Source of the DNA: Sulfurimonas sp. C5
Lineage (GTDB): Bacteria > Campylobacterota > Campylobacteria > Campylobacterales > Sulfurimonadaceae
Assembly (NCBI RefSeq): GCF_029872055.1
Contig: NZ_JARXNQ010000005.1
Coordinates: 71,895 to 135,894, forward strand
Direction: 5' to 3'
Length of the DNA stretch: 64,000 nt
Position 1 is the stretch's first letter, and each line of letters opens with the position of its first letter. The notes beneath the pieces are model-generated. The model ran no database searches. It saw only the letters and a list, made by a program, of their open reading frames with translations, and had not been told where the DNA came from. A program made the translations under genes and the position numbers. Shown piece by piece: positions 1 through 64,000 of this stretch.

Positions 1-948
1 ACACTTCTCAACGACTATAAAAGTACTCACTTTCTTTATGAAGATAAATCGTATCAATTTATCATGAGTTCCGGTATTACCTTTAGCGGTGAAGATAAGA
101 TGCTTGCCTATGCCGACATGGCACTTAAAGATGCAAAAAAGAAAAATATTCCTATCTCTGTATTTGAAGATGATAAAAAACTAGAGCGTTCTCATCAAGA
201 AGATATGGAGATTCAAAAGACGCTGCTTCATGTACTTAGAAATCAAGGACTTACATCTTATTTCCAACCTATTATCCCTATTCAATCTCCATCTAAAGAG
301 ATAAAATACGAATCGCTTGTAAGACTTATAGATGAAGAAGGCAAAGTAACACCGCCATTTAAATTTTTAGACATAGCAAGACAAAACCGTGTATATTATA
401 AAGTTACAAAACAGGTGCTTCATAATACACTCAATACTATTACTCAACATCAAGTCGCATGTTCATTGAATCTTTCCCTCATTGATATAAAGAATGAAAG
501 AACGGTGAAATATCTTTATTCAGTTTTAGATGAATTTGAATACGGGGAACTCTTAACAATAGAGTTATTGGAAACAGAAGATTTTGATGATTATGAAGAA
601 GTATATTCTTTCTGTATGAAAATCAGAAGTTATGGTATAAAAATAGCCCTGGACGATTTTGGTAGCGGTTATTCAAACTTTACCCATATTTTGCATCTTC
701 CTGTTGATTACATCAAAATAGATTCCTCATTAATCTCAAATATAGACAGAGATATCAGTTCCCAAATCATGGTGGAGACGATAGTAAGTCTGGCAAGAAA
801 ATTAAATGTTGAAACGATTGCAGAGTTTGTTTCTTCAGAAGATATTTTAGAGATGGTAAAAAGTCTTGGTGTAGATTATGCACAGGGCTTTCATTTAGGA
901 AAGCCCCTACCAATTGAAGATCAGTTAAGTACTACGTCTATAAGTTGA
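1..948 (+). CDS. GGDEF-EAL cyclic-di-GMP protein, 5' partial
   Basis: The reading frame is open from the first base, so the gene begins outside the window. The first ~50 visible codons are the tail of a GGDEF domain (Gly-Ile-Thr strand, then AD-AL--AK). The rest is an EAL phosphodiesterase domain. Its catalytic set looks present: ESLVRL in place of EAL, Asn in SLNLS, Glu in IELLE, the DDFGSG pair, Lys in YIKID, Glu in TIAEF and Gln in [10 protein letters not shown] cyclic-di-GMP hydrolase is therefore plausible. Whether the GGDEF part is active cannot be judged because its signature lies upstream. The 3' end overlaps the end of convergent clpB by 28 bases. Confidence 0.88.
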
Positions 949-954
949 TCTTTT
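919..954 (+). terminator. Possible intrinsic terminator of the GGDEF-EAL gene
   Basis: GATCAGTT (919-926) can pair with AAGTTGATC (942-950) through eight pairs, two of them G-U, and TTTT follows. The hairpin spans the stop codon and lies inside the 3' end of clpB on the other strand. It is modest in strength. Confidence 0.4.
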
Positions 955-3497
955 ACAATAAATTCAACTTTAGAGCCCTCTTTTACTTTACCTTCTAAAA
1001 TAAGATCAGCAAGTCTGTCTTCTACAATCTCATAAAGAGCACGTTTAAGCGGTCTTGCACCATATACAGGATCAAAGCCAGCTTCTGCAATATATGCTTT
1101 TGCGTCATCACTTAGTGTAAGTTCTATATCTCTGTCTTTTACTTTAGCTTGAATTTCATTAAAGAACAGGTCAACAATACCTCTAATTTGTTCAGCACCA
1201 AGTGCATTAAAGATAACTACATCATCGAGTCTGTTTAAAAATTCAGGCTTAAATGCCATTTTTAATTCACCCATAACCATATCTTGAAGTTCAGGTGATT
1301 CAGGATTGTTAATAATCTTATCTGAAGCGATATTTGACGTCAGGATTATGATAGTATTGCTAAAATCAACCGTTACACCTTTATTATCTGTCAAACGCCC
1401 GTCATCTAAAACTTGTAAAAGCATATTAAAAACATCAGGATGAGCTTTTTCAACTTCGTCAAAAAGTACTACAGAATATGGTTTACGACGAACTGCTTCT
1501 GTTAGTTGTCCACCCTCTTCATATCCTACATATCCAGGTGCAGCACCTACTAAACGAGAGACTGCATGTTTTTCCATATATTCACTCATATCGATTCTGA
1601 TCAGTGCTTCTTCTGAGTCAAACAGGAACTTCGCTAAAGTTTTAGCTGTTTGTGTTTTACCAACACCTGTAGGTCCAAGGAATAAGAAACTTCCGATCGG
1701 AGAATTTGCAGATGAAAGCCCCGCTTTGTTTCTCTTAATAGCACGTGCAACTGCATGTGTAGCTTTTGACTGACCTACAACGTCACGGTTGAGTTCCTCT
1801 TCAACATGTAAGATCTTCTCTTGTTCTGCTTGGAGCATCTTATTTACAGGGATATGTGTCCAGCGTGATACGACTGAAGCAATAGACTCTTCATCCACCG
1901 AATTTTTGAGTAGTGTCCCTGATTCTTGCATTTGATCCCATTGTGCATTCAGAGCTTTTTCCTCTTCAATCAGTTTTGGAATTTCACCATATTCAATCTC
2001 TGCCGCACGATTAAAGTCACTTTGTGATTTTGCCTGATCGGCTTCACGGCGTTTTACTTCAATATCTCCTTTTATTTGAGAGATTCTTTCAAACACACCT
2101 TTTTCACTTTCAAATTGAGACTCTAACTTACGTAAGTCTTCATTAACATCTGCCAGCTCTTTTTCAATCTCATCTAAACGCTTTTCATTTGCCGGAGTTT
2201 TTTCCATCTTCAGCGCTTCTTTTTCAACCATTAACTCACTTACTTTTCTTTTTGCCGCACTCAGTTCATTAGGTTCCGATTCGATCTGCATTTTCAGTTC
2301 AGCTGCTGCCTCATCGATTAAGTCAATCGCTTTATCCGGTAAAAATCTATCTGCAATGTATCTATCGCTTAGACGTGCCGCAGCTACAAGAGCAGAATCT
2401 GTAATAGTTACGTTGTGGTGAGCTTCAAGTCTCTCTTTAATTCCACGAAGAATTTGGAGTGACTGGTTTACTGTCGGCTCATCTAGTTGAATCGGTAAGA
2501 AACGGCGTTGCAACGCTGCATCTTTTTCAAAGTATTTTCTATACTCTTTTAAAGTTGTTGCCCCGATTGTATGTAACTCACCGCGTGCAAGTGCCGGTTT
2601 TAAAATATTTGCCGCATCCATACTACCTTCAGATGCTCCAGCTCCTACAATCGTATGAATCTCATCGATAAACAGGATAATATTTCCAGAACTTTTCACT
2701 TCATCAATTACAGCTTTTAATCTGTCTTCAAACTCACCACGATATTTTGCACCTGCTACAAGTGAGCTCATATCTAATGCAATTACACGTTTATTTTGCA
2801 GCGATGTCGGTACTTCATTATGGTAAATTCTTTGAGCAAGTCCTTCAACAAGTGCCGTTTTACCTACACCGGGTTCACCTAAAAGCATAGGGTTGTTTTT
2901 CGTCTTACGAATTAAGATCTGCATCATACGAGTGATCTCTTCATCACGTCCGATTACAGGTGAGAGTTTACCCTCTGCAGCTTCTTTTGTAAGATCAACT
3001 CCGTATTTTGAAAGTGACTCTAAATTTTCATCTGCCGTTTGTGAGTCAATCTTCGCTCCACCGCGAGATGCTTCAAGCTCTTTTTCCAATGCCATTACAT
3101 CAATATATTTTTTAAACAGTGTTGCATACGGTTCAGTTTTAAGATTTGCCAAGATATATGTATCTACTGCCAGATAGCTGTCCCCGTTTTTCGTCATCAA
3201 ACCTACACCGTTTTCCAAAGTTTGTACAAATGTACGAGAAAGACGAATATTTTCTTTAGATACTGAAGAAGATTTTGGGAACTTCTCTGCCATAGACTTT
3301 ACATCTAATTCTATAGCAACCTTATCTATACCCATCTTATTGAACATTTGATTAAGTACAGAATCGTGGTTTGTAAGTAATGCCCATAAAAAGTGTTCAG
3401 CGTTAACTTCCTGATTTTTATTGTGAAGTGCTAAAGATACTGCACTCTCAATTGCTTGTGTCATATTGTGTGTTAATTTTTCAAAAATATTATTCAT
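921..3497 (-). CDS. clpB: ATP-dependent disaggregase chaperone ClpB
   Basis: Hsp104/ClpB AAA+ protein that extracts and refolds aggregated proteins together with DnaK. All family parts appear in order over 858 residues, the usual length: Clp N-terminal repeats (about 1-145), first nucleotide-binding domain with Walker A GEPGVGKT at 207-214 and Walker B LFIDEIHT, a long charged coiled-coil middle domain (about 400-530) that distinguishes ClpB from ClpA and ClpC, second domain with GPTGVGKT and [11 protein letters not shown], and a C-terminal D2-small domain. An AAGGA ribosome-binding site precedes the ATG. It lies 62 bases downstream of a PLP-enzyme gene on the same strand. I saw no clear heat-shock operator. 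Confidence 0.97.
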
Positions 3498-3559
3498 TCG
3501 TAAATCCTTTTAGTTTTCTGGATATAAGTGTACAACCTTTTTTGAAGGCCTTTTGCGAC

Positions 3560-4435
3560 TTAAGTTGCATTGAACTTTTTTTCATATCTTTCAAGCATAG
3601 AACTATTACCTGTCACTCCTCCACTATGGACATATAAAATGTTTTCTTGTGTTTGTTCGAGCAAACATTCCCACATCTGAGGTGCATATAACAAATCAAA
3701 TGCTATTCCTGCATCAAGTAGTTTATTATACATTAAATAAAACTCTTTATACAGTTTTGCGAAATGGTACTTTTTTTTCGGTGCCAGTATATAAAGGTTT
3801 TGCGGCAATGTTTCTACCAGTGAAAGCATCTGAGATTTCAGATACTCTATATCACCGACGCAAGGTGTTGTATAGATTGTATATTCAGGAAGTGCAAGTG
3901 CTAAAAATAGTGCCGTTGTTCCTGTTCCAGAGGGTGTCGCTAATGCCGTAATATTATTTTTTTGCATAAAGGATTGCTCTTGAAGAATCTCTTCTGCTAA
4001 AACTTCCAATCCCTGCTTGGCTTCTTGTACAGCACCCCCTTGATCAACAACTAAACTTTTTGAATCTAAACTCAGACGTAGAGATGCTATAAAATCTTTA
4101 TAAAGCATTTCTTCGATCTCTTGATGTTTCATACCTAATGAAAGTGCTTCATAAAAATTTCCGCTTTTTTGTTGTTTTTGCTGTTGGCTTAACGGTTTTG
4201 TATAGTAAATAAATTCCCAAGATTTTTTTTTGCAGAGTGCGGCAAGTGCCAACATTGCATTCGACTGTGTTCCACCGTAGGAGATTATTGTATTGTATTG
4301 TTCTTGTGGAGTTGTAAGAAGTGTATAAAGTTTTCTGTATTTATTTCCTGCTAAATGTCTGTCAATAAGATCATCGCGTTTAACAAAAAACTCTCTCCCA
4401 TCTAGAAAGATGTTTGAGATGGGAGAATTTTGCAT
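3560..4435 (-). CDS. PLP-dependent enzyme of the D-cysteine desulfhydrase / ACC deaminase family
   Basis: Fold-type II pyridoxal-phosphate enzyme of 291 residues. The AGNKYRKL motif places the probable PLP-binding lysine at K32. SYGGTQSNA is the substrate/carboxylate loop typical of this family, and TPSGTGTT resembles the phosphate-binding glycine loop. Relatives convert D-cysteine to pyruvate, sulfide and ammonia or open 1-aminocyclopropane-1-carboxylate; the sequence alone does not say which. The start ATG lies two bases after the stop of the upstream PEB4-like gene, so the two are probably co-transcribed. It is somewhat shorter than the ~330-residue relatives, mostly at the N terminus. Confidence 0.8.
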   Translation of the reverse strand: MQNSPISNIFLDGREFFVKRDDLIDRHLAGNKYRKLYTLLTTPQEQYNTIISYGGTQSNAMLALAALCKKKSWEFIYYTKPLSQQQKQQKSGNFYEALSLGMKHQEIEEMLYKDFIASLRLSLDSKSLVVDQGGAVQEAKQGLEVLAEEILQEQSFMQKNNITALATPSGTGTTALFLALALPEYTIYTTPCVGDIEYLKSQMLSLVETLPQNLYILAPKKKYHFAKLYKEFYLMYNKLLDAGIAFDLLYAPQMWECLLEQTQENILYVHSGGVTGNSSMLERYEKKFNAT

Positions 4436-4437
4436 AT

Positions 4438-5268
4438 TTACTTGATAACTGCTTTTTTCTGTAAAGCGTCCATTTTCTTTTTCATTGCATCTTTGAATTT
4501 TTCCATTTTCAGACGTTGTTCAATGAAAGCTTTTACTTCATCATATTTTCTAATCATAGCTGGTTTTTTATCTTCTACATAGATAACATGGTAACCGAAT
4601 TGTGTTTTAACAGGTTCTAAAGTAACAGTACCTTTTTTCATAGAGAATGCTTTATCGTTAAACTCAGGTACCATTTGCCCTTGAGTAAAATAACCTAAGT
4701 CTCCACCTTTTGGTCCGCTTGGTCCTGTTGATTTTGCTTTTGCTTCTTCAATGAATTTATTTTTTAGTTTATCACCGCTTAAAGGTTTTAAACCTGCAAT
4801 AATACTTTTTGCTTCATCTTCTGTAGCTACAAGGATATGACGAGCATGTACACTTTCCGGCTCGTTAAATTCTTCTTTGTTTTGTTTGTAATAATCTTTT
4901 AACTCTTTTTCTGAAATCTTGATTCCGTCTAAAAGTTGTTTTTGCCAAACTTGAATAGCCAGCTCTTGCTTCATACGCTCTTCGAGCTTTTTATATTCTT
5001 CTTTATACTCTTTTGTTTTTAGAACGCCGTTTTTCTTTGCATCTTCAAAAATAAGTTCTTTACCAATTAGTTGTTGTAGAACTTGTTGTCTAAATGCAGC
5101 TTGCTTTTCAGGTGGAACTTGATTAAATCTTCCCTGTGTTGCTCTCATTAATTCACTATCAACATCTTCTTGTGTAATAGATTTTCCATTTACAGTTACT
5201 AATGTTTGTGCCGAAGCGATAGTCCCAGCGAGCAGAACAACAGAAAGTAATTTTTTTGCTTTAATCAT
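4438..5268 (-). CDS. Periplasmic SurA/PEB4-like peptidyl-prolyl isomerase
   Basis: Exported parvulin-type chaperone of 276 residues. Residues 1-20 form a signal peptide (MIKAKK, a hydrophobic stretch, then SAQ). An N-terminal SurA-like helical region follows (about 25-130), then one PpiC rotamase domain starting at HARHILV and including GGDLGYF and FGYHVIYV. It resembles Campylobacter PEB4 (Cj0596), which helps outer-membrane proteins fold. In C. jejuni that gene sits beside fba and near nth; both are also close by here. An AAGGA site six bases before the ATG supports the start. The downstream PLP gene follows almost without a gap. Confidence 0.9.
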   Translation of the reverse strand: MIKAKKLLSVVLLAGTIASAQTLVTVNGKSITQEDVDSELMRATQGRFNQVPPEKQAAFRQQVLQQLIGKELIFEDAKKNGVLKTKEYKEEYKKLEERMKQELAIQVWQKQLLDGIKISEKELKDYYKQNKEEFNEPESVHARHILVATEDEAKSIIAGLKPLSGDKLKNKFIEEAKAKSTGPSGPKGGDLGYFTQGQMVPEFNDKAFSMKKGTVTLEPVKTQFGYHVIYVEDKKPAMIRKYDEVKAFIEQRLKMEKFKDAMKKKMDALQKKAVIK

Positions 5269-5336
5269 TATATATCCTTATGACATTTTATATATAGAAA
5301 GTGTAATGAGAATTGGATAACGAATATTAAACAAAC

Positions 5337-7316
5337 CTATACATGCACTTTTAAATGTTTTTCTAAAATATACTCTAATTTATCACGTGTTAGCGGTTTT
5401 GCCAGATAATCGTCAAGCCCCTCATGAAGTAACATCTCTTTATCCCCATTCATAGCTAATGCCGTCAGTGCGATGACTGGCGTCTTTTTCACTCCAAAAG
5501 ACATTAATGACTTGATCTCTTTTGTCGCTACAATTCCATTCATTTGAGGCATATCAATATCCATAAACACTATATCAAAACCATTTTCATCTTTATATAG
5601 CTGAACTGCTTCTACACCGTTTGATGCAGTTTTTACTTCAATATTGTATTCTTGTAATAAAATTTTGATAAGTCTTTGGTTAATCATATTGTCTTCAACT
5701 ACCAAAGCTTTAATATGTTCATCTGGTATAGAAAACTCTTTTTTCGGTTCCGACGGTAATTCCACTTTATTCAATAAATATAAATGTCTTGCGATATGAC
5801 TAGGTAAAAGCGGCTTATAAATCACTTCATCAACAAAGTGTGTCAGTTTTGTCTGTAATTTTTCGTTTTCTTCTAAAAGAACCGTAACAGGAGCTTTTTT
5901 TGAATATGTTCCAAGTTCTAAAACCCATGAAGAATCATTTTGATTTGCCACTACATATAATGCATCAATATCTTCATAAACATGTTCATCTAATATATTC
6001 GATTTTATTACATCTAGTGCAAAAGCGCGTAAATATATTGTTAAAAAGTTTGCCTCATCAATTTTTGTCTGATCAAGTAGTAGAACTTTTACCTTTTTCT
6101 TCGGCATCATTTTAAAGTTTTGTCCAACCGAACTTTTAAAATTAAGAACAAAGTTTACATAAGTACCGTTATTGTCACTGCTAACTCGCAAATCTGATCC
6201 TAAAAGTTTAACAAGTCCAGAAGAGAGACTAAGACCTACACCAAGTCTTTCATCTGCTTGATTGCCTGCAGTAAAAGGCTCATTAATAAGTGCTATTTGT
6301 TCTTCTGAAATTCCGCTTCCAGTATCTTTTACACTAAATCCTATACTACAATCTCCGTTTTGCTGACGTTTAAGTAGTTTTATTTCAAATATTACTTTCC
6401 CGCCCCTTGGTGTAAACTTTACAGCATTTGACGTGAGTGCATATAAAATCTGCATAATTTTTTTAGGATCGCTATTGAGTTCTTCTGGTATTTTAGGATC
6501 AATAAAACTGAGTACTTTGATCCCTTTTTCTTTTCCTTGTTTAGTAAAACTATGTGCAAGAGATTCAACTAGTGGTAAAAGATTGAAGACTTCATTTGAA
6601 ACTACTAATCTTCCACTTTGAAGCTGAGCCAGGTCTAAAAGTGTTTCAATATTTGTCATTAAACTTTTTGAAGATCGTTGAATCATATTGATATATTCAT
6701 GCTGTGTAGCATCCAGTTTTGTATCCTCTAACAGTTCTACAAAACCAAGTATTCCATTCATCGGTGTCCTAAATTCATGTCCGATGTTTGCCAAAAATTT
6801 TGTTTTTAGTTTTTCTATCTCTTTTGTTTTTTGTTCTGCCTTATAAATATCCGTTACATCTTTTAGGTGCAGTACGTACAGTCTAGGATTTTTATGTGAC
6901 TGAAATGCCTTTGCATCTATCACAAGAATCTCCGAACTCTTTTTATCAAGTAAACTAACTCTATAACCTTCAAATTTGTATTTTTTTCTTATATAATCCA
7001 ACCACGTTTTATCAGATTCTGTAAAAATTTCTTCACTCTCATTCAAAAACAGATCTCTAATACTCTCATTATCTCTATTAAAGTCAGAAATATCATGATA
7101 GCCCATCTTCTTTAAAAAAGTGCTATTTGCTCCTATCCAGCCTGTACCTTGAAGAAAATACAGTAACATCTCTTCACTGTCATTAGAAAGTTCTACAAAA
7201 AATTCTCTATCTAAATTGTTTTCAAGTTCACCTTGAGCGAAGTCTAAATCACGGACAACTGTTTTTTGCTTATTTGGAGTTGGTTTATCTGATGAAAATA
7301 GAGAAAAAAATCCCAT
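5337..7316 (-). CDS. Hybrid sensor histidine kinase with C-terminal receiver
   Basis: Soluble hybrid kinase of 659 residues with no membrane segment. A PAS-like sensor covers about 50-155. The HisKA phosphorylation site is H180 in IGHEFRTP. The HATPase domain has its N-box near 297 and DTGSGIS near 331. A degenerate receiver-like segment (about 407-515) starts VKVLLLDQ and keeps the conserved Lys-Pro at 501-502 but lacks an obvious phosphoacceptor aspartate. A complete receiver (535-655) has acidic E541/D542, phosphoacceptor D586 in FMDIDMP and K640. There is no HPt domain, so a separate phosphotransfer protein or direct output is needed. AAAGGG precedes the ATG. It is divergent from nth. Confidence 0.93.
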   Translation of the reverse strand: MGFFSLFSSDKPTPNKQKTVVRDLDFAQGELENNLDREFFVELSNDSEEMLLYFLQGTGWIGANSTFLKKMGYHDISDFNRDNESIRDLFLNESEEIFTESDKTWLDYIRKKYKFEGYRVSLLDKKSSEILVIDAKAFQSHKNPRLYVLHLKDVTDIYKAEQKTKEIEKLKTKFLANIGHEFRTPMNGILGFVELLEDTKLDATQHEYINMIQRSSKSLMTNIETLLDLAQLQSGRLVVSNEVFNLLPLVESLAHSFTKQGKEKGIKVLSFIDPKIPEELNSDPKKIMQILYALTSNAVKFTPRGGKVIFEIKLLKRQQNGDCSIGFSVKDTGSGISEEQIALINEPFTAGNQADERLGVGLSLSSGLVKLLGSDLRVSSDNNGTYVNFVLNFKSSVGQNFKMMPKKKVKVLLLDQTKIDEANFLTIYLRAFALDVIKSNILDEHVYEDIDALYVVANQNDSSWVLELGTYSKKAPVTVLLEENEKLQTKLTHFVDEVIYKPLLPSHIARHLYLLNKVELPSEPKKEFSIPDEHIKALVVEDNMINQRLIKILLQEYNIEVKTASNGVEAVQLYKDENGFDIVFMDIDMPQMNGIVATKEIKSLMSFGVKKTPVIALTALAMNGDKEMLLHEGLDDYLAKPLTRDKLEYILEKHLKVHV

Positions 7317-7395
7317 ATATTACCCTTTAAGAAAACTAAAAATTCAATAATAGGTTTCGATTATATCATATAAATTAAGATTAATACAAATCTGT

Positions 7396-7401
7396 TAAAA
7401 T
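7396..7401 (+). promoter_or_regulatory. -10 element of nth, leaderless arrangement
   Basis: TAAAAT ends seven bases before the nth ATG, so the expected transcription start falls at or next to the start codon. There is no Shine-Dalgarno sequence between them. Confidence 0.5.
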
Positions 7402-7408
7402 TCCTGTT

Positions 7409-8050
7409 ATGAAAAAAGCAACTAAGAAAGAAATAGCCGAGATCCACAAACGTTTTGTTGAAAGATACAGTGACGCAGTAACAGAATTAGAGTACAAAAA
7501 TGCTTATGAACTTGTCATTGCCGTTGCACTTTCAGCCCAATGTACAGACAAAAGAGTCAATCTAATTACACCTGCTTTATTTGAAAAATATCCAGCTCCA
7601 AAAGAGCTTGCTGCTGCCAACATAGAAGATGTAAAAGCACTTATTAACACTTGTTCATTTTTTAATAACAAGGCAAAAAACATTATAGAGATGGCAAAAA
7701 GGGTTGTAGAAGTTTACGATGGTGAAATCCCTATGAACGAAAAAGAGCTGCAAACACTTGCAGGTGTAGGTCAGAAAACGGCTAATGTAGTCATGATTGA
7801 GTATACAGGTGCAAATCTAATGGCAGTCGATACCCATGTTTTTCGTGTCTCACACCGTTTAGGTCTGAGTGATGACAAAACACCTATTGCCACAGAAGCA
7901 ACACTTGTAAAAAAATTTAAGAACGATCTTCATGCCCTGCATCAAGGGATGGTACTTTTTGGAAGATATATCTGCCGTGCAAAAAATCCAAAATGTGAAG
8001 AGTGTTTTCTCACTGAATTTTGTAAAACAAAGGAAACTTTTAAAGTATAG
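7409..8050 (+). CDS. nth: Endonuclease III (DNA glycosylase / AP lyase)
   Basis: Base-excision repair enzyme that removes oxidised pyrimidines and cleaves the abasic site. The 213 residues match the family length. The helix-hairpin-helix motif AGVGQKTAN carries the catalytic lysine K123, and the essential aspartate is D141 in AVDTHVFR. The [4Fe-4S] ligands C189-X6-C196-X2-C199-X5-C205 are intact. It is divergent from the hybrid kinase, and a small lipoprotein gene follows after 26 bases. A -10 hexamer lies seven bases before the ATG and no ribosome-binding site is visible, suggesting a leaderless message. Confidence 0.97.
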   Translation: MKKATKKEIAEIHKRFVERYSDAVTELEYKNAYELVIAVALSAQCTDKRVNLITPALFEKYPAPKELAAANIEDVKALINTCSFFNNKAKNIIEMAKRVVEVYDGEIPMNEKELQTLAGVGQKTANVVMIEYTGANLMAVDTHVFRVSHRLGLSDDKTPIATEATLVKKFKNDLHALHQGMVLFGRYICRAKNPKCEECFLTEFCKTKETFKV

Positions 8051-8076
8051 GGAATACTCTTTGCTTAAACACTTGT

Positions 8077-8298
8077 ATGAAAAAAATTAGTTTAACTTTT
8101 ATTTTATTACTACTCTCGTTTTCAGGCTGTGTAAATAAACACGGAATCTCGGCAAAATACTACAGTGATTGTAAAGAGTATTATGATTTGCAAGGTTTTT
8201 ATCACAAAGATTGTGGAGAAGATGATATCGTTACTTATAAAGAGATGATAGACGTATTAAAAACAAAAGAGACAGCTCCTCAAGGGAATGTCTGGTAA
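8077..8298 (+). CDS. Small predicted lipoprotein
   Basis: 73-residue protein I do not recognise. It has a lipoprotein signal: MKK, a hydrophobic core and a lipobox ending in FSGC, so Cys18 would be lipidated. The mature part is about 55 residues, hydrophilic, with two further cysteines (in SDCKEYY and KDCGED) that could form a disulfide in the periplasm. It follows nth closely and is probably transcribed with it. Function unknown. Confidence 0.7.
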   Translation: MKKISLTFILLLLSFSGCVNKHGISAKYYSDCKEYYDLQGFYHKDCGEDDIVTYKEMIDVLKTKETAPQGNVW

Positions 8299-8324
8299 AA
8301 ACTACTTTATAGCTATAAAGGTAG
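8297..8324 (-). terminator. Intrinsic terminator embedded in the end of cmoA
   Basis: On the minus strand CTACC-TTTATAG pairs with CTATAAA-GTAG around a 14-base perfect palindrome (TTTATAGCTATAAA, 8306-8319) with one bulged base, and TTTTT follows. The hairpin consists of the last codons and the stop of cmoA. Confidence 0.65.
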
Positions 8325-9009
8325 CAAAATTAGCCCAGCGAAATACAACTTCACAGTGGCTAAATCCATTTTCTAAAGCCATTTTTATATTTTCCTCTTC
8401 ACTATACGGAACTAATACATTTTCTAAGGCTTCACGCTTTTGCATAATCTCATATTCACTATAGCCCTGCTCTTTTTTGAAATCATAATAACATTCAATA
8501 AGGTCTTTGTTGAGTTTTGAATGGTGAGAGATCACTTTTTCACTGAAGATAAATACACCCTCTTGCTTCAAGGCATCAGCTATTTTCTTGATCAATTTTT
8601 CTCTTACAAGCGGACGAATAAACTGCAGTGTATAATTACTTACAAATGCATCCGCTGCTTGATAGTCATACTCTAAAATATCCGCATTCTCTACATCTAT
8701 TTTCGCACCGAAAGCTTCAATCTTTCTACCTGCACGTTTTAACATTGCCTCAGAATTATCCAGACCTATTAGCTCTGCTTTTACTTCCATATCTCTATGG
8801 ATATTTAAAAGTAAACTTGCCGTTGAACATCCCAGATCGTAAAGCCTTCCATTCTCTTTTAAAGCTTTGAGTACAAAGAACTTTGTGATCTTTTGACTCT
8901 CTTTATAAAAAGGGACACTACGCTCTAACATATCGTCAAAAACAGCGGCAACTTCCTCGTCAAATTCAAACTGCTTTTTTATCGGTTTTGTAAATACTTT
9001 ATCATTCAT
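8302..9009 (-). CDS. cmoA: Carboxy-S-adenosyl-L-methionine synthase CmoA
   Basis: SAM-dependent enzyme that uses prephenate to make carboxy-SAM for wobble-uridine (cmo5U) modification of tRNA. It is a class I methyltransferase fold with SAM-binding motif [12 protein letters not shown], acidic loop GLDNS, and family-typical VSNYTLQFI and ISHHSKL segments. I chose the ATG at 9009 (235 residues). A TTG six codons upstream has no ribosome-binding site, whereas a TAGAAT -10 box ends exactly seven bases before the ATG. It is divergent from the small membrane-protein gene at 9050 and convergent with the small lipoprotein gene. The partner gene cmoB is not in the window. Confidence 0.93.
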
Positions 9010-9016
9010 AACTGTA

Positions 9017-9022
9017 ATTCTA
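9017..9022 (-). promoter_or_regulatory. -10 element of cmoA, leaderless arrangement
   Basis: TAGAAT on the minus strand ends seven bases before the cmoA ATG at 9009. It lies back to back with the -10 of the divergent gene; the two start codons are only 40 bases apart. Confidence 0.5.
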
Positions 9023-9037
9023 GCCAAATTGTTATGA

Positions 9038-9043
9038 TATAAT
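9038..9043 (+). promoter_or_regulatory. Extended -10 promoter, leaderless arrangement
   Basis: A perfect TATAAT with an extended TGA just upstream ends six bases before the ATG at 9050. No ribosome-binding site fits between. Confidence 0.6.
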
Positions 9044-9049
9044 CCTCAA

Positions 9050-9397
9050 ATGGACTTAAATACTTCAACATTGATGCTCATATTTTTCATCGGGCTTTTT
9101 TTAATCAGTTTTTGGAAAATATATGCTTTTTTACCAAACGAACAACTTCCTGATGATGACAACACTCCCCAAGCAAAAGAGGAAATCACAAAAGTTATCC
9201 TAAAAGTTATCCAAAAAAATAGGCCGGATATATCGTTAAATGAATTGTTTGAAAAAGTAAAAAGAGATGAAGATTTCGATGAAAAACATTTTTGGCGATT
9301 CAATCCAAATAAACTGCATCACCTTTTGGAGTATTATTATGCGAAAAACCCCGATACCCAAAGTATCGAGGAAGTGCATAAAAAACTCAATTCTTAG
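9050..9397 (+). CDS. Conserved-looking small membrane-anchored protein
   Basis: 115-residue protein I do not recognise. One N-terminal membrane helix (about 7-25) is followed by a charged cytoplasmic or periplasmic domain rich in Asp, Glu and Lys with predicted helices (KEEITKVILKVIQKN, ISLNELFEKVKRDED) and a C-terminal segment HHLLEYYYAK. A frame on the opposite strand covers part of this region, but this one has a perfect promoter and start and sits cleanly between cmoA and fbaA. Its last four bases overlap the end of convergent fbaA. Function unknown. Confidence 0.68.
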   Translation: MDLNTSTLMLIFFIGLFLISFWKIYAFLPNEQLPDDDNTPQAKEEITKVILKVIQKNRPDISLNELFEKVKRDEDFDEKHFWRFNPNKLHHLLEYYYAKNPDTQSIEEVHKKLNS

Positions 9398-10473
9398 TTT
9401 CTATCCATCGCATTAAGATCTTTGAACGCTTCAATTACACGTTCAACTAAGCCCTCTTGCCCTGCACGTAACCATTTTCTCGGATCGTAATATTTTTTGT
9501 TTGGCTTATCTTCACCTTCTGGGTTTCCGATCTGAGCTTGAAGATAATCGTTATATTTTTCAACATAACCTTTTACACCTGCCCAAGTAGCCCATTGAGT
9601 ATCTGTATCGATGTTCATTTTGATAACACCGTAAGAGATAGCTTCAGAGATCTCTTCAGGAAGTGAACCAGAACCACCATGGAAAACGAAGTTTACAGGT
9701 TTTTCGGCAGTGTTGAATTTTTCTTGAATATATTTTTGTGAATTGTCTAGAATTTTTGGAGTAAGAACAACATTCCCCGGTTTATATACACCGTGTACAT
9801 TTCCGAATGATGCTGCAATTGTAAAGTTTGGTGATACTGAACTTAATTCTTCATATGCGTAAGCTACTTCTTCAGGTTGTGTATAAAGAAGAGCGTTATC
9901 GATATTTGTGTTATCTACACCATCCTCTTCACCACCTGTTACACCAAGTTCGATCTCAATGTGCATACCAATTTTTGCCATTCTTTCTAAATATTTTTTA
10001 GAGATCGCAATATTTTCCTCTAAAGGTTCTTCAGAAAGGTCCAACATATGAGAAGAAAATAACGGTTTACCGTATGCTTCGAAATGTGCTTCACCTGCAG
10101 TAATTAATGCATCGATCCATGGAAGTAATTTTTTAGCAGCGTGATCTGTATGTAAAATAACAGCTACACCGTAAGCTTCTGCCATCATATGTACATGCAT
10201 AGCACCAGAAATCGAACCTGCAATTGCCGCTGCTTCGTTTGTATTGTCTAAAGCTTTACCTGCAAAGTAAGATCCACCACCGTTACTAAACTGAATAATT
10301 ACAGGTGAATTTGCTTTTTTTGCAGCTTCTAAAACACCGTTAATAGAATCACTATTTACAACATTTACGGCAGGTAGTGCAAAACCATTCTCTTTTGCAT
10401 GCTCGTAAACTTTTGTAACATCCTCACCAAATAATACACCAGGTTTTACAATATCTAATATGCCTTTACTCAT
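9394..10473 (-). CDS. fbaA: Class II fructose-1,6-bisphosphate aldolase
   Basis: Zinc-dependent aldolase interconverting fructose-1,6-bisphosphate with dihydroxyacetone phosphate and glyceraldehyde-3-phosphate, used in gluconeogenesis and glycolysis. 359 residues, the class IIA length. Visible motifs are the N-terminal PAVNVVNSD, ILHTDHAAK with catalytic Asp and zinc His, the acidic segment ELGVTGGEEDG, and the phosphate/zinc loop FHGGSGS followed by INIDTD-like MNIDTDTQ. GGGGAT lies six bases before the ATG. The other lower-glycolysis genes (gap, pgk, tpiA) are 32-35 kb away in a separate operon. Confidence 0.97.
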   Translation of the reverse strand: MSKGILDIVKPGVLFGEDVTKVYEHAKENGFALPAVNVVNSDSINGVLEAAKKANSPVIIQFSNGGGSYFAGKALDNTNEAAAIAGSISGAMHVHMMAEAYGVAVILHTDHAAKKLLPWIDALITAGEAHFEAYGKPLFSSHMLDLSEEPLEENIAISKKYLERMAKIGMHIEIELGVTGGEEDGVDNTNIDNALLYTQPEEVAYAYEELSSVSPNFTIAASFGNVHGVYKPGNVVLTPKILDNSQKYIQEKFNTAEKPVNFVFHGGSGSLPEEISEAISYGVIKMNIDTDTQWATWAGVKGYVEKYNDYLQAQIGNPEGEDKPNKKYYDPRKWLRAGQEGLVERVIEAFKDLNAMDRN

Positions 10474-10550
10474 AACATCCCCAAAAAAATTTTATTTTGA
10501 AATTATATAATACAGTACATTTAAAACAACTTTATGTTAATATCTTATAC

Positions 10551-11183
10551 ATGAAACAAGAGATAATAACCGACATCATTTTAGTAGACATCATAAACTT
10601 TTCTAAACTCAGCTCTACTCAACAATTTGAGATCATTACATTTTTGACAAAAAGCTATAAAAAAGTGATTGAAAAAATGTTAGCTAGTTCAAAAATGCCG
10701 CTCTCTACTCTTATTATGAGTTTTGTCTCGACGGGGGACGGTTTTTACTGTCTACTTGATCCAAAGCTTAAAGGTTATGGAACTTTTTTAGGACTAAGTT
10801 TTAATCATTTTTCCGATCAGATTGCGCATAAATACCCTTATTTTCAGGGGATAAAAGTTGCCGTACATACGGGTCCTGTTAGCAGGTTTCAAGATATTTT
10901 GGGAAACGAAAACTATATAGGTGACGGTTTAAATGACTGTTCTAGATATATAGAATTTAAAAATTTTACCATCTCTACCGTTATGATCTCTGAAGCAGCA
11001 TATAATGAACTCAAGAAGTTTTTACGTTATCACAAAGATTTTGAAAAGATTTTAATTGAAAGAGAATTCAAACGTTCAAAAGCATACAAATTTTTTGATA
11101 AACACAACAATGAGAAAAAAGGCTATTTAGTCTGGCTTCGAAAATCGGGTATAATTACCCCACCAAAAATCGATTTTTTATAA
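10551..11183 (+). CDS. Stand-alone class III nucleotidyl cyclase-like domain
   Basis: A single adenylate/guanylate cyclase-type catalytic domain (211 residues) with no attached sensor or membrane helix. Both metal-binding aspartates appear present (D13 in VDIINFS, D63 in STGDGF), as does the transition-state Asn/Arg pair (N128 and R132 in GDGLNDCSR); VHTGPV matches the family. The two base-selecting positions, by my alignment V59 and N121, are neither Lys/Asp (adenylate) nor Glu/Cys (guanylate). The substrate is therefore uncertain and the protein may be an unusual cyclase or a binding domain. I start at the ATG at 10551; a TTG 18 codons upstream lacks support. The next gene follows after 16 bases. 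Confidence 0.75.
   Translation: MKQEIITDIILVDIINFSKLSSTQQFEIITFLTKSYKKVIEKMLASSKMPLSTLIMSFVSTGDGFYCLLDPKLKGYGTFLGLSFNHFSDQIAHKYPYFQGIKVAVHTGPVSRFQDILGNENYIGDGLNDCSRYIEFKNFTISTVMISEAAYNELKKFLRYHKDFEKILIEREFKRSKAYKFFDKHNNEKKGYLVWLRKSGIITPPKIDFL
11150..11155 (+). promoter_or_regulatory. Possible internal promoter for the coiled-coil HTH gene
   Basis: A perfect TATAAT preceded by GGG lies inside the 3' end of the cyclase-like gene. It would give a leader of about 38 bases carrying AGAGGA before the ATG at 11200. Confidence 0.4.
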
Positions 11184-11199
11184 GCATTAGAGGATATTT

Positions 11200-11892
11200 A
11201 TGAGACTTACACTGGATGAATACGCAAAACATTTCAAAATGTCTAAAGAGATGATCAACTCAAAATTAAGAGCAAAAAAACTTAATTACATCATAGAAAA
11301 CGGTGTTACATATATTATAGTAACAAGAAGCTCTTTAGAACCGAATAAAAGAGAAGCTATTCACCAAGACCAAAAAGAGCAAAGAATACAGGAAAAAGAG
11401 CTAAAAACAAGCCCAGTAAGTCATCCTCCTGTAAAACCAAAGACTACCGTTTCGATGGTAATATCTTTATATCAAAAAGAAAATCAACAATTAAAAGCAA
11501 AAATTGCACAGCTTGAAGCGAAAATCGATAAGCTTATAGATGATAAAGAGCAGATGCTTCGTGATGAAATGAGCAGAGTGGAACAGGTTTATAGTAAAAA
11601 AGATGAACAACTTAAACACATTCTAGAACTTATCAACACAAAGCTCACTCTTGAAAAAGAAAATGCAACTATTCATGAGGTTGAAGCAATTGCCCAGACT
11701 CAGGAAAAAAAAGAGAGCAAAATCATAGATTTAAAAGACTATCTTAAAAATCTCGATCTTGACCCTCAACAAAGAAAAATAATTAAAAAAAGATTTCTGA
11801 ATGCATATGGCAGTGATATTAGAATCATTAAACAAAATGGAAAAATCTTTCTCAATCTTTCAAAATACGACTACTCAGACCTTTTAAACTAA
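11200..11892 (+). CDS. Coiled-coil protein with N-terminal HTH-like domain
   Basis: 230-residue cytoplasmic protein I do not recognise. Residues 1-45 (LTLDEYAKHFKMSKEMIN, then KLRAKKL, NYIIENGVTYI) resemble an excisionase/MerR-type winged helix-turn-helix with a short beta hairpin. A linker (50-85) is followed by a long charged coiled coil (about 88-165, heptads such as LKAKIAQLEAKIDKLIDD). A compact C-terminal domain (about 175-230) ends YDYSDLLN. The layout suggests a dimeric DNA-binding or structural protein. AGAGGA lies five bases before the ATG; it sits 16 bases after the cyclase-like gene, so co-transcription is likely. A strong terminator follows. Confidence 0.68.
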   Translation: MRLTLDEYAKHFKMSKEMINSKLRAKKLNYIIENGVTYIIVTRSSLEPNKREAIHQDQKEQRIQEKELKTSPVSHPPVKPKTTVSMVISLYQKENQQLKAKIAQLEAKIDKLIDDKEQMLRDEMSRVEQVYSKKDEQLKHILELINTKLTLEKENATIHEVEAIAQTQEKKESKIIDLKDYLKNLDLDPQQRKIIKKRFLNAYGSDIRIIKQNGKIFLNLSKYDYSDLLN

Positions 11893-11907
11893 GAACGTTT
11901 TCCTTTT

Positions 11908-11943
11908 AGCCTCTGAAGCCAAAGTGCTTTAGAGGCTTTTTTT
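11908..11943 (+). terminator. Strong intrinsic terminator
   Basis: AGCCTCTGAAGC (11908-11919) pairs along its whole length with GCTTTAGAGGCT (11926-11937), one pair being G-U, around a six-base loop, and a run of T follows. It closes the cyclase/coiled-coil transcription unit. Confidence 0.92.
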
Positions 11944-11953
11944 ATACAATTAT

Positions 11954-11971
11954 TATACGGTTTTCCGTATA
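11954..11971. repeat. Operator-like palindrome TATACGG-TTTT-CCGTATA
   Basis: TATACGG (11954-11960) and CCGTATA (11965-11971) are perfect inverted arms around TTTT. The same CCGTATA occurs at 12091-12097 overlapping the -10 box of the HTH gene, which suggests a regulator half-site. Confidence 0.55.
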
Positions 11972-12090
11972 TAACATAATTTTTTTAATATATATTATTT
12001 AATTAATATCACATTTAACACAATTAATAAAATATTAAATACATTAATTAGTATATATATATAAATTAAATGTATATTTAAGTATTTAAT

Positions 12091-12099
12091 CCGTATAAT
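12091..12099 (+). promoter_or_regulatory. HTH-gene promoter overlapping a CCGTATA half-site
   Basis: TATAAT (12094-12099) ends seven bases before the ATG at 12107 and is fused to CCG, forming CCGTATAAT. A protein binding CCGTATA would block this promoter. No ribosome-binding site is visible, so the message should be leaderless. Confidence 0.55.
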
Positions 12100-12106
12100 C
12101 TTTCCC

Positions 12107-12349
12107 ATGCAAATTGATGACTTGTTTAACATACTTCATAACTCGGTAGAATCACAACAAAACGGGCGCAAAATCTCTTTAAAAGATATGGCCAAATCTT
12201 TAGGGGTATCTATGCGCACATACCAAGACTGGAAACTTGGACGTGCAAAGCCTCAAGCTGCTGCTACTGTTATTAAAATGCTGGGTATGTTGGATGACGA
12301 TGAGATTATTCGCGCTGTAAGAAAAATCAACAAATTAAAGGATGCTTAA
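12107..12349 (+). CDS. Small Cro/CI-type helix-turn-helix protein
   Basis: 80 residues consisting almost entirely of an HTH_3-like DNA-binding domain: ISLKDMAKSLGVSMRTYQDWKLGRAKP places the recognition helix around SMRTYQDWK (about 35-44). A short C-terminal helix (DDDEIIRAVRKINKL) may dimerise. It overlaps the next gene by one base (TAATG) and is probably translationally coupled to it. The promoter overlaps a CCGTATA half-site, so autoregulation is a reasonable guess. It looks like a phage- or toxin-antitoxin-type regulator, but no phage genes or recognisable toxin lie nearby. Confidence 0.8.
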   Translation: MQIDDLFNILHNSVESQQNGRKISLKDMAKSLGVSMRTYQDWKLGRAKPQAAATVIKMLGMLDDDEIIRAVRKINKLKDA

Positions 12350-12543
12350 TGGGAGCATTAACAAAAAAAGAGAGAGAAGCCTTAGAAGATGTTTTTATGT
12401 CTATTCACTCTAAAAATAGATATGATCAATTTCTTGTTTTCATTCAGGACTTAAAATCGAAAATGTACAAAAACATTAGAATAAGTGCCTTAAAGGTGAA
12501 AAAAAGCGCGTTTACACTTTATATAAAAGTTATAAGAAAATAA
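12349..12543 (+). CDS. Tiny basic protein coupled to the HTH gene
   Basis: 64 residues, not recognised. The first two thirds look helical and charged (LTKKEREALEDVFMSI, then NRYDQFLVFIQDLKSKM); the C terminus is strongly basic with beta-strand character (NIRISALKVKKSAFTLYIKVIRK). It starts on the stop codon of the HTH gene (TAATG) and has no ribosome-binding site of its own, so it is probably made by re-initiation. It could be a partner of the HTH protein. A toxin role is possible from size and position but is not supported by any motif. Confidence 0.6.
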   Translation: MGALTKKEREALEDVFMSIHSKNRYDQFLVFIQDLKSKMYKNIRISALKVKKSAFTLYIKVIRK

Positions 12544-12551
12544 AATAAATA

Positions 12552-12586
12552 GTTTCAAATTTTACTAAAAAAGAACCTTTTGAAAC
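12552..12586. repeat. Inverted repeat GTTTCAAA / TTTGAAAC
   Basis: Perfect 8-base arms (12552-12559 and 12579-12586) are separated by 19 bases, between the small basic-protein gene and hup. A run of A follows and there is no T tract, so it is not a standard terminator on the plus strand. Confidence 0.4.
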
Positions 12587-12678
12587 AAAAAATGTAGTTT
12601 TTTTCCTAAAAAACGGAGAATAGAAGAAAATTTTAAGGAAATAAACTATAAAGTACATTTAGCTGAATTATTTTGTGT

Positions 12679-12699
12679 ATCCCCCTTAACTAGAGGGAT
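12679..12699 (+). promoter_or_regulatory. GC-rich hairpin in the hup leader region
   Basis: ATCCC (12679-12683) pairs with GGGAT (12695-12699), with further partial pairing inside, about 40 bases before the hup ATG. It stands out as GC-rich in an A/T-rich leader and could be a protein site or mRNA structure. Confidence 0.35.
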
Positions 12700-12739
12700 T
12701 AACAGAGATTCGGAAAAATTTTAAACCAAGGGTAAATTT

Positions 12740-13024
12740 ATGAATAAGGCACAATTTGTTGAATTAGTACAAGAGTGTGGTAACTACAAAACTAAAGTAG
12801 AAGCAGAAGCAGCTATTAAAGCTTTCACTGAAGCTGTAACAGAAGCTTTAGTAAAAAAAGAAGACGTTTCTCTAGTAGGTTTCGGTAGTTTTTCTGCTGC
12901 TTTACAAAAAGGAAAAAGCGGTACAGTTCCAGGTACTAGCAAATCTTATACTACTCAAGATAAAATGGTTCCTAAATTTAAAGCTGGTAAAGGTCTTAAA
13001 GACCGCGTTGCAGCTGGTAAATAA
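12740..13024 (+). CDS. hup: HU-family nucleoid DNA-binding protein
   Basis: 94-residue histone-like protein that bends and compacts DNA. It has the HU helical base (MNKAQFVELVQE through the AF--AVTEAL helix), the VSLVGFGSF signature, and a beta arm with KSGTVPGTSKSYTTQDKMVPKFKAGK replacing the usual RNP-tip region, which is commonly divergent in Campylobacterota. A purine-rich AAGGG lies eight bases before the ATG. It is a single-gene unit with its own hairpin terminator. It sits just beyond the A/T island. Confidence 0.95.
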   Translation: MNKAQFVELVQECGNYKTKVEAEAAIKAFTEAVTEALVKKEDVSLVGFGSFSAALQKGKSGTVPGTSKSYTTQDKMVPKFKAGKGLKDRVAAGK

Positions 13025-13032
13025 TCTCGCAT

Positions 13033-13057
13033 ATACTGCCTTTACGGCGGTATATTT
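13033..13057 (+). terminator. hup terminator
   Basis: ATACTGCC pairs with GGCGGTAT (one G-U) around TTTAC, followed by ATTTT, eight bases after the hup stop. The T tract is short. Confidence 0.65.
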
Positions 13058-13065
13058 TAAAATAT

Positions 13066-14550
13066 ATGAACTTTAATCTTTTCTCGTTATTTAAAAAAAA
13101 CTCTTCAGAACTTTATGTTCCCGATTCTATCTTAGTTAAACGTGTTAAATCTCTTGCTCATAACAGTGATCTAAAGGTTTTTTCCAATATAGACATTTAT
13201 CTGCATAGACAGAGCTATAATATTGAACTTTTACTTTACGACTATAAACGTGGACTATATATATTTGAGATAAAAAAATGGTCTTTCGATGATCTTAAAA
13301 ATGCAACAATCCAAAAAGCACAAAACCAAGAGCATTCTAACAACACATTAGCATTTGATAAAACACAAGAGATTATAAAAAGAAAATTTAATGAGATCAC
13401 CCATACAGACGGACCTAAAATATATAACTATCTTTTAATGGAAAATCTAAGTGCTGAAGAGTATGAGCATTTAGATGATTCATTTAAAGAGTTGTTGCCT
13501 GAAGAAAAGATTATATTTAGTGACTCTCAAACATCAGACATATTCAAAAAAATTGAAAGTGAAGCTCAGGTAACGCAAAAAGATAATACTTATGAGCTAG
13601 AAACTCTTTTAACTCAATATACAAAAATTCAAGATGATGGCACTTTTACACTCTGTAGTGATCAAGAAAAAACCTTTTTAGATACTAAGCTAGATGAAAC
13701 AACAAATCTTGCTACAAACTTTCATGACGGAAAAACATCGTTACTAATTTTAAAGGCTATCATAGAACTTTTTGAAGAAAACGCGAAAAAAGTTATTATT
13801 CTTAAACCCACGATTCTTGCTAGAGATATTGCCTACAAAAAACTTTTAGAGATAATAGAACACGGCATCATAGAATTTGATATGAATGCAATTGAATTTT
13901 TGACACCTTTAGAGCTTATAAATAAACATTTACAAAAGTTAAAAAAGCCCGTAGTACATGAAATAGCTGCTTTAGACCTTAAACTGATGAACAAATCATT
14001 TAACGCTGCAGATCTCATTATATGTGATGATGCCAACTTGTTAAATAAATCTTTTATTGAATATATAAAAAATATTCAAAAAAATAAAAAATTATTGTTT
14101 ATCAATCTTACAGATGAAGAACACTGTTTACTAAACTCTCAAAACTGTAAAATTCATTTTATTGAGACATACCCTTTAGCAAAAACAATGCATTTACTTC
14201 AAAAACTTTTACTTAACTATGAAGCACAAGACATTATGGTTGTTTCAAATGAAGAAAATAAAGAAAAACTCAAAGAAGACCTTGAATTTTTTCTCCATGA
14301 AAATACTACCGATATAGAATCTTCAAAAACACTTTTAGAACATAATCTAGAAGATGTAAAATTAGCAACTTACAACGATATTTTCGAACTTTCTGCTAAA
14401 TATGTTATCCTACTAGATTTATGTGATTATAATGAAAAACAGATAGAATACGCACTCAATTTAGCAACACTTGGTGCATATATTCTCTATGATCAGACAT
14501 GTGATACTATAGATAAGTTAAAGGAAAAATATGAAAGTAACAAAGAGTGA
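13066..14550 (+). CDS. NERD-like nuclease domain fused to a degenerate helicase-like ATPase core
   Basis: 494-residue protein without a clear named family. Residues about 25-110 look like a nuclease-related (NERD) restriction-fold domain: IE at 53-54, then FEIKK with E68 and K70 fitting the D/E-X-K core. The second half looks like a worn superfamily 1 helicase/ATPase: [10 protein letters not shown] (Walker A lysine K223 but a broken glycine loop) and LIICDDAN (Walker B, D321-D322). The later helicase motifs are not obvious. It may be an inactive or non-helicase descendant of a NERD helicase. It overlaps msrB by 20 bases and heads a four-gene unit. Confidence 0.6.
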
Positions 14551-14920
14551 ACAGGAATGGAAACTACAGTTAAGTCCTGAAGAATTTTATGTATGTAGAC
14601 AACACGGAACTGAAGCACCTTTTTCAGGTAAGTATTACGACTGTAAAGATGAAGGTGTATATAAATGTGTGTGTTGCAATGCACCTCTTTTTGAATCTTC
14701 TACGAAATTTGATTCCGGAACTGGCTGGCCAAGCTACTTTGAACCCATAGAGAATGCCGTAACTGAATACAAAGATATGAGTCACGGGATGATACGTATA
14801 GAAGTGAGATGTGCTTCATGCGACGCACATTTAGGTCATGTATTCCCTGATGGACCTGAACCTACAGGTATGAGATATTGTATTAATTCGGTATGTTTAA
14901 CTTTAGAAGAAGAGGAGTAA
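14531..14920 (+). CDS. msrB: Peptide-methionine (R)-S-oxide reductase
   Basis: Repairs oxidised methionine (R-sulfoxide) in proteins. 129 residues cover the whole MsrB fold: GTEAPFSG, zinc site CVCC and CASC (two CxxC pairs), [30 protein letters not shown] and catalytic Cys in MRYCINS. The position that often carries the resolving cysteine (SGCGWPS in many homologues) is Thr here, so recycling must use another cysteine or a reductant directly. No signal peptide, so it acts in the cytoplasm. AAGGAAAA precedes the ATG; it overlaps the upstream gene and ends two bases before the cyclophilin gene. Confidence 0.96.
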
Positions 14921-14922
14921 AC

Positions 14923-15465
14923 ATGAAAAAGTTTTTTGCTACAGTTTTATTTGTATTATCAATAACTACCTTAGCTGCAGAAAATCCGCATGTAATTTTA
15001 GAGACAAATCAGGGAGATATTGAACTTGAACTTTTTCCTGATGTGGCACCTTTAGCTGTAGAGAACTTTACTACCCATATAAAAAACGGTTACTATAATA
15101 ATCTCACTTTTCATAGAATTATCAAGGATTTTATGATCCAAGGCGGTGATCCTACTGGTACGGGACGTGGTGGAGAATCTATTTGGGGAAAAGAGTTCAA
15201 AAATGAATATAAACCAAATGTAATTTTTGATAAACCTGGTATTTTAGCAATGGCAAATGCAGGTCCAAATACAAACGGTTCTCAATTTTTTATTACAGTT
15301 GTTCCTACTCCATGGCTGAACGGCGGTTATACGATTTTTGGAAAAGTTGCTAATGAAGACTCAATGAAAGTAGTACTTAAAATGAGTCATGTTAAAACAA
15401 GCGGTAGATATGGGGGAGATAAACCATATGAACCTCAAGTCATTAAAAAAGCATATATTAAATAA
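14923..15465 (+). CDS. Exported cyclophilin-type peptidyl-prolyl isomerase
   Basis: Periplasmic proline isomerase of 180 residues. Residues 1-19 form a signal peptide ([19 protein letters not shown]). The cyclophilin domain shows [35 protein letters not shown], and the active-site pattern [10 protein letters not shown] then [12 protein letters not shown]. The start is the ATG at 14923, preceded by GAGGAG five bases upstream; an in-frame start ten codons earlier would overlap msrB and hide the signal peptide. It lies two bases after msrB and nine before the phosphate transporter. Confidence 0.95.
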
Positions 15466-15474
15466 AGGGACTCA

Positions 15475-17118
15475 ATGGATATAGAGACACTTAATAAACT
15501 GGAGAAAAAAGCACTTAAAAAAAGTGGTATGGATTTTACGCGTTTAGGTGTTGCCCTCTTTTTTGCAGTAGCTGTACTTACTTTTAGTTTTGTTTCCAAT
15601 GGTGGTATTCCAAATAACATGTTTCTAGCCATTGCAGCACTTATCGGAGCTTATATGGCTATGAACATCGGTGCGAATGATGTTGCAAACAATGTAGGCC
15701 CTGCTGTTGGTTCTCGTGCTATGACAATGACTATGGCAATCATCATCGCAGCTATTTTTGAAGCAAGTGGTGCACTTATTGCCGGCGGTGATGTTGTAAA
15801 GACTATTAAAAAAGGGATTATTGACATCTCTGCTTTTGGCGGTGATGCCGATCCATTCATCTGGGCTATGATGGCTGCACTCCTTGCAGCTGCTTTATGG
15901 CTAAACCTTGCTACAGCTCTAAGAGCTCCTGTTTCGACAACTCACTCTATTGTAGGTGGTGTTATGGGTGCAGGTATCGCAGCTGCAGGGTTTAGTATCG
16001 TATCATGGTCAACTATGGGAAAAATTGCAGCTTCGTGGGTTATTTCACCCGTACTAGGCGGAATAATTGCTGCAGGTTTTTTATTTGCGATCAAAAAAAC
16101 GATTATCTTTAAGTCGGATCAAATTAGTGCAGCAAAAAAATATGTCCCTATCTATGTCGCAATCATGTCTTGGGCTTTTGTTACATACTTGACATTAAAA
16201 GGTTTAAAAAAAATCTGGCCTAAAGTAGTAGAAACACTGAATGCTTTACCTTTAATTTCTCTTCCTGCTACTGACAAACCTAGTTTCACAACGGCTTTAA
16301 TTTTTGGAGCTATTGCCGCAGTTATTGTATATTTTATAGTTTCCAGAAGAATCAAGAAAAAAAATCTTCAAAACTCTAAAGATGCAGTAAATACCCTTTT
16401 TACTATTCCCCTAATCTTCTCTGCAGCTCTTCTTAGTTTTGCTCATGGTGCAAATGACGTTGCAAATGCAGTAGGTCCTTTAGCTGCAATCAGTGATGCC
16501 GTTGTAAGCGGTGGAGTTTCATCAAAAGCCCCTATTCCGCTATGGGTTATGGCAGTGGGTGCATTAGGTATCGCTATCGGTCTTATGTTATACGGTCCAA
16601 AACTTATTAAAACTGTAGGTGCGGAGATCACGGAACTCAATCAGGTAAGAGCCTTTTCAATTGCTATGGCTGCTGCTATTACCGTCATTATAGCTTCACA
16701 GTTAGGTTTACCTGTTAGCTCAACACATATTGCAATTGGTGGAGTTTTCGGCGTAGGTTTTTTAAGAGAATACCTTCATATAACTTCAAAAGACAAACAT
16801 ATTGTTGCGGAAGACCGTGAACTACTTGAAGATGAAAAAGCAACACTTAATGCTTACAATGCAGAATTAGATAAGCTTGAGAATAAAGAGGAAAAGTCTA
16901 CAGGTGACTATGAACGTATAGTAGATCTTTATAAGCTTATCGCGAAAGAAGAAGAGCATTTAAAATCTACAAAAAGACATATGAAAAGAATTGAAAAAGT
17001 ACAATATGTAAAACGTGATACAGTGAAAAAAATCATTGCAGCTTGGGTAATTACAGTGCCTGCTGCTGCAATAGTTGCTGCTGTATTATTTTATGCAATT
17101 AAAGGTATTATGATTTAA
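15475..17118 (+). CDS. pit: PiT-family inorganic phosphate transporter
   Basis: Cation-coupled low-affinity phosphate (possibly metal-phosphate) permease of the inner membrane. 547 residues with about 10-12 membrane helices. The inverted-repeat signatures GANDVANNVGPAVGS (near residue 66) and GANDVANAVGPLAA (near 325) are both intact, as are the APVSTTHS and LPVSSTHI re-entrant motifs. A charged cytoplasmic loop/coil (about 440-515) precedes the last helix. AAAGGGA precedes the ATG. The last five codons and stop form half of a perfect palindrome shared with the convergent gene, giving the C terminus KGIMI. Confidence 0.95.
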   Translation: MDIETLNKLEKKALKKSGMDFTRLGVALFFAVAVLTFSFVSNGGIPNNMFLAIAALIGAYMAMNIGANDVANNVGPAVGSRAMTMTMAIIIAAIFEASGALIAGGDVVKTIKKGIIDISAFGGDADPFIWAMMAALLAAALWLNLATALRAPVSTTHSIVGGVMGAGIAAAGFSIVSWSTMGKIAASWVISPVLGGIIAAGFLFAIKKTIIFKSDQISAAKKYVPIYVAIMSWAFVTYLTLKGLKKIWPKVVETLNALPLISLPATDKPSFTTALIFGAIAAVIVYFIVSRRIKKKNLQNSKDAVNTLFTIPLIFSAALLSFAHGANDVANAVGPLAAISDAVVSGGVSSKAPIPLWVMAVGALGIAIGLMLYGPKLIKTVGAEITELNQVRAFSIAMAAAITVIIASQLGLPVSSTHIAIGGVFGVGFLREYLHITSKDKHIVAEDRELLEDEKATLNAYNAELDKLENKEEKSTGDYERIVDLYKLIAKEEEHLKSTKRHMKRIEKVQYVKRDTVKKIIAAWVITVPAAAIVAAVLFYAIKGIMI

Positions 17119-17135
17119 ATCATAATACCTTTTTT
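17101..17135. terminator. Bidirectional terminator: 32-base perfect palindrome at two stop codons
   Basis: AAAGGTATTATGATTT (17101-17116) is followed directly by its exact reverse complement (17117-17132), then more T. The centre carries the stop codons of both convergent genes. A-rich and T-rich ends allow intrinsic termination in both directions. Confidence 0.85.
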
Positions 17136-18458
17136 ATACGCAACTACTTTATTTCTTCCTTCAGATTTAGCCTTGTACAATGCTTCATCTGCTTTTGCAA
17201 TAGCATCCTCTAAGAAGATTTTATTATTTATTTCAGTAACACCAAAACTGGCAGTTATGTTTCCAACGACTTCAATATCAAAAGATGCTAGTTTAACTCT
17301 TAGTTTCTCGGCGATTAGAACTGCATTTTCTATCGAGACAGTTGGGAGTAATACTACAAATTCTTCTCCACCCCATCGGCCTACCATATCAATTTCCCGT
17401 ACCTCGTTTTCTAAAACTTCCGCTACGGTTTTTAAAACATTATCGCCAATATTATGACCATATGTATCGTTTACTTTTTTAAAATAATCTATATCTAAAA
17501 GCACTAACGACATTACACCTGCACGTTGCAGCATTGTTTCAAGTGAGGAATTAAACAATTGTTTAAATTTATAACGATTATAGAGTTTTGTCAACGGATC
17601 AACGGAAGCCAGCACTTCATATTCTTCATTTTGCGCTTTTAACAATGAATTGATCTCTTGTAACTCTTCTTGGTGTTCTTTCATTACAAGTGCCCATCTG
17701 TTATATGTTAAAAATATCAACTCTTTTTGCGTAATGATCCCTGCCAATGTCCCATTTTCATCAACTACAATGAGACGTTTATAATGTTTTTCTTTTACAA
17801 ACGCCAAAGCATCACGCACACTCATACTTTTATAAACGCTATCAACAGGTGCGTTCATATATATTTGAATAGGAAGATCCAGGTCTGAGTTGTCTTTTAT
17901 AAGCTGTACAACATCTTTAGCAGTAAGTATACCCACCGGTTTTTTATCTTCGACAACAATTACACTATCGTTTTTTGAAGTATACATTTGTGAAAGAACA
18001 TCTGCTGTAATCATCTCTTTCTCAATCCATTTAACACGACGAGTAAAACGTAAGAAATCTGCTATAGTAAAATTATCCATGATTATTTCAGGATCTATAT
18101 TGCTCGTTATATCCGTGTGAGTTATAATTCCATAAATGGTTTTATCATCATTCAGCACACAAATATATTCAGTCAATTCATCAAGATATTTTAAAAGATT
18201 GAGAACATTCATCTTTTTATGAACAGCAGGTATCCTTCTTAGGTGAAGATGAGAAATAGGATCATTGAACGTTATACTTGTTTCCCGTAGCTGTAGTACC
18301 TCTATTGCAGTTAAAACATAAAAAACATCATTATCTGTTACAATAATATCACGATGTTCGCTTTCTATCATTCTATCAATAGCATCACTTATTTTTTCAT
18401 TAATATTAATTGAAACTACTTGTGTGTTCGCTATATCATCTGCACTGGGGAATTTCAT
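17115..18458 (-). CDS. Diguanylate cyclase with four CBS domains
   Basis: 447 residues: four CBS motifs in two pairs (about 5-120 and 130-250; segments such as DIIVTDNDVFYVLTA, VIVVEDKKPVGILT and LIVVDENGTLAGIIT), a short coiled coil (about 255-280) and a GGDEF domain. The active site reads GGEEF and is preceded five residues earlier by the REID inhibitory (RxxD) site, so this should be an active, product-inhibited cyclic-di-GMP synthase. CBS pairs usually bind adenine nucleotides, so output may follow energy state. The start lies four bases after the folP stop, placing it last in the rppH-to-folP unit. It ends in KGIMI through the shared palindrome. Confidence 0.92.
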   Translation of the reverse strand: MKFPSADDIANTQVVSININEKISDAIDRMIESEHRDIIVTDNDVFYVLTAIEVLQLRETSITFNDPISHLHLRRIPAVHKKMNVLNLLKYLDELTEYICVLNDDKTIYGIITHTDITSNIDPEIIMDNFTIADFLRFTRRVKWIEKEMITADVLSQMYTSKNDSVIVVEDKKPVGILTAKDVVQLIKDNSDLDLPIQIYMNAPVDSVYKSMSVRDALAFVKEKHYKRLIVVDENGTLAGIITQKELIFLTYNRWALVMKEHQEELQEINSLLKAQNEEYEVLASVDPLTKLYNRYKFKQLFNSSLETMLQRAGVMSLVLLDIDYFKKVNDTYGHNIGDNVLKTVAEVLENEVREIDMVGRWGGEEFVVLLPTVSIENAVLIAEKLRVKLASFDIEVVGNITASFGVTEINNKIFLEDAIAKADEALYKAKSEGRNKVVAYKKGIMI

Positions 18459-18462
18459 CTCT

Positions 18463-19605
18463 TTACCCTTTTTGTAAAGCTTTATACACTTCTAAGGCTT
18501 GTTTATGTTCATAAACATCGTGTACTCTAATAATAGAAGCACCGTTTCTAATTGCTTCTAAATGGAGTGCTAAAGTCCCTGCTAATCTTTTTTCAATAGG
18601 TGATGCTGTTATCTTATCTATCAACGATTTTCTTGAAGCGCCAACTAATAATTTTTTCCCTAACATTTTAAAGTGTTCTAAATGTTTGAGCAGTTGTAGA
18701 TTATCGTCTAAAGTTTTACCAAATCCTATCCCTACATCTAAAACTATGTCATTGATTCCAAAACTTTCAAGTTTTTTTGTTTGTTCTTCAAGATAATGAT
18801 ACACATCTAAAACAACATCATCATATTGAGGATTATCCTGCATAGTTTGCGGCGTACCCTGCATATGCATTGCTACTGCCGTTGCATTATACTCGGCACA
18901 AAGTTTACAAAGTGCATCGTTTTCAAAACCTGTAATGTCGTTTACAATTGTAAAACCGCCTTCAAGAGCTGCTTGTACAACAACCGGTGTATATGAGTCT
19001 ATACTAAACTTTGCTTTTTCATACAGTTTATTTGCAGCGATTGCATCTAAAACAGGCTGTACTCTTGCTAACTCCTCTTCAACTGAAACAACAGGTGCAT
19101 TTGGTCGTGTAGAGACTCCACCGATATCAATAATATCTGCACCCTCTTCAATCATTGCCTCAATTCTTGCTACAGCACTTTCTCCCGAAAACCTCGAACC
19201 ACTGAAGAAACTGTCATCATTGGCATTTAAAATCCCCATAATCTCAATTTTTTCATCAATTTTTACAGAGAGATATTGTTGAAGTTGAATTGCCAAATTT
19301 TTAAGACCAAAAGGCTGAGCCAACTCTTTTTTAGAAAGTGTTTGTAATTGCTTAGTCGTTGCAATTAAAATACAATCTACATGAGGAGTTTTTGCAATGA
19401 CAGTTCCACGAGGCACGGCAAGATCAGCACCGATTGAGAGAGCATCTTGTTTTAAAATATTGGCACCGCCTACAGCCAAATCTTTGATATAAAAGATATG
19501 TGTTTGTGCCTTTGAAGCTAAGATCTTAATACCGCCGCTGTCAACACCGAGATCTTTTAAATACTGTTGAACATCAATTTCATTTGAAAGTTTCTTAATC
19601 TCCAT
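18463..19605 (-). CDS. folP: Dihydropteroate synthase
   Basis: Condenses p-aminobenzoate with dihydropterin pyrophosphate in folate synthesis; the sulfonamide target. The TIM-barrel core begins near residue 122 with MGILNANDDSFFSGSRF, then DIIDIGGVSTRPNA, FSIDSYTPVV, NDITGF, VAMHMQGTP, DVGIGFGKT and GASRKS. There is an N-terminal extension of about 120 residues beyond the usual ~280-residue enzyme; as I recall, Campylobacter and Helicobacter FolP are similarly long. The start ATG overlaps the holB stop by one base. The fixed hobA-holB-folP order is known from H. pylori. Confidence 0.95.
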   Translation of the reverse strand: MEIKKLSNEIDVQQYLKDLGVDSGGIKILASKAQTHIFYIKDLAVGGANILKQDALSIGADLAVPRGTVIAKTPHVDCILIATTKQLQTLSKKELAQPFGLKNLAIQLQQYLSVKIDEKIEIMGILNANDDSFFSGSRFSGESAVARIEAMIEEGADIIDIGGVSTRPNAPVVSVEEELARVQPVLDAIAANKLYEKAKFSIDSYTPVVVQAALEGGFTIVNDITGFENDALCKLCAEYNATAVAMHMQGTPQTMQDNPQYDDVVLDVYHYLEEQTKKLESFGINDIVLDVGIGFGKTLDDNLQLLKHLEHFKMLGKKLLVGASRKSLIDKITASPIEKRLAGTLALHLEAIRNGASIIRVHDVYEHKQALEVYKALQKG

Positions 19606-20222
19606 TAACGCTCCTGTGTAAAGCTCATTAACAGCATTGCAAAAACACTCTGAGGACGAGAGTTTAATTCTAACAATCTATAAGCTTGATCAAAATTTGC
19701 AAGTTGTTTCTCGGAGAGGATTAATTTATCTACTACCGTTGCTCTGTAAAACAGAGACTCTACAAGTTGTTTTGCTTCATTTTTAGAGACTCTTGCATGA
19801 GTTTTTAAAAACTCAAACACACTGTTGTAATCTAGTCTCGCAAGATTCAGGTCAAGTTCTTGCATCTCGTGTGCAGTATCAACTTTTAAAATCGGCAATC
19901 TTGATCGGATAGTTGGAAGTAAAACAGATTTTGTAGGTGTAATGATTATGAATTCTATATTGAGAGGTGGTTCTTCTAAAAGTTTTAGTAAAGAGTTTTG
20001 AGCTACATCCGTAAAATCAATAGCTGCTAAAATAATGTATTTTGTGGTTGATTCACTGATGTATGCTTCGGCCGTTACCTCTTTAGCATGCTCTATTTTG
20101 AAATTTTCTTCTATGAATTTTACAACTCTATGGCCGATTAAACTTTTTTCTAATTGTTCAATCTCACCTTCAAGCTCTTTAGAGATAATGATATGCCCTC
20201 TTAGAGCAGCATCAGCTTGCAT
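19605..20222 (-). CDS. holB: DNA polymerase III delta' subunit, short form
   Basis: Clamp-loader component of the replisome, here only about 205 residues instead of ~330. LLKLLEEPPLNIEFIIIT is the clear delta'/gamma signature, with LPTIRSRLPIL (SRC-like SRL motif) after it. The N-terminal Walker region is missing, as in other Campylobacterota delta' proteins. I chose the ATG at 20222 because GGAGAGG lies four bases upstream; it gives an 11-base overlap with hobA. A start 13 codons earlier lacks this. Position between hobA and folP matches H. pylori HP1230-HP1232. Confidence 0.85.
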   Translation of the reverse strand: MQADAALRGHIIISKELEGEIEQLEKSLIGHRVVKFIEENFKIEHAKEVTAEAYISESTTKYIILAAIDFTDVAQNSLLKLLEEPPLNIEFIIITPTKSVLLPTIRSRLPILKVDTAHEMQELDLNLARLDYNSVFEFLKTHARVSKNEAKQLVESLFYRATVVDKLILSEKQLANFDQAYRLLELNSRPQSVFAMLLMSFTQER

Positions 20223-20757
20223 CAACCTCTCCAAACATTGTTGCATTGAGAGATGCATCAAATAATCTATAAAGCTGCAGTAGTTTGATATCTAAAAGTG
20301 GATCATAAGATTTAAGGGTAAAAGCATTGTTGAAATCCTCATCGAAGATCCAGAAATAACTGTTGTCTTTTCTTTTTGCTATATCACTGCGTTTATCATC
20401 ACCTTTACCAATATACCAGAAAAAATGATCGTTTTTATATGAAAGAGAAATTAGATCATCTACCATATCGATCATCTCTCCTCCACTGATATTGTTAAAA
20501 TGCGGATATACACTGTCAACTGTAACAATTGGGATAAGAGGACGCTCTAAATTGATACTGTTAATAGAATCAATAATATAACGTTCTAACCACTTTCTTT
20601 TTTGATCTGTAATTAAAACAATCGTCTTTCCGTTTAAGATTTGTTCTAATGCCAAAGCGGTTGTTTTTGACCATTCAAAACGTTGTTCTTCCAGCCAACT
20701 TAAAGCCCCGCCTTCCTCACGGATAGCATCGAGGCTCCATAGTGCAAAATCAGACAT
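20212..20757 (-). CDS. hobA: DnaA-binding replication initiation factor HobA
   Basis: Campylobacterota-specific protein that tetramerises on DnaA domain I and helps it assemble at oriC, a structural counterpart of DiaA. 181 residues, the expected size, beginning MSDFALWSLDAIREEGGALSWLEE with the family segment LNGKTIVLITDQKRKWLERYI and the conserved ISGGEMIDMVDDLI stretch. No signal or membrane region. It sits 12 bases after lysC and overlaps holB by 11 bases, in the same order as H. pylori HP1229-HP1231. Its presence is one of the best taxonomic markers in the window. Confidence 0.9.
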   Translation of the reverse strand: MSDFALWSLDAIREEGGALSWLEEQRFEWSKTTALALEQILNGKTIVLITDQKRKWLERYIIDSINSINLERPLIPIVTVDSVYPHFNNISGGEMIDMVDDLISLSYKNDHFFWYIGKGDDKRSDIAKRKDNSYFWIFDEDFNNAFTLKSYDPLLDIKLLQLYRLFDASLNATMFGEVDAS

Positions 20758-20769
20758 AGAAATTTTCTA

Positions 20770-21981
20770 CTACTTCTCTAATTCGTATGCATCATGTAAG
20801 CTTCTTACAGCCAACTCAGCATATTTTTCATCAATAACCATAGATACTTTGATTTCTGAAGTTGAGATCATGTTGATATTGATATTGTTTTCCGCCATAG
20901 TAGTAAATGCTTTTGCAGCAACACCTGCATGAGATTTCATTCCAACACCAACTACAGAAACTTTACAGATATCTTCATTGTAAGTATCATCTGCAATTTC
21001 ACCGTTTTGTACAAACTCGTCTACAACTGCTTTTGCATCGTGCAGATCACCTTTTGCAACAGTAAAGTCAATACTTGTAGTATCAGAAGCTGCTTTGTTT
21101 TGTACTATCATATCTACATTTACATCAGCTTTTGCCAATTTGTTGAAGATTTCACTAGCGATTCCCGGTCTATCTTTTACACCTAAAAGTGAAATACGAG
21201 CTTGATTTTTATCTAATGCAATACCACTTACTAATGGTTTTTCCATAATGTTTTCCTCTTTTGTAATTAATGTTCCCTCTTCATCTGAGAAACTTGATCT
21301 TGTTACTAAGTTTACGTTTAATTTTTTTGCCATCTCTACTGAACGGTTTTGAAGAACTTTTGCACCAAGAGAAGCTAGTTCCAGCATCTCATCGTAAGAG
21401 ATCTTCTCAAGCTTATGTGCTTTTGACGTAATTCTTGGGTCTGTTGTAAAGATACCAGTAACGTCAGTATAGATCTCACAAAGGTCAGCTTTAAGTGCAC
21501 CTGCAATTGCAACTGCACTCAAATCGCTTCCTCCACGACCAAGAGTTGTTACGTTACCCTCTTCAGTCACACCTTGGAAACCTGCAACAACTACGATTTT
21601 CCCCTCTTTAACAGCTTCATGCATAGCTGATGGGTTAATATCTTCGATACGTGCTTTTGTATGTACGTTATCTGTTACTATCCCAGCTTTTCTACCGCTC
21701 ATCGCTGTAGCTTTATAACCCATCTCTTGCAGGGCGATAGAAAGAAGTGATGCTGTCACTCTTTCACCTGAACTTAGTAACATATCCATCTCTTCACGTG
21801 CCGGATTACTTGAATAATGCTCAGCATATGAAACAAGTTTATTTGTCTCTCCGCTCATTGCAGAAACAACAACTACAACATCGTTGCCGGCATCTTTTGT
21901 TTTTGCCACACGATTTGCAACGTTTTGGATACGTTCTAAGTCACCTACACTCGTACCACCGAATTTTTGAACAATTAACAT
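20770..21981 (-). CDS. lysC: Aspartokinase
   Basis: Phosphorylates aspartate, the first step to lysine, threonine, methionine and diaminopimelate. 403 residues: kinase domain with VQKFGGTSVGD at the N terminus, VVVVSAMSGETN, LGRGGSDLSAVA and TDVTGIFTTDPR, then two ACT domains (about 265-330 and 345-400, with VKDRPGIASEIFNKLAKADVN and ENNININMISTSEIKVS) for feedback by amino acids. The start ATG overlaps the stop of rppH (TAATG), so translation is coupled. Confidence 0.97.
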   Translation of the reverse strand: MLIVQKFGGTSVGDLERIQNVANRVAKTKDAGNDVVVVVSAMSGETNKLVSYAEHYSSNPAREEMDMLLSSGERVTASLLSIALQEMGYKATAMSGRKAGIVTDNVHTKARIEDINPSAMHEAVKEGKIVVVAGFQGVTEEGNVTTLGRGGSDLSAVAIAGALKADLCEIYTDVTGIFTTDPRITSKAHKLEKISYDEMLELASLGAKVLQNRSVEMAKKLNVNLVTRSSFSDEEGTLITKEENIMEKPLVSGIALDKNQARISLLGVKDRPGIASEIFNKLAKADVNVDMIVQNKAASDTTSIDFTVAKGDLHDAKAVVDEFVQNGEIADDTYNEDICKVSVVGVGMKSHAGVAAKAFTTMAENNININMISTSEIKVSMVIDEKYAELAVRSLHDAYELEK

Positions 21982-22451
21982 TAAAGTAGTCCCTCATCTT
22001 TAAAATAATTTATTACACTCTCATATACAGGCTTTTTAAAATGCGCAGTAATATCTAGAACCTCATCCACTCCAACAAATTTGTATGAAGAAAACTCCGG
22101 ATGTTTCGTATCTAGATTGATATCCGCATCTTTATGAAGCTTTACTAAAAAATATCTCTGTGTCTGCCCTTTATACGGTTTCATACTCTTGGCAATTTTT
22201 GGCGGGAAGTCGTATGAAATCCATTCAGGATATTCCGCTACGATCTCGGCTTGCTTAGTTCCGATCTCCTCTTCCATTTCACGGAAAAGCGCTTCTTTGA
22301 CCTCTTCACCTTCATCAATGCCACCTTGAGGAAATTGCCAAATATCACCCAGATCATTTCTTTGTGCTATGAAAATCTGCTTCTGTTTTGGATATTCATG
22401 TGACATAATAATCATAGCTACATTCGGACGATACTTCTCTTTTACACTCAT
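21981..22451 (-). CDS. rppH: RNA pyrophosphohydrolase (Nudix)
   Basis: Removes pyrophosphate from mRNA 5' ends and so starts decay. 156 residues with the Nudix box GGIDEGEE through REMEEEIG complete, FIAQRNDLGDIWQFPQGG typical of RppH, and WISYDFPP. First gene of the rppH-lysC-hobA-holB-folP-GGDEF run; overlaps lysC by one base. In H. pylori the corresponding gene (HP1228) also precedes lysC. Note that leaderless messages predicted elsewhere in this window would still be substrates. Confidence 0.93.
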   Translation of the reverse strand: MSVKEKYRPNVAMIIMSHEYPKQKQIFIAQRNDLGDIWQFPQGGIDEGEEVKEALFREMEEEIGTKQAEIVAEYPEWISYDFPPKIAKSMKPYKGQTQRYFLVKLHKDADINLDTKHPEFSSYKFVGVDEVLDITAHFKKPVYESVINYFKDEGLL

Positions 22452-22505
22452 ATATGAACCCTAATAAAATAATCGTGATTATACAAAAAGAGTGATTAAA
22501 ATAAA

Positions 22506-25112
22506 TTAAACAAGAAAAAGTCGTTCAAACTCTTGAGACGGTAGCGGTTCAGAATATAAATATCCTTGTAAAAAATCACACCCCATTTTTGAGAGTACTT
22601 GTTTTTGCAATTCGTCCTCAACACCCTCTGCAATCACTTTAATATCGAGCTTATGAGCCATTGCTATCATTGCTTCACATAAAATTTTATCTTGTTTTGA
22701 AGAAGCAACATAATCTACAAAAGATTTATCAATTTTTAAATAGTCGATACTGAATTTTTTTAGATATGAAAGTGAAGAATATCCTGTTCCAAAATCATCA
22801 ATTGCAATTTCAATACCTGCATCTCTGAGTCTTAATAATTGTTCTTTCACCAGTTCATCTTCTTGCATCAGTAAATTTTCTGTAATTTCAATAATCACAT
22901 TGCGTGTATCGATTCCATTTTCTTTTTTAAATTTCATCCATTCATCTATAATTTTTCTAGAGCGAAATTGTGCAGGTGATTTATTGACACTGATTTTAAA
23001 ATTTATTCCATATTTTTTTTGCCATATTTTTGACTGCATAACAGCTTCTTTATAAACAAAATCTCCAATTTCAACAATAAGTCCTGTCTCTTCCGCTAAT
23101 GATATAAATTCACCTGGAAGTACCAACCCGTTAATTGGATGATTCCATCTAACCAAAGCTTCTGCTTTATAAACTTCTCCGTTTTTTGCATTGACTATCG
23201 GTTGATAATAAACTTCGAACTGTTTTTGCTCTATAGCTTCATGCAGTTCATGTAAGATTTTATGACGTTTTTGTGCCATAATCTGCATATGTTCCGTAAA
23301 ATAATTGTATTGGCTTCTGCCACTGCGTTTTGCCTGATACATTGCTTGATCTGCATTTCTTAAAAGCGTTGAAGAGTTTACTCCATCATCTGGATACAAT
23401 GTAATCCCTATACTTGCAGATATATGAAAAGTCGTCTTTTCAACATAAAAAGGTCGTTTAATACTGTCTATAATATTTTGTGCTATTCTGTCAATCACAT
23501 TTGTATTTTTAATTTCCGGTAGTAAAAGAGTAAATTCATCCCCTCCAAAACGGGAAAGAATATCTGTTTCTCTGATCTCTTTTTTTATACGTTTAGAAAC
23601 TTCCACTAAAAGAGTATCTCCCACCGTATGTCCCATTGCATCATTAATATCTTTAAAGCGATCCAGGTCGATAAAAAGAACAGCAAAAGCTTGCTTACTT
23701 CTTTTTGAACGTAAAATCGCTTCATCCAGTCTATGATCAAACATTCGTCTGTTTTCTAAATCTGTCAAAGCATCAAAGTTTGCCTGTCTTAGAATAATAT
23801 CCTGAGACTTTTTCTTCTCGGTAATATCAGAAAAGAAGCCTATAAAATGATCGATCTTTCCTTCAGAGTTTTTTACGATGTTTATTTTCAATTCTTGTGT
23901 ATATACTTCACCGTTTTTTCTTTTATTGACAATCTCACCTGTCCACTCCCCATCTTTTACTACATAGTACCAAAGTTCCTTATAGCATGTGGTATTGAGT
24001 TCTTTATAACAAAATATATCCGGTGTCTGGCCTATCACTTCATCTTTTTCATACTGGGTTATTTCTGTAAAAGCGGGATTTATACTTATAATGCGGTTTT
24101 CACTGTCTGAAATAAACATTGCCTGTGAACTATGCTTAAAAATAACAGCGGAGAGTTCCTGTTCCGTGATATCGCTGTGAACACCTACAAAACGTTTTAA
24201 ACCTCCTCCGCTTTTAGACTCTAAAACCTTTCCTCTACTTAGTATCCATGTCCAACCACCATCTTTTCTCAAGACTCTGTGCTTGTTGTAAAAGAACTCT
24301 GTTTCTCCTAATAGATGGGCAATAAAATCTTCTTTGACCTGTTTGAGATCATCGGGATGTATTTCTGAAAAAAAATCAAATTGCTGCAAGCTGTTGTGTA
24401 GCATCTCTTCTGCTTCACAATTATCTCTTGAGATACATGTTTTTTCTTTGTCAAAATCATAATCCCAAATATTTTCTCCGCTTCCGCTAAGTAAAAAACG
24501 CCATTTTTCTTCACTTTTAAGAAGTTCTTCTTCAGCCTGCATTCTCAAGGCTTTTTCTCGCATTAAATCCAATGTGCGTGTTGATATATCACCATACATT
24601 TTTAAAACGGTTTGAATGAGGGCTTTAACTGAACCGTTCATAAAGTGGTTTGAATGTTCTTTTGCTTCTTCGAGCGAGTGTCCCTCTTGAAGTTCCAAAA
24701 CAACTTTTGCCATCCTTTTGTCTGTATCGAGTATATGATACGCAAGCCACTGAGCAAGGATAAGGATTAATTCATAAATAGTATCATCAAAATTTTTATT
24801 TGGATCATTTTTTATTTTTACAATCTCGTCTATAAAACCATCGTGTGTTTTTTCATGTTCTATAAACCAGCTATCGTCTCCAAAATATTGACTCCAGATC
24901 CCCTCTTCTGCTTTAAAATGATAATCTGTGTAGTCAATAAGCTCTTCAAAAATTTTATTTAAAGAGTCTCTGTTTGCAAGATTTGCCTGATTTGCCGCTA
25001 AACGGTTGAGAATGCTTACTAGCTTTTTGTGTTGCAGATCTATTTTCTCAATGCCTGTTTCGAAATGGTCATTCCATGGAAATATCTCAAACAATGCAAC
25101 ACTGCTTTTCAT
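22506..25112 (-). CDS. Hemerythrin-PAS-PAS-GGDEF-EAL signalling protein
   Basis: 868-residue soluble protein. The N-terminal bacteriohemerythrin domain (about 8-140) keeps all seven di-iron ligands: H28, H65, E69, H86, H90, H126 and D131, so it should bind oxygen. Two PAS/PAC modules follow (about 200-310 and 315-430). The GGDEF domain has an intact FGGDEF and an RETD inhibitory site five residues before it. The EAL domain has EALVRW, DDFGTGYSS, YLKIDKS and AEGVED. Both cyclic-di-GMP making and breaking look possible; oxygen or redox state is the likely input. It lies 54 bases upstream of rppH. Confidence 0.93.
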   Translation of the reverse strand: MKSSVALFEIFPWNDHFETGIEKIDLQHKKLVSILNRLAANQANLANRDSLNKIFEELIDYTDYHFKAEEGIWSQYFGDDSWFIEHEKTHDGFIDEIVKIKNDPNKNFDDTIYELILILAQWLAYHILDTDKRMAKVVLELQEGHSLEEAKEHSNHFMNGSVKALIQTVLKMYGDISTRTLDLMREKALRMQAEEELLKSEEKWRFLLSGSGENIWDYDFDKEKTCISRDNCEAEEMLHNSLQQFDFFSEIHPDDLKQVKEDFIAHLLGETEFFYNKHRVLRKDGGWTWILSRGKVLESKSGGGLKRFVGVHSDITEQELSAVIFKHSSQAMFISDSENRIISINPAFTEITQYEKDEVIGQTPDIFCYKELNTTCYKELWYYVVKDGEWTGEIVNKRKNGEVYTQELKINIVKNSEGKIDHFIGFFSDITEKKKSQDIILRQANFDALTDLENRRMFDHRLDEAILRSKRSKQAFAVLFIDLDRFKDINDAMGHTVGDTLLVEVSKRIKKEIRETDILSRFGGDEFTLLLPEIKNTNVIDRIAQNIIDSIKRPFYVEKTTFHISASIGITLYPDDGVNSSTLLRNADQAMYQAKRSGRSQYNYFTEHMQIMAQKRHKILHELHEAIEQKQFEVYYQPIVNAKNGEVYKAEALVRWNHPINGLVLPGEFISLAEETGLIVEIGDFVYKEAVMQSKIWQKKYGINFKISVNKSPAQFRSRKIIDEWMKFKKENGIDTRNVIIEITENLLMQEDELVKEQLLRLRDAGIEIAIDDFGTGYSSLSYLKKFSIDYLKIDKSFVDYVASSKQDKILCEAMIAMAHKLDIKVIAEGVEDELQKQVLSKMGCDFLQGYLYSEPLPSQEFERLFLV

Positions 25113-25176
25113 AATTTTTCTCCAAATCTGTTAATCGCATTCCTCTCATAATACTTCTTTTTAAATAAATTTTTCC

Positions 25177-25182
25177 TATAAT
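25177..25182 (+). promoter_or_regulatory. -10 element of hemW
   Basis: TATAAT about 35 bases before the hemW ATG gives an ordinary leader of roughly 28 bases. Confidence 0.45.
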
Positions 25183-25217
25183 TTCCTAATAACTTCAACT
25201 TTTCAGGACTATTTACA

Positions 25218-26273
25218 ATGTTGTTATACATCCATATACCGTTTTGTGATTCTAAATGTTCTTATTGTGCTTTTAATTCTTATGTAGATAAATTTCATCT
25301 CAAACAAGAATATATGGGTGCGTTAAAAGAACAACTGCTCTTTGAAATAAAACGTTTTCAACCTGAAAAACAAACTATAAAAACCGTTTTTATAGGCGGT
25401 GGTACACCTTCAACTGTAGCACCGGAACTCTATGCAGAGATCTTTTCCATAATCAAACCCTATCTTCTAAACAATGTAGAGATCACAACCGAAGCAAATC
25501 CAAACAGTGCTACCTTGGAATGGTTAGAAGGGATGAAAAATCTGGGTGTAAACCGGATCAGTTTCGGTGTACAGAGTTTCGATCCCGATAAGCTAAGACT
25601 CTTAAACCGTGCACATAATCCAAAGCAGGCAATTGAAGCTATTCATAATGCACAAAAAGTGGGTATTGAAAATATATCTCTAGATCTCATCTATGCAACT
25701 CTCGGTGATACAAAAGAGCTGCTTCAAAATGATCTAGAAACTGCTTTTTCACTTCCGATCAATCATTTAAGTGCCTATGCTTTAACTATTGAAGAGGGAA
25801 CTGCATTTGAGAGTAAACCGCAAATGTCAAAAGAACACTTAGAACATACCCAGTGGCTTTTCAAACAAATAGAAGAACATGGTTTTAAACAATACGAAAT
25901 AAGCAATTTTGGAACTTATAACTCTCTACACAACTTAGGATACTGGGAATACGATGAGTATATGGGTGTGGGTGCAGGAGCTGTAGGAAAATACAAAAAC
26001 ACACGACTATATCCACAAACGGAAATAGAAAAATATATACAAAATCCTTTAGATATCAGAAGTGAAAAACTGAGTGATGAAGATGTCAAAATAGAAAAAA
26101 TCTTTCTTGGTCTGCGTTCAATTGTAGGTGTAGATCAAGAACTATTAAATGGGGAAGAGATCATGAAAGCTGATCTTTTGGTAGAAGAACATAAACTTGA
26201 ACTGAAAAATAAAAAATATTTCAATAAAGAGTATCTCCTAAGTGATGAGATAGCTCTTTATCTGACTTCTTAG
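25218..26273 (+). CDS. hemW: Radical-SAM heme chaperone HemW-like protein
   Basis: 351 residues related to coproporphyrinogen III oxidase HemN but with the HemW pattern. The radical-SAM cluster motif is CDSKCSYCAF, lacking the fourth cysteine of true HemN (CxxxCxxCxC). FIGGGTPS, TEANPNS, VNRISFGVQSFD and YEISNFG are family motifs. HemW relatives bind and deliver heme rather than oxidise coproporphyrinogen. In C. jejuni the corresponding gene (Cj0580c) also neighbours tatB and the Nudix gene. It ends with a four-base overlap with the small convergent gene downstream. Confidence 0.9.
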   Translation: MLLYIHIPFCDSKCSYCAFNSYVDKFHLKQEYMGALKEQLLFEIKRFQPEKQTIKTVFIGGGTPSTVAPELYAEIFSIIKPYLLNNVEITTEANPNSATLEWLEGMKNLGVNRISFGVQSFDPDKLRLLNRAHNPKQAIEAIHNAQKVGIENISLDLIYATLGDTKELLQNDLETAFSLPINHLSAYALTIEEGTAFESKPQMSKEHLEHTQWLFKQIEEHGFKQYEISNFGTYNSLHNLGYWEYDEYMGVGAGAVGKYKNTRLYPQTEIEKYIQNPLDIRSEKLSDEDVKIEKIFLGLRSIVGVDQELLNGEEIMKADLLVEEHKLELKNKKYFNKEYLLSDEIALYLTS

Positions 26274-26473
26274 TTCATATCTACTTTAACAACGATATCA
26301 TTACCCTCTTCTACTACAGAGAAACAATGCTTTTTACAAAACACTTCATTCATCTCTTTTGCAAGTTCTAAAGCTTGTGTTAATGCTTCCTCTTTTGAAG
26401 CATATTCTTTGTGGTTTTCATGTTCGCTTCTTTTAAAACAACCACACTCTTTTTCAAAAATAACTTTACTCAT
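26270..26473 (-). CDS. Small cysteine-containing protein
   Basis: 67-residue cytoplasmic protein I do not recognise by name. It has four cysteines in two groups (ECGCFKRSEHENH and FCKKHC) with histidines close by, which could hold a metal, and a helical middle (SKEEALTQALELAKEMNEV). The C terminus forms strands (FSVVEEGNDIVVKVDMN). It is preceded by AGGAG eight bases before the ATG. It is convergent with hemW and divergent from tatB. Metal binding is inferred only from residue pattern. Confidence 0.65.
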   Translation of the reverse strand: MSKVIFEKECGCFKRSEHENHKEYASKEEALTQALELAKEMNEVFCKKHCFSVVEEGNDIVVKVDMN

Positions 26474-26567
26474 TAAAAGCTCCTAAATATTTTTGGGAAT
26501 TTTATATATTTATGCTTTATTTGAATTGAATTTTTTTGACTTGAAGATTTTTTAACCAATCTTTAGA

Positions 26568-26573
26568 TAAAAT
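26568..26573 (+). promoter_or_regulatory. -10 element of the tat operon
   Basis: GATAAAATC contains a TAAAAT hexamer 35 bases before the tatB ATG; AAAGG lies between. Confidence 0.4.
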
Positions 26574-26608
26574 CACGAAAACTAGAAAATTTTAAAGGCA
26601 CTTTTATT

Positions 26609-26992
26609 ATGTTTGGTATGGGTTTTACTGAAATTATGGTAATCGCAATTATCGCTGTCTTGTTTTTAGGGCCGGATAAACTCCCTAGTACAATGGTTGA
26701 GATTGCGAAATTCTTCAGAAGTATGAAGAACACAATTGGAACTATGAAAAGTACAATTGAGGAAGAGATGCATGTTGCAGATATTAAACAAGAAGCACTT
26801 GCATATAAACAAGAACTTGAACGTGCATCAAATATGGTTTCTAACGCTACGAACGTCAATGCACATATGGACAATTTGATGGCGGACAGCGAACCTAAAG
26901 AAGAGTTAAAAAAAGCTCCTAGCCAACCAGAAGAAGTGACTTTCAAGAAGAAAAAAAAGAAACCTGAAGAAGAAGAAAATATAGATGTTTGA
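26609..26992 (+). CDS. tatB: Twin-arginine translocase subunit TatB
   Basis: Receptor component that works with TatC to export folded proteins. 127 residues: MFGMGFTEIMVIAIIAVLFLGPDKLP is the classic Tat A/B membrane helix and Gly-Pro hinge, followed by an amphipathic helix (VEIAKFFRSMKNTIG) and a charged, Lys/Glu-rich tail. The helix start with Glu and longer tail favour TatB over TatA. It overlaps tatC by eight bases. No tatA lies in the window. Confidence 0.9.
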   Translation: MFGMGFTEIMVIAIIAVLFLGPDKLPSTMVEIAKFFRSMKNTIGTMKSTIEEEMHVADIKQEALAYKQELERASNMVSNATNVNAHMDNLMADSEPKEELKKAPSQPEEVTFKKKKKKPEEEENIDV

Positions 26993-27776
26993 AGATATTA
27001 GACCCCATTTAGTTGAACTGAGAAAAAGATTAGGGATATCTGTCGGTAGCCTTATAGTTATGTTTTTTGTAATGTTTTACTTCCATGAGCCAATTTTGGA
27101 CTGGATGGTATCACCACTTAACGATGCACTGATCGAAGTTGGTAAAAAATCTGTACATGCTGCTGATGGTATGGTTACGACGAGTCAAGTAGGTGGTGCG
27201 TTTTTCGTAGCTCTGAAAGTGTCATTTTTTGCTGCACTTTTAGGAGCACTCCCTATTATTCTTGCACAAATCTGGATGTTTATAGCTCCAGGATTATATG
27301 CAAATGAAAAAAAGATGCTTATTCCGTTTATATTTGGTGGAACAATCATGTTCTTAGTCGGTGTCTTATTTGCTTATTATGTTGTTACCCCGTTTGGTTT
27401 TGACTTTTTAATTACCTTCGGTTCTTTTAAATTTACGCCGCTTATCAACATTGAGGATTACGTAGGCTTTTTTACAAAAATCATGTTTGGTTTTGGGCTC
27501 GCATTTGAACTGCCTGTATTTGCTTACTTTTTAGCACTTTTAGGTTTAGTTGACGACCGTCAGATGGCAGCATTTTTCAAATATGCAATCGTTATCATCT
27601 TTATTGTTGCAGCCCTTTTAACTCCGCCGGATGTTTTAACACAGCTTTTAATGGCTGGTCCGCTTATTGTCCTTTACGGTTTTTCGATCTTGATTGTCAA
27701 ATTGGTAAATCCAGCTGAGCCTGAAGAAGAGGATGAGGATGAAGAAGAAGCATTAGAGGAAGCTAGTGCAAAATAA
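26985..27776 (+). CDS. tatC: Twin-arginine translocase subunit TatC
   Basis: Core of the Tat export channel; binds twin-arginine signal peptides. 263 residues with six membrane helices. Family motifs are MFEDIRPHLVELRKRL at the N terminus, IWMFIAPGLYANEKK, and FGLAFELPVFAYFLALLGLV with its conserved Glu, then a helix ending TPPDVLTQ. The C-terminal 20 residues are extremely acidic (EEEDEDEEEALEE), which is unusual for a cytoplasmic tail but not damaging. Overlaps tatB and queA on either side. Confidence 0.96.
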   Translation: MFEDIRPHLVELRKRLGISVGSLIVMFFVMFYFHEPILDWMVSPLNDALIEVGKKSVHAADGMVTTSQVGGAFFVALKVSFFAALLGALPIILAQIWMFIAPGLYANEKKMLIPFIFGGTIMFLVGVLFAYYVVTPFGFDFLITFGSFKFTPLINIEDYVGFFTKIMFGFGLAFELPVFAYFLALLGLVDDRQMAAFFKYAIVIIFIVAALLTPPDVLTQLLMAGPLIVLYGFSILIVKLVNPAEPEEEDEDEEEALEEASAK

Positions 27777-28794
27777 AGAATTACTCACTTCGAGCTATGA
27801 CTTTCATCTTCCTGATGAACTCATAGCTACACATCCTGCTTCACCCCGCGATCATGCAAAACTTCTTGTTTACGACAGAATGACCGACACAATCACTCAT
27901 GCACATTTTTACGATTTGGAAAAATTTATTCCCAAAGAGTGTGCTCTGATTTTCAACGATACAAAAGTTATCAAAGCAAGACTTTACGGACATAAACAAA
28001 GCGGTGGAAAAATTGAACTGCTGATTAACAGAGCGTTAAATGCAAGTGATATTCATGTCTACATCCGCGGACGTGTAAAAGTAGATCAGGAAATTTTCTT
28101 TGAAGAAGATTTAAAAGCCGTTATCAAAGAGTTAAAAGATGATGGTACCCGTATTGTCAACTTTTTTCAAAATACTAAACTGCTTCGTTTTGAAGAACTT
28201 CTTCCTATTATTGACAAAATTGGGCATATCCCTCTTCCCCCTTATATTCAAAGAGAAGACAATGAAGATGATGCATCCGAGTATCAAAGTGTTTTTGCAC
28301 AAAATGAAGGTGCAGTAGCAGCACCTACAGCTTCACTTCACTTTACTCCCCAGCAGCATGAACGTGTGTGTAAAAACCATCAACATGCATATGTAACACT
28401 CCATGTAGGAAGCGGAACATTTAAACCAGTTGAAGCAGATATCATTACTGAACATCCTATGCATTCAGAGTTTTACGAGATATCTCCAGAGGCGAAAGCA
28501 CTCTTGGATTCCGATCAAGAGATTCTCAGTGTAGGAACAACCTCAACAAGAACTATTGAGTTTTATGCACGACATCAAGATCAGACAAGCGGAGAAGCAA
28601 ATCTCTTTTTGCATCCAAACAATAAACCACTTCGTGTCAATCATCTACTTACTAATTTTCACCTGCCTAAGTCAACACTTATTATGTTGGTAGCTTCTTT
28701 TGTAGGGCTTGAAAAGACTTTAGAGTTATATGAAGAAGCTATTAAGAATAAATACCGTTTTTACTCTTACGGTGATGCGATGCTCATTCTCTAA
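27766..28794 (+). CDS. queA: SAM:tRNA ribosyltransferase-isomerase QueA
   Basis: Transfers the ribosyl part of SAM to preQ1 in tRNA to make epoxyqueuosine. 342 residues with DFHLPDELIATHPA, LIFNDTKVIKARL, GHIPLPPYI, YQSVFAQNEGAVAAPTASLHF and NHLLTNFHLPKSTL. It starts at a GTG, supported by AGAGGA five bases upstream and by an 11-base overlap with tatC. The order tatB-tatC-queA is the same as in C. jejuni (Cj0579c-Cj0577c). Confidence 0.96.
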   Translation: MQNKELLTSSYDFHLPDELIATHPASPRDHAKLLVYDRMTDTITHAHFYDLEKFIPKECALIFNDTKVIKARLYGHKQSGGKIELLINRALNASDIHVYIRGRVKVDQEIFFEEDLKAVIKELKDDGTRIVNFFQNTKLLRFEELLPIIDKIGHIPLPPYIQREDNEDDASEYQSVFAQNEGAVAAPTASLHFTPQQHERVCKNHQHAYVTLHVGSGTFKPVEADIITEHPMHSEFYEISPEAKALLDSDQEILSVGTTSTRTIEFYARHQDQTSGEANLFLHPNNKPLRVNHLLTNFHLPKSTLIMLVASFVGLEKTLELYEEAIKNKYRFYSYGDAMLIL

Positions 28795-28799
28795 TTTGC

Positions 28800-28805
28800 T
28801 ATAAT
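28800..28805 (+). promoter_or_regulatory. -10 element of the permease gene, leaderless arrangement
   Basis: A perfect TATAAT begins just after the queA stop and ends seven bases before the permease ATG; no ribosome-binding site fits between. Confidence 0.6.
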
Positions 28806-28812
28806 CTTTGTC

Positions 28813-29775
28813 ATGAAAATATTTTTGCATAAACTAGGCTATATTTTTGGGATGCTAGCTCTTATCTCGATCATTTCATTCTTAGCAATACATGCAGCGC
28901 CAAATAGTTTTTTAGGAGCCGGTGAGCTTAATCCAAATATGACTAAAGAAGCGATCGAGAAACTAAAAGCTGTATATGGTTTGGACAAACCCTTACTTAC
29001 ACAGTATATTGACTGGATTAAAAATATGCTCCAACTCAATTTCGGAATCTCTTTTGTAAATGGCGGCGATGTAGCCAATGAAATTTTAAAAAGATTACCT
29101 ATTACCCTTACAATCAATATTACCTCTTTGGTATTTGTATTTATACTCTCTTTGTATCTTGGTATAAAAGCAGCACTTAACTACGAAAAAAAATCTGATC
29201 TCTTGATCCGTCAGGTTTCATTATTATCTTTTTCTATGCCCTCTTTTTATTTGGCATTGTTACTGATTATAATATTTTCCGTAAATTTTAAACTCTTTCC
29301 AATTGCAGGCTTACATTCTGTAGATATTTCTGGTGAAGGTCTAGAGTATTATTTAGATATGGGCTGGCATCTTATTCTGCCTATTACAATTATGATTTTT
29401 GGTGGACTTGGAAGTATGATTATATATATCCGTTCTCTTACTTTGGAGATCTTAAAGAGTGATTATTACTATTTTGCGCTCTCTAGAGGTTTGAGCCAAA
29501 AACAACTTTTACGTTACTATATTTTGCCAAATCTTTTACCGCCTATCGTGACGCTGCTTGGTCTTTCATTGCCTGGATTAATTGGGGGAAGTGTAATTTT
29601 AGAATCAATCTTCGGGATTGACGGAATGGGACAGTTCTTCTATATTAGTGCACTCTCACGCGATTACCCGACTATTATGGGTATTCTTATGATAAGTGCT
29701 TTTTTAACGCTTCTTGGAAACGTTTTAGCGGATCTTATTTTATTAAAATTAAATCCTTATATGCACAAGCGTTAA
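28813..29775 (+). CDS. Oligopeptide/dipeptide-type ABC transporter permease (DppB/OppB family)
   Basis: Inner-membrane permease of 320 residues with six membrane helices. It shows the family N terminus (helix, then a periplasmic loop with LGLDKPL-like YGLDKPLLTQYIDWI and LNFGISF), and the EAA-type coupling motif in YYYFALSRGLSQKQLLRYYILPN. Usually such permeases sit with a second permease, two ATPases and a binding protein; here it is an orphan between queA and nusA, so its partners must be encoded elsewhere. Substrate unknown (peptides, nickel or other solutes). The stop overlaps the nusA stop by four bases. Confidence 0.88.
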   Translation: MKIFLHKLGYIFGMLALISIISFLAIHAAPNSFLGAGELNPNMTKEAIEKLKAVYGLDKPLLTQYIDWIKNMLQLNFGISFVNGGDVANEILKRLPITLTINITSLVFVFILSLYLGIKAALNYEKKSDLLIRQVSLLSFSMPSFYLALLLIIIFSVNFKLFPIAGLHSVDISGEGLEYYLDMGWHLILPITIMIFGGLGSMIIYIRSLTLEILKSDYYYFALSRGLSQKQLLRYYILPNLLPPIVTLLGLSLPGLIGGSVILESIFGIDGMGQFFYISALSRDYPTIMGILMISAFLTLLGNVLADLILLKLNPYMHKR

Positions 29776-29786
29776 TTAAATAACGC
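29769..29786. terminator. Short hairpin at the permease/nusA convergent junction
   Basis: GCGTTA and TAACGC (six-base arms, six-base loop) span both stop codons. No T tract follows, so termination is uncertain. Confidence 0.3.
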
Positions 29787-30911
29787 CTCTAGTGCATCAA
29801 CACCGTCTTTATCTTCTTGAACTTCTGATGTTGTATCTTTTGCAGCCATAGAATCATTTTCAATAAGCTCGATCTCCATACCTGTAAGCATAGATGCTAA
29901 ACGAATATTGATACCGCTTTTTCCGATAGCTTTAGATTTTTGATCACTAGGAAGTGTAATGATCGCTTTTACATTTTTCCCTTCCTCATCTTGTTCAATT
30001 TCAACATGAGAAATAATTGCAGGAGACATTGAACGTGCAACAAACAGTTCTGGAATGTTCGTATACTCGATACAGTCGATATTTTCACCTATAAGCTCTT
30101 CACTTACAGCATTAATACGCACACCTTTTACACCTACTGTAGCACCCACTGCATCAACTTGCGGATGTGTAGAGTAGATAGCAATTTTTGCTCTCTCACC
30201 AGGAATACGTGCAGATTTTTCAATTACTACACTACCGTCTTCGATTTCAGGTACTTCGAGTTCTAAAAGTGCTTCTAAAAATTTTGGAGATGTACGTGAA
30301 AGTTCAATTTGAATGCCGTTATCTTTATCCATATTTACACGACGCACAACAGCTTTTAGAACATCACCTACTTTAAATACTTCACCTTTAATACGGCTTT
30401 TCATTGGAAGTACTGCACGAATTTCATCTACTTCAATATATGTTGCGTTATTGTTATCGACACGTGTAACACGACCGTTTACAATCGTACCCACTTTTGA
30501 TTTGTATTTGCTGAAAACTTCATCTTCAACCATTCTTTGAATATGGTATTCGATCTCGCGGTGCAATTGTGAAGCAGCAGTTCTTCCGTAAGATTCTAGA
30601 TCGTGCTCCTCTTGAAGTTGATCGCCAAGTTCCACCTGATCATCATAAGTTCTTGCATCGCTGATTGCCATATATGCAGGTGCAATTTCAGGATCTTGTA
30701 ATTTTACATCATTATCTTCTACTACAGTAATTGTTTGAATAATTTTTATACTTCTTGTTTTATCATCAATTTGTGCTTCATAAGCAAAGTTAGGGTTAAT
30801 AACTCTTTTCGCAGTTTGTACAAAAGCTGTTTTTAAAGCTTCTAAAACTTTTTCAGGTTGTAAACCTTTTTCGTTAGCAATAGCTTCTGCAATATCTAAT
30901 ATTTTTTCCAC
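29772..30911 (-). CDS. nusA: Transcription termination/antitermination factor NusA
   Basis: RNA-polymerase-binding factor that affects pausing, termination and antitermination. 379 residues: N-terminal domain (1-125), S1 domain (VGTIVNGRVTRVDNNNATYIEV, about 140-200), KH1 and KH2 (ARIPGERAKIAIYS, then VGVKGVRINAVSEELIGE; later AIGKSGINIRLASMLTG). It lacks the C-terminal acidic repeats of the E. coli protein, as expected outside gammaproteobacteria. The start is a GTG with AAAGGGA seven bases upstream. It is divergent from the HP0268-like/miaB operon, as in C. jejuni. Confidence 0.97.
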   Translation of the reverse strand: MEKILDIAEAIANEKGLQPEKVLEALKTAFVQTAKRVINPNFAYEAQIDDKTRSIKIIQTITVVEDNDVKLQDPEIAPAYMAISDARTYDDQVELGDQLQEEHDLESYGRTAASQLHREIEYHIQRMVEDEVFSKYKSKVGTIVNGRVTRVDNNNATYIEVDEIRAVLPMKSRIKGEVFKVGDVLKAVVRRVNMDKDNGIQIELSRTSPKFLEALLELEVPEIEDGSVVIEKSARIPGERAKIAIYSTHPQVDAVGATVGVKGVRINAVSEELIGENIDCIEYTNIPELFVARSMSPAIISHVEIEQDEEGKNVKAIITLPSDQKSKAIGKSGINIRLASMLTGMEIELIENDSMAAKDTTSEVQEDKDGVDALEALFN

Positions 30912-30930
30912 AGTAATATCCCTTTAGTTT

Positions 30931-30973
30931 TAAGAAATCTGACAATGACAAATAATAATTTGGGGATTTCTTA
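30931..30973 (-). promoter_or_regulatory. Inverted repeat in the nusA leader
   Basis: TAAGAAATC (30931-30939) and GATTTCTTA (30965-30973) are perfect nine-base arms 25 bases apart, lying between the nusA -10 box and its ribosome-binding site. It could fold in the leader RNA. Confidence 0.4.
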
Positions 30974-30991
30974 TAAATTTGAAAGTAAAAA

Positions 30992-30997
30992 ATTATA
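30992..30997 (-). promoter_or_regulatory. -10 element of nusA
   Basis: TATAAT on the minus strand, preceded by GG, about 80 bases before the nusA GTG. It is paired with the divergent promoter at 31048. Confidence 0.5.
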
Positions 30998-31047
30998 CCA
31001 AAATTCTTATAAAAACATCTTTAATCGGACTTTTATTACAAATAAAG

Positions 31048-31053
31048 TATAAT
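31048..31053 (+). promoter_or_regulatory. -10 element of the miaB / PilM-N-O-like operon
   Basis: TATAAT 35 bases before the ATG at 31089, with AAGGA in the leader. It is the only clear promoter seen for the eight-gene run that follows. Confidence 0.55.
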
Positions 31054-31088
31054 TCAAAACTTTTAAAAAGACACTATAAGGAAAAGTT

Positions 31089-31334
31089 ATGGATTTAAAG
31101 CTTGTTAGAATGGAGCTTGATGCTAAGCCTAAGAAAATTGACTTAGAGAAAATCGAGTCTTTAGTTGAAAAAGAAAAAAGCGTAATTCTTTACTTCGATA
31201 GAGAAAACTCACACAAAGATCTTTTAGCACTTCAAGATCATTTCGAAGCTGAAGGAAAAAGCTTTTATATGAATGAAGTTAAATATGCTCTTGGTGACAA
31301 TGACTACATGTACCAAGTACATATCATGGCATAA
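31089..31334 (+). CDS. HP0268-family small protein (putative nuclease)
   Basis: 81 residues (MDLKLVRMELDAKPKKIDLEK, then KEKSVILYFDRENSHKDLLALQDHFEAEGK). Size, the pattern FYFA/YFDREN-SHKDLL and the place directly before miaB match H. pylori HP0268, reported as a small nicking endonuclease and ribonuclease. The match is from memory and from gene order; I cannot confirm catalytic residues. AAGGA precedes the ATG, and miaB follows after 13 bases. Confidence 0.72.
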   Translation: MDLKLVRMELDAKPKKIDLEKIESLVEKEKSVILYFDRENSHKDLLALQDHFEAEGKSFYMNEVKYALGDNDYMYQVHIMA

Positions 31335-31347
31335 CTAAAGAGGTACA

Positions 31348-32652
31348 ATGAGTAAAAAGCTATTTATTGAAACATTAGGTTGTGCAATGAATACACGTGA
31401 TTCTGAGCATATGATTGCTCAGCTTAAAGAGCGTGAAGGGTATGAGACTACAACTGATGTAAAAGATGCTGACCTAATTTTAATAAATACTTGTTCAGTT
31501 AGAGAAAAACCTGTACAAAAGCTTTTCTCAGAGCTCGGTGCTTTTAACAAAAAGAAAAAAGAGGGGGCAAAAATCGGTGTGTGCGGCTGTACGGCTTCAC
31601 ATCTCGGTGATGAGATTATCAAACGTGCCCCTTATGTAAGTTTTGTTCTCGGTGCCAGAAATGTCTCTAAAATCTCCGAAGTACTTCACAAAGACAAAGC
31701 AGTTGAGACTGATATCAACTACGATGAAAGTGAATTTGCTTTTGATGACTTTAGAACGTCTCCGTATAAAGCATATATAAATATCTCTATCGGTTGTGAC
31801 AAACAATGTACTTTTTGTATTGTTCCAAAAACTCGCGGTGAAGAGATCTCTATTCCCGATGAGCTTATCATAAACGAAGCTAAAAAAGCTGTAGCAAAAG
31901 GTGCTAAAGAGATCTTTTTACTAGGACAAAACGTAAATAACTACGGTAGAAGATTTTCAGACAAAGAACATGAGAAAGTAAACTTCACGGAACTACTGCG
32001 CAGACTCTCAAAAATTGAAGGTTTAGAGCGTATCCGTTTTACATCTCCGCACCCGTTTCATATGGATGATGAGTTTATCGAAGAGTTTGCTTCAAATCCT
32101 AAAATCTGTAAGTCTATGCATATGCCGCTTCAGTCAGGTTCAACAAAAGTACTTAAAGATATGAAACGCGGTTATAGCAAAGAGTGGTTTTTAAACAGAG
32201 TTGAAAAACTACGCAAAGAGTGCCCTGAAGCAAGTATATCAACAGATATTATCGTAGCTTTCCCAGGTGAGACCGAAGAAGACTTCGAAGATACTTTAGA
32301 TGTTATGAAAAAAGTAAAATTTGATCAAATCTTTAGTTTTAAATACTCACCTCGTCCACATACGGAAGCGGAACACTTTACAAATACAGTAGATGATGAG
32401 ATTGGTTCAGCACGTCTGACACAACTGCAATCTTTACAAGCTGAAATCTTGGATGAGAATGCACAGAAACATCTTGGACAGGTATATGAAGTTTACTTTG
32501 AAGAGTTAAGCCGAGACAACCATGTTTCAGGTAGAACAAATGCAAATCTTGTAGTAAAAGTAAAAGGTTCCGAAGAACTTTTGGGTGAATTGAAAAACGT
32601 TAAAATCACACAAATCGGACGTACAATATGTACAGGGGAGATAGTTGAGTAA
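31348..32652 (+). CDS. miaB: tRNA-2-methylthio-N6-(dimethylallyl)adenosine synthase MiaB
   Basis: Radical-SAM methylthiotransferase acting at A37 of tRNAs that read U-starting codons. 434 residues with three parts: N-terminal UPF0004 domain holding the auxiliary cluster cysteines ([31 protein letters not shown]), radical-SAM motif [15 protein letters not shown], and a C-terminal TRAM domain. The SVREK and MNTRDSE variants are MiaB-type; RimO is separately encoded at 37.6 kb. AGAGG precedes the ATG; the next gene overlaps by eight bases. Confidence 0.97.
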
Positions 32653-33265
32653 AAAACTATCTCGCTTCTTAGCACTTATTTTTATTCCTCTTTTAGGCTC
32701 TTTATTAATCCGTATCCTATACTATTCAAATAAAAAAGTTTTTCATGGTGAAACAGAAATACCTGATGAGCCAGTCCTTATTGCATGTTGGCATGGAGAA
32801 CTTTTAATGCTTCCTTACATCTATTTTCATTATAGAGAACAAACTCATGTAAAAGCACTTATCTCACCACATTTTGATGGTCAACTTATTTCAAAAACAT
32901 TAAAATATTTTCAAATCGACACACTTGCGGGCTCAAGTGATAAAAATCCTGCGAAGGCATTAATTCAAGCCATCCGCTTTCTTAAAGAAGGATATGACAT
33001 AGGAATTACACCTGATGGTCCCAAAGGACCACGTCACGAAGTAGCTGACGGAGTAATTGTAATGGCCCAAAAAACAAAAGCAAAAGTTTTGCTTGTCGAG
33101 ATTAAACCCTCAAAATATTGGCAATTTAATTCATGGGATCGCTTTACTGTTCCCAAACCTTTTGGTACAATACATTATTACACATCTATAGTAGATCTGG
33201 ATACACTAGATTTTGAAGCTGCAAGGGCTGTTGTACAAGAGGGCTTACTGAAACATGAACATTAA
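32645..33265 (+). CDS. DUF374 lysophospholipid acyltransferase-like membrane protein
   Basis: 206 residues. The N terminus is a membrane helix ([20 protein letters not shown]), then [14 protein letters not shown] resembling the acyltransferase H-x4 box, [10 protein letters not shown], and [19 protein letters not shown], the DUF374 hallmark. Family members are thought to act on lipids of the inner membrane, but the substrate is unknown. It starts at a TTG within the miaB stop region. H. pylori HP0270 and a Campylobacter gene next to miaB hold the same position, as I recall. Confidence 0.82.
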
Positions 33266-33710
33266 AAGTTTACTTATTTTTATAGCTGTATTTATCATCT
33301 CTTTTATGGCTTTATTTTTTCTCACAAATCCATCATATGAAAAATCATTACAAGCAAAGTATTATTATGAAATAGGTGATTACCACGAAGCCTATAAACT
33401 TGCAAATGAAGCTTTTGTTCTTGATGTTTATAACAGAATGGCTTCAACTATCATGGCACAATCGAAAACATCTATGAAGTATGAAAAATATATCGAGCAA
33501 TCAAAAAGTTATCTAAGGGAAATCAACGATATTATTGCCAACGATACTATAGATGAAGCAAAAAGATCAAAAATAAAACTCATGAGTGAAGTGATGGTTG
33601 ATAGTTATATTAAGTTAGCCCCTAGTGTCGTGACAGATAAAGCTCTTGTTGATGAAGCAGCAAGATATCATGAACAATTTGAGAAAATCCTTGAAAAAGT
33701 TGATCGCTAA
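33255..33710 (+). CDS. Membrane-anchored TPR-like protein of unknown function
   Basis: 151 residues. A single N-terminal membrane helix (about 5-24) is followed by a periplasmic-looking helical region, AKYYYEIGDYHEAYKLANEAF reading like one tetratricopeptide repeat and more helices after it (YIEQSKSYLREINDII, KRSKIKLMSEV). It overlaps the upstream gene by 11 bases and the recombinase gene downstream by about 40. Given that the operon ends with PilM/N/O-like genes, it may belong to the same membrane assembly, but nothing in its sequence proves that. Confidence 0.65.
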   Translation: MNIKSLLIFIAVFIISFMALFFLTNPSYEKSLQAKYYYEIGDYHEAYKLANEAFVLDVYNRMASTIMAQSKTSMKYEKYIEQSKSYLREINDIIANDTIDEAKRSKIKLMSEVMVDSYIKLAPSVVTDKALVDEAARYHEQFEKILEKVDR

Positions 33711-34527
33711 ACAAAAAGAGAAGTTTTTAGAACATCTCACCTCTTATAAAGGGTATTCAAACCTAACTGTTAAAACATACAAAGAGGCTCTGGATGAAGC
33801 GTTAGAGATAATCGAAATAGTCAAAGAAGGCAAACATATTCTTTTTAATCTCATGCCTTATCGTATCCACATTTCAGAACTTAAAAGTAAAACAATCAGT
33901 AAGAAACTTAGTGCAATTAGAAGTTTCAGTGACTATCTGAATGAAAGTGGGATTAAAGTAGTTCTCAAAGCCGATGAAAGTGTCAAGGTTGCCAAAACAT
34001 TACCTAAACCCATTGCACATAAACACATCATTGAAGCTTTACAGCATGCAGATCTTCAGGAAAAGCTTATTATTACTATTCTTTATACAATGGGACTGAG
34101 AATTTCAGAGCTTTCCCATCTTGAACTCAAAGATATTGATTCACAGTGGATTCGTGTAATAGGGAAAGGTTCAAAACAAAGAGATATCCCCGTACTTGAA
34201 ACGACACGCAAACTTTTACAGGAGTATTTAGAAATTTTTTCACCAAAAAAATTTCTTTTTGAGAAAAATGGCGAAAAATTAAGCGAAAATAGTCTAAGAT
34301 ATATCATAAATAAAGTTTTTGCTAGAATATCATTAAAAGTAACACCACATCAATTGCGCCATTCGTATGCAACTTCTTTGTTAAACGGCGGTGCACCTAT
34401 TGTAGATGTGAGTGAACTTTTAGGACATTCATCTATGGCAACAACTCAAATCTATACAAAGTTAGGTAGTGCGTTGAAAAAACAAAACTATGACAAAGCA
34501 CATCCATTATGTGGAGTTAAACAGTAG
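33670..34527 (+). CDS. Xer-type tyrosine recombinase
   Basis: Site-specific recombinase, probably the chromosome-dimer resolvase of this organism. All catalytic residues are visible: Arg in TMGLRISEL, Lys in GKGSKQRDIP, His-x-x-Arg in HQLRHSYAT, His in LLGHSSMATTQIYTKL and the tyrosine nucleophile in IYTKL. The N-terminal core-binding SAM-like domain (about 15-105) is typical. Only one Xer gene is in the window; Campylobacterota often use a single XerH. The start is uncertain: ATG at 33670 is chosen, with an ATG at 33652 and a TTG at 33691 as alternatives. It is followed by GTG of the next gene on its stop (TAGTG). Confidence 0.88.
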   Translation: MNNLRKSLKKLIAKQKEKFLEHLTSYKGYSNLTVKTYKEALDEALEIIEIVKEGKHILFNLMPYRIHISELKSKTISKKLSAIRSFSDYLNESGIKVVLKADESVKVAKTLPKPIAHKHIIEALQHADLQEKLIITILYTMGLRISELSHLELKDIDSQWIRVIGKGSKQRDIPVLETTRKLLQEYLEIFSPKKFLFEKNGEKLSENSLRYIINKVFARISLKVTPHQLRHSYATSLLNGGAPIVDVSELLGHSSMATTQIYTKLGSALKKQNYDKAHPLCGVKQ

Positions 34528-35564
34528 TGCTAAGTAAAATCCTAGAATCTTTATACTTAAAAGTTTTTATCAATATTGTTGTTGAAAGATCTAGTACTAC
34601 CGTCCATATAGAAATTCACTCTAAAACGAATGATATATCCCACTTCGAAAATGTTTTCCCATCTACGAAACTAACAGAAGAGATTTATGAATTTGTTATG
34701 GAATATACAAAAGAATCTCCTTACTACTATGTCTCTTTTTTGGACACTTCAAAAGAACAGGGCGCCCTTCCTAGTTGTGATAAAAACAAGCTTTCTTTTT
34801 ATAAGGATCTTTCTACTGCAGAATACAAATGCATCAATAACGAATGGAGTATTTATACATCTAAAACAGAACTATACGAATTAGAAAGAAAATATGAAGA
34901 TATAGGTATCGATTTTGTCTTCTCCCCTTTTAGTGTTATAGCAAAGTTTTTCAAAGATAAAATAAGTAAACAGTTAGCTATGTTTGCTCTTATAGAAGAC
35001 AGTTCTATCTCTGTTGCTGTTTTTGAAAACTCTCAACTTCTATATGCTGAATATCTTGATATGGAAATTGATATTGAAACAGATAAAATTGTTTTAGAAG
35101 ACCTTGATGAGGACAAAGATTTTGATTTAGATCTGGATGATGAAGGTATCGTATTAGATGATATGGATGTGAATGACGAGCTTGAAGACTTTTCAGACAT
35201 TGAAGATCTAGACAGCCTTGAAGATATCGATGAGTTCTCAGAAGGAAAAGACCTCGAAGAAGAACTTTATGAAAATGAGGCACAGGAAAAAATTACTGCT
35301 CTAGAAGAAAGCCGTGATGAAGAAAATCATTTTACTGAAGATTATCAACGTTTCTCTCTTATCCAGAATGCATTTAACCATTTTTATAAAGACCCAAAAT
35401 ATGAAGGTAAATTTATAGAAAATATTTATATTGCCGACAACATGAAAGTGAGTTCTGATCTAAGACGTTATCTAGAAGAAGAGATGTTTCTAAATGTCTA
35501 TATCAGAACTGTCGATCTAGGTGCTGAAATTTGCGAACTTGCAAAAGAGGAGCTTGGTTTATGA
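34527..35564 (+). CDS. PilM-like (actin-fold) protein with a long acidic insertion
   Basis: 345 residues, no named family recognised directly. The pattern of the second half resembles PilM/GspL actin-fold proteins: a segment like SPFSVIAKFF then QLAMFALIEDSSISVAVFENSQLLYAEYLDM (the phosphate-loop strands), and near the end RFSLIQNAFNHFY then FIENIYIADNMKVSSDLRRYLEEEM. Between them lies an insertion of about 75 residues made mostly of Asp and Glu. The two downstream genes look like PilN and PilO, which strengthens the call. It starts at a GTG on the recombinase stop and overlaps the next gene by four bases (ATGA). Confidence 0.55.
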   Translation: MLSKILESLYLKVFINIVVERSSTTVHIEIHSKTNDISHFENVFPSTKLTEEIYEFVMEYTKESPYYYVSFLDTSKEQGALPSCDKNKLSFYKDLSTAEYKCINNEWSIYTSKTELYELERKYEDIGIDFVFSPFSVIAKFFKDKISKQLAMFALIEDSSISVAVFENSQLLYAEYLDMEIDIETDKIVLEDLDEDKDFDLDLDDEGIVLDDMDVNDELEDFSDIEDLDSLEDIDEFSEGKDLEEELYENEAQEKITALEESRDEENHFTEDYQRFSLIQNAFNHFYKDPKYEGKFIENIYIADNMKVSSDLRRYLEEEMFLNVYIRTVDLGAEICELAKEELGL

Positions 35565-36091
35565 AATACAGCTATATAAAACCAAGAAAGAAAACACCTT
35601 TTACGCAAGAGCTAAAACTTTTGGTGACATTTTTTTCTATAACACTTATAATGCTTTTTAGTACCTATCTATTTCTAGTTTATAAAGACTATACTTTCGA
35701 AAAAGATAAACTCGAAACAGTCCAAGCACGTATTGCTCTTCAAGAAGATATTGAAAATATGAAAAACCAGATTGCTTATATAGAAAAGCAAAAAAACCTT
35801 TCAGAACGAGTTTTTACAAAAAACAGCGTCTTAAAAGATTCGATCACAAACCTTTTTGATCTTGTGCCTGAACGTATTACACTCTCTGAAGCAAAACTCT
35901 TGAAAAATGGTCTAATCTTATATGGAATAACACCAAACAAAGATGTTTATAACTTCATGTTACAAGCACCTCTTAGATCAATATTTCATAAGACATATAG
36001 TAGTTTTTATCCAGCAGGGAATGGTTGGTTAAGATTTGTTTCTACTAACTATATTGATGAAGCAGATGAGGAGCTTTCTAATGAACATTAA
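35561..36091 (+). CDS. PilN-like bitopic membrane protein
   Basis: 176 residues with PilN architecture: a short basic cytoplasmic N terminus (MKYSYIKPRKKT), one membrane helix (about 18-38, LLVTFFSITLIMLFSTYLFLV), a coiled coil (about 42-80), then a small alpha/beta domain with FDLVPERITLSEAKLLKNGLILYGITPNKDVYNFMLQ, matching the typical PilN segment 'P..v.L......g..l.l.G.a'. The ATG at 35561 has AGAGGAG eight bases upstream and overlaps the upstream stop. It would bind the PilM-like protein through its N terminus. Confidence 0.6.
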   Translation: MKYSYIKPRKKTPFTQELKLLVTFFSITLIMLFSTYLFLVYKDYTFEKDKLETVQARIALQEDIENMKNQIAYIEKQKNLSERVFTKNSVLKDSITNLFDLVPERITLSEAKLLKNGLILYGITPNKDVYNFMLQAPLRSIFHKTYSSFYPAGNGWLRFVSTNYIDEADEELSNEH

Positions 36092-36638
36092 TATTCCTCG
36101 CCATTATCTTTATCTTTCACTGGTTTCAGTATTATTATTAATCTTTGTTATCTTCTTTTCATTTAAGATATTAATCCCTAAAGGAAAAGAGTACAGAACT
36201 CAAAGAATAGAATATAAACAAGAGTTCAAAGAGTACCAAAGATATCAAATATTTTACGATGAAACCCTCAGTGTATTAAAAGAGTTACAAAGTAAAAACA
36301 GACATATTATTCAAGCTTTTGACAAACCTTTTAATCCTGAAAGATTTGAAAAACAACACAAAACATATTTTTCATCTTTCCAAATTTCTAAAATAGACAA
36401 AGCTGATAACGAAGAAGGATTTGCCGTTTATGAAGTAAACACGACCTCTAAAATCAATTCACCGGCAAATTTCTACGACTTTTTAGATGCTATTAACAAA
36501 AGTGATTGGATTGTCAGTATAAATTTTCCGATTGAATTCAAAAAAGATGGAGAGATGATCAACTCCTCTTTTACAATGAAGGTTTATTGCAATAATAAAG
36601 ACACTAACTCTAGTGCTTCGGCATCAGCAGCTAAATAA
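36081..36638 (+). CDS. PilO-like bitopic membrane protein
   Basis: 185 residues: N-terminal membrane helix (about 8-30, LYLSLVSVLLLIFVIFFSF), coiled coil (about 38-75) and a ferredoxin-like C-terminal domain with FAVYEVNTTSKINSPANFYDFLDAINKSDWIVSINFPIEF. This is the PilO layout, in which the domain dimerises with PilN in the periplasm. Start at 36081 with GAGGAG seven bases upstream and an 11-base overlap with the PilN-like gene. The last 55 bases overlap the end of convergent tilS and encode a low-complexity NSSASASAAK tail. Confidence 0.58.
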   Translation: MNINIPRHYLYLSLVSVLLLIFVIFFSFKILIPKGKEYRTQRIEYKQEFKEYQRYQIFYDETLSVLKELQSKNRHIIQAFDKPFNPERFEKQHKTYFSSFQISKIDKADNEEGFAVYEVNTTSKINSPANFYDFLDAINKSDWIVSINFPIEFKKDGEMINSSFTMKVYCNNKDTNSSASASAAK

Positions 36639-37573
36639 CCACGTAGTTTTACCGGGACTTTCAGTAAACGGAACTTTTCTTTTAATTGTTTGTCCATATC
36701 TTTAGCTTCTAAATATGGTGCTATAAATACATATCTTTCATCTTGTACAACAATATACTTGCGTCCAATAACTACACTCTCATTTTCCAATAACTCTTTT
36801 TTATCGTTTGCAGTGATTAAATGTCCCTGCCCTTTTAAATACCTGTCTATATAAACTAAGTTTGTTCTTTTATCATTTGTTTGAAAATAGGCTAATTGAT
36901 TGATTGAATCTAATTTAACATCCTTGATTAAAGATGCTACATCCTGATCAATATAGGAAAAACTTTTTTTAATTCCACCGAGATACTTTTCCAAAAGAGG
37001 CTGAGAAAAATTATGACGAAAGTAGTTTCTCGTATAACGTTCATCACTATTGCTTTCATCTTCAAAATATTTTATTTTGCGATCATTTAAATACTCTAGA
37101 AGCTCTTGTTTTTCTAAATCTAATAATGGTCTGACAAGCGTATAGTTTTTTCTCTCTTCAACGTTTTTCATACCGGAGAGTTCTACACATCCTGCACCTT
37201 TACAAAACTGCATTAAGAACCACTCAAAACGATCCCCTAAGTGATGTGCAGTCAAAAGGTTTTCATAGCCATTGTGATCGATTAATTCTTCAAAAAATGA
37301 ATATCTCAATGATCTTGCTTCAGCTTCAAAATTTTTTTCTATCTTAGGTGCATTCTTAACATGGCAAACAAAATTATATTCCTCTGCTAATTGTTTTGCA
37401 TAAGCAACTTCTTCTTTACTTTGTTCACGTAAGCCGTAATTTACAATAGCAATATCAAAAGGAATCTTGTTTTCAAGAAGGAGGAATAAAAGTGCAGTCG
37501 AATCCCCTCCGGCAGAAAATGCCAGAAGGTTTTTTGAATTTTGTAGTAGTGTTTTAGTTGTCTCTTGTAGCAT
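36584..37573 (-). CDS. tilS: tRNA(Ile)-lysidine synthase
   Basis: Attaches lysine to C34 of the minor isoleucine tRNA so that it reads AUA. 329 residues with the PP-loop AFSAGGDSTALL, LTAHHLGDRFEWFLMQFCKGAG and LVRPLLDLEKQEL; EDESNSDERYTRNYFRH is the conserved recognition motif. C-terminal domains are shortened, as in other Campylobacterota. It overlaps rimO by 20 bases, so they form one unit (as Cj1454c-Cj1453c in C. jejuni), and overlaps the PilO-like gene end on the other strand. Confidence 0.95.
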   Translation of the reverse strand: MLQETTKTLLQNSKNLLAFSAGGDSTALLFLLLENKIPFDIAIVNYGLREQSKEEVAYAKQLAEEYNFVCHVKNAPKIEKNFEAEARSLRYSFFEELIDHNGYENLLTAHHLGDRFEWFLMQFCKGAGCVELSGMKNVEERKNYTLVRPLLDLEKQELLEYLNDRKIKYFEDESNSDERYTRNYFRHNFSQPLLEKYLGGIKKSFSYIDQDVASLIKDVKLDSINQLAYFQTNDKRTNLVYIDRYLKGQGHLITANDKKELLENESVVIGRKYIVVQDERYVFIAPYLEAKDMDKQLKEKFRLLKVPVKLRGYLAADAEALELVSLLLQ

Positions 37574-38879
37574 TATCTACTGTTGCCATTAAAATATTTC
37601 CGGCAATCCCCGTGATTTTTGCTCTATAAAGTTTACCAAATTCAATCTCAGTATCTTCAGTTCTGTCATTTACATAGATCTCACCGTCAATCTCTGGTGC
37701 CCAAAGTAATTCTCTTGCACTCAGTAAATACTCATGCTCATCACTTTCACCGTCAATTACAATATCAACTTCTTTACCGATCTCTGCCTCTAAACTTTCC
37801 TGTGTCACTTCCGCAACAATATCGCCTAAGATCTCTGCGCGATTTGCAATTGTTTCTTCATCGATCTTATCAGTCATATCATGAGCTGTTGTTGTTTCTT
37901 CATCAGAATATGCAAATACGTTTACACGATCAAAACCAAAGCTTTTTGTAAATTCACACATCTCTTCAAACATTTCATCTGTTTCACCAGGATGCCCGAC
38001 AATAAAACTCGTTCTTACAAAAGAGTTTTCCATTGAGCGCATATAGTTCAAGAGTTCAAGAGTTTTCTCTTTTCCAAACCCTCTTTTCATAATACGAAGC
38101 ATATCATCGTTGATATGTTGAATCGGCATATCAAAGTAATTTAGGAATATATCACTTTTCTCTATGCGTTTAAGTAGATTCATACTTGTAGTTGAAGGGT
38201 ACAGGTAAAGGATTCTTGCGCTTTTAACACCTTCAATGAGTTCAATTCTTTCAATTAAAAGAGAAAGTCCGTCTTTAACGTTTTTATCTCTAAGATATGA
38301 GCTTGAATCTTGTGATACAAAAGAGAAATCCCAATATCCCTGTGCTACTAAAGACTCAACTTCTTTAGCAATTGAATCAAGTTCACGAGAATTAAGCTTA
38401 CCTTTGAAACTAGGAATTGCACAGAATGAACATTGTTGATTACATCCTTCACTTAGCTTAATATATGCATGGTATGTAGAACCTGTAACTACACGCTCTG
38501 CTCCATCAATTAGATAGACTTCATCAGAAAATCTGCTTTTTTTCTCAACCAAAAGTTCATCTATTTTGTCATAATCACCAACACCAGTAAAAATGTCCAC
38601 TTCAGGAATCTGCTCTTGAAGTTCTTCTTGATAACGCTCACTCAGACATCCTGCCATTACAAGGAGAGAATCATCTTTTCTAGCCTCATGTAGAGATAAA
38701 ACTGTGTTGATAGACTCCTCTTTTGCAGCATCAATAAAACCACATGTATTTACAATGATTACATCTGCATCTTCATTATTGTCTGTTAGTTCAAAGTTTT
38801 TCAGTTTCCCCATCATAACTTCTGTATCTACAAGGTTTTTTGTACACCCTAAAGAAACTATATGTAATTTGTTTGCCAT
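37554..38879 (-). CDS. rimO: Ribosomal protein uS12 methylthiotransferase RimO
   Basis: Radical-SAM enzyme that methylthiolates an aspartate of ribosomal protein S12. 441 residues: N-terminal cluster cysteines in VSLGCTKNLVDTE, VNTCGFIDAAKEESI and MAGCLSERY; radical-SAM motif CNQQCSFCAIPSFKGK; C-terminal TRAM domain (LLSARELLWAPEIDG). CGFIDAAKEES and LGCTKN distinguish it from MiaB. A -10 TATAAT lies about 27 bases upstream with AAGAAGAG as ribosome-binding site. Confidence 0.97.
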   Translation of the reverse strand: MANKLHIVSLGCTKNLVDTEVMMGKLKNFELTDNNEDADVIIVNTCGFIDAAKEESINTVLSLHEARKDDSLLVMAGCLSERYQEELQEQIPEVDIFTGVGDYDKIDELLVEKKSRFSDEVYLIDGAERVVTGSTYHAYIKLSEGCNQQCSFCAIPSFKGKLNSRELDSIAKEVESLVAQGYWDFSFVSQDSSSYLRDKNVKDGLSLLIERIELIEGVKSARILYLYPSTTSMNLLKRIEKSDIFLNYFDMPIQHINDDMLRIMKRGFGKEKTLELLNYMRSMENSFVRTSFIVGHPGETDEMFEEMCEFTKSFGFDRVNVFAYSDEETTTAHDMTDKIDEETIANRAEILGDIVAEVTQESLEAEIGKEVDIVIDGESDEHEYLLSARELLWAPEIDGEIYVNDRTEDTEIEFGKLYRAKITGIAGNILMATVDNATRDN

Positions 38880-38905
38880 TACTCTTCTTTTTTATTATTT
38901 ATGAA

Positions 38906-38911
38906 ATTATA
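38906..38911 (-). promoter_or_regulatory. -10 element of rimO-tilS
   Basis: TATAAT on the minus strand gives a leader of about 20 bases with AAGAAGAG before the rimO ATG. It faces the divergent leaderless-type promoter at 38933. Confidence 0.5.
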
Positions 38912-38932
38912 GCTTATTTTAGACGTCTGCGT

Positions 38933-38938
38933 TATAAT
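38933..38938 (+). promoter_or_regulatory. -10 element of the flavoprotein gene, leaderless arrangement
   Basis: TATAAT ends seven bases before the ATG at 38946, with no ribosome-binding site between. Confidence 0.6.
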
Positions 38939-38945
38939 TGCGTTT

Positions 38946-39986
38946 ATGAAAAACTACGATGTAATTATATTAGGAGCAGGAGCTTCGGGACTTATGTGCG
39001 GAGCGAATCTTTCTAAAGAACTCTCTGTTGCCATTGTTGAGGGGAATGAAAAAGCGGCTAAAAAGTTAAAAATTTCCGGTGGCGGCAAATGTAATATTAC
39101 AAATGTAGATGTAAAGCCAAGTAACTTTGATGGTGAAAAAGAGCTAATAAAAACAGTATTTAAAAAGTTTAATAAAGAAAAACTGCTCCGTTTTTTAGAT
39201 CGCAATAATATTGAACTTGAAATTCGAAAAAACAGATACTATTTTTGTAAACATTCTTCACAGGATATTATAGAACTGCTACTTAAACTCAATCTAGAAA
39301 ATCATTTTTATTATAACCATAGAATTATATCTCTAACAAAAGAAGATGAGCTCTTTATTCTAAAAACAGATAAACAGACTCTGAAAGCTAGGAATGTCAT
39401 AGTTGCAACAGGTGGTAAAAGTTTTACAAATCTCGGTGCAAGTGATGTTGGTCTTGAGATTGCAAAAAGTTTCGATATTAAAACAAAAGATTTCACCCCT
39501 GCTCTTGTCGGACTTACCGTTCAAAAAGATCAGTTTTGGATGAAAGAGTTAAGTGGGCTTAGTACCTATGTAAACATTAAAGTAAAAGATAAGGTTTTAA
39601 AAGAGGACCTTCTTTTTACCCATAAAGGCTTAAGTGGTCCTGCTATACTTTCTGCTTCGCTTTACTGGGATAAAGGGGATATCAGTATTAATTTTACTCC
39701 TGATGAGGCTGAAGAACTTCCAAAAAGATTACAAATTGCTCTCAAAGACAAAAGTTTAACAAACTATAAATTTGCTCCAGCAGGAAATTACGGTTTTACA
39801 AAAGCTGAAGTCTCACGTGGTGGTGTCCTTGCAAATGAATTAGAATATAAATCGTTAGAATCAAAAAAAATAAATGGTCTTTATTTTATCGGTGAAGTTG
39901 TAGATGTTACGGGTGAACTTGGCGGATATAATTTTCAATGGGCATTTTCTAGTGCTTATGTTTGTGCTAAAAGTATAAAAATTTAA
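38946..39986 (+). CDS. FAD-dependent oxidoreductase, HI0933/YhiN family
   Basis: 346-residue flavoprotein. N-terminal dinucleotide-binding motif DVIILGAGASGLMCG, then EGNEKAAKKLKISGGGKCNITN, the hallmark of the HI0933 family, and NVIVATGGKSFTNLGASDVG. The C-terminal segment YFIGEVVDVTGELGGYNFQWAFSSAYV is the second FAD contact. It is shorter than most members (~400 residues) because the inserted domain is reduced. Reaction unknown for most of the family. Single-gene unit ending before a strong hairpin. Confidence 0.88.
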   Translation: MKNYDVIILGAGASGLMCGANLSKELSVAIVEGNEKAAKKLKISGGGKCNITNVDVKPSNFDGEKELIKTVFKKFNKEKLLRFLDRNNIELEIRKNRYYFCKHSSQDIIELLLKLNLENHFYYNHRIISLTKEDELFILKTDKQTLKARNVIVATGGKSFTNLGASDVGLEIAKSFDIKTKDFTPALVGLTVQKDQFWMKELSGLSTYVNIKVKDKVLKEDLLFTHKGLSGPAILSASLYWDKGDISINFTPDEAEELPKRLQIALKDKSLTNYKFAPAGNYGFTKAEVSRGGVLANELEYKSLESKKINGLYFIGEVVDVTGELGGYNFQWAFSSAYVCAKSIKI

Positions 39987-40023
39987 AAAATAATAATTTG
40001 ATATAAGAGTGCAAAAGAAGTAT

Positions 40024-40045
40024 GTCAATCCCAAAAGGGATTGAC
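40024..40045. terminator. Hairpin between convergent flavoprotein and porin genes
   Basis: GTCAATCCC pairs perfectly with GGGATTGAC around AAAA; TTTAA follows on the plus strand. It probably ends both transcripts, though the T tracts are short. Confidence 0.7.
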
Positions 40046-40068
40046 TTTAAGAAGAATAAGTTCTTCTA

Positions 40069-41394
40069 TTAGAAGTTTACAGTTACGTAAGCTTGAATTG
40101 TATCTGATTTATCTTTAGTTAACACATTGTTATCTTCAACATCTGCATTGATATATGCTAAAGTGATATCAGCTGGACCATACGATTTAGAAGCAGTTAC
40201 AGTTAACTCAGTTAAATCACCGTTACCCCATTTTTGAGATTGGTCAACATTTGTATAGTAGATACCTAAATCAAATAAACCATTTACTGGAGACTCTACA
40301 GTTACATTGTAAGCTTTAGCATCAACTTGAGTAATTTTACCATAGTTCCACCATGCTTCAGTATAAAGTTTAGATTGTGCAGTACCAACAGCTGTTGCAG
40401 TATTGTAACCAACACGAGCAGACAGAGTACCACTTGCATCTGTTTTGTTACCAGTTTGTGACATTGATACCTTCACAGTTGCTACATCTTTCATTTCATA
40501 ACCAAGCATTAAAGCATATGCATCATTTTTAAGATCAGAAGTTAACCCTGAAAAGCTTGTATCAATACTAATTTCTGTATATTGAGCACCAGCTAATAAA
40601 CCTGGAATTTTTTGGCATGCTAAATCAGCTTGTAACCAGTATGCATTAGCAACTTTTGCTACGTTGTAATACCAACCTTGAATTGTTAACGGTTTAAAAG
40701 AGTTGTTGATGATACCAGCAGCATATGCACCGTCAGAACCGTAAGTTGAGAACTTAGCATCTGTAGTAACAACACCACCAGCTGCTAAACCAGCACCACT
40801 TAAAAGAGCAGTTGGAGCTGCACCAAAAGCTTCAGTACCGTTACCGTTACCAACCCATGCACCTACTAAAGTTGTATCTGGAATATCTTGGTTAAGTGCA
40901 ACAACACCTTCGAAAGTATTTTTTTCAATTGTCCATTTTTCAGTGAATGCTAATGGAGTATCAAGTTCCATACGACCTAATTTAAGAGTAGTTTTACCTA
41001 CAGTTGCAGCGATCCATGCTTCATTTACCCAACTAGCATTATCTACTTTAGTTCCATAACTTGAACCATTAGTACCTAAATTAGTTACATTGTGAGCATC
41101 ACCCCAAACACCTGATACTAGATTGTTTTCTAATCCTAAAGTTGTAAGTACTGTATATCCAGCACCTGCACTGATTGTTACAAGATCATTTTTAAATAGA
41201 TCAGCAGTAACGTTTAAGTTAACAGAAGCATCAGCAGCAGAACTATCTTTGTCAAATAGTTTACTGTTTGCTGTACCATTATCTGTAGTAGTATAAAAAA
41301 GATTAGCATCTCCACTAACTTTTACATTATCAATAGCAAATACACTTGAGCCAGCAAGTAGTGCAGCCACTAAACTTAATTTTGTAAATTTCAT
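40069..41394 (-). CDS. Major outer-membrane porin, Campylobacterota type
   Basis: 441-residue beta-barrel porin. Signal peptide MKFTKLSLVAALLAGSSVFA is followed by DNVKVSGDANLFYTT, the usual first strand. Strands such as WIAATVGKTTLKLGRMELDTPLAF (OprD/MOMP-type) repeat along the chain, and the C terminus ends in aromatic Phe (QAYVTVNF), the BAM signal. Only one cysteine. It resembles the major porins that dominate the outer membrane in this phylum. It has a clear promoter (TGCTATACT) and a strong AAGGAGA ribosome-binding site, fitting high expression. Confidence 0.9.
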   Translation of the reverse strand: MKFTKLSLVAALLAGSSVFAIDNVKVSGDANLFYTTTDNGTANSKLFDKDSSAADASVNLNVTADLFKNDLVTISAGAGYTVLTTLGLENNLVSGVWGDAHNVTNLGTNGSSYGTKVDNASWVNEAWIAATVGKTTLKLGRMELDTPLAFTEKWTIEKNTFEGVVALNQDIPDTTLVGAWVGNGNGTEAFGAAPTALLSGAGLAAGGVVTTDAKFSTYGSDGAYAAGIINNSFKPLTIQGWYYNVAKVANAYWLQADLACQKIPGLLAGAQYTEISIDTSFSGLTSDLKNDAYALMLGYEMKDVATVKVSMSQTGNKTDASGTLSARVGYNTATAVGTAQSKLYTEAWWNYGKITQVDAKAYNVTVESPVNGLFDLGIYYTNVDQSQKWGNGDLTELTVTASKSYGPADITLAYINADVEDNNVLTKDKSDTIQAYVTVNF

Positions 41395-41428
41395 TCATTC
41401 TCCTTGTTTCTTTACAAATTTCGTATGC

Positions 41429-41434
41429 AGTATA
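41429..41434 (-). promoter_or_regulatory. Extended -10 promoter of the major porin
   Basis: TATACT with TG one base upstream on the minus strand; a leader of about 28 bases ends in AAGGAGAATGA before the ATG, the best ribosome-binding site in the window. Confidence 0.6.
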
Positions 41435-41490
41435 GCACACCCTATTCTTAAATACACATTAAAATGATTATTTATTTACCAACATTTAGT

Positions 41491-41496
41491 TAGAAT
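41491..41496 (+). promoter_or_regulatory. -10 element of the lipoprotein gene, leaderless arrangement
   Basis: TAGAAT ends six bases before the ATG at 41503; no ribosome-binding site. Confidence 0.45.
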
Positions 41497-41502
41497 GACA
41501 AT

Positions 41503-41929
41503 ATGAAACAAAAAGTAAATATCACAATCGTAACATTTATCACATTAGTATCACTGTCTGGATGTACTACATCTACGGGCACATCTGCTAATAATGGTAA
41601 TATGAAGAATGACATCAGTGCAACAACAATCAACAAAAAAGCGGGCTTTATGCAACGTTCTTTGGATAATTGGCTTAAGGAAGACTGGTCACCAACTGTA
41701 GAAAAAGATCCAGAAATTCAAAAAAAGTATATGAAACAAGAAGTTGTAGTGGAGGAGGAACAAAATACTACAACATCACAAGAAACGACTCAAGAAGTGA
41801 AATATACTGAAAATAAAGAAAGAAGTTTTACATTACAGGAGTATGTGGATAAAGCTGTAGCTTATCAAAAAGCTAAGCCAAATGATGAAAACAGCTCACA
41901 TGTGAAGCAAATGGAGAGTCTACCTGTTA

Positions 41930-41940
<11 letters not shown>
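41503..41940 (+). CDS. Predicted lipoprotein of unknown function
   Basis: 145 residues. Lipoprotein signal with lipobox LSLSGC (Cys21). The mature part is hydrophilic: a Ser/Thr/Asn-rich linker, a conserved-looking segment FMQRSLDNWLKEDWSPTVEKD (about 50-70), a Glu/Gln/Thr-rich low-complexity stretch (VVEEEQNTTTSQETTQ) and a helix FTLQEYVDKAVAYQKAKP. No family recognised. It is divergent from the major porin and convergent with fabI; a long hairpin spans the shared stop region. Confidence 0.72.
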
Positions 41941-43492
<1,552 letters not shown>

Positions 43493-43503
43493 TACACCCT
43501 TTC

Positions 43504-44697
43504 TTAATCTGCTAAAAGAACTTCAACACCCGGTAAAATTTTACCTTCTAATAACTCTAACGATGCTCCGCCGCCTGTTGAGATAAAAGTGATTTCATCA
43601 TCAACTTTCACACGCTGTACAAGGTCAGCAGTATCACCGCCACCTACAACAGTAGTTGCATAACTATCTGCTACAAAGTTAGCTATTTTTGAACTACCTC
43701 TTGCAAATCTTTCCATCTCGTACACACCCATTGGCCCATTCCAAAGAACAGTTTGTACATCATTTAAACCTTCACGGTAAAGTCTTACTGTTGCAGGACC
43801 AATATCAAGACCCATCCATTCGTGAGGAATCTCTTGTGCAGTTACAATTTTAATAACTGAATCTTCTGCAAATTTTTCCGCTGCTATAACATCTACAGGT
43901 AAATAAAATTTTACACCAAGCTCTTTAGCTTTATCCATAATTTTTTGTGCTTCTTCTAGTAGATCGTCTTCAACTAGTGATGCCCCTATATCGTACCCTA
44001 ACTGTTTTAAGAAAGTAAAAGCCATACCGCCACCGATGAACAGTTTGTCCACTTTCGGTAAAAGATTTACAAGTGCTTCTAGTTTACCTGATACTTTTGA
44101 ACCACCTACAATAGCAGCAAACGGGCGTACAGGATTGTCAATTAGCTTTCCAAAGAAATTGATCTCTTTTTCAAGTAAAAAACCTGCAGCTTTATGTTCA
44201 TTGTCAAAATACTTCGTAATTCCGTGAACAGAAGCATGAGCACGGTGAGATACACCAAATGCATCATTAATATAAAACTCAGCCATCGAAGCTAATTTTT
44301 TTGACAACTCTTCATCATTTTTAGTTTCACCTTCTTCAAAACGTAAGTTCTCTAATAACATTACTTCATGACGAGGTAACTCTTGAGCCATTTTAAGTGC
44401 ATCTTCACCAACTACACTTGGTGCTAACGATACGTGGCGTTTTAATAGTTGTTGTAAACGTCTTGCAACCGGTGCTAATGAATATTTTTCATCAAACTCA
44501 CCTTTAGGACGTCCAAAGTGTGAAGCTAAAATAACTGCACAATCTTCATCTAAACAATAATTAATAGTCGCAACTGCTGAACGGATACGTCTGTCATCTG
44601 TAATGTTGCCAAACTCATCCATTGGAACATTAAAATCACATCTGATAAAAACTTTTTTATCTTTTAGTTGTAAATTTTTTAAATGCAATAACTCCAT
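43504..44697 (-). CDS. pgk: Phosphoglycerate kinase
   Basis: Makes or uses ATP between 1,3-bisphosphoglycerate and 3-phosphoglycerate. 397 residues with [17 protein letters not shown] at the start, [54 protein letters not shown] and the C-terminal [10 protein letters not shown] and [13 protein letters not shown]. It lies eight bases after gapA and is part of the glycolytic/fabI unit. Confidence 0.98.
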
Positions 44698-44705
44698 CTA
44701 TACCC

Positions 44706-45707
44706 TTATTTAGAAATATGAACAGCCATATCTAAAAGTCTCATAGAATAACCCCACTCGTTATCGTACCAAGCCATAACTTTTACCATGTTACCACCGA
44801 TAACTTGTGTTAGATCTTCTGCCACGATCGAACTGTATTCACATCCTACGAAATCTTGAGATACTCTCATATCTTTGTCTACTAAAATAAGACCTTTATG
44901 ACTTCCTGCAGCTGCTGCATTAAATACTGCATTTACTTCCTCTTTTGTAGTCTCTTTTCTTACAACTACATTTAAGTCAACCATAGAAACATCCGGTGTA
45001 GGTACACGAACAGATTGACCGTGAAGTTTTCCTTCTAATTGTGGTAATACAAGGCTGATAGCTTTTGCAGCACCAGTTGTCGTAGGGATCATATTAACAG
45101 CACCCGCACGAGCACGACGTTTATCTTTAGAGTGTTTTACATCTAAGATATTTTGATCATTTGTATATGAGTGAATTGTAGTCATAAGACCTTTTTCAAT
45201 TCCAAAAGCATCATCTAAAACGCGAGCTACAGGACCTAAACAATTTGTAGTACAAGAAGCATTTGAAACAATTTTTTGCCCATCGTATTTATCTTCATTT
45301 ACACCCATTACGAATGTTGGAGTATTCTTATCTTTTGCAGGAGCCGAGAAAAGAACTTTTTCTACACCGTTATCAATATGTACTTGTGCACTCTCTTGAG
45401 TCAAGAAAACACCTGTACACTCTAAAACCATATCTGCACCACAATCAGCAAATTTCAAATTCTTAGGATCTCTATCAGAAAACACTCTGATTTTATGTCC
45501 GTCTATACTGATATTTTCATCATCAATTTGTTCTACTTCGCTTTTGAATGTTCCGTGAACCGAATCGTTTTTTAGAAGATATAACATCATATCCATGCTT
45601 GCCATATCATTGATTGCAACAACTTCTACATCGTCTCTTGTAGCCGCAATTCTAGCAACACAACGACCGATTCTACCAAATCCATTAATTGCTATTTTTA
45701 GTGCCAT
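44706..45707 (-). CDS. gapA: Glyceraldehyde-3-phosphate dehydrogenase
   Basis: Phosphorylating dehydrogenase, 333 residues. N-terminal INGFGRIGRCVAR, then VVAINDMAS, whose Asp after the second strand favours NAD over NADP. The catalytic Cys is in VSNASCTTNCLGP and the catalytic His follows in HSYTNDQNILD. WYDNEWGYSMRLLDM is the C-terminal signature. First gene of gapA-pgk-tpiA-fabI. A -10 TAAAAT and TAGGAT ribosome-binding site precede the ATG. In this autotroph-like lineage it probably runs mainly in the gluconeogenic direction, which is an inference. Confidence 0.98.
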   Translation of the reverse strand: MALKIAINGFGRIGRCVARIAATRDDVEVVAINDMASMDMMLYLLKNDSVHGTFKSEVEQIDDENISIDGHKIRVFSDRDPKNLKFADCGADMVLECTGVFLTQESAQVHIDNGVEKVLFSAPAKDKNTPTFVMGVNEDKYDGQKIVSNASCTTNCLGPVARVLDDAFGIEKGLMTTIHSYTNDQNILDVKHSKDKRRARAGAVNMIPTTTGAAKAISLVLPQLEGKLHGQSVRVPTPDVSMVDLNVVVRKETTKEEVNAVFNAAAAGSHKGLILVDKDMRVSQDFVGCEYSSIVAEDLTQVIGGNMVKVMAWYDNEWGYSMRLLDMAVHISK

Positions 45708-45736
45708 TTTATATCCTATAAAAATTAAATTCTGTT

Positions 45737-45742
45737 ATTTTA
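45737..45742 (-). promoter_or_regulatory. -10 element of the gapA-pgk-tpiA-fabI operon
   Basis: TAAAAT on the minus strand 29 bases before the gapA ATG, with TAGGAT in the leader. Confidence 0.45.
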
Positions 45743-45754
45743 TCCAAATTTAGT

Positions 45755-45760
45755 TATAAT
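45755..45760 (+). promoter_or_regulatory. -10 element of nadD-rsfS, near-leaderless
   Basis: TATAAT ends nine bases before the nadD ATG, leaving at most a two- or three-base leader and no ribosome-binding site. Confidence 0.5.
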
Positions 45761-45769
45761 TCTGATTAA

Positions 45770-46312
45770 ATGAAAAATATTGCACTTTTTGGCGGCTCTT
45801 TTGATCCTCCCCATATAGGTCACATCAAAATTGTCGAGGCTTTAAGAGATTTAGATTTTATTGATAAAGTCGTCATAATGCCAACTTACCTCAACCCGTT
45901 TAAGTCAAAGTTTATAGCTGATGCTCACTTAAGACTTAAATGGTTAAAAGATATATTTCAAGATTATCAAAATATAGAAGTAAGCTCTTTTGAAGTGGAA
46001 CAGCAAAAAAAAGTTCCAACCATAGACACTGTTAAATATCTTCAACAGTTTTATAAAGATATTTATGTAGTAATTGGTGCGGACAACTTGGCTTCTTTAG
46101 AGAAATGGTATAAATATGACGAACTTGTCAAACTGGTAAAATTTATAATTGTTACACGTGAAGAGACTCATATATCGGATGACTATATACAACTTAATGT
46201 AGATGTACCGATATCTTCGACACAATTAAGAAAAGATTGTGAACTGAAGTTTCTTCCTCCCAAAATTGCAGATGAAATATTAAAATATTATAAGGAATAC
46301 AATGACAAATAG
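45770..46312 (+). CDS. nadD: Nicotinate-nucleotide adenylyltransferase
   Basis: Makes deamido-NAD from nicotinate mononucleotide and ATP. 180 residues with the nucleotidylyltransferase motif LFGGSFDPPHIGHI, PTYLNPFKSK, VVIGADNLASLEKWYKY and the C-terminal ISSTQLRK. It overlaps rsfS by 11 bases. The pair sits divergent from gapA, as in C. jejuni (Cj1404-Cj1405 beside Cj1403c). Confidence 0.96.
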   Translation: MKNIALFGGSFDPPHIGHIKIVEALRDLDFIDKVVIMPTYLNPFKSKFIADAHLRLKWLKDIFQDYQNIEVSSFEVEQQKKVPTIDTVKYLQQFYKDIYVVIGADNLASLEKWYKYDELVKLVKFIIVTREETHISDDYIQLNVDVPISSTQLRKDCELKFLPPKIADEILKYYKEYNDK

Positions 46313-46625
46313 AATAGAAAAAATCACTTCTATACTTGATCAAAATAAAGCTGAGGCAATCGAAGTTTTTGATTTACTTGGAAAAGATTATTTTGTTGAT
46401 TATGCGATCATCGCATCATCACTTGGTCAAAAGCATACAGTTGCACTATTAGACCACTTAAAAAAAGGGCTTAAACCCGATGAACATTTCAATAATGTTG
46501 ATGAAAGTGGAGACTGGATTGTAATTGACTTAGGTGATATCCTCATCCATATTATGACACCAGAATATCGTATTAAATATGATATGGAAAGCTTTTTAGC
46601 AGACCTTTCACACGCTAATGAGTAG
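46302..46625 (+). CDS. rsfS: Ribosome silencing factor RsfS
   Basis: Binds large-subunit protein uL14 and blocks subunit joining during starvation. 107 residues with [21 protein letters not shown] (family 'vldl......dyfvi.tg.s'), [16 protein letters not shown] and [21 protein letters not shown] precedes the ATG. Its stop overlaps the end of the convergent transglycosylase gene by 11 bases, and its terminator lies inside that gene. Confidence 0.95.
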
Positions 46626-46646
46626 TATTCTCATCTAGCGTTTTTT
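46612..46646 (+). terminator. nadD-rsfS terminator inside the transglycosylase gene
   Basis: ACGCTAATGAG (46612-46622) pairs with CTCAT-C-TAGCGT (46630-46641, one bulged C) around a seven-base loop, then TTTTT. Strong on the plus strand. Confidence 0.85.
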
Positions 46647-48045
46647 CCGCTTCTTTTTCTTGATTATCTACCAACTTATCCAAGATACTTTTATAGTTAT
46701 AGATTGACTCAACATATTTTACAGGTTCACTTCCTCTAGCATATCCAAATTTGAGTGACTTATAATATTTTTTCTGGGATAAAAGAGGTAAAACAATTTT
46801 CAAATCACTCCACACATATTGATTTAATCCAAGTTTTTTTGCCAAAGTCATTGCATCTTGAATATGTCCACCCCCTACATTATACGCAGCAAGAGCGAAT
46901 TTGAGTCTGTCTTCCCCTTCAACACCTTCGTGAACATTTTTCATCATCTGTTTGAGATGTCTTGTTCCACCTACAATACTCTGCTTTGGATCAAGTCTGT
47001 TTTTAACACCTAAAAGTCTTGCAGTATGACGTGTCAACATCATCATTCCCCTAACTCCAGTAAAACTTTTTGCTTTTGGGTTCCAATGAGATTCTTGATA
47101 AGAAACTGCTGCTAAAAGTGCCCATGGAATACCGAACCTTGTCGAGGCACTTTTAAAATAATCTTCATACTTAGGGAGTCTTGATTTAATCCGTTTATAA
47201 AACATTTTTGTATTGTAATAGTCAAAGAAAAGTACATAAGAGTAGTAATGATCTTTTAATTGTGTCATCTTACCTGTTTGTACATAATTATTAAGCCAGC
47301 TGTACATATCTGCTTCTAACTTTGGAGAATTCTGTGGTAATATCCAAGCAAGCTGTTCTCGTCCACTAACTGAAAAAGCCATAGCAATATCTGGAAAATA
47401 TTTTAGGTTAATAGAATATATATTGGAATCGGCTATCGTACAATCTATCTGATGGTTTGAAACCATTTCTAAAAGCTCTTCAGTGGAGTATTCAGATGTA
47501 ACACTCACATTAATATCAAACCCATCGCTTATAAGGGACTCTACAGTTTCATAATAACTAGTGTTTTCCCCTACAACAATCTCTAAACCTTCTAAATCTT
47601 CTACATCTCGTGGAAATTTTGAACTACCAAGCATCCCTCTGTAACATACCACTTGTTCTTGTACTTCAAAATAAGATGGTCCAAAGTTATATAACTCTTC
47701 TCTACGTGGTGTTTTTGTTAAAGAAGCAGATACGATATCTATACCTTCTTTTCCAATATATTCCTGTGCTTCTTTGACAGTATGTGCAGCAGTAATGTTA
47801 AGTTCTACACCTAAATTTTCTGCATAGGCAGCTAAAAGATCATATTCAAAACCACTTGGACCATCAGGCCCGATATAATATGTTGAGGGGGCATTTAAAA
47901 GTACTACATTTAGAGTTTTTCTCTCTTTAATTTTTTCAAAAAGAGATTTTTTTGCTATTCGGTTTCCCGGTTCGTATGCTGAATGGCTTATCCATCCGAA
48001 AATAAAGAAAATAAGGGATAAACCTATATAAAGCAATTTATTCAT
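46615..48045 (-). CDS. MltF-like membrane-bound lytic transglycosylase
   Basis: 476 residues. N-terminal membrane/signal helix (about 4-25); an amino-acid-binding-protein-type domain (SBP_bac_3, about 45-270, with [20 protein letters not shown] and [15 protein letters not shown]); then a soluble lytic transglycosylase domain (about 300-430) with catalytic Glu in [24 protein letters not shown] and [13 protein letters not shown]. It cleaves peptidoglycan strands to 1,6-anhydro ends; the solute-binding-like domain is regulatory in E. coli MltF. Here it stands alone, with 23 bases between it and the upstream kinase gene. Confidence 0.93.
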
Positions 48046-48068
48046 TATAATAGTTTACATATTTAAAC

Positions 48069-49349
48069 TTATGCAAATATAAAACGATTAATCCCGTTTT
48101 CATACTCATGGGCAAGAACTTTTCCATGTACTTTCAGGATAGAATCAACTAAATATAAACCAAGTCCAAAACTGTTTTTTGAGGGGTTCTCTTTTGTAAA
48201 AGGTTCTATATAATATTGTAAAGGATGTTTCAAGCATTCCCCTTTACTTTCAAAACACAATTCTCCTCTATCATTGATTAAGATTTTAATATATCCATCA
48301 TCAGAGTATTTAATACCATTATCAATCATATTCTTAATAGCAGTTGTATACAGCCGATAATTTACTTTTTCTTTAACATCTGCTTGAATCATCACACCTA
48401 CTCTTTCCCTCTCAACCATTGCCATATCTATAGCACCGTCAATAACATCTACTAAACGATATTCTTTAAACTCCGTTGCATCACCGAGACTTGTCACTTC
48501 TTCAATCATGGCAAACTCTTCAACCAAAGTTTCAAGCCTTGTAAAAATAGACGTAAAACGGTCACGCTGTTTTTGTTCTTGTAACATCTGTGTTGCAATA
48601 GTACCTTTTGCGATTGGAGTTTTAAGTTCATGCATCAGGTTTCTTAAAAATAGTGTACGTGATTCCAAAATAGTATTGATCTTCTCTTTAGTATTTTCCA
48701 ACTCATTTGCAACAGCACCAATCTCATCAATATTTCGTGTTTTAAATGAGATATCCATATCTCCATTCCCGTATAAAGCAATCTTCTTTCGAAGTCGGAT
48801 CAATGGTCGAAGTTTTTGTAAGACCAATACAAATGAAAAAGCAATAATAAGAAATATCATACTATATGAGTAAAGCATATTAATATAACTATACGGTTTT
48901 AACACCTCGTCTTTAATAAATACTTCCGAATCTGGACTTGCTATGTGGAAATAAATACGCTTTTGATACTCAAGCATCGTCGCTTCTAGATTGGTTACAG
49001 TATTTTTTGTAAAAAGTCCTTGTTTATTGATCATTAAAGAAGTATCATAACTTTTAAATCCCTCTTTTTTCAAAACTTTTGCTTTTTCTAAAAGTGACTT
49101 TGTCTCTTGTTTATCTTTAATAATAAAAAGATCGTAAACTGCCAAGTTTGCTTCTAACATAATTTCTGATGAACTTCTTTGCATATGTTCACGATAGATT
49201 TGAGCAATAACGGAATATTTTGTGAAGATATGATCTATATATTGTTGTTTATTAAGTTTATAAAATTCCCAAAAGATTGCACTGATACTAACCAGTGCAA
49301 CGCTTAGGGCAAAAAGTACCGTTATGAGTACTGCATTTTTCTTGATCAT
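48069..49349 (-). CDS. Sensor histidine kinase, ArsS-like
   Basis: 426 residues: helix (8-28), a periplasmic sensor loop of about 120 residues, second helix (about 160-180), HAMP-like segment, HisKA with phosphorylated His in NLMHELKTPIAKG, and an HATPase domain (AIKNMIDNGIKYS, ENPSKNSFGLGLYLV). The compact HELKTPI site and the partner gene resemble ArsRS of H. pylori, an acid-responsive system; the actual signal here is unknown. The start overlaps the regulator stop by four bases (ATGA). Confidence 0.9.
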   Translation of the reverse strand: MIKKNAVLITVLFALSVALVSISAIFWEFYKLNKQQYIDHIFTKYSVIAQIYREHMQRSSSEIMLEANLAVYDLFIIKDKQETKSLLEKAKVLKKEGFKSYDTSLMINKQGLFTKNTVTNLEATMLEYQKRIYFHIASPDSEVFIKDEVLKPYSYINMLYSYSMIFLIIAFSFVLVLQKLRPLIRLRKKIALYGNGDMDISFKTRNIDEIGAVANELENTKEKINTILESRTLFLRNLMHELKTPIAKGTIATQMLQEQKQRDRFTSIFTRLETLVEEFAMIEEVTSLGDATEFKEYRLVDVIDGAIDMAMVERERVGVMIQADVKEKVNYRLYTTAIKNMIDNGIKYSDDGYIKILINDRGELCFESKGECLKHPLQYYIEPFTKENPSKNSFGLGLYLVDSILKVHGKVLAHEYENGINRFIFA

Positions 49350-50014
49350 TTGAGTAGTTTATATCCTACACCGCGGACAGATTCTATTAAAGATTTATCT
49401 CCCAGCTTGCTTCTGATACGCCCGACCATTACATCGATTGATTTATTTGAACTGTCTTCATTGATAGCATTTACGTTATGGATCAGATCTTCACGAGAAA
49501 CTACAAGTCCGTGTTTTTGGATCATATATGCAAGAATACCAAATTCTGCATTTGTCAGATCTATATTTCTTCCTTTATAAGTGATTGTCATCGTCTCTTT
49601 GTCACATTTAAAGTCACTTTTATTTTCCGCTTTTGCTTCTGTTTTTGCTGCATAACGGCGAAGTACAGACTGAATTCTTGCTTCAAGTTCACGAGGGTCA
49701 TAAGGTTTTGGCATATAATCATCCGCACCGAGTTCCAATGCTTTTACTTTATCTGTTACATCACTTCTAGCCGAAGAAATGATGATAGGGATATCTTGAC
49801 GTTCGCGTATCGCTTCACAGACTTCAAGACCATCCATACCAGGAAGTGTTAAATCTAAAATAACTAAGTCAAAAGGCTCTAACTTTAAAATACTAACAGC
49901 TTTAAAAGGGTCATCTTCTACCGTGATATCAAACTCATACTGCTCCAGATATTCTGCTAGAATTTCGGCAAGTTCTAAATCATCTTCAATCATTAATATT
50001 TTATGTTTAGCCAT
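49346..50014 (-). CDS. OmpR-family response regulator, ArsR-like
   Basis: 222 residues. Receiver with IEDD acid pocket, phosphoacceptor Asp in LVILDLTLPGMDGLEV, conserved Thr/Ser region PIIISSARSD and Lys in YMPKPYDPRELEAR; then a winged helix-turn-helix (LTNAEFGILAYMIQKHGLVVSREDLI, and VMVGRIRSKLGDKSLIESVRGVGYKL). I start at the ATG at 50014: AAGG lies six bases upstream, whereas the in-frame TTG two codons earlier does not fit. It has its own -10 box after feoB. Confidence 0.94.
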   Translation of the reverse strand: MAKHKILMIEDDLELAEILAEYLEQYEFDITVEDDPFKAVSILKLEPFDLVILDLTLPGMDGLEVCEAIRERQDIPIIISSARSDVTDKVKALELGADDYMPKPYDPRELEARIQSVLRRYAAKTEAKAENKSDFKCDKETMTITYKGRNIDLTNAEFGILAYMIQKHGLVVSREDLIHNVNAINEDSSNKSIDVMVGRIRSKLGDKSLIESVRGVGYKLLK

Positions 50015-50038
50015 TTTCAACCTTTTTTAGTTTTCTAA

Positions 50039-50044
50039 ATTATA
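50039..50044 (-). promoter_or_regulatory. -10 element of the two-component system
   Basis: TATAAT with GGGAG upstream on the minus strand, between feoB and the regulator; the leader is about 18 bases with AAGG. Confidence 0.5.
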
Positions 50045-50062
50045 CTCCCAAGAAAATAACAA

Positions 50063-52207
50063 TTAGCTAATACCTGTAATCATCAGAGTTATTCTATACG
50101 CTATAAATGCCATGACATATGCCGTGATAGAAGTAAATGCAAAGAGGTAAAAAAAGTATTTAATACTACCAGCTTCACGCGTAAAGACAATTGAAGCAGC
50201 CAGACACGGTAAGTAAATCATTACAACTACAATGAATGAAACTGCAGAAGCAAACGGTATATTATTTTTAATCAATGTCGCTAATGACGTATTTGTTTCA
50301 TCTACGTCACCACCTAATGCATATAATACTCCTAATGTAGATACTACAACCTCTTTTGCTGCTAGTCCGGTTTGTAATGCAATATTCATTTTCCAGTCAA
50401 ATCCCAGAGGTGCAAAAATCGGTTCGGTAAATTTTCCGATCGCTCCTAGATAACTGTTTTCTAAATGTTCCATAGAAAGTTGATTTTCAAGAACTATGAT
50501 CTCTTGTTCACTTTGTGCTTTCTCAATTTTTGCTTCATAAACTACATCAAGTGCATCATTATGAGGGTATGTTGATAAGAACCAAATTAACATTGAAGCA
50601 CCTGCAATAAAAGTACCCGCTTTTTTCAAGTACATCATTGTTTTTGTTAATACAGTATGCCAAATAAGCTTTAAACTTGGTAGTCTGTATTTTGGCATCT
50701 CCATAACGAATGGTTCATCAACACCTTTAAATGCAGTAAGTTTTAAAATTTTTGCTGCAATTAATCCCATGATTGCTCCTGAAATATAGATCGCAAACAG
50801 TACGTTTCCTGCCATATCTTCTGGAAAAAATGCTCCAGCAAAAAGTACGTACACAGGTAACCTTGCACCACAAGACATAAAACCTATAATGAAAAGAGTC
50901 AATAATCTGTCTCTATCATTTTTTAACACCCTAGCACTCATATATGCAGGAATTGAGCATCCAAAACCTGTTACAAGAGGAATAAAACTTTGTCCGTGCA
51001 AGCCAAATTTATGGAAAAATCCATCTAATAAGAAAGCAACACGCGACATATATCCAGTACTTTCCAACAGGGCTATACCGATAAAAAGAATTACGATATT
51101 CGGGATAAAAAGAACAACTGCCCCGACACCTGCAATAATCCCATCAACAACAAGAGAGCGGACGCTATCGTTTGGTATTGTAGCACCTATAACATCACCG
51201 AACCATCCAAAGAATCCATCGATATAATCCATCGGGATAGCACCGATCTCAAACGTCAGCTGGAATAAGCTCCACATAAAAAATAAAAAGATAGGAATAC
51301 CAAAAAGAGGATGGATCAATACAGAATCGATCTTCTCCGTTAATGTTTTCTTCTCTTCTCGTTTTTCCTGTGTGACAACTTCAGCAACAATACCTCTGTT
51401 GAATGATGCATATTCCTCCGCAAACGCTTCTTTAACATCATCAGTATCATGATGGATCTCTATATGTCTTGAAGCTTCAATTAAAACAGGCTGTAATTCT
51501 GTCCAGATTGGATTATCATGCAGTTTCTCATATGTTTTTTTATTGTTTTTTAGTAGATTAATAGCAATATTTCTATAAGAATTTGCTGCTTGATATTTGT
51601 GCTTTTTAAAATAAGATACTAAGTTACTAATTTCATCTTCAACACTTACAGAAAAAACAAGTTTTGGATCTACCTTATCACTTTCGTATTCTTTTACAAC
51701 TGCTTCTATAAGTGTTTCTATTCCCATTTTTGTAGCAGCAGAAACTTTTACACACGGAAGTCCCATTAACTCCGTCATATAATCGGCATTAACACTGATA
51801 CCCTCTTTTTCCGCTTCATCACTCATATTTAAAGCAATGACAATCTTTTTACTCATAGTAAGAAGTTCGGAAGTGAGCTGTAAATTTTTAAAGAGGTTGG
51901 TTGAATCTACAACATTAATGATAATATCGTACTCTTCGGCACATAAGTAATCGTGTGTCACTCTCTCTTCAATTGTATAATCGGTAAATGCATATGTCCC
52001 CGGTAAATCAACGACCGTAAAGTTGTACCCTTTGTAATCAAACAGCACTTCTGCTTTATCAACTGTCACACCTGAAAAATTCCCTACATGTAAATGTGCA
52101 TTACTTACTGAGTTAATAAGCATACTCTTACCGACATTAGGTTGTCCGACAAGCGCTACCTTAATATGTTTGGCAGTAACAGGACAGGCTAAAGTTTCTT
52201 TGTTCAT
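50063..52207 (-). CDS. feoB: Ferrous iron transporter FeoB
   Basis: GTP-binding Fe(II) permease of the inner membrane. 714 residues: G domain with G1 GQPNVGKS (21-28), GNFSGVTVDKAEV, G3 VDLPGTYAF and G4 ALNMSDEAEK; a GDI-like region; then the Gate core with about eight helices (PLVTGFGCSIPAYMSARVL is the conserved Cys-containing gate, and a second, GLAAKEVVVSTLGVLY). It lies directly downstream of feoA with a four-base overlap and of an outer-membrane porin gene, so all three should respond to iron. Confidence 0.97.
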   Translation of the reverse strand: MNKETLACPVTAKHIKVALVGQPNVGKSMLINSVSNAHLHVGNFSGVTVDKAEVLFDYKGYNFTVVDLPGTYAFTDYTIEERVTHDYLCAEEYDIIINVVDSTNLFKNLQLTSELLTMSKKIVIALNMSDEAEKEGISVNADYMTELMGLPCVKVSAATKMGIETLIEAVVKEYESDKVDPKLVFSVSVEDEISNLVSYFKKHKYQAANSYRNIAINLLKNNKKTYEKLHDNPIWTELQPVLIEASRHIEIHHDTDDVKEAFAEEYASFNRGIVAEVVTQEKREEKKTLTEKIDSVLIHPLFGIPIFLFFMWSLFQLTFEIGAIPMDYIDGFFGWFGDVIGATIPNDSVRSLVVDGIIAGVGAVVLFIPNIVILFIGIALLESTGYMSRVAFLLDGFFHKFGLHGQSFIPLVTGFGCSIPAYMSARVLKNDRDRLLTLFIIGFMSCGARLPVYVLFAGAFFPEDMAGNVLFAIYISGAIMGLIAAKILKLTAFKGVDEPFVMEMPKYRLPSLKLIWHTVLTKTMMYLKKAGTFIAGASMLIWFLSTYPHNDALDVVYEAKIEKAQSEQEIIVLENQLSMEHLENSYLGAIGKFTEPIFAPLGFDWKMNIALQTGLAAKEVVVSTLGVLYALGGDVDETNTSLATLIKNNIPFASAVSFIVVVMIYLPCLAASIVFTREAGSIKYFFYLFAFTSITAYVMAFIAYRITLMITGIS

Positions 52208-52428
52208 ATCTCTTCTACCTCTATCATCTTTGCTTCTTGTGCTCTTAGGGCTACTTGCATATTCCCAACTTTTATCTCTATCGTTTTTTTTCTGGGTGCC
52301 TCTCCGATAAGTTCAATGACGGCATGTTTCATAATTCCAAAAGATATTAGTCTATGTTTTAGTGTCTCATCGGCATGAAGTTTTAAAATTTTTAATTTTT
52401 TGCCGACACTACATTCATTTAATCTCAT
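52204..52428 (-). CDS. feoA: FeoA, SH3-like accessory protein
   Basis: 74-residue cytoplasmic partner of FeoB. The FeoA fold is visible: MRLNECSVGKKLKILKLHADETLKHRLISFGIMKHAVIELIGEAPRKKTIEIKVGNMQVALRAQEAKMIEVEE reads as small SH3 strands with the 'L.-G...-v.V' pattern. It overlaps feoB by four bases and starts 10 bases after the porin gene. Confidence 0.93.
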   Translation of the reverse strand: MRLNECSVGKKLKILKLHADETLKHRLISFGIMKHAVIELIGEAPRKKTIEIKVGNMQVALRAQEAKMIEVEEI

Positions 52429-52438
52429 ACTACCTCTT

Positions 52439-53701
52439 TTAAAAATTATAATTTATCATAAATTGCATTCTATCGTAGTCATATTCTGTTTTTAGTGCAT
52501 TTTGCTTATCTTCGCTTAATACATAAATGAATGCCACTAAAAATTCATCATTTACATTGTATTCTATATTGAAATTTTGCTCTACGATATGTGCTTTATC
52601 ACCGTTACTATCTGCTTTGCCTAAAAAATCTCCATACGCATAAATCAGCGATATGTTTTCGTGATTATACCCCAATCCTGAAACTATTGCATTAACTTCT
52701 CTGTCTTTAGAGATATTATCAAGAATCATCATGTCCATATTTGTAAATAAAGTTCCTCCTCCAAAACCGGAAAAACTTTCTTTATCTTGTTTCTTGTCAG
52801 CATGGTTGTAAGAAACATTGATACCCAAACCGCCAAATACGACTTCAAACAATCCACCATAAATACTTGCACTGTTCCCACTGTTTTTCAACTCTTCTTC
52901 ATTAAGATACTGTGCCATTGTATGTATTGTAACAGAGTCATTAATCGGATACTCAACACCGAAGTCTACATAAAAAGCATTCAAACTATCACTGATATTA
53001 TAGTACCAGGATTGAAATTCCCACATATCGTAATATTTTGCACCGGCAAAATTCACACCATTGTTACCTATTTTTCTCCAACCATCGTCTAAACCGTTTT
53101 CAAGATCTATTCCGTGCCAAGATTGAATATTTCCAGCCATCAACTGCCATCCGTCATTATCATAAGATGCAACATAGGCTTCAAATGTATTTTGGATCAT
53201 TCTAATATCATCACTATCTGCTAAAGGTGTGTTAAGCACTTGGCGACCAGCTCTGAAATTAAAATTTCCTGTTCTATAGTTTAGATACGCTTCACTAAGA
53301 TCTTCATCTTCACCCTCCGATGATGAAAGTTCCGTATTTCTATGTGTATTACTTCCGCTTAACCATGTAATATCTTTTGAAGCATAAAATGCGATACCAG
53401 CATTAAAACCTTTATATTCTGCTAGTTCATATTTTAATATCCCACCTATAGCAGTTGCATATGTATCAGGAGTGCTGTCCTTATGATTGTAACCTGCATA
53501 AGCAACTCTAAGTTGCCCGCTAATTTCTCCGTTTTTAAACATATTTTTGAAATTATCAACAACAGAAACCTCTTTTTCTTCAAGCTTTCCGATCTCATAA
53601 ACTGCCTCTCTTACGGAATCGCTTCTTTGTTGAACTTCAGTTTCTCCATACAGGGTAACTGATAATAATGCCATTAATAAGATTGAAATTTTACTGTTCA
53701 T
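52439..53701 (-). CDS. Outer-membrane porin, first gene of the feo operon
   Basis: 420-residue OprD/MOMP-like barrel. Signal peptide (1-19, ending TLYGE), then a Val/Glu/Lys-rich N-terminal helix (about 22-55) before GQLRVAYAGYNHKDS. Barrel strands such as NFRAGRQVLNTPLADSDDIRMIQNTFEA recall known Campylobacterota porins; the C terminus ends YNF. Being upstream of feoA and behind two Fur-box-like sites, it may let Fe(II) or an iron chelate through the outer membrane. That role is inferred only from position. Confidence 0.85.
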   Translation of the reverse strand: MNSKISILLMALLSVTLYGETEVQQRSDSVREAVYEIGKLEEKEVSVVDNFKNMFKNGEISGQLRVAYAGYNHKDSTPDTYATAIGGILKYELAEYKGFNAGIAFYASKDITWLSGSNTHRNTELSSSEGEDEDLSEAYLNYRTGNFNFRAGRQVLNTPLADSDDIRMIQNTFEAYVASYDNDGWQLMAGNIQSWHGIDLENGLDDGWRKIGNNGVNFAGAKYYDMWEFQSWYYNISDSLNAFYVDFGVEYPINDSVTIHTMAQYLNEEELKNSGNSASIYGGLFEVVFGGLGINVSYNHADKKQDKESFSGFGGGTLFTNMDMMILDNISKDREVNAIVSGLGYNHENISLIYAYGDFLGKADSNGDKAHIVEQNFNIEYNVNDEFLVAFIYVLSEDKQNALKTEYDYDRMQFMINYNF

Positions 53702-53732
53702 CTAGTAACCTTTTTAATTTTTATTCTTTATA

Positions 53733-53751
53733 TTGAGAATGATAATCAAAA
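53733..53751. promoter_or_regulatory. Fur-box-like site near the porin-feoAB promoter
   Basis: TTGAGAATGATAATCAAAA is close to the Fur consensus (repeats of GATAAT). It directly abuts a TATAAA -10-like hexamer (53728-53733 on the minus strand), about 30 bases before the porin ATG. Confidence 0.7.
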
Positions 53752-53773
53752 ACAGCTTATTCTATTCTTAATA

Positions 53774-53792
53774 TTGATAATGTATATCAATT
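53774..53792. promoter_or_regulatory. Second Fur-box-like site
   Basis: TTGATAATGTATATCAATT is a second, partly palindromic match, 41 bases (about four helical turns) from the first. It also lies 32 bases from the -10 of divergent pssA. Confidence 0.55.
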
Positions 53793-53823
53793 TCAATAAT
53801 TGTTTAATATTTTATTCTTCTGC

Positions 53824-53829
53824 TATAAT
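53824..53829 (+). promoter_or_regulatory. -10 element of pssA
   Basis: TGCTATAAT is an extended -10; the leader of about 23 bases contains AAGG. Confidence 0.5.
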
Positions 53830-53858
53830 TTCAAAAAATAACAAGGCTTATAGATACT

Positions 53859-54416
53859 ATGAAATTCCTTTTTACTCCTTCATCTCACTTTAACCTCGCC
53901 AATATGTTCACTTTTGTCAATATAACAGCCGGTTTACTTGCAACTTATTTCATAACACAAAATAATTTTTTTATAGCAATTATTCTTGCATGGATTGGTG
54001 GTGCATTTGATATATTTGACGGGAAAATTGCAAGAAAATTTCAACTCTCTAATGAGTTTGGGATTCAGCTTGACAGTTTTGCAGATTTTTTAAGTTTTGT
54101 ACTTGTACCTGTATTTTTGATCTTTCAAGCGACATACTCAAAAAGCTTTGAAGGGATAGAGCTTGTTTTAGCAGGTGCAGTGAGTATCTTTTATGTAATC
54201 TCCGGTCTTAGACGTTTAATCCAGTTTAACATTAATTCAGATGCAGGTTCTGTTGAGAAGTTTTTTGTTGGGGTACCGACACCGCTTGGAGCGATTCTTC
54301 TTTGGTTAGTGTACTTGGCAAATACATATAGTTTTTTACCGAGTTACGGTGTTATTGCCTTAATGGCACTTATCGGCTGGAGTTTAAACTCAAAAATAAA
54401 GGTGAAACACCTTTAA
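53859..54416 (+). CDS. pssA: CDP-diacylglycerol-serine O-phosphatidyltransferase, short form
   Basis: Makes phosphatidylserine, the precursor of phosphatidylethanolamine. The CDP-alcohol phosphotransferase motif DG-x2-AR-x8-G-x3-D-x3-D is complete (from DGKIAR to DSFADF). About six membrane helices in 185 residues; the usual type II enzyme is around 240, so the last helices are reduced. No psd gene is adjacent. The last codons form a hairpin shared with the terminator of the opposite efflux operon. Confidence 0.88.
   Translation: MKFLFTPSSHFNLANMFTFVNITAGLLATYFITQNNFFIAIILAWIGGAFDIFDGKIARKFQLSNEFGIQLDSFADFLSFVLVPVFLIFQATYSKSFEGIELVLAGAVSIFYVISGLRRLIQFNINSDAGSVEKFFVGVPTPLGAILLWLVYLANTYSFLPSYGVIALMALIGWSLNSKIKVKHL
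54391..54414 (-). terminator. Terminator of the efflux/DoxX operon
   Basis: On the minus strand AAAGGTG-TTT-CACCTTT is followed by ATTTTT, three bases after the doxX-family stop. It lies within the last codons of pssA. Confidence 0.8.
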
Positions 54417-54417
54417 A

Positions 54418-54804
54418 TTATTTTGAGTTTACGCTGTACTTTCCGCTTCCTAATAAAACGACTAAAATACTCATAATAAAATATACCAGAGGTAATTCCC
54501 AGCTAATACCGCCGTGTTTTGAAATTGAAAGAGAAAACCCATATGCCATGTAAATAGCTACAAACATATTGAATGCTAAAACACCCGCAGCAACTCTTGC
54601 ATATAAACCTAAAATGATAAAAATAGGTGCTATTAATTCTCCTACAAACACTCCATAAGCAAAAAAAGTTGGAATGATTGTCGGTTCTAGCATCGCTTTA
54701 ATTCCTGAAATTCCATGAATAATCTTATGAATACCGTGAAACAGAATTAAAATTCCGAGTGAAAGTCTTAGTATTAGTTTTGCTAAATCAGGGTTTTGTA
54801 ACAT
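54418..54804 (-). CDS. DoxX-family membrane protein
   Basis: 128 residues with four membrane helices and the DoxX pattern: LILRLSLGILILFHGIHKI, FFAYGVFVGELIAPIFIILGLYARVAA and FNMFVAIYMAYG. Family members have been linked to quinol or thiosulfate oxidation and to redox-stress complexes; the role here is unknown. It lies eight bases after a 62-residue gene that itself overlaps the RND pump gene, so it is probably the last gene of the efflux operon. AAGGATATAG precedes the ATG. Confidence 0.88.
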   Translation of the reverse strand: MLQNPDLAKLILRLSLGILILFHGIHKIIHGISGIKAMLEPTIIPTFFAYGVFVGELIAPIFIILGLYARVAAGVLAFNMFVAIYMAYGFSLSISKHGGISWELPLVYFIMSILVVLLGSGKYSVNSK

Positions 54805-54812
54805 CTATATCC

Positions 54813-55001
54813 TTATTTCTTTTCTCTAAACTTACAAGAGCCTACGCTAATCTCTTTCCCGCTTTTTATAACTTCTTTAATATATTTGAGTGTACCTTGG
54901 GGATCGGCATCACCAACCTCTTCAGCAATGATTTTAAGTAAATCTGCTTCAGAAGTAAGTGACCATGTTTTTTCGTAGTTGTATTTTGTTTCTATCTTCA
55001 T
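54813..55001 (-). CDS. Small soluble protein in the efflux operon
   Basis: 62 residues, not recognised. It has a mixed helix/strand pattern: strand KYNYEKTWSLTS, helix EADLLKIIAEEVGDADPQGTLKYIKEVIKSG, then EISVGSCKF with its single cysteine and a basic end REKK. No signal or membrane segment. It overlaps cusA by four bases (ATGA) and precedes the DoxX gene by eight. The tight coupling implies a job linked to the pump or DoxX, such as metal delivery or regulation, but there is no metal motif. Confidence 0.65.
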   Translation of the reverse strand: MKIETKYNYEKTWSLTSEADLLKIIAEEVGDADPQGTLKYIKEVIKSGKEISVGSCKFREKK

Positions 55002-58000
55002 GATAGATTTATATCATTATTCTCTTTAATAAATCTTTTATACAGCATCGGTAAAAGCACCAAAGTAAGAGCTGTTGATGAGATTAATCCGAAAATAACA
55101 ACTATTGCAAGCGGTTTTTGAATCTCAGATCCAGGTCCAGTTGCAAAAAGCATAGGTACAAGTGAAAGCGCTGCAATCGTTGCCGTCATCAGTACCGGAC
55201 GAAGTCTTCTTTTTGCCCCTTGAATAACCACATCTTTGATATTCATCGTTTGTGCCAGTTCGTTAAAATAACTAACCATTACAACACCGTTAAGAACAGC
55301 AATACCAAGAAGTGCAATAAAACCTACTGAAGCCGGAACCGAAAGGTAGCTGTTTGTCAGATACAATCCGAATATTCCTCCCATCATAGCAAGAGGTATC
55401 GTCGTAAAAATAATTATACTTTGTACGATTGATTTAAACGTCATATACAAGGTCATAAAAATAAGTACAAGAGCAATCGGTACAACAAGTGATAATCTCG
55501 ACATCGTAGCCTGTTGATTTTTAAACTCTCCGCCAAAAGTCAGAGAATATCCGGAAGGCAATTCCACATCTTTGGCAATATTTGCTTTAAGATTATCAAC
55601 AAAAGTAACCAGGTCCGTTCCGCTTACATTTGTCTGGATAGAAACAAAACGTCTCGCTTTTTCATGTTTAATCTCAACAGGTCCGCTGCTTCTTACAATG
55701 TCTACAACTTCTAAAAGAGAAACTGCTTCCCCCATAGAACCTACAAGATAGATCTCATCAAGATTTGTCGTTTTATAATCCCCTTTGACAACAATTGAAA
55801 ACTGCTTCATCCCTTGATAAATCGTTCCAACCTCAACACCGCTTACAGCAGCTTGAAGCAGATGAGCCACATCACTTTTATCAAGTCCGTAATTTCCAAG
55901 TTTTTCTTCATTAAAACGAAGCTCTTGGTATGCAGCACCCTCATTTTGACGCATATAAACATCTTCCGAACCTTGTGTGTGTTGAGTAATCTCTTTGATC
56001 TTTGTTCCCAGTTCATTAAGTTTATCTATCTCTTCACCAAATACTTTAATAACTACATCACCGCGGGCACCTGTAAGCATCTCTGAAGTTCTCATCTCGA
56101 TTGGTTGGGTAAAGCCGTATTCTATCCCCTGGATCTCTTCAAGAGTTTTCCTCATCTGCTCTTTAAGCCATTCTACGTCTTGTTTTCTCCACTCTTCTTT
56201 AGGTTTAAAAACCAAGAATGTATCTGTATCATTTAACCCCATCGGATCTAGTCCAATCTCATCCGAACCTGTTCTGGCAATAATCGATTTGATTTCCGGA
56301 ATTTCCTGCATCAGTTTTTTTTGTATCTCCGTAGCTAATGTTATCCCTGCAGGTATATTAATAGACGGCGGTGTTTCAACACCGATAACAATATTCCCTT
56401 CATCCATTGTCGGCATAAACGTTTTACCGATAGTTGAAAATGCAAAAAATGTCCCTACTAGTAAAACAGCTAAAAGTGTATAAATAAACTTTTCAGCTTT
56501 AAATGCTTTATGTAATAGCGGTTCATACCACTTGATTAAATGTTTCATTAACCATGTCTCTTCGTGAGATACTTTCCTAATTAAAAACGATGCAATTGTC
56601 GGAATAACAAAAAGTGCCAAAAAGATTGCCGAGGCAAGTGTAAACACAATACTCAGAGCAACCGGAGCAAAAAGTTTTCCCCCTAAACCTTGCAGCATCA
56701 ATAGCGGTGTAAACACAATGATAATAATAAACACACCCGAAATAATAGGCGTGCTTACCTCTTTTGCAGCAACATAGATCGTATGTAATCTACTTTCATT
56801 TCTCTCTTCAGAAAGTCTTGCTATAACATTCTCTACAAGTACAACACCGGAATCAACTATCATCCCGATCGCAATGGCAATACCTCCGAGACTCATCAAA
56901 TTCACACTGATACCAAAATAGTACATACAAATAAATGCACTTAATATTGAAAGCGGCAAAATCAATGCAACAGTAATCGCAGAAACAAAACTTCCTAAAA
57001 ATAAAAATAGTATTATTAATACAAGAATAATCGCTTCGGTAAGAGATTTTTGTACCATATTTACTGCTTTTGAGATGAGATCTTTTCTATCGTAAAAGAT
57101 CTTGATCTTTGTCCCCTCCGGTAAATTGCTCTCGAGTTCATCCAAACGCTGTTTAACTTGCGATGTTACACGTGATGCATCTGCACCTTTAAGTCCGAGA
57201 ACAAGACCCTCTACTGCTTCACCCTTACCGTCTTTTGTCACATACCCGTAGCGTGTAAGCTTATCAGTTGCTACTTGTGCTATATCTTTTAAGCGGACTA
57301 TCGCACCGTTTTCGTCAACTCTGATCACTAAGTTTGAAAGAGAATCACTGTTTTTCATACTTCCAGGAAGTCTCACTAGCAATGCTTCATCTCCACGCTC
57401 AATTCTTCCTGCTCCAAAATTGGCATTGTTTTTCTCAATCTTATTTTCTATATTTTCTAAAGTAAGTCCAAGCGATGCCATCGCCGCAAAATCCGGTTTA
57501 ATTCTGAATGTTTGTACTTCCCCGCCAAGTGCATTTACATCTGCTACACCCTCTATGTTTCTAAGGCTTGGACGAATAACCCAGTCAAGCAGCGTACGCT
57601 TCTCCATTAAAGACAATGTGTCCGACTCAATAGTAAACATTAAAATTTCACCCAGAGGTGTTGTAACAGGGGCAATACCTCCGCTCATTGTTGCCGGCAG
57701 CGAGTTTTTAATATTATTGAACCTTTGATATACCCTGTCTCTTGCCCAATACAGATCAGTACCCTCTTCAAAGTCGATCGTAATATCTGCTAAAGCATAT
57801 TTAGATATAGAACGTACTATCTTTTGGTGAGGAATCCCCTGCATCTCTAATTCAATAGGAATCGTAATCTGCTGTTCAATCTCTTTTGGCGTCATCCCGG
57901 GCGATTTGATAATAATCTTTACCTGTGTAGTAGATACGTCAGGAAAAGCATCAATCGTTAATTTAGAGTACGAAAACACACCGCCAACAGCAAGAGCTAA

Positions 58001-58060
58001 AGCAATAATTAGTGCAAGTACTCTTTGTTGTAAAGCTATTCCAATGAGTTTTTCAATCAT
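54998..58060 (-). CDS. Heavy-metal efflux RND pump (CusA/CzcA family)
   Basis: Inner-membrane proton-driven exporter, about 1020 residues, 12 helices and two large periplasmic loops. Helix 4 reads IAIAIGMIVDSGVVLVEN: it lacks the first Asp of the CzcA 'DFG-V-D' motif and looks like CusA, suggesting monovalent Cu/Ag. Other regions (EMRTSEMLTGARGDVVIKV) are also seen in CzcA-type pumps, so metal choice stays open. I start at the ATG at 58060, which has GGAGG nine bases upstream; a GTG seven codons earlier would include that site. It overlaps cusB by eight bases. Confidence 0.93.
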   Translation of the reverse strand: MIEKLIGIALQQRVLALIIALALAVGGVFSYSKLTIDAFPDVSTTQVKIIIKSPGMTPKEIEQQITIPIELEMQGIPHQKIVRSISKYALADITIDFEEGTDLYWARDRVYQRFNNIKNSLPATMSGGIAPVTTPLGEILMFTIESDTLSLMEKRTLLDWVIRPSLRNIEGVADVNALGGEVQTFRIKPDFAAMASLGLTLENIENKIEKNNANFGAGRIERGDEALLVRLPGSMKNSDSLSNLVIRVDENGAIVRLKDIAQVATDKLTRYGYVTKDGKGEAVEGLVLGLKGADASRVTSQVKQRLDELESNLPEGTKIKIFYDRKDLISKAVNMVQKSLTEAIILVLIILFLFLGSFVSAITVALILPLSILSAFICMYYFGISVNLMSLGGIAIAIGMIVDSGVVLVENVIARLSEERNESRLHTIYVAAKEVSTPIISGVFIIIIVFTPLLMLQGLGGKLFAPVALSIVFTLASAIFLALFVIPTIASFLIRKVSHEETWLMKHLIKWYEPLLHKAFKAEKFIYTLLAVLLVGTFFAFSTIGKTFMPTMDEGNIVIGVETPPSINIPAGITLATEIQKKLMQEIPEIKSIIARTGSDEIGLDPMGLNDTDTFLVFKPKEEWRKQDVEWLKEQMRKTLEEIQGIEYGFTQPIEMRTSEMLTGARGDVVIKVFGEEIDKLNELGTKIKEITQHTQGSEDVYMRQNEGAAYQELRFNEEKLGNYGLDKSDVAHLLQAAVSGVEVGTIYQGMKQFSIVVKGDYKTTNLDEIYLVGSMGEAVSLLEVVDIVRSSGPVEIKHEKARRFVSIQTNVSGTDLVTFVDNLKANIAKDVELPSGYSLTFGGEFKNQQATMSRLSLVVPIALVLIFMTLYMTFKSIVQSIIIFTTIPLAMMGGIFGLYLTNSYLSVPASVGFIALLGIAVLNGVVMVSYFNELAQTMNIKDVVIQGAKRRLRPVLMTATIAALSLVPMLFATGPGSEIQKPLAIVVIFGLISSTALTLVLLPMLYKRFIKENNDINLS

Positions 58061-59111
58061 TGCTTTGTGCCTCCACAGCACCCTTAAGTGCTATAGCACC
58101 GCTTGTCACGATCAGATCATTTGTATGTAAAGTTTGAGATGTTACGTATACTTTACTTGTATCTCTATTTAAAACTGTTACATTTACCAGTTTATATCCG
58201 TTATCCACTTTTACGAAAAGAGCCGCTTTATCATCTACACTTACAATTGCTGATGCAGGTAATTCATATGCGTCTTTCGGCCAAAACAGTTTGATATTTT
58301 TCTTCTCTTCAGGTAAAACACTCATACCGTTTTTACTTAACAGATGTACAGCCAGTGTTTGTGTTCTGGGATCAATCTTTGCCGCAATTGATTCCACTTC
58401 AACAGGAGACTCGCCTATAAAAAGTTTTGAACCTACATGTAACTCTTTTGCTAAAGCTATCGGTAATGAAAGTTCAAGATGAGTTTTAGCAGTATCAACA
58501 ACACTCATCATGTGATCTCCGCGTTGTAAGTACATTTTCGGAAAGATATTTAGATCTGCTATTTTTCCTGAAATCGGTGCATATATCTTAATATCTGTAA
58601 TAGCTTTTTTTGTCTGCGTAATTGTTTCTATCTGCTTAGAACTCAGTCCCCATTCTTGCAGTAAATTTCTATAAAATTTTAATTGTGTTTTATATTTTTC
58701 AGAAATATTTTGTGCCATAAGATACTGTTTTTTTGCAACAACTGCTGCTTCGTAAAGAGGCTTTAGTCTTTTGAGTTCGTTTTGATTATACTCCTCTTCA
58801 ATAAGAAGATTTATATATTCTGCTTCAAGCTCCAGTAGTTTAGGACTTTTTATAGCAGCTATAACTTTCCCTTGTTTAACATTGTCATAGATGTTCACAC
58901 CTAAAGTTTCAACTATCCCTTCTAAAGGTGCATCAATTCTAAAAGTAGCATCTGCAGGAAGATGTCCCTGTGCCAGATAACTTCCTAGATATACACTCTT
59001 TGTCGCTTTTACCTTTGTTGTTTTTATCATTGCGTCATTTCCTGCAACTACCAAGTCATTTGCGAATAATGTCGCTAGTGTTATCAAATTTAAAATTGCT
59101 ATTTTTATCAT
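58053..59111 (-). CDS. RND periplasmic adaptor (membrane fusion) protein
   Basis: 352 residues linking the inner-membrane pump to the outer-membrane channel. Signal peptide (1-17), barrel-sandwich/lipoyl halves around DAPLEGIVETLGVNIYDNVKQGKVIAAI and IYAPISGKIADLNIFPKMYLQRGD, an alpha-helical hairpin between them (about 95-165) and a beta-barrel domain after. No N-terminal Met-rich Cu-binding motif of CusB and no His-rich tail as in CzcB. It overlaps the genes on both sides, so the tripartite pump is translated as a unit. Confidence 0.9.
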   Translation of the reverse strand: MIKIAILNLITLATLFANDLVVAGNDAMIKTTKVKATKSVYLGSYLAQGHLPADATFRIDAPLEGIVETLGVNIYDNVKQGKVIAAIKSPKLLELEAEYINLLIEEEYNQNELKRLKPLYEAAVVAKKQYLMAQNISEKYKTQLKFYRNLLQEWGLSSKQIETITQTKKAITDIKIYAPISGKIADLNIFPKMYLQRGDHMMSVVDTAKTHLELSLPIALAKELHVGSKLFIGESPVEVESIAAKIDPRTQTLAVHLLSKNGMSVLPEEKKNIKLFWPKDAYELPASAIVSVDDKAALFVKVDNGYKLVNVTVLNRDTSKVYVTSQTLHTNDLIVTSGAIALKGAVEAQSND

Positions 59112-60277
59112 TTTTTTACTCCTTGTGGATCTATAGAATATTCATACATATATTGTGCAACTGCATTGTGTCTTTGCAGCTTCAAATCTAAAATTGTCTC
59201 AATCATTTTCAGTTTTGTTTCCGTTGCTTTAATCATTGAAAGAAAACTCTCTTCACCGGCCATAAATCTCATATTACTTTGATTAATCAGTTGATTTGCT
59301 TGTGCTACGATAATTTTTTCGCTGCTTAAAAGATATTTTTTATATATATCAAGTCTGCTTTTTAAAGCACTGCTTTCATGTCTGTACTGGTTACGTAATG
59401 ATTCAAGTTCATAATTAGCTGCACTCATTTCGCTCATTGCTTTAGCACGTTTTGCTTCATTTTTTTCACCGAACTTGAGTGGAATAGAAAGTCCAATCAT
59501 ATATCTGTTTGTATCCAGTTCATCTGTGTATTTTGCTTCTACGTTCACACTATTGAAAGTTTGCTGGCTTACTTTTAGTGCAGCATCGCTTTTTTGTACA
59601 TTTGTCTCTAAAACAGGCCATAAGGCCGAATATTCAGGATCAAACAGTTTATCTATATCTGCTTCTAAATTTTTGCATTCGAACTGCCCGTCGAAATCTA
59701 CTAGAACCTTTATTTGAGACTCATACATCTGTACCAGATTTTCAAGTTTTGAAAGTTCTAAATTCAAACTCTCTAACGCCAAAGTTGACATAACAACTTT
59801 AGAATTATCGAACTCACCGTACTCTGCACCTTTTTGCATATGAGCTTTGATGTCATCATATACGGAAGAGAGTTCTGCTTTTGCTTGCAGTGCTTCCATA
59901 GCTACACAATAATCCCCGTATAACTGCCAAATCTTTACTTTGTAACGGTTTTCTAAACTGTTAGCTTGCAAATTTTTATATGTATCACTTTGTTGTAAAA
60001 AATTATCTATCTTTGAACTATTGATAAAAACTTCTTTTGAAATGGCAACTTCATACTCAACTCCAGAATCTGAATGATCTTTGAGATCAGCGTATGTTAC
60101 TCCGCCGTTCACGTTAAAGCCACCTGCAGACATATCTACTTTTGTAGATTGATACTCTGCATTTAATATAGCTAATTTACTTTTGTAACTTGTGCTTTGA
60201 GGAACTTTTTCATACAGTACCTCAATATTTTCTGCCATAACTATATAAGGCAGTAACAATATAAGAATATATCTCAT
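59108..60277 (-). CDS. TolC-like outer-membrane efflux protein
   Basis: 389 residues. Signal peptide MRYILILLLPYIVMA, then two outer-membrane-efflux-protein repeats made of long coiled coils with short strands (EVAISKEVFINSSKID in the first half, MIGLSIPLKFGEKNEAKRAKAMSEMSAANYELE in the second). First gene of the tripartite pump; it overlaps the adaptor gene by four bases. Slightly short for CusC/CzcC (~420-460). Confidence 0.87.
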   Translation of the reverse strand: MRYILILLLPYIVMAENIEVLYEKVPQSTSYKSKLAILNAEYQSTKVDMSAGGFNVNGGVTYADLKDHSDSGVEYEVAISKEVFINSSKIDNFLQQSDTYKNLQANSLENRYKVKIWQLYGDYCVAMEALQAKAELSSVYDDIKAHMQKGAEYGEFDNSKVVMSTLALESLNLELSKLENLVQMYESQIKVLVDFDGQFECKNLEADIDKLFDPEYSALWPVLETNVQKSDAALKVSQQTFNSVNVEAKYTDELDTNRYMIGLSIPLKFGEKNEAKRAKAMSEMSAANYELESLRNQYRHESSALKSRLDIYKKYLLSSEKIIVAQANQLINQSNMRFMAGEESFLSMIKATETKLKMIETILDLKLQRHNAVAQYMYEYSIDPQGVKK

Positions 60278-60327
60278 ATTTTAAATTCCTTTATAAATAT
60301 TAAAATGATTTTTTATATGAATGGAAT

Positions 60328-60606
60328 CTATGCTAATTGAGGGGGTTTAAATAAAGAAATATGAAAGTTATTGAATGTAAGATTTTTTAATGAGTAAGTG
60401 ATTTTTTCTTCTACTTCAACATAACTACTATTATCGTTTGAAGTTAAAATCATCGGTATATGAAAAACGTTATGTTCAGCTTGTATTAGTACTTTTTTTG
60501 GTTTGTCATCTTGTGTCAAATCCATTTGCATAGTTATATAGTCATGCCCTGCAAAAAATAACATTGCAACCAATAAACCGCTTAAAATGAATTGTACCCT
60601 TTTCAT
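60328..60606 (-). CDS. Small exported or membrane protein leading the efflux operon
   Basis: 92 residues from the ATG at 60606. One N-terminal hydrophobic segment (about 4-20, VQFILSGLLVAMLFFAG) is a signal or anchor. The rest is periplasmic with several Met and His (HDYITMQMD, AEHNVFHIPMIL) and ends HISLFKPPQLA. Not recognised. A TATACT -10 box ends seven bases before the ATG and supports this start over a GTG six codons upstream. It lies about 50 bases before the TolC-like gene and is probably the first gene of that operon. Confidence 0.68.
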   Translation of the reverse strand: MKRVQFILSGLLVAMLFFAGHDYITMQMDLTQDDKPKKVLIQAEHNVFHIPMILTSNDNSSYVEVEEKITYSLKNLTFNNFHISLFKPPQLA

Positions 60607-60613
60607 AAAGTGA

Positions 60614-60619
60614 AGTATA
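60614..60619 (-). promoter_or_regulatory. -10 element of the efflux operon, leaderless arrangement
   Basis: TATACT on the minus strand ends seven bases before the ATG at 60606; no ribosome-binding site between. Confidence 0.5.
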
Positions 60620-60665
60620 TCCACTATCTAGTTTACAAAAAGATAAATTTGTAAACTAGTTTTCT

Positions 60666-61883
60666 CTATTCATCTTCACTTGTGCTTATCGGCAGCTCTT
60701 TTTTTGTTTTTATTCCAAGTGCAACTATATTTTGTGCACGTTTAATCACATTACCGCGCCCTGAACTTAAGCGATTCATCGCTTTTTCATACGAGTCATG
60801 TGTTCTTTGAATCTGTGTGCCTATATGGTTCATTTCTTCTAAAAACAGCACTAATTTATCATACATCGCTTCAGCTTCTGCAGCGATTTTCAAAGCGTGT
60901 TCCTCTTGTCTTTGAGTTCTCCAGATATGCTCTATTGTTCTAAGTGTTACAAGTAGTGTAGATGGAGAGACAACCAGGATATTTTGATCATACGCATTTT
61001 TGAAAAATTCACCGTCACTCTCTAGTGCAAGTAAAAAAGCTCCTTCTATCGGCATAAAAAGTAATACGAAATCTAATGTATTCACCCCTTCAAGTTTTTC
61101 ATAACTTTTTTGACTCAACTGTTTTACATGATTAGAAATACTTGTTATATGTTCTTTAAGTGCTTGCTTTTTTTCAATCTCATCTTCACTACTCATAAAA
61201 CGTTCATATGCAACGAGTGATACTTTAGAGTCTATAACGATATCTCTTTCACCAGGCATATGTACGATTACATCTGGTCTGTATGTTTTATTTTCTTCGT
61301 TTTTCAAGGTAGCTTGAAGCTCGTACTCTACACCTTTTCTAAGACCAGACTGCTCAAGTATTTTTTCTAACACTATCTCTCCCCAGTTGCCTTGAGTCTT
61401 ATTTTCCCCTTTTAATGCCTTTGTCAAATTCAATGCTTCACTTGCTAGTTGTGCATTCATCTCTTTTAAACGCGAGAGTTCATCTTTTAATAAGTGACGA
61501 TCTTTTATTTCTACTTCAAACTGCTCACGCGTCTGTTTCGAAAAATTTGCCACCTGCTCTCGAAACGGTTTAAGTAAAAGTTCCAATTGCTCTTTATTCG
61601 AACTGCTAAACTGTTTTGATTTGTCTTCAAAGATCTGATTTGCCAGATTTTTAAACTCTTTAGAGAGGTCCTCTTTTGCCGACTTTAAGATGTTAAGTTT
61701 TTCGTTTGAAGCTTTTATCTCGGCTTCATAAGTACTTTTTAGTGCTATATACTCTTTTTCTGTATTATTCAGTAATTCTCGTAAACTTTGTGTTACTGCT
61801 TTCTCTTTAAAAAGTACAAAAAACGTAGTCAATAATGAAACTATCAAAAATAAAATTATTATAATATTTATATCAATCTGCAA
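60666..61883 (-). CDS. rmuC: RmuC-family DNA recombination protein
   Basis: 405 residues: N-terminal membrane helix (about 5-25), a long coiled coil (about 30-140) and a PD-(D/E)XK nuclease-like domain with GNWGEIVLEKILEQSGL, YRPDVIVHMPGERDIVIDSKVSLVAYERF (catalytic Asp and D-x-K) and EGAFLLAL. RmuC limits inversions between short repeats. It starts at a TTG supported by AAGGGG seven bases upstream. It is divergent from the DEAD-box gene across a 217-base region containing an operator-like palindrome. Confidence 0.92.
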   Translation of the reverse strand: MQIDINIIIILFLIVSLLTTFFVLFKEKAVTQSLRELLNNTEKEYIALKSTYEAEIKASNEKLNILKSAKEDLSKEFKNLANQIFEDKSKQFSSSNKEQLELLLKPFREQVANFSKQTREQFEVEIKDRHLLKDELSRLKEMNAQLASEALNLTKALKGENKTQGNWGEIVLEKILEQSGLRKGVEYELQATLKNEENKTYRPDVIVHMPGERDIVIDSKVSLVAYERFMSSEDEIEKKQALKEHITSISNHVKQLSQKSYEKLEGVNTLDFVLLFMPIEGAFLLALESDGEFFKNAYDQNILVVSPSTLLVTLRTIEHIWRTQRQEEHALKIAAEAEAMYDKLVLFLEEMNHIGTQIQRTHDSYEKAMNRLSSGRGNVIKRAQNIVALGIKTKKELPISTSEDE

Positions 61884-61940
61884 AAATATCCCCTTAGAAA
61901 TTATAAAATTATTATATCCCCTTTTTCTTTAAGCCTTTAA

Positions 61941-61963
61941 ATATATTACAATTTGCAATATAT
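61941..61963. repeat. Operator-like palindrome between rmuC and the helicase gene
   Basis: Arms ATATATT-x-CAA and TTG-x-AATATAT are exact inverted repeats around one base, with one mismatch inside each arm. It lies about 78 bases upstream of the -10 box of the helicase gene and 58 from the rmuC start. Confidence 0.5.
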
Positions 61964-62019
61964 AAACTTAAGCTATCTAAAGAATTAATAATTTTAATAA
62001 CTTCTATGGTTTATTTGGG

Positions 62020-62025
62020 TATAAT
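62020..62025 (+). promoter_or_regulatory. -10 element of the DEAD-box helicase gene
   Basis: GGGTATAAT gives a leader of roughly 70 bases ending in AAGGAAA before the ATG. Long leaders are common for cold-induced RNA helicase genes. Confidence 0.6.
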
Positions 62026-62100
62026 TCGCAAAACAATTTGAGGAGAAGGTGCTATAGAGAGTTTAAATAGTCTGTATCATCTCCTTAATACACAAGGAAA

Positions 62101-63624
62101 ATGATGCAAGACAATGCACAACAAGAAGAAAAAGTACTAACATTTGATGAGTTAGGCTTAAAAAAAGAGATACTAAAGAGTATCAAGTTTGCAGGGTTTA
62201 CTAGCCCTTCTCCAATTCAAGCACAAGCAATCCCAGTAGTTTTAGCTGGCCGTGACATGGTAGGTCAGGCACACACTGGTACAGGAAAAACTGCAGCGTT
62301 CAGTCTTCCGGCACTTAACAACATGAAACTTGACGGTTCAGTTGAACTTTTAGTTATCACTCCTACTCGTGAATTAGCTACCCAAGTAAGTGACGAAATT
62401 TTCAAATACGGTAAAAATCTTGGTGTTAGAACAGTAACTGTATATGGTGGAAGTTCATATAAACGTCAAATTGATCTTATTTCTCGCGGAGCGAATGTTG
62501 TAGTTGCTACACCAGGAAGAATGTTAGATATTTTAAAGAAAAACATGTTACCTGATTTTGCTCCAAGCATGATTGTGCTTGACGAAGCTGATGAAATGCT
62601 TGATATGGGATTCTTAGATGACATTACTGAAATTTTTTCATTCATGCCTACAGATCGTCAAACATTACTTTTCTCAGCTACTATGCCTCAACCAATCAAA
62701 AACCTGGCGCATAAAATCTTAGAAAATCCGGAATTTGTTTCTATCACAAAAGGTGAAACTACAAATGCCGATATTGAACAACTTTATTATGTAATCGATG
62801 AGCATGAGCGTGATGATGCGATCATTCGTTTAATGGATAGTGAAAGTACGAATAAGTCTGTAGTATTTTGTAGAACAAAATCTGAAGTAGATAGACTTTC
62901 AAACGTACTTTCAAATGCAGGATATTTAGCAAACGGTTTACATGGAGATATGGAACAACGTCAACGTGAAACAGTTATTAAAGGTTTCAAATCTAACTCT
63001 GTTAAAGTGTTAGTTGCAACTGACGTTGCGGCACGTGGTATCCATGTTAATAATATCTCTCACGTATTTAACTACCATATTCCGTTTGACCCTGAGTCTT
63101 ACGTACATAGAATTGGTCGTACAGGTCGTGCAGGTACTAAAGGAAAGGCGATTACACTTTTAACTCCTTTAGAGTTTAAAGAACTGCAAAAGATCAAAAA
63201 AATCGTTGGGACTTCAATGGAACATGCTTTTGTACCGAGTAAAAATGATCTTCGTCAAACAAATATTGACAATATCGTAAAAAGCATTGAAGATCAAAAA
63301 ATCTATGATGAAGCACACCTTATTCTTGATAAACTTAAAGAGGATATTGATGAAGAGACAATTATGTACAAACTCATCTCTATGATCCTTAACAAGCAAG
63401 AGATTAAAGGACCTAGCAACATCGGTATCCCTGCAGATAAACTTGAAGCTATTTTAGATCGTGCAAACAGAAGAGGCGGAGATAGAAATTCTAGAGGTCG
63501 CGGTGGAAACAGACGTGGTGGCCATAGAAACTCTAGAGGCCGTTCAGGAGGATCTCGTGAAGGTGGATCACGTGATGGTGGTTCTCGCGGCGGAGATTCT
63601 AGAAGAAGAAATAGAAACCGCTAA
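62101..63624 (+). CDS. DEAD-box ATP-dependent RNA helicase with RGG-rich tail
   Basis: 507 residues of the DeaD/RhlE type. Motifs in order: Q motif (FTSPSPIQAQAIP), I HTGTGKTAAF, Ia PTRELATQ, Ib TPGRMLD, II DEADEMLDMG, III FSATMP, IV VVFCRTKSE, V ATDVAARGIH, VI HRIGRTGRAG. A helical segment (about 365-460) precedes a disordered tail of RGG/RGR and GGSR repeats that binds RNA. Likely roles are ribosome assembly, cold growth and mRNA decay. AAGGA lies four bases before the ATG; a second ATG directly follows it. Confidence 0.96.
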   Translation: MMQDNAQQEEKVLTFDELGLKKEILKSIKFAGFTSPSPIQAQAIPVVLAGRDMVGQAHTGTGKTAAFSLPALNNMKLDGSVELLVITPTRELATQVSDEIFKYGKNLGVRTVTVYGGSSYKRQIDLISRGANVVVATPGRMLDILKKNMLPDFAPSMIVLDEADEMLDMGFLDDITEIFSFMPTDRQTLLFSATMPQPIKNLAHKILENPEFVSITKGETTNADIEQLYYVIDEHERDDAIIRLMDSESTNKSVVFCRTKSEVDRLSNVLSNAGYLANGLHGDMEQRQRETVIKGFKSNSVKVLVATDVAARGIHVNNISHVFNYHIPFDPESYVHRIGRTGRAGTKGKAITLLTPLEFKELQKIKKIVGTSMEHAFVPSKNDLRQTNIDNIVKSIEDQKIYDEAHLILDKLKEDIDEETIMYKLISMILNKQEIKGPSNIGIPADKLEAILDRANRRGGDRNSRGRGGNRRGGHRNSRGRSGGSREGGSRDGGSRGGDSRRRNRNR

Positions 63625-63642
63625 AATTTCTCTTTCCATCCA

Positions 63643-63675
63643 ATCCGTTTTATGTTACAATTAACAAAAACGGAT
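63643..63675. repeat. Inverted repeat enclosing a -10-like box
   Basis: ATCCGTTTT (63643-63651) and AAAACGGAT (63667-63675) are perfect nine-base arms. The 15-base loop contains TACAAT (63656-63661), a possible -10 for the HIT gene. There is no T tract. Confidence 0.45.
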
Positions 63676-63681
63676 CTCCCG

Positions 63682-64000
63682 ATGCATATCATTTTTGAAA
63701 ATCAATATTTTTACATTGAAAAAGAAGAGAGTCAGATTCCCTGGCTCAAAGTTTTCACTCAAGAACCCCATAAAGAGTTAAGTGAACTTTCTGCTGAAGT
63801 CAGAAGCCAATTGTGGGAAATTGTAAATATAATTGAAAAAGAGATGATTGCATACTACAAACCTACAAAAATCAATATTGCATCTTTTGCAAATATGCTT
63901 CCTCGCGTACATATCCATGTAATGGCCCGTTTTGAAGACGATAACTACTATCCAAACCCTATGTGGGGTGAAAAATTAAGAGATAATGAATTATATCTTC
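63682..64000 (+). CDS. HIT-family (histidine triad) protein, 3' partial
   Basis: Frame open from the ATG to the window end (106 codons seen). It begins MHIIFENQYFYIEKEESQIP and contains the histidine-triad core LPRVHIHVMARFEDD, preceded by NIASFANM. Such proteins hydrolyse dinucleoside polyphosphates or nucleotide adducts. The ATG at 63682 lacks a good ribosome-binding site; no other start is better. The real length cannot be seen. Confidence 0.8.
   Translation, partial: MHIIFENQYFYIEKEESQIPWLKVFTQEPHKELSELSAEVRSQLWEIVNIIEKEMIAYYKPTKINIASFANMLPRVHIHVMARFEDDNYYPNPMWGEKLRDNELYL

Follow-up and report, generated by a model that had tools for sequence, protein, structure and literature searches.

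The window analyzed here, a 64,000-nucleotide stretch of DNA from Sulfurimonas sp. C5, contains three overlapping ORFs on the + strand at positions 34527 to 36638, which we refer to as fcpM, fcpN, and fcpO for reasons given below. fcpM (34527 to 35564) begins with GTG and encodes a 345-residue protein; fcpN (35561 to 36091) and fcpO (36081 to 36638) begin with ATG and encode proteins of 176 and 185 residues, respectively. fcpM overlaps the preceding recombinase gene at TAGTG, the fcpM-fcpN overlap is ATGA, and fcpN and fcpO share 11 bases. Four genes on the same strand precede the trio. The farthest upstream (31348 to 32652) is a putative miaB, encoding a tRNA 2-methylthioadenosine synthase; synteny in other genomes shows this gene to be conserved at the upstream end of the operon. 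It is followed by genes for a DUF374 lysophospholipid acyltransferase-like protein (32654 to 33265; PF04028, E = 2e-25) and a small protein of unassigned function (33255 to 33710) with one TM helix (hydropathy peak, 2.9) and a TPR-like region that matches PF12895 under the cut-off (E = 0.0043). Relatives of this TM-TPR gene are present in the same operon across several families. Immediately before fcpM lies a Xer-type tyrosine recombinase gene whose true start is uncertain (33646 to 34527; PF00589, E = 1.4e-31); its product, presumably XerH, matches the XerC model with an E value of 8e-59, yet under the curated cut-off of that model. After these neighbors come tilS-like and rimO-like ORFs, which take these names from the Pfam matches of their syntenic counterparts in a different genome. 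As originally predicted, the three genes are consecutive and overlap in this way, share an operon with genes for tRNA modification, an acyltransferase-like protein, and a recombinase, and, judged from the ORFs and the Pfam matches of the neighbors, adjoin no gene for a pilin, a secretin, an ATPase, or PilC.

None of the three core proteins of the window has a Pfam or NCBIfam match above the cut-off. FcpN is encoded at 70 distinct loci, most of them titled Sulfurimonas, and one FcpN profile finds a match in 172 of the 200 genomes sampled from the phylum; the trio is therefore not a chance arrangement. When window-level and diverse profiles were searched against the sequences of solved structures, no credible match emerged (none at all for the FcpM alignment, A1), the best hits being coiled coils, ATP synthase b, and unrelated chains. 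The AlphaFold2 model of FcpM has an actin-like fold (pLDDT, 83.6; pTM, 0.75) that matches PilM in Foldseek (5eox_B; E = 1.9e-7) and superimposes on the PilM-PilN structure 2ych (VIA) with a Z score of 16.6 (rmsd, 4.4; 252 residues aligned). FtsA chains score at least as well as PilM (7q6g; Z, 18.0; rmsd, 4.6; 269 aligned), so the fold by itself is not specific to PilM. With that limit, the model confirms the predicted PilM-like actin fold of FcpM, which would place the protein in the cytoplasm. Residues 177 to 274 (35055 to 35348, + strand) form an acidic, low-confidence loop in which 46 of the 98 residues are D or E and 5 are K or R; block-mean pLDDT is 40 to 57 over residues 181 to 270. A loop of this kind, 56 to 106 residues long, is present in all 24 unfused rows from flagellated genomes. 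Among the Sulfurimonas-level rows kept in A1 it spans 58 to 102 residues, a range that holds for kept rows only, as the length filter of A1 (280 to 420 amino acids) is biased against short-loop FcpM copies within Sulfurimonas. A1 comprises the window and 66 of the 69 loci with an FcpM match, leaving out L069 (whose frame is broken into pieces of 253 and 79 amino acids), L024 (189 amino acids), and L067 (118 amino acids, near a contig end).

FcpN is modeled as a long helix (residues 16 to 101) followed by a β-β-α-β-β domain (pLDDT, 81.2; pTM, 0.42), giving a layout of cytoplasmic N-terminal peptide, TM helix, coil, and periplasmic domain. Both FcpN and FcpO have a strongly hydrophobic N-terminal stretch (hydropathy peaks, 2.1 and 2.9). 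The FcpN model aligns with GspL/PulL (5hl8 [VIA]; Z, 9.3; rmsd, 2.1; 76 aligned) and with PilN (4bhq; Z, 7.0; rmsd, 4.7; 70 aligned); Foldseek returned no match for it at E < 0.001. The PilN family PF05137 is matched at E ≤ 0.1 by 9 of 28 diverse FcpN rows (best E, 3.3e-5) and not by the window FcpN itself. On the strength of the model, FcpN is a PilN-like bitopic protein; the conserved pattern in its N-terminal peptide is post hoc, drawn up from sequences already viewed. FcpO, placed by synteny, is a putative PilO-like bitopic protein by its position, length, and TM and coil pattern, and PilO is absent among the 25 families listed, of 38 Pfam families, for 27 FcpO rows. The FcpO alignment has 66 rows. 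Alignment A2 includes 59 of 68 loci, the rows dropped being mainly those with 5′-extended frames, A3 includes 65 of 67, and the rows of A4 to A6 were chosen by hand to span families. The original prediction of a PilM/PilN/PilO-like trio stands for gene order and membrane layout and, through the structure comparison it had proposed with PilM and PilN, for related folds in the first two proteins; for the third, it stands only in the putative form just given.

Type IVa pilus PilM/N/O and type II secretion GspL/GspM share with the trio an actin-like cytoplasmic protein and a bitopic protein that combines a coiled coil with a periplasmic domain of the GspL/PilO/PilN type. The trio had been proposed as the missing inner-membrane alignment platform of a Cts, type II, or type IV pilus machine for DNA uptake, a reading favored by the PilM/PilN-like folds and by the presence of a pilus machine in the genome of the window. 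However, that machine has a cluster of its own on another contig, with a secretin, an AAA ATPase, T2SSE, T2SSF, a PilO scoring above the Pfam cut-off, and a 511-amino-acid ORF in the PilMN position. Comparison of the Fcp profiles with this ORF and with PilO by hhalign gave no significant similarity (E = 0.08 to 0.12, single comparison), so that the ORF is a putative PilM-PilN fusion by position and size only. Unlike pilus and type II secretion genes, the window trio has no adjoining PilP, secretin, ATPase, or PilC gene. FcpN is kept in 19 of the 20 genomes without a PilC-like T2SSF, and over the 200 genomes, which are not independent, the two show no positive association (both in 153, T2SSF only in 27, FcpN only in 19, and neither in 1; Fisher p = 0.32). 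All seven FlhA-negative genomes of family f4 have T2SSF and no match to FcpM. For the C. jejuni genes Cj0455c, which we equate with FcpN from gene order and size, and Cj0454c/Cj0456c, a literature search judged by titles found no transformation study, and no mutant data on transformation. Given the separate pilus cluster and the lack of association with T2SSF, we reject the DNA-uptake platform, which we consider highly improbable.

FcpN instead follows FlhA, as does the trio, which also differs from pilus and type II secretion systems in the long acidic loop of FcpM. All 172 genomes matched by the FcpN profile are FlhA-positive, and a homolog, either separate or fused, is present in each of the other 12 that encode FlhA, giving 184 of 184 when four profiles are used. 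For the one profile, the counts are 172 with both, 12 with FlhA only, 0 with FcpN only, and 16 with neither (Fisher p = 1.8e-16, with genomes that are not independent). Genome-wide searches covered the FcpM and FcpN profiles, and FcpO was seen at loci only. The genome of the window encodes FlhA, FliP, FliF, and MotB.

The order fcpM-fcpN-fcpO behind miaB and apart from pilus genes, found in the window, matches the published stator cage of the Campylobacter motor. We therefore identify the trio, with a probability of about 0.9, as fcpMNO of Sulfurimonas, whose products would build the inner-membrane cage known from flagellar motors of Campylobacterota. In C. jejuni, deletion of Cj0455c has been described as rendering cells non-motile. 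The C. jejuni fcpMNO genes form an independent operon with miaB conserved upstream, the cage consists of FcpMNO and PflD, and deletion of fcpMNO removes the cage and most stators (PMC11870540). These are observations made by others in C. jejuni, to which we add genes, synteny, co-occurrence, and the modeled FcpM and FcpN folds. As in the window, the C. jejuni genes are separate and overlapping, lie behind miaB, and share PilM/PilN-like folds and presence with flagella; unlike C. jejuni, the window has the TPR and Xer genes between the DUF374 gene and fcpM. Among 18 long loci from other genomes, miaB precedes the trio in 15, and two of the 18 (L104 and L119) have fcp genes with neither miaB nor DUF374 nearby, L119 also having no visible FcpO. 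H. pylori PilM/N/O resemble the trio by profile and by their place adjoining miaB-DUF374 at a locus (L103) of family f2, which we infer to be the family of Helicobacter; its proteins are 16 to 24% identical to those of the window. Likeness to both species was judged by order, position, folds, and co-occurrence. PilM/PilN/PilO homologs of the H. pylori motor cage were reportedly described by Liu et al. in 2024. Two reports likewise assign PilM/N/O homologs to the H. pylori cage; the effects described there are on the initiation of biofilms and the response to surfaces, and not a loss of motility (PMC11237671, PMC11392913). A cage is thus reported for C. jejuni and H. pylori, and our literature search found none for Sulfurimonas. 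The family is already known as the published cage, and the suggestion of a new envelope complex gives way to it (PMC11870540).

Natural FcpM-FcpN and FcpM-N-O fusions in relatives argue that the three products bind each other. FcpN and FcpO would pair through their TM, coil, and ferredoxin-like domains and, with PflD, form periplasmic pillars around the stator complexes. FcpM would hold the conserved N-terminal peptide of FcpN on the cytoplasmic side, by analogy with PilM and PilN. The cage would stabilize stators for motility, probably in Sulfurimonas as in C. jejuni, and the long acidic loop of FcpM may have a role specific to the caged motor.

The published rule of strict co-occurrence (no flagella, no fcp) does not hold throughout our sample: among the 16 FlhA-negative genomes of 200, 1 has the trio and 6 have FcpM. 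This concerns the rule and not the membership of the window in FcpMNO. The FcpM profile has no match in the other nine (the seven of f4, G086, and G147). G147, counted as FlhA-negative, has FliP and MotB. A candidate FcpN in G147 was rejected, as its ORF has a TM-coiled-coil layout and the 10 kb read contains matches to neither miaB nor DUF374; weak A5 matches in FlhA-negative genomes (best E, 7.8e-5, in the TM/coil region) were judged to be chance, and those of genus g20 lie away from the FcpM locus. We use "flagella-less" for relatives that seem to have lost flagella, as judged from gene content, mainly the absence of FlhA.

In g6, a genus in the family of the window, all seven FlhA-negative genomes (completeness is 99% or more for five, and four are in one contig) have an intact trio behind miaB with all frames open. 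In g20, a flagella-less genus of another family, FcpM occurs alone with an open frame in all six genomes, which lack FlhA and FliP. In both genera, the acidic loop is replaced by a stump of 11 to 26 residues. These genes might be relics being lost, as the modest g20 FcpM matches (E = 2.5e-18 to 2.3e-9 in four or five loci and 3.1e-8 in G026), the failure to find FcpN or FcpO beside them, and the divergence of the g6 proteins (15 to 27% identity to those of the window) could indicate. We consider this improbable, given the open frames in both genera and dN/dS ratios far under 1 in g6 (FcpM, 0.06 to 0.13; FcpN, 0.11 to 0.26; FcpO, 0.14 to 0.21) at dS values up to 0.7 to 0.9, from 10 pairs of 5 of the 7 genomes, the two most diverged being left out. 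Alternatively, the trio may have a flagellum-independent envelope role, besides the cage or predating its recruitment, and flagella-less lineages may keep only that role. Its persistence under purifying selection in g6, that of FcpM in g20, and the missing loop in both favor this reading, and the flagellar role need not be the only one. Against it, nine other FlhA-negative genomes of the 200 have no match to FcpM, and G202, the one g6 genome with FlhA (89% complete, from outside the sample), has no match to the trio. G204 (g6), which is 76% complete and has a YscJ_FliF match slightly above the cut-off (25.5 against 24.4 bits), may not be flagella-less. The chances of such a role seem to us about even. 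The FliP test within g6 covered one genome, G190. Under-cut-off or borderline MotB_plug matches in 10 of 13 scanned g6, g20, and f4 genomes, including one of 24.8 bits in G026 (neighbors included; cut-off, 24), are provisionally taken as other proteins.

Identification of the trio as FcpMNO puts an end to the mistaken claim that this is the missing platform for competence, and links to a known motor structure an operon whose three core genes match no Pfam or NCBIfam model above the cut-off. FcpM, FcpN, and FcpO are related to components of type IV pili. What is new here is that the FcpMNO family can outlast the flagella; unexpectedly, relatives that keep all or part of the trio but seem to lack flagella suggest a second job. 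That the PilMNO-like module has a second function independent of the flagellum, with the short stump marking the loop as a motor adaptation of FcpM, is in our estimate an evenly balanced proposition. The copies in flagella-less relatives offer a testable case of a pilus-derived module that was borrowed by the flagellum yet may keep an older or other job, and a way to ask what region of FcpM is proper to the motor.

Open reading frame (ORF) analysis of the window bore out the three genes and their overlaps in the original prediction: fcpM (34527-35564), fcpN (35561-36091) and fcpO (36081-36638), all on the forward strand. None of the three proteins scored above a family cutoff in a Pfam and NCBIfam scan. 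The middle protein, FcpN, had 70 distinct encoding loci, mostly labeled Sulfurimonas. The genome G129, of the same genus as the window, had two FcpN matches, one of which may be a duplicate gene, a chance hit or part of a split match, and in one Sulfurimonas contig the fcpM frame was in two pieces (L069:4975-6004), owing either to disruption of the gene or to an error in sequencing. In the window, fcpO converges with a tilS-like ORF, overlapping it by 55 bases (36584-36638).

The AlphaFold2 model of FcpM (67 rows; pLDDT, 83.6) had an actin-like fold, with pLDDT below 50 at residues 182-208 and in short parts of 232-268. Foldseek against the PDB ranked BT_3980 first (3hrg; E, 8e-10) and PilM second (5eox_B; E, 1.9e-7). 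VIA-align gave Z scores of 15.0 to 18.0 for FtsA chains, 16.6 for PilM-PilN (2ych), 12.6 to 15.9 for the remaining PilM chains, and 11.9 for the GspL cytoplasmic domain (1w97). Because the FtsA and PilM scores overlap, the predicted fold alone places FcpM in the actin family only and cannot tell PilM from FtsA. FcpN was modeled (pLDDT, 81.2; pTM, 0.42) as a helix at residues 16-101 followed by a beta-beta-alpha-beta-beta domain. Foldseek against the PDB returned no FcpN match with E below 0.001, GspL periplasmic domains (XcpY and PulL) being listed at the top; VIA-align Z scores were 7.0 to 9.3 for GspL-type domains (PulL 5hl8, 9.3; XcpY, 8.1; EpsL, 8.0), 7.4 for PilO, and 7.0 for PilN. At E up to 0.1, Pfam PilN matched 9 of 28 diverse FcpN rows (best, 3.3e-5) and had no match in the window FcpN.

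The suggestion that the trio is the missing platform of a pilus or Cts-type competence system did not hold, as a pilus cluster on another contig of the same genome, C1, encodes a PilO of its own (PF04350; 26.3 bits against a cutoff of 22). Its order is M99 peptidase, a 511-amino-acid (aa) ORF without a Pfam match, PilO, a 173-aa ORF, secretin, AAA ATPase, a TPR-like ORF, a 180-aa ORF, T2SSE and T2SSF. This Pilus/Cts-like cluster (C1:104000-121000) adjoins the gene for the M99, or cell-shape, peptidase. A Tad/Flp-like locus (C2:30000-48000) encodes a CpaB-like SAF protein, secretin, ATPases and two T2SSF-like proteins.

The distribution of the trio followed flagella. In one even set of 200 Campylobacterota genomes, with class membership assigned partly by elimination over the handles G000-G199, FcpN (profile A2, from window-level rows) was found in 172, the flagellar marker FlhA in 184, and the PilC-like pilus marker T2SSF in 180. 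FlhA and FcpN occurred together in 172 genomes, FlhA only in 12, FcpN only in none, and neither in 16 (Fisher P = 1.8e-16); for T2SSF and FcpN the counts were 153 both, 27 T2SSF only, 19 FcpN only, and 1 neither (P = 0.32), both P values ignoring kinship among genomes. All 20 T2SSF-negative genomes belong to genus g18 of family f2, and 19 of them have FcpN and FlhA. In G147, also of g18, FliP and MotB were present and FlhA, T2SSF and FcpM were not found, which reflects either gaps in the assembly or ongoing loss of the motor. Divergence or fusion explains why A2 missed the 12 FlhA-only genomes. The trio is intact in G007; eight f7 genomes have the FcpM match within a 523-578-aa frame, long enough for all three parts and matched by the FcpO profile in 5 of 7 read; and three genomes of f8 genus g16 have the FcpN match within a 340-352-aa frame, which at the one locus read (L182) fuses FcpM with FcpN and precedes FcpO. 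With four profiles combined, a separate or fused homologue was found in 184 of 184 FlhA-positive genomes.

We conclude, with a probability of about 0.92, that the window trio encodes a flagellar cage. In Campylobacter jejuni, the gene order that we take to run from Cj0458c (miaB) to Cj0454c, together with size, suggests that Cj0455c is FcpN. A C. jejuni Ribo-seq paper describes the Cj0455c deletion as nonmotile, and a table in another paper lists Cj0454c and Cj0456c as same-strand neighbors. According to a 2025 preprint (PMC11870540), C. jejuni FcpM, FcpN and FcpO are homologous to PilMNO and, together with PflD, build 34 cage units around the stators; fcpMNO is an independent operon with miaB upstream; and deletion abolishes the cage, leaving stators loaded in ~10% of motors. 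In other sources, PilO, PilN and PilM homologues are named as components of the Helicobacter pylori cage, a 2026 review classes FcpM, FcpN and FcpO as periplasmic scaffold proteins, and a 2025 Nat Microbiol structure leaves the cage unassigned.

In such a cage, FcpN and FcpO would form periplasmic pillars, with FcpM beneath them, putatively docked to a conserved N-terminal FcpN peptide; a function for the FcpM loop is likewise presumed. A loose pattern for this peptide, [YFLRVH]-Ser-[FYL] at any point up to residue 32, occurred in 59 of 60 A2 rows and 27 of 28 rows of the family-spanning set A5; by eye, it was still seen as a linker in several fused proteins.

As in C. jejuni, miaB lies upstream of the trio at 15 of the 18 long loci read in other genomes (L102-L119). 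L114 starts at a contig end; in L104 and L119, neither miaB nor DUF374 was found within ~10.5 kb, nor was FcpO in L119. The Xer recombinase gene (window 33646-34527) lies within the operon in f1, f5, f6, f9 and f12 loci, but no copy was found inside it in the loci read from f2, f3, f7, f8, f10 and f11, so the gene has apparently either moved out of the operon or joined it. Between DUF374 and the recombinase is a gene for a small TM-plus-TPR protein (33255-33710), with relatives in the same operon in f1, f5, f6, f9, f11, f12 and parts of f2, f3 and f10. Since this gene is kept in many families but was not found in genus g6 loci lacking FlhA, its product is a candidate additional motor part.

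Among the 16 FlhA-negative genomes, G190 (g6) has an intact trio in place (miaB-DUF374-xer-M-N-O), probably missed by A2 through divergence. FlhA was not found in 7 of 8 g6 genomes (completeness at least 99% in five; G201, 86%; G204, 76%), and in all seven the frames of M, N and O are in place and open. FliF was not found in six of these seven, G204 having a short match just over the cutoff, and FliP was not found in G190, the one g6 genome searched for it. G202, the only g6 genome with FlhA and a full FliF match, had no trio found, possibly a gap (89% complete, 220 contigs). Nei-Gojobori dN/dS over 10 pairs of five g6 genomes was 0.063-0.128 for FcpM, 0.113-0.257 for FcpN and 0.136-0.205 for FcpO, alongside 0.081-0.120 for Xer and 0.007-0.047 for MiaB. 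By ORF sizes, the G190 pilus cluster (a 525-aa ORF adjoining 210-, 149- and 413-aa ORFs) is laid out as in the window's genome. Neither FlhA nor FliP was found in the six genomes of g20 (f3), all of which have a 252-259-aa FcpM-like frame (profile E at the locus, 3.3e-18 to 3.1e-8; G174, 2.5e-18), with miaB and DUF374 upstream in five of the six, at a distance of 3.9 kb in one of these five; FcpN and FcpO were not found beside it at the six loci. FcpM was not found in seven FlhA-negative f4 genomes, G086 or G147.

These lineages also differ in the acidic FcpM loop, measured between two fold anchor points (window FcpM residues 177-274). It spans 56-106 residues with 15-46 Asp/Glu in 24 unfused rows from FlhA-positive genomes, 11 residues in seven g6 rows, and 13-26 in six g20 rows. 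Fused f7 and f8 rows, all nine from FlhA-positive genomes, have loops of 8-32 residues, which shows that a short loop is compatible with some flagella too. According to the preprint (PMC11870540), Arcobacter and Nitratiruptor have fused genes together with a chemosensory class other than F3, and the f7 and f8 genomes presumably belong to groups of this type. The loop lengths fit a long loop that is particular to caged motors with unfused proteins, as a correlation over few independent lineages that assumes loop loss rather than gain. Among the open-licence papers listed for FcpMNO and FcpM, we found no report of a flagellum-free role, and of those listed for FcpM only PMC11870540 concerned this protein. 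The FlhA-negative genomes that keep the trio or FcpM are exceptions that point to something new.
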